27,462 nt of DNA, taken from the IMG/VR virus record IMGVR_UViG_3300005511_000060, positions 1 through 27,462 of that record; one strand, given 5' to 3'. The DNA is from a virus. The notes beneath the pieces were generated by a model that was not told the DNA's origin, searched no databases, and was given only the letters and a program-made list of their open reading frames with translations. Of this stretch, positions 1-27,462 are shown one piece after another (positions within the stretch are counted from its first letter, which is position 1; each line of letters begins with the position of its first letter). The position numbers and the translations under genes were made by a program.

Positions 1-347
1 ACAGCGAGCCAGTAAAGCGCGCTGATAATCAGCCACCAGATCAGGCCCAGCATGGCGCCAACGAAGCGCAGGCCAGGCGTGCGGCGCCAATTGCCGTTGA
101 TGTAAAGCGCCAGCAGCCGTGAGCTGCCGACGACGACACCGATGTAACCCCAGACCCACTCAGGGGCGATCACAAGCAGATATTCAAACGTCGGCCCGTT
201 CATCATCTTTGTCGGCACGGCGCACGCGCCGGCCCAGACAACGAGCATCCATGCAAGCATGTGCTCGACGGTGCGGGTCGGATATTTCTCGGACGCCGCG
301 TGCCGAAAGAGCGCGTATGCGAGCCTTGCCGATATGGTGCGGGTCAT
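1..347 (-). CDS. Small multi-spanning membrane protein, partial (holin candidate)
   Basis: This frame is open from an ATG at 347 to the left edge, giving at least 115 residues with no stop, so the gene is cut by the window. The protein begins MTRTISARLAYALF and has three hydrophobic stretches, at about residues 29-44, 55-82 and 93-115, rich in Trp, Leu, Val and Ile. It should sit in the inner membrane. Its ATG overlaps the stop of the endolysin gene (ATGA), so the two are translationally coupled. A small membrane protein coupled to an endolysin is the usual setting of a holin or other lysis helper. I recognise no family, so holin is inference from context and topology. It could instead be an unrelated accessory membrane protein. 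Confidence 0.7.
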   Translation of the reverse strand, partial: MTRTISARLAYALFRHAASEKYPTRTVEHMLAWMLVVWAGACAVPTKMMNGPTFEYLLVIAPEWVWGYIGVVVGSSRLLALYINGNWRRTPGLRFVGAMLGLIWWLIISALYWLA

Positions 348-1642
348 CGATCAGCCCGCGCCAGGAAGCCCTGCCGGAACAGCACGACGACATTCAGCAC
401 GCCCATGGCGACCTTGAAGAGGACGTAGAGGCCGCCACCAAGCGCGAAGATCCACCAATGCGTAAAGCACCAGGTGGCGATGCCGATGATCGTGGTGGCG
501 ATGGTGGTGACCGTCCCCAGCGTGTCCTGGGCGGCCTGGAGCGTGTCATTGGCTTTGCCAAGGATGCCGGACTGGTCGACGCCGCCCAGCACGCCGCCGC
601 CCAGCAGCAGCTTGCCAACCAGCCCGAAGCTGTCCAGCGTCGCCACCTGACTGTTCCCGTTCTGTCGGAGGTCGCTCGCCGTGGCCTCGACCCGCGCCTT
701 GGCGACCTGCCGCGGCCCAGCGGCGGCCAGCGCGGCCGCGAACTTGGCGTCGATAGTGTCGGCCGGCGGAAGCCCGTTCTCGGCGCGGAAGGCCCGGATC
801 GCGTTGATCGTCCGGCCACCCATGAGCCCGTCCGGCTGGCCGACCTCGGTGTACCCCTTGGCCGATAGCATCTCCTGCTGATCGTACAGGACGACGTCGC
901 CGGTCGAATGCAGGCCCGGCCGGACCTTCTCCGGCGTCGTCTCGGCTTTGGCGTCCCGCCCGCGCAGCGCGCCCCACAGCGTTGCCCAGAGGCCCGGCCT
1001 GTCGGCCGCCACCGGCACCGGCGCCGTCTGCACTGTCGCCGCCACCGGCGTCACATTGACCGCGCCGGTCTTGCCGAACGCGATCGACGGGTCCAGCTGC
1101 GCCATGACCATGATGAGGCCCGCGCAGCCCAGCTGCTTGTCCACCGCGTTGGCATCAAATTTGCCATCGGCGATGTATTTGCCCTTCGAGTATTGATCCG
1201 TGCCGGCCCAGAGATAGGGCGACGGGATGCCTTTGTTCGCGTAGCCGAGGCCGTTGTATTCCTCGAGCTTGGTTAGGGTGCCGCCGACCGACCAGTCCTT
1301 GTTCTTCGACGCGTACGGCGCGCAGTTCTTCAGCGCGTCGACCGCCGCCTCTTCCCACGTCGTGAACGGACCCCTGCCCCTCGGCACTAGCTTGGTCTTC
1401 TTGCCGGTGCCCAGGATGTGCTCGCCATTGTGCAGGACGCCGCCGAAGTCCGCGCCGCTCTCTCGGTTGTGCACGACCGCGATGAACCACCACGGAACCC
1501 CTGTCAGCGTCTCCGTGGCCTGGTAGCGCGCCTTGTTGGCCAGCAACTTCTTCGCCACCGGCCCGAAAGCCGACTTTCGGGTGATCGTCGCATTCGCCCA
1601 GCGGCTCGCATTCGCCGCCTTGAGGGCGTTCAGATTGGCCAT
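344..1642 (-). CDS. Endolysin: lysozyme-like domain + peptidoglycan-binding domain + C-terminal membrane segments
   Basis: The N-terminal ~200 residues resemble the lysozyme-like endolysins of rhizobial phages, with TGVPWWFIAVVHNRESG (the Glu of RES is the likely catalytic acid), a GRGPF motif, LEEYNGLGY and PSPYLWAGTDQY. A second domain at about residues 240-310 (TGDVVLYDQQEML, DGLMGGRTINAIRAF) matches the PG_binding_1 fold. After a Gly-rich linker, the last ~60 residues form two likely transmembrane helices (ATTIIGIATWCF and WWIFALGGGLYVLFKVAMGV region). The protein should cleave peptidoglycan for host lysis. The start at 1642 (MANLNAL) is preferred over the ATG at 1654 because GGAGA lies 7 bases before it and nothing comparable precedes 1654. 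Having an enzyme, wall-binding and membrane domain in one chain is unusual and suggests a membrane-held endolysin. Confidence 0.88.
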   Translation of the reverse strand: MANLNALKAANASRWANATITRKSAFGPVAKKLLANKARYQATETLTGVPWWFIAVVHNRESGADFGGVLHNGEHILGTGKKTKLVPRGRGPFTTWEEAAVDALKNCAPYASKNKDWSVGGTLTKLEEYNGLGYANKGIPSPYLWAGTDQYSKGKYIADGKFDANAVDKQLGCAGLIMVMAQLDPSIAFGKTGAVNVTPVAATVQTAPVPVAADRPGLWATLWGALRGRDAKAETTPEKVRPGLHSTGDVVLYDQQEMLSAKGYTEVGQPDGLMGGRTINAIRAFRAENGLPPADTIDAKFAAALAAAGPRQVAKARVEATASDLRQNGNSQVATLDSFGLVGKLLLGGGVLGGVDQSGILGKANDTLQAAQDTLGTVTTIATTIIGIATWCFTHWWIFALGGGLYVLFKVAMGVLNVVVLFRQGFLARADR

Positions 1643-1746
1643 TGATGTCTCCATGAGAAATAGGTCGCGGGCCCTGCCGGGTTCGCGGTTTGGACTCTTA
1701 CGGTTGGTGATGGCGAGGCGTAGGGTTCGGCCGTGGGGAACGGTCG

Positions 1747-1845
1747 ATGTGCAATCTCGAAAAGCTTATGATCGGCCTAGGCATCGCCGCCACGGCGCTG
1801 GCTGCCACGTCCGCGGGTTTGATGCTGATGTCGGCGATTGCCTGA
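1747..1845 (+). CDS. Possible 32-aa membrane peptide
   Basis: A short ORF encodes MCNLEKLMIGLGIAATALAA followed by a second short hydrophobic run and TGA. The whole product is one hydrophobic helix after a short charged start, so it would be a membrane peptide. A GGGGA sequence lies about 7 bases before the ATG. It lies on the plus strand next to the other plus-strand genes between the tail and lysis modules. I recognise no family. At this length chance cannot be excluded, and the evidence is the ribosome site and the amphipathic/hydrophobic pattern only. Confidence 0.35.
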   Translation: MCNLEKLMIGLGIAATALAATSAGLMLMSAIA

Positions 1846-1910
1846 CCAAACTTGACCGCACGGTCAGGGATGGCTAGCTCCGCGCTCAGATCGACAAACG
1901 GGGCAAGAAA

Positions 1911-2096
1911 ATGCGGAACGGGAACGCGATCCCGTGGACGAAAGACGACGACGACAAGTTCCGGTCACTGGTCGACCAGGCCACCACGCCCGAAGCGATC
2001 GCGGCCAGCCTCAACCGCGAGGTCGCCGACCTCAAGCGCAGGGGCTATTTGCTTGGCCTGCCCCGCAAATGGTTCAAGACACCGGACTCAAACTGA
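1911..2096 (+). CDS. Small SANT/Myb-like helix-turn-helix protein (61 aa)
   Basis: The 61-residue product starts MRNGNAIPWTKDDDDKF and continues with a pattern W-T-x-D/E-D-x-x-x-F, an alanine-rich middle helix with IAASLNR, and KRRGYLLGLPRKWFK. This spacing of tryptophan, acidic run, IA-x-x-L-x-R and RR-G-Y is typical of small Myb/SANT-like or HTH proteins of rhizobia that have a basic recognition helix near the C-terminus. It likely binds nucleic acid, possibly as a regulator of the neighbouring plus-strand genes. A GGGGCAAG sequence precedes the ATG. It lies in a plus-strand cassette between the minus-strand tail and lysis modules, as accessory ('moron') genes often do. The target and role are unknown. 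Confidence 0.6.
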   Translation: MRNGNAIPWTKDDDDKFRSLVDQATTPEAIAASLNREVADLKRRGYLLGLPRKWFKTPDSN

Positions 2097-2172
2097 GGCT
2101 CCCGCGCTCACTCATCAAGAGCGAGATTGCGACGAAATACCACTTGTAGGAAATGTCCGATGTACGTATGTT

Positions 2173-2190
2173 CCCGCAATATTGCTGGGG
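2173..2190. promoter_or_regulatory. Palindrome just upstream of the secreted esterase gene
   Basis: The sequence CCCGCAATATTGCTGGGG has a perfect 10-bp core palindrome, GCAATATTGC (2176-2185), flanked by CCC and GGG with one offset base. It lies 13 bases before the preferred ATG at 2204, where it could be an operator or a leader hairpin affecting translation. No binding protein is identified. The nearby 61-aa HTH-like protein is a candidate by proximity only. Confidence 0.3.
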
Positions 2191-2203
2191 ATACATTCTC
2201 ATT

Positions 2204-2908
2204 ATGCACGTCAACCGTCGAACCGCGCTCGGCCTGATAGCCGCAGCCGCCCTGCCGGCGGCAGCCCGAGCGGACGGCAAATTGCGTCACAACGATCGCT
2301 GGCTTCTGTGGGGGGACAGCATCCATACGTATGCCTTTGAAAGCGACGGCACTTTCGGTAATCCCGGTAAGCTGCTTGCCTCGCGCGCGCCCAGCGTCGT
2401 GAACGTTTCTATTCAAAACCTATCAGCTGGCGGCAATCGCGCATGCAGCGGGGGTCACCCCGGCGTCGGAATGGAAGATCATCTCGCAACCATCAACGGC
2501 GTACTAGGTGGGGGCAATCCTCAAGGCATCCTTATCGCGCTCGGCACCAACGATTGGGCGAGCCCCGCAGTTTCCGGAATTAAATTCGTTCAAGCGTACC
2601 GCAAGATAGTGCAGCACTGCGCTGCAGGCATGAAAGTCGTTTGTGTTTCGCCCATCTGGCGGCACGACTACGGGAAGAAAAATCAGAAGGAAGATGGCGC
2701 GTGGGCTTTGGCGGACTACCAAGATTGGGTGACATCAGTGGCACAGGAACAAGGCGTTCAGTGGATTGACAGCAAACTCGCAGACTTGAAGCCGTCTCAT
2801 TTTGCTGATGGCGTACACCTCAACGGATCGGGACACATTGCGGTAGGCGATTTTATCATCAAGCAGATGTGCGAACTGGGCCACTGGCAGCGTCAAGACG
2901 AAAGCTAG
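2204..2908 (+). CDS. Secreted SGNH/GDSL-family hydrolase with Tat-like signal
   Basis: From the ATG at 2204 the product is 234 residues. It begins MHVNRRTALGLIAAAALPAA with an ARA cleavage-like site, a twin-arginine-type export signal. The mature part carries the SGNH blocks: GDS with the nucleophile Ser at about residue 39, a Gly/Asn block around SAGGNRA, GTND at 114-117, and DGVHLNGSGH with Asp202 and His205 completing the triad. Such enzymes hydrolyse esters, often acetyl groups on polysaccharides or peptidoglycan, and this one should act in the periplasm or outside. An in-frame ATG at 2153 would add 17 residues before the signal and is less likely. The gene runs opposite to the tail operon and converges on the minus-strand 69-aa gene, 20 bp away. 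This is the layout of a lysogenic-conversion gene. The substrate cannot be read from sequence. Confidence 0.85.
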   Translation: MHVNRRTALGLIAAAALPAAARADGKLRHNDRWLLWGDSIHTYAFESDGTFGNPGKLLASRAPSVVNVSIQNLSAGGNRACSGGHPGVGMEDHLATINGVLGGGNPQGILIALGTNDWASPAVSGIKFVQAYRKIVQHCAAGMKVVCVSPIWRHDYGKKNQKEDGAWALADYQDWVTSVAQEQGVQWIDSKLADLKPSHFADGVHLNGSGHIAVGDFIIKQMCELGHWQRQDES

Positions 2909-2928
2909 GTAGCCGGCTCGCAGGTACG

Positions 2929-3138
2929 CTATATTTGGAACTCAAATCCGGCTTGTTGCATGAAGCCGTCCAAATTCCTGGCGGGATGAAGTTGAATGCT
3001 TTTGCAATGAGGCTTGATCGCATCGAACGTGCGAATGCAGGATTCCTCGTCTGCAAAGTGCGCCCAATCCTTACCTAGAATTGTTCGATATTGGCCGTGG
3101 TTATTGTCGATGATTTCAAGAATTTCTTGGCTCGTCAT
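2929..3138 (-). CDS. 69-aa protein of unknown function, tail operon end
   Basis: The product begins MTSQEILEIIDNNHGQYR and is charged and soluble, with one tryptophan (DWAH) and two cysteines. I recognise no family. A strong GAGGGTG ribosome site lies 6 bases before the ATG at 3138. The gene starts 11 bases after the stop of the tail-borne esterase, so it is the last gene of the tail-fibre operon. Its position behind the fibre and esterase suggests a fibre-assembly helper or a virion accessory protein, but that is inference only. Confidence 0.65.
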   Translation of the reverse strand: MTSQEILEIIDNNHGQYRTILGKDWAHFADEESCIRTFDAIKPHCKSIQLHPARNLDGFMQQAGFEFQI

Positions 3139-3149
3139 TCAGTCACCCT

Positions 3150-3971
3150 CTAGTTTGTTGAAAGTCCTGCGGCCTGGATGGCGCTTACCCACAAGGTCGA
3201 GGCCGTATCCGCGCCCGAAAAGTTGAAATGCGCGTTGTCTCGCCGACCGCCGCTTCCGATCACGTCTGTGTTAGGGCCTGCCAAAATCGTCGTGCCGTTG
3301 ATGGTCCCATTCTGGCCGGCGATGACAGCAGCGCTTGTGGCGCCCTGATAATATGAGGCGCGAGCGATCAGCCACGGCGCGTTGAAGCCCAAGCTGCGAG
3401 GATATGCGATCAGCGACTGCAGCGCAGATGTGTATGCAGCCTGCGTTGTTCCGTTGTAAGTATCAGCTTCGCCTTGTTGCCAAAGGCACCCGTTGACTGT
3501 CAGGCCAAGGGCCTGCGCGCGGAGGAAAGCGACTTTGAGACGCTCACGCATTTCGGATTGCGTTGCCCAGAGGCCAACTGACATGCCGTTGATACCGAGC
3601 GGAATGAGTATAACGCGCCGGTTCGTATCCGCAGCTATGAGCTTGTCAGCCACTCGGACAAACAGATTGCCGTTCGTCACTGGATCATTGTCGAGCGACG
3701 AACAGCCCAGCAGTCCCTCGGTGCCTTCATAAAGACCGCCATCGTAAACGTTCAGGCAGTCGATCTTGTTGGCATTTGCGGCCGTGACAGTGCCTTCAAC
3801 CGAATTGGCGCTGAGCGATTGACCGAGACAAATGTAAACCCCGGTCTTGTCGCCTGAAATCAGTCGCGGATCACGACGAGCTTTCAAAACCGTCCTGTTG
3901 TTACCAAAAGGATATCCTAGCACAGGATCCGGGAAGACAAACGGGTCTGGATTTGAACCGCCGCCGATCAT
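3150..3971 (-). CDS. Tail-associated sialate O-acetylesterase-like (SASA/SGNH) enzyme
   Basis: This 273-residue protein carries the blocks of the carbohydrate-esterase SASA family (formerly DUF303): GQSLS with the nucleophile Ser52, the diagnostic WQQGEAD at 164-170, and DNAHFN with His248. It should remove O-acetyl groups from a surface polysaccharide. There is no signal peptide. The first ~40 residues are Pro/Gly-rich (PDPFVFPDPVLGYPFG) and may attach it to the tail. Its ATG overlaps the stop of the tail-fibre gene (TAATG), so it is made together with the fibre. This context supports a virion-borne depolymerase or deacetylase used in host recognition. A free enzyme released at lysis is the alternative. 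Confidence 0.82.
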   Translation of the reverse strand: MIGGGSNPDPFVFPDPVLGYPFGNNRTVLKARRDPRLISGDKTGVYICLGQSLSANSVEGTVTAANANKIDCLNVYDGGLYEGTEGLLGCSSLDNDPVTNGNLFVRVADKLIAADTNRRVILIPLGINGMSVGLWATQSEMRERLKVAFLRAQALGLTVNGCLWQQGEADTYNGTTQAAYTSALQSLIAYPRSLGFNAPWLIARASYYQGATSAAVIAGQNGTINGTTILAGPNTDVIGSGGRRDNAHFNFSGADTASTLWVSAIQAAGLSTN

Positions 3972-5725
3972 TAGAGCAGCGCCTTTCCACTGAGGCGCTG
4001 AACTTGTCCGGCGAACCCCTTCGTCGATGACCCCGCCGCGCTCTCCAAAAGATTGATCGAGCGCAAACCCTTGGTGAGATATCCCTCGAAGATGGAATAA
4101 GTATTCCAGTAACGATCACTGGTAACACCAACGAATGGGGTCTGCTGTGCAGAATTAACAGTCACGCTGTCGATACCAATGCCAGCCGCTGCCGGCTCAA
4201 CGCCCGCACCATTATTCGTGGCAACTGCTCTTGCAGTCGCCGAAACAAAATTCCCGCTTTCAGCAAACAGGACTGACGCGCATGAATTTGTGTTGTTGTT
4301 CGATTGTTGAAACGCACCGGAAGTAAACGCATTCCAAGTTGCAGACGGTTCGATGTTTTCATTGAAGGGCGTCAAAGCGACATTATAGACATTGCACAGC
4401 AGACGCTTGGTGCTGGTGTTCGCCGCCTGGCCGTTCGCAACGGCATTGAAGGTCGCGAGTTTGGTGGCCTGACGAGCCGGCACGGAAATCGTGTCGCCAG
4501 AGTTCACGCCGGTTCGTAAGGTGATCGTGACCTTGTTGACTCGGATGCCGTTGATAACTTCGATTTCGTTCGTACCGGTGCCAGTTCCTTCACTGTCAGT
4601 TGTGGTCCAAGCCGGGCCGGTGCCAATGACAACCGCACCGCTGACCCACGCTGCATAGATGTTGAAGTTCTCGCCGGACTGGTGATAGCCCGCAAAACCT
4701 GAGTTGGCCGTCAACGCAAAGGCGATCTCGGCAAACCGTCGCGGCATCATGAGACCTAGCGTCGCATCGTAGATCGGCAGAAGATCGCCCTGAAACGGCA
4801 TCACATAGATCGTCGTCGCGCCAGATACGTCGCTGGTCGGGACCGGCACGCCCTGCGTGAGCGAGACGCGAACTTGCGGGGTAAAAATTGCCCCCAAAGT
4901 GGCGAGCGCGAGAGGCTTGTTCGTCAGTTCGCTCAGATTGTTGGCCGCGACCAGGTCCCCCACGCCGCTACCATCTTCCCCGTCTTCCCCTTTCGGGATA
5001 CCGAAGTTAAGGACAGACGCGCCTGGGACGCCCACGTCGACGACTGTTGCGGCGCTTCCAGCGGGAAGTGTGGTAACAGTGCCAACCTCGATGGTCGCGG
5101 GCTCACCCTGCTCACCCTGCGCCCCTCTCGCAGCGAGAACCGCCCAATAAGTCACGTTCGGCGGCGCATGGCCGACTCCGGACGTCTGATTGATCCAGAC
5201 ATAAGACGCGCCGTCGAGCGTGGCCACGTCGTTCAGCGAATAGGTTTTACCGTTATCATACGGCGCCGGCGTACCGAACCCTTTGAAGATGCCGTCAAAT
5301 ACCCAGGCGCCGCCTTCCTTGTGCCACTGCTTGCCGGTGGAAGGCTGATAAGCCCACTGACCTTCATCACCGTTCGACGGGTCGGGTTCAAGTTTCGCCG
5401 GGCCCACGAACCAGATGAACCCCTCATTGTTGAGAGCGGCCACGAGCTTGCCGAGGTCGCGCGCAACTTCATCAACATCAGACCGCGCCGAGTAGTTCTG
5501 ATAGATCGCATATTCGACATTGGTCTTAGCGCCGAACTTCCATTCAGGAATGACGAGATTGTCGTCGTCCGTTACAGCAAGCACCATCGTGATCGCGGCA
5601 CCGTCGATGACAATCCAGTCGCCTTCGCGGACGTTGTTGCCCCAGATCGTGGTGCCACCGCCCGACACGATAGTGCCGTTCACCGACACGGAGACCGTGC
5701 CGGTGTTGTAGACTGGAATGGTCAT
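3971..5725 (-). CDS. Tail fibre protein with short collagen-like repeats
   Basis: This 584-residue protein starts MTIPVYNTGTVSVSVNGTIV, an N-terminal beta-rich segment seen in many tail fibres that would attach to the tail tip. A coil-like region (ARDLGKLVAALNNEG) follows, then a carbohydrate-module-like stretch with YDNGKTYSLNDVATLDG and YVWI. Collagen-like triplets flank an alanine/valine segment (GAQGEQGEP and GIPKGEDGEDGSG). The fibre motif NNLSELTNKPLALATLGAI comes next, then a long, Ser/Thr/Asn-rich beta C-terminus that is likely the receptor-binding part. It sits between the small tail genes and the overlapping SASA esterase. The receptor is not identifiable. Confidence 0.85.
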   Translation of the reverse strand: MTIPVYNTGTVSVSVNGTIVSGGGTTIWGNNVREGDWIVIDGAAITMVLAVTDDDNLVIPEWKFGAKTNVEYAIYQNYSARSDVDEVARDLGKLVAALNNEGFIWFVGPAKLEPDPSNGDEGQWAYQPSTGKQWHKEGGAWVFDGIFKGFGTPAPYDNGKTYSLNDVATLDGASYVWINQTSGVGHAPPNVTYWAVLAARGAQGEQGEPATIEVGTVTTLPAGSAATVVDVGVPGASVLNFGIPKGEDGEDGSGVGDLVAANNLSELTNKPLALATLGAIFTPQVRVSLTQGVPVPTSDVSGATTIYVMPFQGDLLPIYDATLGLMMPRRFAEIAFALTANSGFAGYHQSGENFNIYAAWVSGAVVIGTGPAWTTTDSEGTGTGTNEIEVINGIRVNKVTITLRTGVNSGDTISVPARQATKLATFNAVANGQAANTSTKRLLCNVYNVALTPFNENIEPSATWNAFTSGAFQQSNNNTNSCASVLFAESGNFVSATARAVATNNGAGVEPAAAGIGIDSVTVNSAQQTPFVGVTSDRYWNTYSIFEGYLTKGLRSINLLESAAGSSTKGFAGQVQRLSGKALL

Positions 5726-5728
5726 GAA

Positions 5729-6088
5729 TTATCTCTGCGGAAGTTGATCAATAACTTTGGCGAGATCGACGAGGGTGGCCGCGGCCTCTGCAGCGCGGAT
5801 CGCCTGCTGCCGTTGCCATGAACGCTGGTCGACCGGGTTCGACTTGGACAAGATGAGGTCCGCGAATTCGCTAACCGAGAGATCGCGAGACGTTGCCTCC
5901 GCCGCGAATTCTAATGTAGAAGCGACGTGGCCGGCTGACTTGACGGCGCCTGCGATTTCGCGCTTGCGTGCCCAGTCCTGTTCGCGGTGCAGATTGGCAA
6001 ACGCCAGCGACTGGAAATGAGCGTTGATTCTAGCGAACGCCTGTTGGCGACGTTCCGCCAGCGGGGAGAAAGTGATCCGCTGGGTCAA
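5729..6088 (-). CDS. 119-aa helical protein of unknown function, tail region
   Basis: The product begins MTQRITFSPLAERRQQAFAR and is almost wholly alpha-helical by composition: Ala, Gln, Arg and Glu rich, with no membrane segment. It starts at a TTG that overlaps the previous gene's stop (TTGA), with GGGGG about 10 bases upstream, and ends 3 bases before the tail-fibre start. Tight coupling on both sides shows that it belongs to the tail module. I do not recognise its family. A fibre connector or chaperone is possible but unsupported. Confidence 0.7.
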   Translation of the reverse strand: MTQRITFSPLAERRQQAFARINAHFQSLAFANLHREQDWARKREIAGAVKSAGHVASTLEFAAEATSRDLSVSEFADLILSKSNPVDQRSWQRQQAIRAAEAAATLVDLAKVIDQLPQR

Positions 6089-6552
6089 AGGATTACCCCC
6101 GAATAGTCGGGGACATATAGCGACGTGGCTGTCGGGTTCTTCGCAACAAGCGTAATCGTTGCGGGAATGTGTTTAGGGCACTCAACGAAAATTCTATATT
6201 GAGCAGCGTCAGTCGACGCGAACTCTAGATTGTCGTCATTGGCGAAATACTGACCGTAGGGCGCGTCGTCACACGAAATGATAACATTGGCCCCGAGTGG
6301 GATGCCCGATACGGTGACTGCGTCGGATCCATCCGCGACAAACTCCACCTTATCGACGACAAGCTCAATCGGCTTACAAGGTCTCACGGATTTACTGACG
6401 ACATCGACGAAATGCGTGTGAATGTCGAGCGTCGTGGCGCCTTCGTAAAATAGCCACTGAACGCCCTGACGCGTCAGGACGTCGCCGTAATCCTTGCCCG
6501 GTCCGCTGATGGTCCCGGTGATTTTTCCCGACATCTCGTAAATGACAAACAC
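6085..6552 (-). CDS. 155-aa beta-rich protein of unknown function, tail region
   Basis: It is likely read from a GTG at 6552, because GGAGAG lies about 8 bases before it inside the end of the previous gene. An ATG at 6534 (MSGKITGTISG) is the alternative. The chain is beta-rich, with alternating Val/Ile/Thr and short turns, and includes GVQWLFYEGATTLDIHTHFVD and a bacterial-Ig-like stretch DGSDAVTVSGIPLGANVIIS. Position and composition suggest a minor virion protein near the tail tip. No family is recognised. Confidence 0.7.
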   Translation of the reverse strand: MFVIYEMSGKITGTISGPGKDYGDVLTRQGVQWLFYEGATTLDIHTHFVDVVSKSVRPCKPIELVVDKVEFVADGSDAVTVSGIPLGANVIISCDDAPYGQYFANDDNLEFASTDAAQYRIFVECPKHIPATITLVAKNPTATSLYVPDYSGVIL

Positions 6553-6555
6553 GGT

Positions 6556-7128
6556 TTAACTCTCCAATACGAGATACTTGACAGTAAGTGTGGCGGATCC
6601 GTTGTATCGAAATTCGATACGGTCATTGAAACAGAGGCCGATGAAGCGGGCGCTTGCCCAGTCGTTGTCGACTTCTCCGTTTGAACCGGCGACGTTTTGA
6701 TTTCGCTTGATGACGGGACCGTATGTGTCGTCGTTTACTCCGGTACTCATCATTCTTTCGCTAAGGTAAGTGTGATACTGACCGGCGAGGTATCCGAGCT
6801 GACTGGTTGGCGCCGTGTAAAGTGGAACATTCCAGCTCGGCGCGCTTCCAACTGCGAACAGATTGGGGATTGGCGATACGTAGCGGCCGAAATATATGGT
6901 CTGCGTGGTCATCTTAGCGCCAGGATATTGCCCAGCGGCACCGAGTGGCGCAGGACCGTTCGTTGGCGAAATCGTGGCGGTCCCGCCGATGACTTTTACC
7001 GGGGATATATAGTCTGAAGAAAAAGCCAAGTGCACGGGCGACGCAGTGAGAACGTCAATGCCCGGCTTGGAGACATCGAACCCAAACGTTCCGTTTAGCC
7101 GCTTTCCTTTCAAGATTCTCGTGGCCAT
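6556..7128 (-). CDS. Tail-region paralog A (190 aa), shared N-terminal module
   Basis: The first ~35 residues (MATRILKGKRLNGTFGFDV, then SKPGIDV and TASP) match those of the two preceding proteins (7128-7586 and 7576-8016). The consensus is M-A-x-R, G-K, G-x-x-G, S-x-P-G-x-D. The remaining ~150 residues differ and are beta-rich with Tyr, Asn and Gly, ending RYNGSATLTVKYLVLES. The ATG overlaps the stop of paralog B by one base (TGATG). It lies between the tail-tip and fibre genes, so it is probably an exposed tail-tip accessory whose N-terminus docks to a common partner. No named family is recognised. Confidence 0.75.
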   Translation of the reverse strand: MATRILKGKRLNGTFGFDVSKPGIDVLTASPVHLAFSSDYISPVKVIGGTATISPTNGPAPLGAAGQYPGAKMTTQTIYFGRYVSPIPNLFAVGSAPSWNVPLYTAPTSQLGYLAGQYHTYLSERMMSTGVNDDTYGPVIKRNQNVAGSNGEVDNDWASARFIGLCFNDRIEFRYNGSATLTVKYLVLES

Positions 7129-7586
7129 CAGAACACCGCCCTGAAGATCGACCAGTTTACGTCGTAGGTGTACGTATTCGATGTCGAAGAACTATTTCCG
7201 CTTGCTGTTGTAAACACGACGGATAGCACGAGAACGCCCGAAATAACTCGCCACTTCAAATAGCTTGAAGTGATTGATCCCTCATCAAAACTGCCAGATC
7301 CACTTATCGTGCTGGTGTAATTGCAGTTGACGATCAACCTTGAGAACGCAGCAAACTCAGAAGGAAGAACGATTGTTGCTGTCGCAACGTATCCGGCGGG
7401 AACACTAGATCCTGGACCTGATAATGTGAGGACGTTGCTCGTCCCCTTCAGAACGGTCTGGTATATCTGCGAATTGGTATCGAGCATGAACTGCCCCGGC
7501 GAAGCCGAGTACACATCCACGCCCGGTTTGCTTATCCATCCACCATATTGTCCGGCCCGCTGACCGAACAGACACCTAACCGCCAT
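7128..7586 (-). CDS. Tail-region paralog B (152 aa), shared N-terminal module
   Basis: The N-terminus MAVRCLFGQRAGQYGGWISK with PGVDVYSASPGQF is the same module as in the neighbours A and C. The C-terminal part is unrelated, very rich in Ser, Thr and Val, and looks like a beta-sandwich (TSTISGSGSFDEGSITSSYLK). The ATG at 7586 is chosen over a TTG at 7592 because it aligns with the MAxR start of both paralogs. It overlaps the end of paralog C by 11 bases, consistent with coupling. The role is inferred from position: a small tail-tip or fibre-base protein. Confidence 0.75.
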   Translation of the reverse strand: MAVRCLFGQRAGQYGGWISKPGVDVYSASPGQFMLDTNSQIYQTVLKGTSNVLTLSGPGSSVPAGYVATATIVLPSEFAAFSRLIVNCNYTSTISGSGSFDEGSITSSYLKWRVISGVLVLSVVFTTASGNSSSTSNTYTYDVNWSIFRAVF

Positions 7587-8016
7587 TCGCAAACACCGAG
7601 TATAGGAAAAGCTGTCCGGTCGGGTTGTAGAACGCTCGCGGGTCGTAGTTGCTATTCGTGTACGGCATGACCTGGATATAGCTGGTCGTTACAATCGCAA
7701 TGACCGGAATCCATCGATGAGTTGATGCGACGCCGCCTGCGGCGTTCAGAAACGTTTCGTTGGATGAATAGAGGTCTGCGCCATCCCACCTGTTGATCTT
7801 GCAGATGGGAACGTAGGGCATCGCAGGAAACGGAATGGCCGCACCACCGCATGTGATCAGACCGGACGCAACGACGGTCCCTGATTGCTCAACACGCGTA
7901 TCAAACGAGATGCCGCGCGACCCAAATGGCTCCGAGAACGCGTCGTATCCCGGCACCGACGTGCGGATCCCGTAATCGCCGCCTATGAGCTTTCCGGAGA
8001 CCATGCGTACTGCCAC
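7576..8016 (-). CDS. Tail-region paralog C (146 aa), shared N-terminal module
   Basis: Read from a GTG at 8016, the protein starts MAVRMVSGKLIGGDYGIRTS with PGYDAFSEPFG, the most diverged copy of the shared module. The rest contains proline/aromatic beta segments (PFPAMPYVPICKINRWDG, HRWIPVIAIVTTSYIQV). It is the first of three tandem paralogs directly behind the tail-tip gene, starting 3 bases after that gene's stop. This position suggests attachment to the tail tip, but function is not shown by the sequence. Confidence 0.73.
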   Translation of the reverse strand: MAVRMVSGKLIGGDYGIRTSVPGYDAFSEPFGSRGISFDTRVEQSGTVVASGLITCGGAAIPFPAMPYVPICKINRWDGADLYSSNETFLNAAGGVASTHRWIPVIAIVTTSYIQVMPYTNSNYDPRAFYNPTGQLFLYSVFANGG

Positions 8017-8019
8017 GTC

Positions 8020-10617
8020 TCAGTCGCTCCACGTCGCTCGCTCATTGGCGAGATCGATGATCATACGGCCCGTTGGCCCCTGAATGAGACCTGCGGTGAT
8101 CGTTCCCATGTTGGCGGTGATGGCACTAAGCGTGGCAACGCTCATCTTGCCAGCGGTGATCGATCCATCAGCGTAGACATCCGCGCGCAACGCGATCTTG
8201 GGGACGCCATTGACTAAAGCAGTCTGGAAGATTGGCACTGCACCACCACCAGGACCGAGCGCCGCGATCTGGAAATTGGTCGTGATGAACGTGGTGGACG
8301 AAACCCCGCCGCCCGCATTGATGAGCGTGAACCCGGTCGCATACCCATTGACGTCCAGCGTGACGCTGTATTTCGACGCCGCGTAGCCTTCCAGCGTGGC
8401 GATGGAATTCGAGTTGACGGTGATGTTCGAATAGACTTCTCCAAACTGAGCGCTGACCGTGGTCGTAAGGTCTGCCAGCGCCAGAATGTCGTCGGCGACT
8501 ACGATCCCTAGGTCTTCGATCGCTGCCTTAGCGCCGCCGGCCTGTGCTATTAGCTGGGTCCGTATCTCCTTCTTGTCGATCGCGGTGCGCGCCAGAGCTT
8601 GCTGAAGCAACAAAGAATTGTGTTTTACAACCTCGATGAGCTCAGGCATCTGATTGCCGAACACCTTGTTGGTCTCGTTTCTCAACGCTTCATTGAAGTC
8701 TCTGATGCTAAGGTCGACCTTTCGCGTCGTTACGGGGCGCCAGTCCGACCAGATCATGTCGCGCGGCGCGCTCGGAACGTATTGCATACGCACCTGATAC
8801 GTAGTGCTCGGCAAGATAGATTGCTGGATCAACATCGCGCCGACCGCAAATGCGCCCGGCGGAGACAGCCCGTTCGCCACGACGACATATCCGCCGACTT
8901 GGCTATCATACGTTCGCGCCTCATAAGAAATACCCGTGACACCAGGCAAGCTACCGTCCCAACCAATGCGAATCGCTGGCCGCCGCTCAAATCCCTCGTT
9001 GTCCTTCATGACGGCCGCTTCCACGAACCAATCCACAATTCCCTGCGGCTCGGGTCGCGGGAAACTCGTCGGCCCGCTGAAGACCGGCGAGTAATCTTGC
9101 CCAGGGTCCCAGCTGTAATCACCAGGGTCGACCTCGGTCAGGTTCAAACTGACGTCAAGGCTCGGCTCGTCGACCACGCCGTCGACGCGGAATAGCTTGC
9201 CTTCGTAGCCGTTGCGCGCCGACGTCCATTCGCCCACATCACCAGGCTCGACCAGCCAGAATCCGGGCGGCATCACCATGGCGTGCCGACGCGCGCGCTG
9301 GGCTTCCTCCAGCGCTGACTTCATCAGCTGCTGGACCTGCTCGGAATCCCACACGGCATCAAACGATGGATTGGCCAGCAAACGCCTGCCGCCGTCTCTT
9401 GTCTCGAGATCGGATCGATACAGCGGCGGCGCAGCCTTCTGGTTCCATCCTTCGGCTGGGTTTGGATAGGTCGCTGTGATGCCGTTGATGCTGTCGGCAA
9501 GCGGGAAGAACGGCGCGAAGTTCTGGGCTTCGGTCGAAAGGATATCATCGTCGGTGAATGCAAACGTCGGACTGCCCGGCGCGCCAAGATGGATTTTGTA
9601 GAAGCCGCCGATCTCCGACACCCGGCCCTGGCACGCGGTTAGGAACACCTCGATCGCGTTAGCCGGCTGCGTGTCGACGTTGACCTGAAGACCGGATCGA
9701 TACGTTGCCCGCACACCCCCCGCTGCCGTTGGAATCAGGGAGCGGCACTTTGTAATCTGCGAGATCCAATTGACCGTCGGCAGCCGAGCCGCAGTCATGC
9801 TCTGGAGACCGTAGACCCATTGCCCGCCATAGCTGATGCCGCGCAGAATATTGTAAATCTGCACTGCAGGCAGATCATCACCATCCCCGCCCCAGGTGGA
9901 GCGATCAGACCACCGGTGCGAGCCCGATCCGCCAACGGTCGCGTCCTTCGACGGATCGTAAAGAGGAACACCAGCGACGGCGAACTTATACGTCGGAAAG
10001 CCGGTAAAGAGCGTGTCTTCCACCAGTGCCGTGCAGATCACATAAGCGATGCCATGGCCGACCCGGCTCGGCCCCCACGGCCGATCGGCTGATGAGACCC
10101 TCGTCTGCAGGAAGGTGTCCGCGGCCGTCTGCGTGCCATCATAGAACTTGACCCAGACATGATGAGCAAAGTTCTTGAAATACTCCATCACCGGATAGCC
10201 GAGGACGGGATCGGCATCGGGGCCAAGCGTGCAAAGCTCACCATTGACCCAGACTTGCGAAAGGCCCTTTAGCGGAAGGTCAGAGAGAGAGATGACCTGG
10301 GTGAAGTACGCGTTCGGCGTCTCACCGATCTGGCCCCAAGTGTTTGCGTACACCAGCGATCCCGCGGTCACGCTGTAGCCGAGATTGAACGAGCGCGGGA
10401 CATCGCCGCCAGCTTGGAGCGTGCCCTGAGCTGAGAACCCATCGGCCTTCGCCGCCGCCGGCTCCTCCTTGTTTCCCGCAAGAGCCTTGGCGGCATAATT
10501 CAGCGCAACGGACGCACCGATTTGAAGGCCAAAAGCCAACGCGCCGACAGCAAACGTGCTTGTGGCAAGCGCCGTCCCCGCGAGAAGCGCGGTCGCTGCA
10601 GCCGTAAAGATTGCCAT
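8020..10617 (-). CDS. Tail-tip / host-specificity protein (lambda gpJ-like role)
   Basis: This 865-residue protein is the large tail-tip component. A hydrophobic Ala/Gly-rich N-terminus (residues ~1-48, MAIFTAAATALLAGTALATS) is followed by a hub-like region with SFNLGYSVTAGSLVYANTWG and LKGLSQVWVNGE. A middle region typical of phage tip-attachment proteins comes next (PAVQIYNILRGI, IEVFLTACQGRVSEIGGFYKI, PPGFWLVEPGDV). Then there is a fibronectin-III-like stretch (YEARTYDS and STTYQVRMQYVPSAPRD) and a coiled region. The C-terminus ends with a GVPKIALRADVYADGSITAG module of the DUF1983 kind found in J-like proteins. It should recognise the host surface. The gene starts 3 bases after the GNAT-like gene. 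Its C-terminal module recurs in the small protein at 11766-12065. Confidence 0.88.
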   Translation of the reverse strand: MAIFTAAATALLAGTALATSTFAVGALAFGLQIGASVALNYAAKALAGNKEEPAAAKADGFSAQGTLQAGGDVPRSFNLGYSVTAGSLVYANTWGQIGETPNAYFTQVISLSDLPLKGLSQVWVNGELCTLGPDADPVLGYPVMEYFKNFAHHVWVKFYDGTQTAADTFLQTRVSSADRPWGPSRVGHGIAYVICTALVEDTLFTGFPTYKFAVAGVPLYDPSKDATVGGSGSHRWSDRSTWGGDGDDLPAVQIYNILRGISYGGQWVYGLQSMTAARLPTVNWISQITKCRSLIPTAAGGVRATYRSGLQVNVDTQPANAIEVFLTACQGRVSEIGGFYKIHLGAPGSPTFAFTDDDILSTEAQNFAPFFPLADSINGITATYPNPAEGWNQKAAPPLYRSDLETRDGGRRLLANPSFDAVWDSEQVQQLMKSALEEAQRARRHAMVMPPGFWLVEPGDVGEWTSARNGYEGKLFRVDGVVDEPSLDVSLNLTEVDPGDYSWDPGQDYSPVFSGPTSFPRPEPQGIVDWFVEAAVMKDNEGFERRPAIRIGWDGSLPGVTGISYEARTYDSQVGGYVVVANGLSPPGAFAVGAMLIQQSILPSTTYQVRMQYVPSAPRDMIWSDWRPVTTRKVDLSIRDFNEALRNETNKVFGNQMPELIEVVKHNSLLLQQALARTAIDKKEIRTQLIAQAGGAKAAIEDLGIVVADDILALADLTTTVSAQFGEVYSNITVNSNSIATLEGYAASKYSVTLDVNGYATGFTLINAGGGVSSTTFITTNFQIAALGPGGGAVPIFQTALVNGVPKIALRADVYADGSITAGKMSVATLSAITANMGTITAGLIQGPTGRMIIDLANERATWSD

Positions 10618-10620
10618 TGA

Positions 10621-11082
10621 TTAGCGGACTTTCAGAAAATGCAGCTCAGCGGCGCGATAGCCGTGGTGCTCGTAAAGCACACGTACATCCGGATCTTCGC
10701 CCATGCCGGCCATGCCGCCGAACTGGCAGCCCTCGGCCGCCCACCAGACGTCATAGGCGTCGAGCATCTGCAGTGCAGCACGTCCCCGATGTGCCGGGTC
10801 GATCCACCAGACCGTCTCCTTGGCCACCCATACCGGTCCGAAAGGGTGCTGATAGGCAAATGCCATCAGGACGCCCTGCGCCCGGCCGTCGACATCGTGA
10901 ACCAGGCAGCAGGCGTGCGGGCCATTCAGGTGCGCGAGAAACAATCGCTCGGCAAAAGCCGGGTCGAAGGGGAACACGAAACCCGTCGCCCCGTCCGGCC
11001 GATCGAAGCCAGCCCCGGCCCGCGAATCCCGCAAGAGCAGGATTACACGCTCTTTGTCGGAAAGCGTTGCAGGCCTGATCAT
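10621..11082 (-). CDS. GNAT-type N-acetyltransferase-like protein in the tail module
   Basis: The 153-residue product starts MIRPATLSDKERVILLLRDS, the classic beta1-alpha1 opening of GNAT enzymes. It continues with a central strand (VDGRAQGVLMAFAYQ), a motif-A-like VDP/IDPAHRGRAALQMLDA acetyl-CoA loop, and a final FLKVR after YEHHGYRAAELHF. It is flanked by the distal tail gene (ATGA overlap) and the tail-tip gene (3-bp gap). In GTA-type tail modules this slot usually holds an NlpC/P60 peptidase. Such GNAT-like genes occur in phage virion modules, but their substrate is generally unknown. It may modify a virion protein or a host target. The acetyl-CoA loop looks somewhat degenerate, so it could also be structural. 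Confidence 0.78.
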   Translation of the reverse strand: MIRPATLSDKERVILLLRDSRAGAGFDRPDGATGFVFPFDPAFAERLFLAHLNGPHACCLVHDVDGRAQGVLMAFAYQHPFGPVWVAKETVWWIDPAHRGRAALQMLDAYDVWWAAEGCQFGGMAGMGEDPDVRVLYEHHGYRAAELHFLKVR

Positions 11083-11759
11083 CTAAAAAGGATCCTGGTT
11101 GCGTCCGCCACGCTCGGCGCCGGCGCGCCGGTCGCTGTGCCGCTTGCGCGGCCCCAGAAGAACTGCCAGCCGCCAACTACGGCTGTGTCCGCATAAAAAT
11201 CGTCGCCGGGCGCGCGCGCCTGCTGCGAGGCATCAGAGCGCGTCTCGGTATTGGTGCGGGTCAGTTCCTGCGTGTGCGAGTTGCAGGTGAGGACGACGGA
11301 GCCCTCGCCGCCCTCTTCCGGCGTCTTGATCTGGATGTCGTCGATGAAGCCGACGAAGCGCGGCGCGGCCGGCGCAACAAGCTGCCGGGTCTCTGGGTCG
11401 AACAGTCCACGGAATATCTCGACCCTGCCCTGCTTGCACTCATAGGTCCGGACCAGATCATTCACGCGGTCGGCCACCTGGGACAGCGTTACGGTGACGT
11501 TCTGCACCGTCAGGTTCGAAACCAGCGGAATAGCCGAGATCGAGATCAGCGCACCGACGCCGAACCACTGACGCGAGTTAGCGCCGCCGGTGTTTGGGTC
11601 GATCACGGACGCGGTGATCGTGCCGACGTCCGACCAGTAGCCGTCATAAACAGGATCGCCGCTGTTGCGGTTTTTGACCTGAAACCAAATAAAGTCGCGG
11701 GCCAACAGCTTGCGCTGCTGCAAGGCGACATAGTTCTCGGCCGAGAGTGAACGGGTCAT
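11079..11759 (-). CDS. Distal tail / hub protein (DUF2163-like)
   Basis: The 226-residue product starts MTRSLSAENYVALQQRKLLA and has a middle part typical of baseplate-hub proteins of the DUF2163/TIGR02218 kind: ISISAIPLVSNLTVQNVTV, a VEIFRGLFDPETRQL strand and an RFVGFIDDIQI strand. It ends in a segment RSDASQQARAPGDDFYADT followed by GWQFFWGR. In this phage class the gene lies between the first distal tail protein and the tail-tip gene, as here. A 650-bp insertion now separates it from its expected upstream neighbour at 12410-13048. No good ribosome site is seen before the ATG. The family name is from memory of such modules and could be a close relative instead. Confidence 0.78.
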   Translation of the reverse strand: MTRSLSAENYVALQQRKLLARDFIWFQVKNRNSGDPVYDGYWSDVGTITASVIDPNTGGANSRQWFGVGALISISAIPLVSNLTVQNVTVTLSQVADRVNDLVRTYECKQGRVEIFRGLFDPETRQLVAPAAPRFVGFIDDIQIKTPEEGGEGSVVLTCNSHTQELTRTNTETRSDASQQARAPGDDFYADTAVVGGWQFFWGRASGTATGAPAPSVADATRILFR

Positions 11760-11765
11760 GGATTT

Positions 11766-12065
11766 TCAGAGCCGCAGCGAGCTAGGAGTGACAATGCCAA
11801 TGTTTGCAGTAATTGCGGTCAGATTAATTGAGCTCAGCTTACGAGCGGTGATCGATCCATCGGCGTAAACATTGCCGCGGAGCGCGACTTTCGGCACACC
11901 ATAGGCCGTCGCGATTTGGTAGACGGCCCCCGGAACGGGAAGATACGCTGCCACAGAATTAACAGTGCCTGAGGCGGCTATTGGCGCGAGTAGAAATCCT
12001 CGCAGAAATGAGCGGCGATGCACAGCGATCTCCGTTTGTTCAGGTTCCCGAGGCGGGGAAGTCAT
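11766..12065 (-). CDS. Tat-signal protein carrying a copy of the tail-tip C-terminal module
   Basis: From the ATG at 12065 the product is 99 residues. It begins MTSPPREPEQTEIAVHRRSF with RRSFLRG followed by a hydrophobic run (FLLAPIAASGTVNSVAA), a classic twin-arginine signal. The rest, from GAVYQIATAYGVPKVALRGN through VYADGSITARKLSSINLTAI, aligns with the last ~60 residues of the tail-tip protein (GVPKIALRADVYADGSITAG, LSAITANMG). The DNA is also similar, including GCGGTGATCGATCCATC in both. It was therefore made by duplication of the 3' end of a tail-tip gene onto an export signal. It sits in an insertion between two distal tail genes, divergent from the plus-strand gene at 12095. The role is unknown. 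An exported decoy or receptor blocker is a hypothesis. A start at a TTG (12143) is less likely. Confidence 0.72.
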   Translation of the reverse strand: MTSPPREPEQTEIAVHRRSFLRGFLLAPIAASGTVNSVAAYLPVPGAVYQIATAYGVPKVALRGNVYADGSITARKLSSINLTAITANIGIVTPSSLRL

Positions 12066-12094
12066 GATCCAATCCAGGAAAACGGAAGGCGCGC

Positions 12095-12394
12095 ATGACC
12101 GAAAACGAAAAACAATTCGCCGAGCAAGTTGCGGCAATCGCAATATCGAGCGCAGATCTCACTGCACGACTTGTGTTTCGCTTGGTCAATCTAAAGAAGA
12201 TCTCACCAAACGAAGCGCTGTTGATTTTGGGCGACTTATCTGGCCATCAGCGTGATCTAGCGACGCGGAATGCACACATCGCAGGATCGGCACACGCTTA
12301 TCACAAGATAGCTGACCGATTGGACGTCCATTCTGATCAACTGCAGAAAGAGACGGGAGCGACGCTTCCGACAGTGAATCGCAAACCAAAGTGA
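12095..12394 (+). CDS. 99-aa helical protein of unknown function, antisense insertion in tail operon
   Basis: The product starts MTENEKQFAEQVAAIAISSA and is predicted helical and soluble (LTARLVFRLVNLKKISPNEALL, HIAGSAHAYHKIADRL), with a basic C-terminal end. A GGAAGG ribosome site lies 6 bases before the ATG. The gene lies on the plus strand inside an otherwise minus-strand tail operon. It starts 29 bases from the divergent Tat-signal gene and ends 15 bases before the stop of the distal tail gene. That geometry fits an accessory (moron) insertion with its own promoter, perhaps expressed in the lysogen. I recognise no family. A regulator or partner of the adjacent exported protein is possible, but the sequence does not show it. 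Confidence 0.62.
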   Translation: MTENEKQFAEQVAAIAISSADLTARLVFRLVNLKKISPNEALLILGDLSGHQRDLATRNAHIAGSAHAYHKIADRLDVHSDQLQKETGATLPTVNRKPK

Positions 12395-12409
12395 AATACT
12401 CGTTCGGGT

Positions 12410-13048
12410 TCATAGCCGACCCTCGATTGCCTGAAACGCCACACTGCCCCAGCCGTTTAGACCCGCATCTGCCGAGACAGAGCCCGGCACGATCGCCATA
12501 AGGCAGGCTGGACGATAGACGGAGACGGCCGCGCCGGCTGTGCGAGACGGCCAGAGGTGCGGGCGAACCTCGAATTCGGGCGTCAACCCGCCGACAGCAG
12601 CCGTCGCGGGCTCCATGACCTGGTGCAGGTCGCCAGCGATCGACAGGAAGTCACCGACCGAGAATTTGAAGCCGACGGGAAGGTCATCAATGCGGATAGC
12701 CTTGCGGTTCGCATTGATCGACGACAGCTCGGCTGAGACGCCGTCGAACGCGCCTCCTGTCGGCCAGGAGCCCTTTGGATGAGCGATCGGATAGGTACGG
12801 GCCACAGGATAGCCCCAGAACGTCTTGAGGCCATTTTCCAGCGCCGCCAGCCGCGCACGCCAGTAGTCGAGATCGTTCGGACGCAAGACCTTGGTCTGCG
12901 CCGCCATCTGCCACAGCGGCGAGCCCATGTCCTTGACGATGGTTCGGCCGCCAGCGGTGCGGGATTGCTCCTGCCGATATCGCAGTTCGAATTTGGTGAC
13001 CCAGCCCGGAAATTCCGGTAGCAGGTCGAACGGTTCAGTCAAAGCCAT
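12410..13048 (-). CDS. Distal tail protein (DUF2460-like position)
   Basis: This 212-residue protein starts MALTEPFDLLPEFPGWVTKF and contains RYRQEQSRTAGGRTIVKDMG, SPLWQMAAQTKVL, LENGLKTFWGYPV and a C-terminal domain ending in GSVAFQAIEGRL. It lies immediately after the tape measure with a one-base TGATG overlap, the place of the first distal tail protein in this phage type. The last segment (SVAFQAIEGRL) resembles the ring-forming end of distal tail proteins. The exact family is not certain. The role as a tail-tip structural protein rests on position, size and composition. Confidence 0.75.
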   Translation of the reverse strand: MALTEPFDLLPEFPGWVTKFELRYRQEQSRTAGGRTIVKDMGSPLWQMAAQTKVLRPNDLDYWRARLAALENGLKTFWGYPVARTYPIAHPKGSWPTGGAFDGVSAELSSINANRKAIRIDDLPVGFKFSVGDFLSIAGDLHQVMEPATAAVGGLTPEFEVRPHLWPSRTAGAAVSVYRPACLMAIVPGSVSADAGLNGWGSVAFQAIEGRL

Positions 13049-15105
13049 CAGCCCACCCCGGCTACACGGCTGCGGCGAGCATTCTGGACGGCCCTCACCG
13101 TTCGCATCTCGAAGCTTGCACGATCTTGCGCCATGATCTGCTCCAGTCGAGCTACGGCCTCCACGGAGGCGCCTCGCGCGTCAATCTGCGGCGCATAGGT
13201 GATCGCGCCACTGCCGCTGCTCGCGCTGGACATCAGATGGTTCGGGATCACCATCCCCGATCGGTTGGGAACGACCATTTCCGGCCCACGCTCACCGACG
13301 AGATAGGCCTTCCCAGCATCGATCGGGCCACCACTCGCGCGCGCGCCACCGAAGAACCTTGAGATGTCGCCCCCGCCGAGATCGCCCAAGGCAGATGCCA
13401 GCGGACCGGTAATCGCTCTTCGGATAGCGATGCGGGCGAGATCAGCGATGATCGCGCTCGCCATGTTCTTGAAGGCGTCCTGAACGCTTTTTGTGCCAGT
13501 AACAATGTCCGCCAGACCGTCCTCAAGCGAACGAAGCCCATCCAAAGCGAACGTCTGGAAGGTCGCATTGCTATCGGCGGCAGCACGAGCGAAGCTCTTG
13601 AGCGGGGAATTCGCCTTTTCGGAAGCCTCGGCGGCCTTCAGGTAAGCGTCGGCAAGCTGCGAAATCTTCGCTCTCTGCGCCTCGGTGACCGCAGTGTTCT
13701 TCAATCCCGCGTCTTCATTGGCCTTTTTCGCCGCGGTCTCGAGCTCTACTTGAATACGCGCTCGCTGCTGTGCCGCGGCGCCGAGATCCACGGCAGCGGT
13801 CTCAGCATTTAGAACCGCCGTTCGCTTCTCGATCTGCGAGACCGCACGGTCGAAGGCATTGGTCTCGGACTCCTTCTTCTTGTCCGCTGGATAATCCGAC
13901 GCTTTGACCGGCTTCCCGCCAAATTGGGAGAAGGCATCATCGAAGCGATTTGGACCGGCGGTCTTTCCAGCATTCTTGAGCTTGTTGAGTCCCTCCTGTC
14001 GAAGGGCCTCCGCATCCTTCATTGCCTTGCCGAGCTGCTGAAGTCCGTCGATGCGCGACTGTACTGAGCGATCCTCAACCGTGCCGAAGAGCAGCTTCTC
14101 TGCTCCAGGCTCAAGGAACTTGACGAGATTGCGCCAAGACGGGTTCTTCCAGAGGTCGTCGGCAGCCGTACCGAGTGAGGCGACGCCCTTACCGACATCG
14201 GTCGATGCCACATACTGGGCGAGCATCTTGTAGGCTGTGGTGAGCCGATCGACCGCGAGAGCGAGATTGGTAATGCCGTTGACCGCGGCATTTGAGATCT
14301 TCGAAACCTGATCGACCTCGCGCGCGGCGTTAATCGCTGCGTTTTTCAGGTTGGTGAATGCCTGCGAGATGGTCATGTCCATCGACGCAGCCTTGCTGCG
14401 CAGCCCTTCAGCGCCCGCCTGGAACCCGAGGAAGAAAGCCTTCGATGAAATCTCGCCGTCGTTAACGAGCTGCCGGAGCTTCGCGACAGAGCCGCCCGCT
14501 TCCTGGATGCCTGCCGCCGCCGCTTGCGCAATCGCTGGGGCGCCTTCGAGGATCGAGTTGAACTCTTCCGCGCGCACAACGCCGGCGCCCATAGCTTGCG
14601 AGAGCTGCAGGAGGGCTCCGCTCGACTCCGCTGCCGTCTTTCCGGACACGCGGAGCGCGAGCGCCACATTGTCGGTGAACTTCGCCAGCTGCAGGCTGCC
14701 GATTCCCAGCTCTTTCTGGGAAAGCGCGACCTTTCCATACAGATCGGCGAGTTCGACCAACGGCGCTCCGTTCTTTTGCGCAGACTGGTAAAGCTTCTCA
14801 TAGACGCTGTTGAGCTGCTCGCCGGAGAGACCGGCAACCTTCAACGCGTTGTCGATCTTCGTGGCAGAGTCCAAGAATTCCTTTGCCGCAGCGGCAGAAA
14901 GCACGCCACCCGCGACACGGCCGATTGAACTCAGAGACGACCCGAAGTCGAAGGACTTCGAGATGTTCTTGTTCATGGTCGCAAAGCGCTTCTCGATCCC
15001 GCTCGCTTGCGAATTCGTCTGCGCCATCGCCTTGGCGAGCGACCGCTCATAGCTTTTGATGTTCGCCTCGAGGCTCACCACGAGACGTTCAAGATCCGTC
15101 GCCAA
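13048..15105 (-). CDS. Tape measure protein
   Basis: This 685-residue protein fixes tail length and occupies the tail lumen. The start is a TTG (MATDLERLVVSLEANIKSYE), preceded by AAGGAA, 4 bases after the stop of the frameshifted chaperone. The N-terminal tape-measure domain is clear: VAGLSGEQLNSVYEKLYQSA, GAPLVELADLYGKVALSQKE, GALLQLSQAMGAGVVRAEEF, NSILEGAPAIAQAAA. Long helical and coiled stretches follow. The C-terminus has the lambda-gpH-type end (DGLRSLEDGLADIVTGTKSV, AYLVGERGPEMVVPNRSGMV). At about 0.15 nm per residue it predicts a tail of roughly 100 nm. No peptidase domain is visible. Confidence 0.93.
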   Translation of the reverse strand: MATDLERLVVSLEANIKSYERSLAKAMAQTNSQASGIEKRFATMNKNISKSFDFGSSLSSIGRVAGGVLSAAAAKEFLDSATKIDNALKVAGLSGEQLNSVYEKLYQSAQKNGAPLVELADLYGKVALSQKELGIGSLQLAKFTDNVALALRVSGKTAAESSGALLQLSQAMGAGVVRAEEFNSILEGAPAIAQAAAAGIQEAGGSVAKLRQLVNDGEISSKAFFLGFQAGAEGLRSKAASMDMTISQAFTNLKNAAINAAREVDQVSKISNAAVNGITNLALAVDRLTTAYKMLAQYVASTDVGKGVASLGTAADDLWKNPSWRNLVKFLEPGAEKLLFGTVEDRSVQSRIDGLQQLGKAMKDAEALRQEGLNKLKNAGKTAGPNRFDDAFSQFGGKPVKASDYPADKKKESETNAFDRAVSQIEKRTAVLNAETAAVDLGAAAQQRARIQVELETAAKKANEDAGLKNTAVTEAQRAKISQLADAYLKAAEASEKANSPLKSFARAAADSNATFQTFALDGLRSLEDGLADIVTGTKSVQDAFKNMASAIIADLARIAIRRAITGPLASALGDLGGGDISRFFGGARASGGPIDAGKAYLVGERGPEMVVPNRSGMVIPNHLMSSASSGSGAITYAPQIDARGASVEAVARLEQIMAQDRASFEMRTVRAVQNARRSRVAGVG

Positions 15106-15109
15106 AGCT

Positions 15110-15663
15110 TTATTCCTTGGATTTCAGATATTCCCAGAGATCGTCAGCTTCTGCCGAGCTGAGGCCCTCAGATTGCGTCTGCTCTGACAGCAGCGCGAAG
15201 AACTGCCACATCGACATGTCGCCCACTTGCTGGGGCGTCATATTCAGCTTTCCGCCGGCTCCGTAGATGGCTCCGAATCTGATCTTTCCGTTGGGGAGAT
15301 CGTCGATCCGTTTTCCTGATCCGGAGCCTCGGATTTTTTTTCGATTTCTTCCTCGGGGGCGCCGTAGCACCCTGCCGACATCACAGCGATGGCAAGCAGG
15401 CGGTTCTCAGCAGGAGGACGCCCCTCAACATAGAGCCGCACGAGCTTCATTGCTTCCTCTGGCTTCGCGCCGCCGCCGATGAGCCCCCATCGGACGACTT
15501 CGGCGATATCCTCAATGCGGCACGTCTTGAATTGCAGCCGATCAAGCAGAACGAACGGACCGGCATCGCACGCCTCTTGCAACTTCGCGATTTCCGCCCA
15601 AGCGAGGCGGAAATTGCTGGTTCCGCCCGCCCAATCCAAAATGACTGAAGCGTCGCGGCTCAA
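15110..15663 (-). CDS. Tail assembly chaperone, long form made by -1 frameshift (lambda GT analogue)
   Basis: The long form should contain the first 110 residues of the upstream frame (through EEEIEKK), then shift -1 at A AAA AAA (15340-15334) and continue with IRGSGSGKRIDDLPNGKIRF to the stop at 15110, giving 184 residues. The downstream part (MTPQQVGDMSMWQFFALLSE, SSAEADDLWEYL) is the usual end of tail chaperones that bind the tape measure. It has no plausible start of its own, since its apparent ATG at 15370 lies inside the other gene. In lambda, G and GT are made this way and load tail tube subunits onto the tape measure. The position directly between tail tube and tape-measure genes matches that. 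The frameshift itself is inferred from the heptamer and reading frames. Confidence 0.78.
15244..15663 (-). CDS. Tail assembly chaperone, short form (lambda G analogue)
   Basis: The unshifted product is 139 residues. The first ~100 residues (MSRDASVILDWAGGTSNFRL, KLQEACDAGPFVLLDRLQ, DIAEVVRWGLIGGGAKPEEA, VRLYVEGRPPAENRLLAIAV) match the helical tail-chaperone family of GTA-like and rhizobial phages. The last ~30 residues, after the slippery site, are acidic low-complexity (PDQENGSTISPTERSDSEPS), as expected of a frame that is just a terminator of the G form. The likely start is a TTG at 15663 overlapping the tail tube stop (CCTTGA). It is not incorporated in the virion in lambda, where it helps tail assembly. 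Confidence 0.83.
   Translation of the reverse strand: MSRDASVILDWAGGTSNFRLAWAEIAKLQEACDAGPFVLLDRLQFKTCRIEDIAEVVRWGLIGGGAKPEEAMKLVRLYVEGRPPAENRLLAIAVMSAGCYGAPEEEIEKKSEAPDQENGSTISPTERSDSEPSTEPAES
15334..15341 (-). promoter_or_regulatory. Slippery site A AAA AAA for -1 frameshift
   Basis: On the minus strand there are eight A's (15341-15334) read as GAA AAA AAA TCC in the upstream frame. The heptamer A AAA AAA is therefore in the correct X XXY YYZ phase, and a -1 slip moves to ATC CGA GGC, the frame of 15110-15370. It lies 90 bases before the short form's stop and within the overlap of the two frames. No sure downstream stimulatory structure was identified. Confidence 0.75.
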
Positions 15664-16100
15664 GGCGTCACCACGCGGACCATCTCACCATCGGACTGCA
15701 TCTCGATATTCTTGGTCACACGCTGACCGTTTTCAGTGCCCGCTCCGACGGTCGAGACATGCATGAAGCCCGTCCACGTGATGGTCTTGCTCGGAAATTC
15801 CAGTTCAACCTTCGCGGGGACGCTGTCGGGATTTTCGGCGGCATCGAGCCAGGTCTCAACCGACTCCTCGGCGAGAACACCCTCGCCGCTGACGGACATC
15901 GACAAAGACACCGCGTCCCGACCAACTCAAGACACTTTGTCGGGATCGTCACAATCCGGGATATTCACGTCCGTCAACTCCTTGGTGATGGTCATGGACT
16001 TGGACGTGAAACCACACGGCGCGGAATAAACGATGGGGCTCGCACCGTCGCCCAAGAGGACGCGGAACATGCCGGACTTGATGGTTTTTGGCTTGGCCAT
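15660..16100 (-). pseudogene. Major tail tube protein gene interrupted by an in-frame TGA
   Basis: The frame begins with ATG at 16100 behind an AGGAG site. It reads MAKPKTIKSGMFRVLLGDGA to DCDDPDKVS, meets TGA at codon 58 (15929-15927), and continues unbroken with VGRDAVSLSMSVSGEGVLAE to GTENGQRVTKNIEMQSDGEM and a stop at 15660. The two halves together make one 146-residue phage tail tube protein of the TP901-1/GTA type. The codon at the stop would be Trp in relatives (TGG), so a single G-to-A change explains it. The second half has a possible GTG start at 15911 but no ribosome site. As read, only a 57-residue fragment is made, and tails should fail unless the TGA is read through or the base is a sequencing error. 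The gene sits between tail terminator and chaperone, as expected. Confidence 0.82.
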
Positions 16101-16117
16101 TGTAGATCTCCTATGGA

Positions 16118-16522
16118 TCAGGGCTGTTCAATGAACGAGGTGAATTCGATGGCCGCGTGGTTCGCGCCACTGTCCGGATCGCGCAGGAAGCGCGTCTGGC
16201 GGTGCTCCATGGAAACGAGAGCGTTGTCGGAGAGAGGAAGATCGAAGCCGTCTAACGCCGCGCGGATGACCTCGGCGATGCGCTTCACTTCAGGTAGGCC
16301 AAGCGTGGTCGACCACGCATCGATCTGGGTGAAAGCTTCGAAACCCTTGATGCACTCAGCGTTATCGGCGACGAATTGCTCAGGGCCCAAAGAGACATAG
16401 GGCGGCACGGCGTTTTGCGGCACGTTGTCGTAGATCCGCTGGGCGACAAGCGCTGTCAGCGGCGCATACGCCTTCAAACGCGTGACAATTGCACCTTGCA
16501 GCTCCAGAGAAGGGCTCGTCAC
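16118..16522 (-). CDS. Tail terminator / completion protein (DUF3168-like)
   Basis: The 134-residue product starts at a GTG (MTSPSLELQGAIVTRLKAYA) that overlaps the previous stop (GTGA). It contains VAQRIYDNVPQNAVPPYVSL, a GFEAFTQIDAWSTTLGLPEV strand-helix, and a C-terminal EHRQTRFLRDPDSGANHAAI then EFTSFIEQP. This beta-alpha pattern with RIYD-x-VP near the N-terminus and QIDAWS in the middle is the DUF3168 tail completion family, which caps the tail tube and joins it to the head. It lies directly before the tail tube gene, as in other phages of this type. Confidence 0.87.
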   Translation of the reverse strand: MTSPSLELQGAIVTRLKAYAPLTALVAQRIYDNVPQNAVPPYVSLGPEQFVADNAECIKGFEAFTQIDAWSTTLGLPEVKRIAEVIRAALDGFDLPLSDNALVSMEHRQTRFLRDPDSGANHAAIEFTSFIEQP

Positions 16523-16983
16523 TTACCTGCCACCTTCTTTGCCGCCTTCGTGGTTGCGCGGGTGATGCGCGATTTGACCCGCTTTCGGAGCGCCCTATAC
16601 GGCGGGTAAAAGAACGGCTGTGCCTTGGTCCCGGGATGCTGGCTGCCGGCAAACTTGCCGCCGTTGATGTGCGGTGCCGTCCCAAACTCGATCAGGTGCG
16701 CGTATCGGACCTTGCTGTTGCCGGCCGAGATCCGAACCGTCAGGTCAGGGTCGCCGGCACCGGCCGTCGCGCTCAGGGATGAATAGCGCACTCGCGCCCC
16801 GCCCCAGGTCTGTACGATGCTGTTGCGCAGATCGCCGGTCTTCACCGGAGCAAGACGCTTCTGCATGTCGGTGATCTCGTCGGCGCCTTCAGCCAGCGCC
16901 TGCTTGATCGCCGACCGGACTTCCGTCGGCAGCGCCGCCATCTTGGCCAGCAGCCGCTGCCTTCCTTGCAATTTTGTCGCCAT
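16519..16983 (-). CDS. HK97-gp10-like head-tail joining protein
   Basis: From ATG 16983 the product is 154 residues, MATKLQGRQRLLAKMAALPT. It includes the helix ALAEGADEITDMQKRLAPVK, then TGDLRNSIVQTW, then the hallmark RYAHLIEFGTAPH and a C-terminal PGTKAQPFFYPPYRALR. It is rich in Lys and Arg at its end. This combination (APVKTGDLRNS, followed by EFGT and P-F-x-P) is the HK97 gp10-like family of minor virion proteins at the head-tail joint. Start codons further upstream in this frame lie in sequence that reads as a shadow of the preceding gene, so 16983 is preferred. Confidence 0.87.
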   Translation of the reverse strand: MATKLQGRQRLLAKMAALPTEVRSAIKQALAEGADEITDMQKRLAPVKTGDLRNSIVQTWGGARVRYSSLSATAGAGDPDLTVRISAGNSKVRYAHLIEFGTAPHINGGKFAGSQHPGTKAQPFFYPPYRALRKRVKSRITRATTKAAKKVAGK

Positions 16984-17125
16984 GGATGGTTCCGGCCTTG
17001 GCTTTCTTGATTGCGGCCACAGCCGCCTCCGGCACCCGCGGATAGGTCCGGCCGCCGACATAGGCGATGATGACCCCGGCCTTAGGCCGATAGTCGAAGT
17101 CGCGCGACATGGTGACGGTCTTCAT
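16889..17125 (-). CDS. Small unknown protein overlapping the gp10-like gene
   Basis: This 78-residue frame starts with an ATG directly after the head-closure stop (TAGATG). It reads MKTVTMSRDFDYRPKAGVII then AYVGGRTYPRVPEAAVAAIK, a sensible small protein with a YRPKxGV and RTYPRVPEAAV pattern. The last ~30 residues are Ala/Gly-rich and overlap the gp10-like gene by 95 bases in another frame. The overlap is long for this phage, so the C-terminal part may be meaningless and a real ancestral stop may be lost. I recognise no family. Adjacent coupling and the protein-like first 45 residues are the evidence. Confidence 0.5.
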   Translation of the reverse strand: MKTVTMSRDFDYRPKAGVIIAYVGGRTYPRVPEAAVAAIKKAKAGTIHGDKIARKAAAAGQDGGAADGSPVGDQAGAG

Positions 17126-17476
17126 CTAGGCCGCCGCGTTGGTCTGGCAGAGTAGCTCGAGCCAGGCGCCGCCATCGTCGGGATCCACGATGGATTTGAT
17201 GGCGTACTCGACACCCTCCGGCAGGTCCCGCGCTCTCCAGTCCTCACGGATGAGGCGGGTCTGGTTGCTCTGGCGCACGGTGATGTTGACCGTATTCTGC
17301 GCCTGCAATCGAGCGGCGATTACCGTCTCTCCACCGAGCTTGGGCTTTACCTGAGCCCACACCGTGAATTCTGGCTCGTCCGGCCACGGCCCCTCTGTGT
17401 TGCCGTAGTCGGGACCCGTGGCAGGACCGCGCTTGTAGAAGCTGATCCGATGACGAAGGCTTCCGGCGGTCGCCAT
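17126..17476 (-). CDS. Head closure / head-tail joining protein (SPP1 gp16-like)
   Basis: From ATG 17476 the product is 116 residues, MATAGSLRHRISFYKRGPAT. It has the features of phage head-tail joining proteins: LRHRISFYKR at the start, then FTVWAQVKPKLGGETVIAAR, NTVNITVRQSNQT and a C-terminal EYAIKSIVDPDDGGAWLELL. It plugs the connector once the capsid is full. The ATG follows the previous stop by two bases (TAATTATG). The longer reading from 17551 overlaps the previous gene heavily and is rejected. Gene order (connector, decoration, head closure, gp10-like) is normal for HK97-type phages. Confidence 0.85.
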   Translation of the reverse strand: MATAGSLRHRISFYKRGPATGPDYGNTEGPWPDEPEFTVWAQVKPKLGGETVIAARLQAQNTVNITVRQSNQTRLIREDWRARDLPEGVEYAIKSIVDPDDGGAWLELLCQTNAAA

Positions 17477-17478
17477 AA

Positions 17479-17889
17479 TTACTTGGTGACGCCCGGGTTC
17501 TGAATGGCGACGTTGAGCACCGACGCGGAGATCGCCAGGCCCAGCTGGCAAACATTTTCACCGGCGCCGAGACCTGTCGCGGGCTGGATGCCGCCAGGCG
17601 TCTCGCTGAGATAGTAGGGATCGCCCGGAACGAGCGTCGCACCCATAGTGACCGGGCCGCCGGTGCACACGACGAGCGGCTGGCTGAGCGCCGCGCCGTT
17701 AAGCGCGATGCCCGCCGCCTTCTTTGCCTCGGCCGTGGCAGAGTTGCTGTCGGCCAGCATCCACTTCTTGGTGATCGCGGACAGATAGACCGCCCTGCCG
17801 GCGGTGATCGCCTCTCCGGCCTGTCCGGTCACGCGGGAAGCCGAAGAGTCTGCAACAACGTTCGCAGCGGTTACGACGAGATCGGCCAT
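17479..17889 (-). CDS. Capsid decoration-like protein (DUF2190-like)
   Basis: The 136-residue protein begins MADLVVTAANVVADSSASRV and is a compact beta-rich, Ala/Gly/Val-rich chain: GQAGEAITAGRAVYLSAITK, AAGIALNGAALSQPLVVCTG, GATLVPGDPYYLSETPGGIQ and an end with ISASVLNVAIQNPG. This repeated GxAxxAGxxVYL / GxALxxAxxGQ / GDxYYLS pattern is like the DUF2190 small beta-barrel proteins that decorate capsids. It lies between the connector and head-closure genes. Function as a capsid cement protein is inference from fold-like pattern and position. Confidence 0.75.
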   Translation of the reverse strand: MADLVVTAANVVADSSASRVTGQAGEAITAGRAVYLSAITKKWMLADSNSATAEAKKAAGIALNGAALSQPLVVCTGGPVTMGATLVPGDPYYLSETPGGIQPATGLGAGENVCQLGLAISASVLNVAIQNPGVTK

Positions 17890-17904
17890 GACGGCTCCTT
17901 TGGG

Positions 17905-18513
17905 TTAGGCAAAGACGCGGAATGTGGAGAGCAGCGCCGTTACGGCGAACGGCAATTCCGTCCGAGGCGCGTCGGTCGCGACCTCTCGGTTCTCGTAGAG
18001 CTCTGCAACCATCATCAACACAGCGTGCTTGATCGGCGCTGGACCAGTCCATGTGGTGATAGCACCCTCGCCCTCACCCGCTGTCTCGACCGGCCATCCT
18101 GCAATATAGCGGATCCGAACGGCCTCATCCTGGCAACGGGCTGACGGCCATGATGCTCCATATCCGAGCACAACACGCGGCTGGTTCGGCTGACCGATCA
18201 ATCTGTAGTCAGCATCGGGGACAGTCTGCTCGGCGCCGGCACCGTCGTCGTATTTGACGCTCTCAATCTCAACGACGGGCGGATACGGCAGGCGCCCATC
18301 GCATGGACCGAACGATGGACCGCGCCATTCGAGCGTTTGCTCGACAAGGCAGCGCCCGAGCCAACCGGTTGGGCCGTCGATGGTGGCAGTCGCGACCTTC
18401 ACCAGACTTTCTATATAATCGTCGTCATCGTCGTGGTCGACGCGCAAGTGAGCCTTTGCTTCTTCGAGAGAGACAACCGGATCTTCTGGCGGCTCGACCA
18501 CGACGACAGACAT
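17905..18513 (-). CDS. Head-tail connector (phiE125 gp8 / HK97 gp6-like adaptor)
   Basis: The 202-residue product starts MSVVVVEPPEDPVVSLEEAK and contains the hallmark AHLRVDHDDDDDYIESLVKV with ATIDGPTGWLGRCLVEQTLE, then PPVVEIESVKYDD and a C-terminal APIKHAVLMMVAELYENREV. The SLEEAKAHLRVD-acidic-YIESL motif is diagnostic for the phiE125 gp8/gp6 connector family, which forms the ring under the portal. The acidic run lies at residues 27-31. The ATG is 3 bases after the previous stop. Confidence 0.92.
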   Translation of the reverse strand: MSVVVVEPPEDPVVSLEEAKAHLRVDHDDDDDYIESLVKVATATIDGPTGWLGRCLVEQTLEWRGPSFGPCDGRLPYPPVVEIESVKYDDGAGAEQTVPDADYRLIGQPNQPRVVLGYGASWPSARCQDEAVRIRYIAGWPVETAGEGEGAITTWTGPAPIKHAVLMMVAELYENREVATDAPRTELPFAVTALLSTFRVFA

Positions 18514-18516
18514 GAC

Positions 18517-18777
18517 TTACTCCGATCGCCCGCGGCGCCCGCCGTGCTTGTTGTCGTGATTCTGCGCAGCCTTGTTGTCGGGCTCGGCAGCCTTCTTGTT
18601 TGACGGGGCCGGCGCGGCCTTCTCTTCGGCGACATCCTCGACCAGACCATTGGCCTTGAGGTCGGCCGCGCGCTGGCGAGTGACGGCGAACGCCGGACCG
18701 CCAGCAACGATGTCGCCCTCTTCGCCGAGGTAGCTGCGCAGCGGCCTCACCATGACTTTGTTCGCATCTTCCTGCAT
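18517..18777 (-). CDS. Small acidic/basic low-complexity protein of unknown function
   Basis: From ATG 18777 the product is 86 residues, MQEDANKVMVRPLRSYLGEE. It has a short folded-looking N-terminal part with RPLRSYLGEEGDIVAGGPAF and RQRAADLKANGLVEDV, and then a Lys/Ala/Asn/Gly-rich tail. The N-terminal pattern (VRPLRSYxGxEGxxxxxGxxFxVxxxRAxxLxANGLV) is the conserved small protein often seen between capsid and connector genes. GGAGGG lies 5-6 bases before the ATG, whereas the TTG at 18792 lacks a site. Function is not known. It may help head assembly. Confidence 0.72.
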   Translation of the reverse strand: MQEDANKVMVRPLRSYLGEEGDIVAGGPAFAVTRQRAADLKANGLVEDVAEEKAAPAPSNKKAAEPDNKAAQNHDNKHGGRRGRSE

Positions 18778-18788
18778 CGAACCCTCCG

Positions 18789-19088
18789 TCAATTGTCGAT
18801 TGAGGCGACGGACGCCGTGGTGCCTGTCGCGAAGACGCGGCGAACCTGATACGGCGGCACGTAGCCGACAGTGGCACCGGTGATGGTGATCGCGTCAGCA
18901 TCGTCATTTCCGGCAGGCAGGAATCTCAGGTTGCCTGCAGTGACTACGACGATGCCCGAGGCGTAACTGGCCAGATCGACCGTATCGCTCGGGGTGATCG
19001 CCTTGCCTTTGGTGGCGCGCGAGCCCCGTCGGCGGCCGGACGTATAGTTGTTGCCCTTATTAGGGTCCTTCGTCTTGTCGTATGCCAT
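18789..19088 (-). CDS. Spike-base-like protein (RCAP_rcc01079-type)
   Basis: The 99-residue product starts MAYDKTKDPNKGNNYTSGRR and contains KAITPSDTVDLASYASGIVV, GNLRFLPAGNDDADAITI, VGYVPPYQVRRVFATGTTAS. The order ITPSDTVDL, a valine strand, G-T-V-x-G, PPYQVRRVFATGTTA matches the spike-base protein family of the Rhodobacter gene transfer agent, which sits on capsid vertices. A GGAG site lies 8 bases before the ATG. It follows the major capsid gene after a 65-bp gap with a strong hairpin. Assignment is by pattern. A general capsid stabiliser is the alternative. Confidence 0.72.
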   Translation of the reverse strand: MAYDKTKDPNKGNNYTSGRRRGSRATKGKAITPSDTVDLASYASGIVVVTAGNLRFLPAGNDDADAITITGATVGYVPPYQVRRVFATGTTASVASIDN

Positions 19089-19114
19089 GATGGCAACTCC
19101 GATATGAGAGGAAC

Positions 19115-19138
19115 GGCCGCCCGGTCATCCGGACGGCC
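19115..19138 (-). other. Strong RNA hairpin behind the capsid gene
   Basis: On the minus-strand transcript GGCCGTCCGG and CCGGGCGGCC pair over 10 bp (one G-U) around an ATGA loop. The same DNA on the plus strand would have an A-C mismatch, so the structure suits the late mRNA. It begins 17 bases after the capsid stop and is not followed by a T-run. It is more likely an mRNA-stabilising or partial-stop element that sets capsid excess than a full terminator. Confidence 0.5.
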
Positions 19139-19154
19139 AGATCATTGCGGCCGA

Positions 19155-20537
19155 TCAGGGCTGCACAGCGCCGGTGACGAAGGCCTCGGGGCGATACACG
19201 GCCAGTGCCGCGCGCTCTTCTGCGCGGATGGTGAACATGTTCTTTTCGAAGTCATCGACGTTTTCCGAGGACAGCAGCACTTCGATCTCCATGCGATCGA
19301 AGATCTGCGCGGCCATCTTGAACGCGCCGGTCAGGAACACGCCGAGCGACTGCGCCTGGGTTGCAACCACGGGCAAATTCCACAGCGTCGGACCAACGCT
19401 GCCCTGCGGATTTGCGATGATGTAGCGGCCCTCGGCGTCCTTGGTGAGCTCGATCATCGCCCAATCGACCGGATTCAGCACGAAACCGTCGGCGGGGAAT
19501 TCGGCGAGCGCGACCTGCAGCACTGCAAGACGCAGCTGGTCGATGGCGGTCGCATCCTGGGGCGTGAACGCCGGCGAGAACGCCGTCGCCTGCGGCTGGA
19601 TGCCAAGGATGTTCTGGCCGGTACCGTCGCCCTTGAGGAACTGCAGCTCTTCGCGGAACTGGAGGCCATAGCGAGCGCGGCCATCGATGTAGCTGCGCAG
19701 AGCCGGCGCATCGTCGAGGATCTGACGAGACGCCTTGAACAGATGCGCGATGGTGCGCACCGGAGCGTTCGCCATGTCGAAGGTCAGGTCCGACTTGGGC
19801 TTCTGCGCGCCTTCCGCCACGGTTGCGGCGTTATTCGTGTAGCCCGTTTCTTTCACATACTCGATGTTGCCGGACGAGGTCTGGCCGGGCATCAGCAGAT
19901 CGCGGATGGTCATCATGCGATCCGGCGGCGCGATGATGCCGGGAACACGAGCGGCCGGCACCAGCGACGTGCCAGCGCTGACGCCGGCGCCGACCGTGCT
20001 GGAGGCGCTTGTGATGTTCTTGCGATCGATCTGGACCCGGACCGAGCCGCGGGAAGCGCCGTTGAGCTTGCCGCTCTTGACGTCTTCGTGCTCGATCACA
20101 AGCTGGCCGAGCGACTTCAGCTCCGGCGTCTCGTCACCGGCACCGCGGCGCGCTGCCTTCTGCTCCACCTCGGTGAGGCGGGCTTTCAGCTCACCCATCT
20201 CTGAGAGCGTCTCGTCCGTCTTCGACTTCAGGTCGTCGGTCACTTTCTCGCCTGCGGCCATCTTGCCCTTGATGTCCTCGCCGAACGCTTTGACCTTGTC
20301 CATGACGTCGGAAAGCTTCTTGGAGACGTCCGAAAGCTCGTCGCCACCCTCGCCGCCGTTGGCATTCTTGAACGACAGGCCTGCGCCGGCGATACCCATA
20401 GCTGCGACCAGGTCGAAGCTGCCGGCATGGCTGGCGGTGTGGAGGATTGTGGCGGCAGCAGCATGATCCACGGGGATCATGGCGAGCGCCAGGGTTGCCG
20501 CGACGAGAGCCGCAGCCACAAACAGTTTGGATCGCAT
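19155..20537 (-). CDS. Major capsid protein, HK97 fold, with fused delta (scaffold) region
   Basis: The 460-residue protein has a helical delta-like segment (residues ~65-130: ELSDVSKKLSDVMDKVKAFG, LSEMGELKARLTEVEQKAAR) and then the HK97 capsid core: SLVPAARVPGIIAPPDRMMT, IRDLLMPGQTSSGNIEYVKE, LFKASRQILDDAPALRSYID, GDGTGQNILGIQ, FEKNMFTIRAEERAALAVYR. It assembles with the protease and portal encoded next to it. The start at 20537 has AAGGA about 7 bases before it. The first 28 residues (MRSKLFVAAALVAATLALAM, then DHAAAA) look like a secretion signal, which is odd for a cytoplasmic capsid protein. A start at Met47 (20399) would remove it but lacks a ribosome site. The delta part is expected to be cut off by the prohead protease. 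Confidence 0.95.
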   Translation of the reverse strand: MRSKLFVAAALVAATLALAMIPVDHAAAATILHTASHAGSFDLVAAMGIAGAGLSFKNANGGEGGDELSDVSKKLSDVMDKVKAFGEDIKGKMAAGEKVTDDLKSKTDETLSEMGELKARLTEVEQKAARRGAGDETPELKSLGQLVIEHEDVKSGKLNGASRGSVRVQIDRKNITSASSTVGAGVSAGTSLVPAARVPGIIAPPDRMMTIRDLLMPGQTSSGNIEYVKETGYTNNAATVAEGAQKPKSDLTFDMANAPVRTIAHLFKASRQILDDAPALRSYIDGRARYGLQFREELQFLKGDGTGQNILGIQPQATAFSPAFTPQDATAIDQLRLAVLQVALAEFPADGFVLNPVDWAMIELTKDAEGRYIIANPQGSVGPTLWNLPVVATQAQSLGVFLTGAFKMAAQIFDRMEIEVLLSSENVDDFEKNMFTIRAEERAALAVYRPEAFVTGAVQP

Positions 20538-20547
20538 GGTGATGTCC

Positions 20548-21255
20548 TTAGAGTTGAGGAAGGGAAAAGCCGTCGAGCATGGTCTTCATGCGTTCGATCT
20601 CGGCCTGCTTCTCGCCGGCGCCCGCGGACTCACTCCGGAGCAGATGCGCAAGACCACGGTTGGCGACCACCGCGGATTGCGTCTTTGAGAAGCCGGCCTC
20701 GCGCAGGAACTTCTCGAATTCGTTCATGTCAGGCAGCCCGCCGTGAGCGAGCTTGGCCTTGATGGTGTCGACCCGAGCCTCATCATTGGCCGGAAACGTG
20801 ACTAGGGAGATCTCGACCAAATCGAGCTTAGTCAACGTCCGGATCTTGGTCTTCTCGTCGAACGTGGATTCGCGTACCCAATATCCGATCGACAGCCCGG
20901 ACACCGCGCCCATCTCGACAAGCGCGTGCGCCTCGGCGGCGCGCGCGACCTTCTCGATCGCAAGACGACCCTCGACATAAAGTCCATGATCATCTTCTTT
21001 TAGGACGTCATACACACCGAGCGGCTCGCCGGAGCGATGCTGCCACAACACCGGCACCGGCCGGCCCTTCGCGGCAATCTCTGCGAGGCTGTCGGCAAAC
21101 GCGCCCGGCGCTACGATCTCACCATAGCTGTCCTCGACGCCGAACACCGAGCCATGGCCGGAGAACTTGCCTGCGGTCTCTGTCGAGGCCTTCACATCGA
21201 GGTCGAAGCCGCGGATCTTGACCGCGCCGCGCCGAACGCCGTGCTTCTTAAACAT
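20548..21255 (-). CDS. HK97-family prohead maturation protease (U35)
   Basis: From ATG 21255 the product is 235 residues, MFKKHGVRRGAVKIRGFDLD. It shows the usual blocks: GKFSGHGSVFGVEDSYGEIV, PGAFADSL, PVLWQHRSGEPLG with the catalytic His73, and MGAVSGLSIGYWVRES with the likely Ser122, then LDLVEISLVTFPAN. It cleaves the capsid delta domain and itself during maturation. GGAG lies 6 bases before this ATG, and the gene overlaps the portal stop by 8 bases. The 21267 ATG (MEHQ) is the alternative start. The C-terminal helix-rich end (EKFLREAGFSKTQSAVVANR) is typical. Confidence 0.93.
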   Translation of the reverse strand: MFKKHGVRRGAVKIRGFDLDVKASTETAGKFSGHGSVFGVEDSYGEIVAPGAFADSLAEIAAKGRPVPVLWQHRSGEPLGVYDVLKEDDHGLYVEGRLAIEKVARAAEAHALVEMGAVSGLSIGYWVRESTFDEKTKIRTLTKLDLVEISLVTFPANDEARVDTIKAKLAHGGLPDMNEFEKFLREAGFSKTQSAVVANRGLAHLLRSESAGAGEKQAEIERMKTMLDGFSLPQL

Positions 21256-22594
21256 TTGATGCTCCATCGTCAGGCGGAAGGTCCTTCCGCCGGCTGGCGA
21301 ATGCTGCGGCCACACAGTCCGCGATGATCGTTTTGATGTCGCCGCCAAACAGCCAGTGCTGCATCGCGGACTTGGCCTGCCCCTCACCACCCTGCGCGGC
21401 CTGGCCCAGCTGATCGAGTGGCAGAAGATTTGACTGCACGGTCAGGACATCCCCGCCCGGCATCGGCAGCCAGTTCTCACGGCCGCGGATTTCGTTGCGG
21501 GTGCTGATGCCGTTCTGGGCAAAGGTGCTGTAGAGCGCAGCGCGACCCTGGCTATCGGCACGCAGCAGGCCTTCCAAATTGAATTCGATATAGGTGCTGG
21601 CGCGATCCTTGGCCTTCAACAGCTGTTTCTTCACCGCCTGCTCGATGCGTGTCAGGTACGGCCGCAGCGAGAAGGTCAGGAAGCCAATCATCTGTTGTTC
21701 AAGGCCGGTGCCCCAGCTGGTCGACTTCTCGGTGTGACCGATCATGAAAGGCGGGACACGAAACCATCGGCAGAGCTCTTCGACGTTAAACGAGCGCCCT
21801 TCGAGCAGTTGCAGATCCTCCGGCGGAATTCCTTTGATGTCCTTCCAGTCCATCCCCTGCTCGAGCACGCCGGCACGCGCGGTATTGCTGGCACCCGTGA
21901 CAGGATCGATGAAGGTCTTGCGGAGGTCCTGCTTCTGCTCGACCGTCGGCTTGCCCGGCACAATCAGGAAGCCGCTCGGACGAACGCCATTCCGGAACGA
22001 ACTCCGAGCGGCCTCGTCCGTTGTGATGGCCATGTTAAGCGTCTTGCGTGCGTACCCGACCGGCGAAAGCCCGACGTCACCACCGGTGCCAAAGCCGCGG
22101 ACGTGGAAGACCTTATCTTCGCTCAGCTCGCGCGTTTTGCCGTGCTCGGTCACCCGATATCGACGCGCGCCGTTCTTGTCGCGAAACACCGTCGTGAGAT
22201 CCGGCCGCAACGGGATAAGCGATGCCACATCGCCGGCGCCGTTGACGTCCTTCTCCGCGTAGAAGTTGCCCCAAAGACAGAGGCAGGCGACGATGGCCTC
22301 GAAGAACTCGGCCGCGGTCTGATCTGCGTTAGGGCTGTCGTGCAGCAGCGCGTAGAGCGGATGCTCGGTTGCCGGCAGGCGACCGCCCTTGGCGTCCTTC
22401 TGATAAACCCCGACCGGCAATGTGCCGATCGTTTCAGAGAGCAGACGCACACAGGCCCACACCGTGCCAAGCTGCATGGCAGCATCGATGGTGACGGCCG
22501 GATCGCTGTCGTCTCGATGATCCTGCGCCGGGTCCGGCCCGCGGCGCGGGCGCATCCAGCTTCCGAACCACTCGCTGAGCTTCCACGTCGCCAT
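21248..22594 (-). CDS. Portal protein (HK97 family)
   Basis: From ATG 22594 the product is 448 residues, MATWKLSEWFGSWMRPRRGP. It matches HK97-type portals: VTIDAAMQLGTVWACVRLLS, LPVGVYQK, HPLYALLHDSPN, LCLWGNFYAEKD, VFHVRGFGTGGDVGLSPVGY, and the wing/stem motif VEELCRWFRVPPFMIGHTEK, STSWGTGLEQQMIGF, LEGLLRADSQGRAALYSTFA. It forms the dodecameric channel at one capsid vertex and works with terminase. The ATG overlaps the terminase stop by one base (TGATG). Longer starts up to 22777 lie in the terminase gene and are rejected. Confidence 0.95.
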   Translation of the reverse strand: MATWKLSEWFGSWMRPRRGPDPAQDHRDDSDPAVTIDAAMQLGTVWACVRLLSETIGTLPVGVYQKDAKGGRLPATEHPLYALLHDSPNADQTAAEFFEAIVACLCLWGNFYAEKDVNGAGDVASLIPLRPDLTTVFRDKNGARRYRVTEHGKTRELSEDKVFHVRGFGTGGDVGLSPVGYARKTLNMAITTDEAARSSFRNGVRPSGFLIVPGKPTVEQKQDLRKTFIDPVTGASNTARAGVLEQGMDWKDIKGIPPEDLQLLEGRSFNVEELCRWFRVPPFMIGHTEKSTSWGTGLEQQMIGFLTFSLRPYLTRIEQAVKKQLLKAKDRASTYIEFNLEGLLRADSQGRAALYSTFAQNGISTRNEIRGRENWLPMPGGDVLTVQSNLLPLDQLGQAAQGGEGQAKSAMQHWLFGGDIKTIIADCVAAAFASRRKDLPPDDGASNV

Positions 22595-24480
22595 CAGACG
22601 ATCACCGCGTTCTTGATCAGATCGTCGTAATCGATGGGCGGCGGACCAGAACTCATCAGCGCAGCGCCCATGGCCATCGCGGTCGTCACGATTCCGTCGA
22701 TGCGGCCACGCGATTTGGCCTTGTCGAAGCAGCGGTTGCCCTGCCCGTCGCTTTCGATGATCGCATTGGCGGCGCACATATAGGTCACCGGCGAGTTGTC
22801 GATCGTGACCGCGACATCAAGGACATGATCTTCCAGTTTCTCGATCGAGGTGGGCATGGTCAGCTGCTTCTCCTCGAAGACGCGGCGCTTGCCCTGATTG
22901 TGCCGGACCAGCTTCAGCCCGTAGCCAGCAGGCTTGTCGGGGCCCTCATAGAGCCACACGGCGAGACCAATCTGCTCACAGGCGGCGATGAAATCGGCCA
23001 TACCGGCCACGTCGTAGGCGAGAAATTCGACATCATGCTCATCGACGAGCTTGGCGACCTCTGCCGCGGCAAATGTCTTGTCGATCGTGGCGCCTGGCAC
23101 CGCCGTGAAGTCGACGTCCGGGTCAGCCGCCCATTCCACATACTTGGCGACATCACGGCGCGCGCGGTCGGACAGGCCGTTTTGCGTCGTCCAGTACCAG
23201 GTCTTGACGAACAGGTGCTCCGGCTCGCCGGTTTCCTCGTTCGCTTCGCGCTTCCAGCAAGCTGAGAGCGCGGTCAAATCGTTCTTCTTCGACAGATCGA
23301 GTGACAGCCAGCACTTCTCGCCCCTGTGCTCAGCCGGATCAACCTTTGCCTGGACGGCAGCCCATGGCTCCTCGTCCATCCAGAAACCGGCAACACCCAG
23401 CGGGATCCCGAAGTAGAGGCGCTTGACCGACATCGCCGTCGATAGGCGCTGCTTCGCCGTGTTGACCTCACCTCGGATGTTTTCGATCGGGAACGTTATG
23501 TTGAGCGCCGGCAGCGCCTTCACCCAACAGTCTTCGTTCTCGAACACCTTCTCGTGGTCGGCTTTGTCGACGCGCGCGATGAACGAGAACGCCTCGTCGT
23601 CGATGAATTCCCCGCGCACCACGCGCTGGTAGAACTCGGAATACTCGGTGCCGACCAGCTGCGTCGACGCCGGCGTGTTCGTGCCGAGGAGCATCAGCGC
23701 ATCGCCTGGCATCTTGGCGATGGCGCGCATCCACGTTTCGATCGAGTTGTTGCTCTTGAACTCGTGGATCTCGTCGGCACTCACCAGCGTCGGCTTCGGA
23801 CCAGAGATCGCCTCGCCATTTGCCAGTGACTGGAATACCGACTTCGTGCTCGGATGCTCGATCTTGAATGCGTTATCGAGGAAGCCGCGGATGACGACCT
23901 CGCCGACGGATTCCAGCGTCGTGTTCTCTTCCGGGTCGGTTCCTGGAATCGGAGACCGACACATGGCAGCGGCATCCTTGAACAGAACGTTTGCCGTCTG
24001 CTTATCCTGCCCGATCGCATACACCTTGGCGCGCGGGACGCCGTAATAGCCCATCATGTACAGGCCGATGGCCGCCATCAGCGGCGACTTCGCCTGACCC
24101 TTGCCCGTTTCCAGCCAGCCGGAGCGAAATCGCATCCGGCCGCTTTCCTTGCGCCAGCCGAACAGCGACCCGACAACAAATGCGTGCCAGGGCAGCAGCT
24201 CGAAAGGCTGACCAACCTTCGCGCCTTCCGTGATCGAGAGAGCGCTCGGGAAGAACCCGAAGGCATGCTCGGCTCGATCCGGCGCCCAGTGCAGACCGCG
24301 CGCAGCGCCGTCGACCAGATCCTTTAGATGTCGCTCAGCGGCATGGCAAACCAGCTCGCCAGATACAATTCGACCCTCGACAACATCGCACGCCCACTTT
24401 GTGGTCCGGTCACTTGGGAACCGCGCGGAGGTACCCGCCCCCGATGACCGACTGCTTTTGCTTCTGGACCTTGCCGCCAT
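22594..24480 (-). CDS. Terminase large subunit (Terminase_1 type)
   Basis: The 628-residue packaging motor has an ATPase part with Walker A GWLETGKGQAKSPLMAAIG (GKGQAKS at ~126-132), Walker B-like PTLVSADEIHEF (Asp236-Glu237), and a coupling motif MLLGTNTPAS. The nuclease part has LSLDLSKKNDLTAL (Asp395, Asp401), AYDVAGMADF and RIDGIVTTAMAMG. It cuts concatemer DNA and pumps it into the head. The N-terminal ~22 residues (MAARSRSKSSRSSGAGTSAR) overlap the small subunit in another frame by 71 bases and may not belong, but no better start is visible. The last residues overlap the portal start. Confidence 0.95.
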   Translation of the reverse strand: MAARSRSKSSRSSGAGTSARFPSDRTTKWACDVVEGRIVSGELVCHAAERHLKDLVDGAARGLHWAPDRAEHAFGFFPSALSITEGAKVGQPFELLPWHAFVVGSLFGWRKESGRMRFRSGWLETGKGQAKSPLMAAIGLYMMGYYGVPRAKVYAIGQDKQTANVLFKDAAAMCRSPIPGTDPEENTTLESVGEVVIRGFLDNAFKIEHPSTKSVFQSLANGEAISGPKPTLVSADEIHEFKSNNSIETWMRAIAKMPGDALMLLGTNTPASTQLVGTEYSEFYQRVVRGEFIDDEAFSFIARVDKADHEKVFENEDCWVKALPALNITFPIENIRGEVNTAKQRLSTAMSVKRLYFGIPLGVAGFWMDEEPWAAVQAKVDPAEHRGEKCWLSLDLSKKNDLTALSACWKREANEETGEPEHLFVKTWYWTTQNGLSDRARRDVAKYVEWAADPDVDFTAVPGATIDKTFAAAEVAKLVDEHDVEFLAYDVAGMADFIAACEQIGLAVWLYEGPDKPAGYGLKLVRHNQGKRRVFEEKQLTMPTSIEKLEDHVLDVAVTIDNSPVTYMCAANAIIESDGQGNRCFDKAKSRGRIDGIVTTAMAMGAALMSSGPPPIDYDDLIKNAVIV

Positions 24481-24913
24481 TATTACGCCGGCGCGGCGTG
24501 ACTGTCAGCTCCGCCTCAGCGGCTGACGCCATCGCGTTCGCGTCCTTCAAGATTGTGAACCACGGATTGTACGCAGGCTGTTTCTTGCCCTTGCGTGGGA
24601 AGACCGCCCCCTCATCCGCGACGTGGCGCATTGCGATCTCATAGAGCACGTAGCAATCGACCAGGCGCTTGACTTGGCGCTCGTTGGCGTTCGCCAACTT
24701 ATCGGAGCCGCGCAGCTCGCCGATGATGATGCGCCACTGGCGCCGCGCGAGATCCTGATCGAGCTCGTCGGTGAACTGGGCAGCCCAGTTCGGTTCAGCG
24801 AGACCGTCGATGACAGTCGGCTCGAACCTGGGCGCGCTCGCCGGCGCTGCGGCCAGAGCCGGCTTGGCTGCCGGTTTGCGACCTGCGCCAGGTCGTTTCC
24901 CACCTCTCGGCAT
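24410..24913 (-). CDS. Terminase small subunit (P27-type)
   Basis: The 167-residue product starts MPRGGKRPGAGRKPAAKPAL, a basic tail typical of P27-type small terminases. It continues with ANERQVKRLVDCYVLYEIAM and AYNPWFTILKDANAMASAAE, the end helix pattern of this family (NPWFTILKDANAM). It binds the packaging start site and recruits the large subunit. A 179-bp noncoding gap separates it from the HNH gene. GGAAA lies about 11 bases before the ATG, a wide spacing. Confidence 0.9.
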   Translation of the reverse strand: MPRGGKRPGAGRKPAAKPALAAAPASAPRFEPTVIDGLAEPNWAAQFTDELDQDLARRQWRIIIGELRGSDKLANANERQVKRLVDCYVLYEIAMRHVADEGAVFPRKGKKQPAYNPWFTILKDANAMASAAEAELTVTPRRRNNGGKVQKQKQSVIGGGYLRAVPK

Positions 24914-25044
24914 AACGTTTGATTTCCAGGGTTAATCAAACAGCGCGAATAGAGGTAGAGAAACAGATACTTACCTCACTCAACATCGTTTGAATTGCGA
25001 TGGGTCCCCTCTGGTTTTTGGTCTCAGTGCGAAGGGCTCTTGGG

Positions 25045-25057
25045 CGCCGGTCCGGCG
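25045..25057. other. Inverted repeat in the HNH-terminase gap (candidate cos/pac area)
   Basis: CGCCGG-T-CCGGCG is a perfect 6+1+6 inverted repeat in the noncoding gap between the HNH gene and the small terminase gene (24914-25092). A second, looser pair GAGGTA (24952-24957) and TACCTC (24972-24977) lies nearer terS. cos sites of HNH-containing HK97-type phages lie next to these genes, so this gap is the best place to look. The site itself is not proven. Confidence 0.25.
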
Positions 25058-25092
25058 TCGAAGGCATCTGAACTTTTGATCCGCCCTAGGGG

Positions 25093-25461
25093 CTACCCTT
25101 TCGGTCTGTTCCATGGATGATCGGGTGCGATTGGACGACCGGCAATGTCGTTGCCCATCTCGTAACCCCTGGCTTCGATGCCCTGCTCGATCGTGTCATG
25201 GCATTCCTGACATGAAGACGCGAATGGACCGGACCAGAAGATGTGGGGGTCACCATCGTGCTTGATGACGTGATGGCACACCGCTGCAGGCGTGATCTTG
25301 CCTCGTTTCTCACATCGTTCGCACAATGGCTTGGCTGCGAGCTGCCTATCCCTGATGTCCTGCCATCGCTTGAGCTTGTACCAGTTGCGGTAGGGCTTCT
25401 CTTCCCTGCGCTTGGCGTCGTACTCACGATTGCGGACACGGCGATCAAGGGGCTTGCCCAA
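25093..25461 (-). CDS. HNH endonuclease (packaging-associated)
   Basis: The 122-residue product has the HNH/zinc pattern: CERC (47-50), CHHVIKHDGDPHIF with the two His at 63-64, SSCQECHDTIEQG (Cys84, Cys87, His88), and ends IAPDHPWNRPKG. HNH nucleases beside terminase in such phages work with the large terminase in cos cleavage. Here it lies in the usual place before the terminase genes. The start is a TTG (MGKPLDRRVRNREYDAKRRE) right after the preceding stop (TGATTG), with AAGG 9 bases before it. Confidence 0.9.
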   Translation of the reverse strand: MGKPLDRRVRNREYDAKRREEKPYRNWYKLKRWQDIRDRQLAAKPLCERCEKRGKITPAAVCHHVIKHDGDPHIFWSGPFASSCQECHDTIEQGIEARGYEMGNDIAGRPIAPDHPWNRPKG

Positions 25462-25740
25462 TCAGCTGGCCTTGGGGCCGTAGAGCTTGGAGCCCACGTT
25501 TTTCAAGAACTGGCGCTCGAATGCATCAAGGCGCGGGTCATCGACGCTAGCGACAACAATCCCTTGATCGTTGAATGCACGAACCTTGATCGCCTGATGA
25601 TCGACAGAACGGCCGATTGCTCGGGTTGGGTAGTTGGTTTGCAGCGACATTACATAGCTGTGCCCATAGAAGCGGAAACCCGCCGCGGCGTGGGCCGGGC
25701 GGGTCAACTCTTTCAGAGAATTCTGGATGGTCCGCACCAT
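25462..25740 (-). CDS. Small protein of unknown function before the HNH gene
   Basis: From ATG 25740 the product is 92 residues, MVRTIQNSLKELTRPAHAAA. It continues GFRFYGHSYVMSLQTNYPTR and VDDPRLDAFERQFLKNVGSK. It has no membrane segment and no motif I can name. Its stop abuts the HNH start (TGATTG), so it is the first gene of the phage late operon visible here. A start at a TTG (25764) would add eight residues and is less likely. A role in DNA packaging is possible from location only. Confidence 0.62.
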   Translation of the reverse strand: MVRTIQNSLKELTRPAHAAAGFRFYGHSYVMSLQTNYPTRAIGRSVDHQAIKVRAFNDQGIVVASVDDPRLDAFERQFLKNVGSKLYGPKAS

Positions 25741-25828
25741 GTCAATGATTTGCCCCCAAAGCAAGCACGAAACAGTTATTCACAGCCAACCTTCGCCTGC
25801 ACTTCGCGCTGAAGCATAGAAACGAAGA

Positions 25829-25856
25829 AGCCCCCGAGAGGGCATTCTCGAGGGCT
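25829..25856 (-). terminator. Minus-strand terminator hairpin next to the prophage
   Basis: AGCCCTCGAGA pairs with TCTCGGGGGCT (one T-G) around ATGCCC on the minus strand, followed by TCTTCGTTTCT. On the plus strand the same arms would have a C-A mismatch. It lies between the porin terminator and the first phage gene and should shield the phage operon from host transcription. Confidence 0.65.
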
Positions 25857-25960
25857 CTTGGAGGTCGTTCTAGCTAGCCACGTGCTGCCAGTGTTCGCAG
25901 ACTACTTGATCATAAAACCTTCGTCCATCACTTTATTTAGTCAGCTTATTTTATCAAATG

Positions 25961-25989
25961 AAAACCCCGGCGATTTCTCGCCGGGGTTT
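25961..25989 (-). terminator. Rho-independent terminator of the porin gene
   Basis: CCCCGGCGA (25965-25973), loop TTTC, and TCGCCGGGG (25978-25986) form a perfect 9-bp stem. On the minus strand it is followed by TTTT, and on the plus strand by TTTCTGTTT, so it may stop both directions. It lies 37 bases after the porin stop. Confidence 0.85.
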
Positions 25990-26025
25990 CTGTTTCAGAT
26001 AACGATCGCCGTAAGGCGGTCGGTA

Positions 26026-27462
26026 TTAGAACGAGCGCAGGATCTGCACCGAACCGTTGTAGTGGTTCTGGTTGGTGACAGCGTAACCACCAGCCGGTTG
26101 TGCACGGCCGTTGACATTGCCGCTCCAGGTGCCGCCGAGGTTCTGCTCCAGACGGCTGTAGGTGAACTGAGCCGACAGGGTCAGGTTGCGGACCGGAGTC
26201 CAGGCGGTACGGGTACCGATCTGGGCGAGACCCAGGTCGAAATTGCCCGTCGAACCGGCGAGCGTGCCGATAGTGGTCGTTCCGCCAGTGGCGGTGGTGC
26301 GGCCAGCAGCGAAGGATGCTGCGAGCAGGGCGTTGCCGCCCTCCCCATAGGAGATGTGGCTGTAGTTACCAAACACCGAGGTGCGCCAGGCCGGATTCCA
26401 GTAGTGCTCGTAGAAAGCGCTGACTGCCCAGGCTTCGCTCTGCTGCACCCCGCCGGTCGGACCATAAACGCCGTCAAGCACGTAACCGAAGCCGATGGTG
26501 TTTCCGGTAGCCTTGGCATAGCGACCGCCGCCGACGATGTCGGTGGTGCCGCCGAAGACGTACTTGGCAGCGCCCTTGCCGTAGGTGGCTTCGAGCTTCA
26601 AGCTGTCGCCTGCGCCGGTGGGCAGGTTCTTGAACTCGACGCCGCCGGTCACAGCGAAGCCGTAGGAGTCATCCGGGTGACCGGTTGCGGTGTTGCCAAC
26701 AGCACCATAGTAGCCCGGCGTGATCGTGTGCATCGCAGCTGCGAAGTGCAGGGTGCCCCATGCCTGATCGAGGCGGAGGTTCGCCACGACGTCCGGAATG
26801 TGGTTGCCGCCGTACGAGTTGCCCGAAAAGGTGTTCGATGACGTGCCGTAGCCCGTGGTAACACCAGCACCGAACGGTGCGAGGAGGCTCAGCTGGTTGT
26901 TATAGAGACCAGCGTTGCGGTAGGGCGACGCGTTTTCGAGCGAGATGGTGGCCGAGAAGCCATTACCGAACGAAGCGGTGTAAGCGATCTGCGGGATACC
27001 GGTCGCGTTGTTCGAACCGGCGTTGAAGCCCGACGAGATGTACGGCTTCGAGAGCGCCCACTGCGGGTCGAACTGCGAGACGGCCTTACCGAAGGTGAAG
27101 CCGGCGAACTGGATGAAGGCGTAGTCGACTTCGGTGAAGCCGCCAGCGATGTTCTCACGGCCCTGCAGGAAGTCGAACTGGATGTTCGCGTAGGTACGAA
27201 CGACACCGTATTCAGTCGCGGTGCGGGTATCCGTGGTCAGGTTGATACGCTGACGGGTCGAGATGTAGTCCTGCAGGTACGAGCCGCCGCCGTTATTGCC
27301 ACCCTGCCAGAACGGATTGTCGTAGGTACCGCCGTTGAATGCGGTATCGATACGGATCGCGCCGCCGATCTTGATGCAGGTATCGGTGCCCGGGATGTAG
27401 TAGAAGCCTGCGCCGTAGAGCGAGCAAACCTTCACATATTCCACGGCCTTTGCCTTGACCGG
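26026..27462 (-). CDS. Outer-membrane porin, partial (Omp2b/Porin_2-like), host gene
   Basis: The frame runs to the right edge, beginning inside with PVKAKAVEYVKVCSLYGAGF, the start of mature Bradyrhizobium-type porins, so the signal peptide lies outside the window. It continues with FYYIPGTDTCIKIGGAIRID, RQRINLTTDTRTATEYGVVR, and ends at LRSF with the C-terminal Phe needed for outer-membrane assembly. The product is a trimeric beta-barrel for small solutes, about 478 residues visible. A strong terminator follows. It is the only clear host gene in the window and the main evidence for the organism group. GTG at 27444 is an internal Val codon, not a start. Confidence 0.95.
   Translation of the reverse strand, partial: PVKAKAVEYVKVCSLYGAGFYYIPGTDTCIKIGGAIRIDTAFNGGTYDNPFWQGGNNGGGSYLQDYISTRQRINLTTDTRTATEYGVVRTYANIQFDFLQGRENIAGGFTEVDYAFIQFAGFTFGKAVSQFDPQWALSKPYISSGFNAGSNNATGIPQIAYTASFGNGFSATISLENASPYRNAGLYNNQLSLLAPFGAGVTTGYGTSSNTFSGNSYGGNHIPDVVANLRLDQAWGTLHFAAAMHTITPGYYGAVGNTATGHPDDSYGFAVTGGVEFKNLPTGAGDSLKLEATYGKGAAKYVFGGTTDIVGGGRYAKATGNTIGFGYVLDGVYGPTGGVQQSEAWAVSAFYEHYWNPAWRTSVFGNYSHISYGEGGNALLAASFAAGRTTATGGTTTIGTLAGSTGNFDLGLAQIGTRTAWTPVRNLTLSAQFTYSRLEQNLGGTWSGNVNGRAQPAGGYAVTNQNHYNGSVQILRSF

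Follow-up and report, generated by a model that had tools for sequence, protein, structure and literature searches.

Export-type signals joined to pieces of tail-tip proteins: a recurrent accessory gene class in tail operons of Rhizobiales phages

A short gene located between two tail genes of an environmental virus raises the question of why a piece of a phage's own tail tip would be placed behind a signal for protein export. The stretch analysed here, referred to as the window, is an IMG/VR virus record in its entirety (27,462 bases), in which the following features are of relevance.

8020..10617 (-): tail tip protein, assigned to phrog_5616 and containing a Phage-tail_3 domain; the module stems from this family
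8089..8271 (-): part of the tail tip with which the module aligns at the protein level
11079..11759 (-): tail protein of phrog_2048, adjoining the insert on its downstream side
11760..12409 (no strand): accessory insert of 650 bp, filling the gap between two tail genes and missing in the close relative L003
11766..12023 (-): gene for a Tat signal plus tail-tip module, most likely 85 aa from GTG 12023, with Shine-Dalgarno sequence ACGGAGATCGCT directly 5' of the GTG and the arginine pair at residues 3-4, as in relatives
11766-12065 (-): the same gene as delimited in an earlier note, 99 aa from ATG 12065, also present as an ORF
11781..11957 (-): module with homology to the C-terminal portion of this phage's tail tip (aa identity of 58%, with DNA similarity)
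11946..12023 (-): twin-arginine-type signal MHRRSFLRGFLLAPIAASGTVNSVAA, comprising the motif and an uncharged hydrophobic run, with putative cleavage after SVA or VAA
12024..12035 (-): Shine-Dalgarno region of the gene as read from the sequence, with GGAG at 12030-12033
12095..12394 (+): opposite-strand ORF of 99 aa within the insert, with a good Shine-Dalgarno sequence (GGAAGG)
12410..13048 (-): distal tail protein of phrog_1302, adjoining the insert on its upstream side

The host was assigned to the Bradyrhizobium group based on relatives of the tail genes and on a porin gene at 26026-27444 (-), relatives of which (~36-47% identical) were found in 38 of 41 Bradyrhizobium genomes. This Bradyrhizobium-type porin lies at the end of the record, as either host flank or a phage-borne gene. 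Following the tip gene, positions 6085-8016 (-) contain four consecutive small fibre-like genes without a family match, three of which share the N-terminal pattern R..G...G.YG...S.PG.D...A. A second Tat-type protein is encoded at 2153-2908 (+), on the strand opposite to the tail genes, and consists of MHVNRRTALGLIAAAALPAAARA followed by a GDSL/SGNH hydrolase (PF13472); its gene lies near that of a tail-linked sialate-type esterase (SASA; 3150-3971), and its product is possibly a surface-modifying lysogenic conversion protein.

The earlier note had described the gene between the tail genes as encoding a 99-aa protein with a textbook twin-arginine signal. Both this ORF and a canonical RRSFL motif are present; the start, however, is likely to be GTG 12023 (upstream sequence ACGGAGATCGCTGTGCATCGCCGC; translated start MHRRSFLRGFLLAPIAASGTVNSVAAYLPV), which yields an 85-aa product beginning with MHRRSFLRG. 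This start was adopted because the GTG is preceded by GGAG at a 6-nt spacing (ACGGAGATCGCTGTG) and because relatives, most of which possess a good ribosome site, begin similarly close to the arginine pair, i.e. two to four residues ahead of it (RR at residues 3-6).

Residues 2-8 of the GTG form (HRRSFLR) conform to the S/T-R-R-x-F-L-K-like motif expected near the N-terminus, and correspond to MKRRSF or MNRRSF in relatives, while GFLLAPIAASGTVNSVAA provides the hydrophobic stretch, which passed a test for an uncharged 13-mer, and a small-x-small cleavage region. A strict Tat motif followed by a hydrophobic stretch was observed in 2 of the 156 ORFs of the window, compared with 0.43 per dinucleotide-shuffled window; the second such ORF (5478-) was dismissed as an implausible frame within a tail gene. 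The window protein obtained no match at all to the curated Tat models of Pfam and NCBIfam, which represents a real weakness, and relatives scored below the cut-offs (L264, PF10518, 16.0 vs 22.7; L201, TIGR01409, 13.1 vs 16.7); the signal is therefore termed Tat-type rather than that of a proven Tat substrate. As the gapped alignment with the tip extends to residue 13, it was considered that the Tat start might be an artefact of aligning tip beta strands. This idea was rejected because relatives carry similar signals before different tip segments. Judged from its sequence, the start of the window protein is an export-type, Tat-like signal beyond what chance would be expected to produce.

The remainder of the protein was shown to be related to the end of the phage's own tail tip. 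Residues 37-95 (99-aa numbering) match the tip at 8089-8271 (-) with 58% identity (E 7e-15 in a search of the window's record), and the mature part scored 58.5 bits against this tip in blastp, compared with a maximum of 26.9 bits in 200 shuffles searched against 136 distinct tips, indicative of homology beyond chance. At the DNA level, positions 11832-11902 are 79% similar to 8140-8210 across 71 bp. These results bear out the earlier statements that ~60 residues resemble the end of the tail tip and that DNA similarity connects 11840-11920 with 8145-8225, coordinates close to those measured. The term 'copy', used in the same note, is to be read as 58% identity, and the module corresponds to only the last part of the C-terminal domain of the tip.

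Across 45 aligned codons, module and tip differ at 11, 10 and 25 sites at positions 1, 2 and 3, respectively. The resulting codon-position ratio of the module (0.81, vs a mean of 1.06 in tip-tip pairs of similar identity) is as low as among tips, and the amino-acid sequence of the module has therefore been kept, with the reservation that a module captured recently from a tip outside the sample would give an identical pattern. In a nucleotide tree of the core, the module was placed beside the tips of its own phage and of the closest relative (support 0.887), while the protein tree gave no placement. A search of the PDB with the tip retrieved only marginal matches to T5 pb3 (E 0.15), and AlphaFold models of the tip C-terminus, which is in reality probably a trimer, and of the fusion were unreliable (mean pLDDT 44-46).

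To its credit, the earlier note had also stated that the gene is inserted between tail genes, and the close relative L003 demonstrates the corresponding empty site: its distal tail protein and next tail protein are 97% and 98% identical to those of the window, respectively, and the two genes overlap (CTGTGACG; CGGCTGTGACG). An extra gene thus separates two genes that lie side by side in a close relative, and the base composition deviates (GC content of 0.53 for the insert, 0.60 for the window and 0.63 for the flanking genes), both of which are characteristic of a moron. No promoter or terminator was recognised in the insert with a sigma-70 scan, a tool that does not reach alphaproteobacterial promoters, and no homologue was found for the opposite-strand ORF at 12095-12394 (+).

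Among ~95 related loci, the spacing at the homologous junction ranges from overlap to ~1,000 bp, and in prophages of the Agrobacterium/Rhizobium type many of the inserts code, in opposite orientation to the tail genes, for lipoproteins, membrane proteins or secreted proteins. The junction between the distal tail gene and the next tail gene is an accessory-gene slot. In L072, L078, L083-L085, L087, L093, L095, L096 and L100, it forms a recurrent opposite-strand moron slot occupied by a small lipoprotein family (MK..IVALSAACLTACQQGPIVKSEPFDWKKAV...), several loci also encoding a 184-aa multi-span membrane protein. Likewise inserted in the tail operon, at L096:4227-4745(-) and 4820-5383(-), two genes on the opposite strand lie beside the Tat-module gene of that locus; one apparently encodes an aspartyl protease resembling retropepsins (AVDTGADHIYIDP), the other apparently a ferritin-like protein of the DUF892 type.

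When used as a query, the 99-aa protein retrieved no relative from the viral_contigs, genome_contigs or phages collections, and module matches in 272 Bradyrhizobium genomes were confined to long tip frames. In the collections searched, the window gene is a singleton. The impression that the architecture, too, is unique changed when it was itself searched for by two scans of tail loci, one for strict Tat starts and the other for short ORFs matching tip C-termini; such pattern-based scans can establish presence and not absence. The recurrence in other prophages that had been proposed as a check was found in seven other Rhizobiales phage or prophage loci, some of them related pairs, in which M[KN]RRSF[LF]A-type proteins with mature parts resembling tail-tip C-termini are encoded in tail-operon slots.

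For example, the L096 gene is located between the tape measure and distal tail genes and specifies MDMKRRSFFAALLAAPFIPYAAKSAQA and, behind it, a module with 68% identity to tips, while the L201 product consists of MNRRSFLAALCAASILPAAKLIADN and a module 61% identical to the tip of another phage and 51% identical to its own. Three cases were found in bacterial genomes: in L250/L221 the Tat-module gene lies between two tail genes, in L251/L242 it lies just 3' of the tip gene and has the same end as the tip (52% identity to the tip of its own prophage), and in L252/L249 it is located downstream of the tip. The viral contig L264 encodes an orthologue of the L250 gene in another slot, 5' of the tape measure gene. 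Finally, phi2LM21_p49 of the Sinorhizobium prophage phi2LM21, annotated as hypothetical, is a relative of the L251 gene located directly after tail fibre gene J; a text search of the paper on this prophage found mention of neither p49 nor twin-arginine, and mitomycin C induction in that study gave only another phage (PMC5537653).

The similarity to tips is clear for the window, L096, L201 and L251 (48-67 bits vs at most 27 in shuffles). It is weaker in L250, L264, L252 and p49, the matches of which are short, with 29-36 bits against shuffle maxima of 24-30, above nearly all or all shuffles. Several candidates were set aside: the mature parts of L102 12022+ and L267 5001+ scored within shuffled controls, so that these represent Tat-type morons without a tip module; H1, from a podophage, is a long tail-type protein without a fusion; short ORFs in L082 and L095 are tip genes broken in the assemblies; and weak genome matches in unrelated proteins (e.g. 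L122, L246, L247 and L254-L261) were discarded. A Rhizobiales-type prophage was also encountered in L025, a contig labelled Bacillus subtilis SK6B4, for which reason this assembly is probably mislabelled or contaminated.

Stand-alone tip-module proteins without a signal were found in the same slots in L194, L192, L208 and L081, indicating that not every form of the module would be exported. Annotated as hypothetical, the short Tat-signal proteins encoded in tail operons define a recurrent gene class hidden by present annotation, which none of the searched family libraries treats as a family and which is encountered repeatedly in viruses that infect soil-dwelling relatives of Bradyrhizobium and Rhizobium.

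The signals score alike across the loci, while the mature parts are mostly unrelated outside the groups L096/L201, L250/L264 and L251/p49, from which it follows that tip pieces were joined to signals more than once or that a conserved signal repeatedly received a different module. The segments of the tip C-terminus used behind the signals differ, and the module is nearest to its own tip in the window and L251, and to the tip of another phage in L201, L250 and L252. L096, L250 and L264 share a hairpin and an GGAGATGGAnATG start region; terminator-like hairpins lie immediately 5' of the gene in L096 and L250, the DNA of which aligns across the start with 78% identity over 58 bp. The shared region suggests a moving cassette, at least as read from these alignments, and movement is further indicated by the different tail-operon slots occupied by the L250 and L264 orthologues. 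Over 95 codons, this orthologous pair displays a dN of 0.168 and a dS of 0.894 (omega ~0.19; signal part, dN 0.079 and dS 1.50), substitution estimates that point to purifying selection in this one pair; the L251/p49 pair, which is more divergent, is near saturation (dN 0.58, dS 1.09).

The accessory status of the gene was demonstrated by one slot in which, next to a neighbouring protein at least 96% identical, L189 contains nothing and L201 a Tat-module protein; the same slot harbours signal-less proteins ending in the tip module (L194 and L192) or other ORFs (L197, L191 and L211). In L201 and L194, the flanking DNA is 91% and 85% identical and the intervening sequences are unrelated, both occupants nevertheless ending in the tip module. 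Because near-identical neighbours carry nothing or other genes, the gene is not needed for tail building, and the Tat-module genes are a dispensable accessory gene class. The architecture, its recurrence with different tip segments and the purifying selection in one orthologous pair are, like this accessory status, observed here directly.

Several further observations concern the ends of small tail-operon genes. In L251, the 3' ends of the tip gene and the Tat gene are identical at 36 of 37 bp (97%) and flank ~700 bp, which looks like a recombination arm or gene conversion. At L208:1387-1965(-), L081:5071-5637(+), L098:5982-6347 and L091:5989-6351, small tail-operon proteins end in a copy of the C-terminal tail of the tape measure protein; the tip module is present as well in two of these, namely those encoded between the tape measure gene and the distal tail gene, and the products are mosaics of tail-protein pieces.

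What such a protein does was considered against three alternatives. The gene may be recombination debris, i.e. a Tat-signal moron to which the 3' portion of a tip gene was joined accidentally upon insertion in a recombination hot spot, the tip part being functionless or a homology arm. The arm-like 3' ends in L251, the tape-measure-like tails in other slots, the Tat-signal proteins without a tip module (L102 and L267) and the singleton status of the window gene are all consistent with this explanation. The tip gene is, however, not adjacent in most loci, the fusion recurs with the module directly behind the signal, exported modules differ from those of tips mainly at third codon positions, and the L250/L264 pair appears to be under purifying selection, so that we consider debris unlikely, if still a serious contender. 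A role in the virion appears similarly unlikely: the module would serve as a tag for docking to the tail tip while virions are assembled, with the variable N-terminus as payload and a Tat-like start that is membrane-active or cryptic. The location of all cases in tail operons, in tail-gene direction, and the signal-less versions with other N-terminal domains in the same slot (L194 and L192) or in the slot between tape measure and distal tail genes (L208 and L081) argue for docking, whereas the dispensability for the tail evident from phages with 97-99% identical neighbours that lack the gene or carry other content (L189 and L197), and the exact RRSF[LF] motif with its hydrophobic run, suggestive of real export signals, argue against it.

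According to a third explanation, the protein is exported late in the lytic cycle, being made together with the tail proteins and coating receptors or tips in lysed debris, which would spare the progeny and offer no protection to a lysogen. The gene shares its direction with the late tail genes, a promoter of its own was not recognised, and T5 Llp, a lytic-cycle exclusion protein encoded beside the receptor-binding gene, provides a precedent (PMC9586334). A soluble periplasmic protein would nonetheless be poorly suited to masking surface receptors, and the promoter scan misses alphaproteobacterial promoters; we regard this as quite improbable.

Our best guess, which we hold with rather less than even confidence from the combined analyses, is superinfection exclusion by an exported tip mimic. 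In this reading, the moron would encode a very small protein exported via the Tat pathway, the mature part of which mimics the beta module found at the C-terminus of tail tips in the same phage group. It would most likely bring about exclusion from within the periplasm, through homotypic contact with the tip of an incoming phage or through occupation of the partner of that tip. In favour of this reading are the empty site in L003, the recurrence of the architecture, the purifying selection in the L250/L264 pair, the different slots of these two orthologues, the replacement of the L201 gene by an unrelated gene that again ends in a tip module, the lipoproteins and membrane proteins encoded in the homologous slot of other Rhizobiales prophages, and the precedents of T5 Llp and the Tai morons. 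Weighing against it are the failure of the window protein to match any Tat model, the signal-less proteins with the same module, the singleton status of the window gene, and the short, weak matches in L250, L252, L264 and p49. The proposal that it interferes with the folding of incoming tail tips is unlikely as worded, since the tip of an incoming virion is folded already; locking the rearrangement of the incoming tip, or blocking a receptor from the periplasmic side, would be more plausible. Display by the lysogen, as also suggested in the earlier note, is doubtful, because the gene has the orientation of the late tail genes and the scan recognised no promoter for it. Export, its timing, the target and exclusion itself are what we infer.

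The window protein matched no significant family in Pfam, PHROG, NCBIfam or PADLOC, including the described superinfection exclusion families; none of the relatives tested matched PADLOC, and the open-licence literature searched yielded nothing relevant on Tat together with phage exclusion or morons. That the repeated joining of export signals to a phage's own tail-tip pieces constitutes an undescribed class of self-derived exclusion is a possibility that we advance still more tentatively. If true, it would parallel, in bacteria, the receptor interference that captured viral envelope genes exert in animals, and phages would block competitors with exported fragments of their own entry apparatus, a simple and evolvable route to exclusion. 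The contacts made by siphophage tips past the outer membrane are a poorly understood step, and would in that case become testable.

Among known systems, T5 Llp is a small periplasmic lipoprotein, the gene of which adjoins that of the receptor-binding protein, and blocks the receptor from inside (PMC9586334). The window protein resembles Llp, as well as Cor of T1, phi80 and N15, in being a small phage-encoded protein with a proposed periplasmic action, and in T5 also in the position beside the receptor-binding gene; it differs in that Llp and Cor are lipoproteins without a described resemblance to a tip, whereas the window protein has a Tat-type signal, no lipobox and a tip-derived mature part. 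Ltp, the superinfection exclusion lipoprotein of Streptococcus phage TP-J34, is similarly a small exported moron product directed against a tail component and acts outside the membrane (PMC3952083). In contrast, it is a lipoprotein with repeats, encoded in the lysogeny module, with the tape measure protein as its reported target and no virion-derived module described. Tail assembly inhibition (Tai) morons, which occur in lambdoid phages and PICIs, are directed at the C-terminal portion of J, the central tail fibre, and interfere during assembly (PMC11364771); they thus act on the tail assembly of the infecting phage, and neither Tat export nor an origin from the tip has been described for them. 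Lambda gpJ itself is the central fibre, the C-terminal part of which undergoes rearrangement when the receptor is bound and opens the tail (PMC11101478). The C-terminus of gpJ-like tips, represented here by phrog_5616, is homologous to the module, which in the present class is detached and placed behind a Tat-type signal on a separate protein of 70-130 aa.
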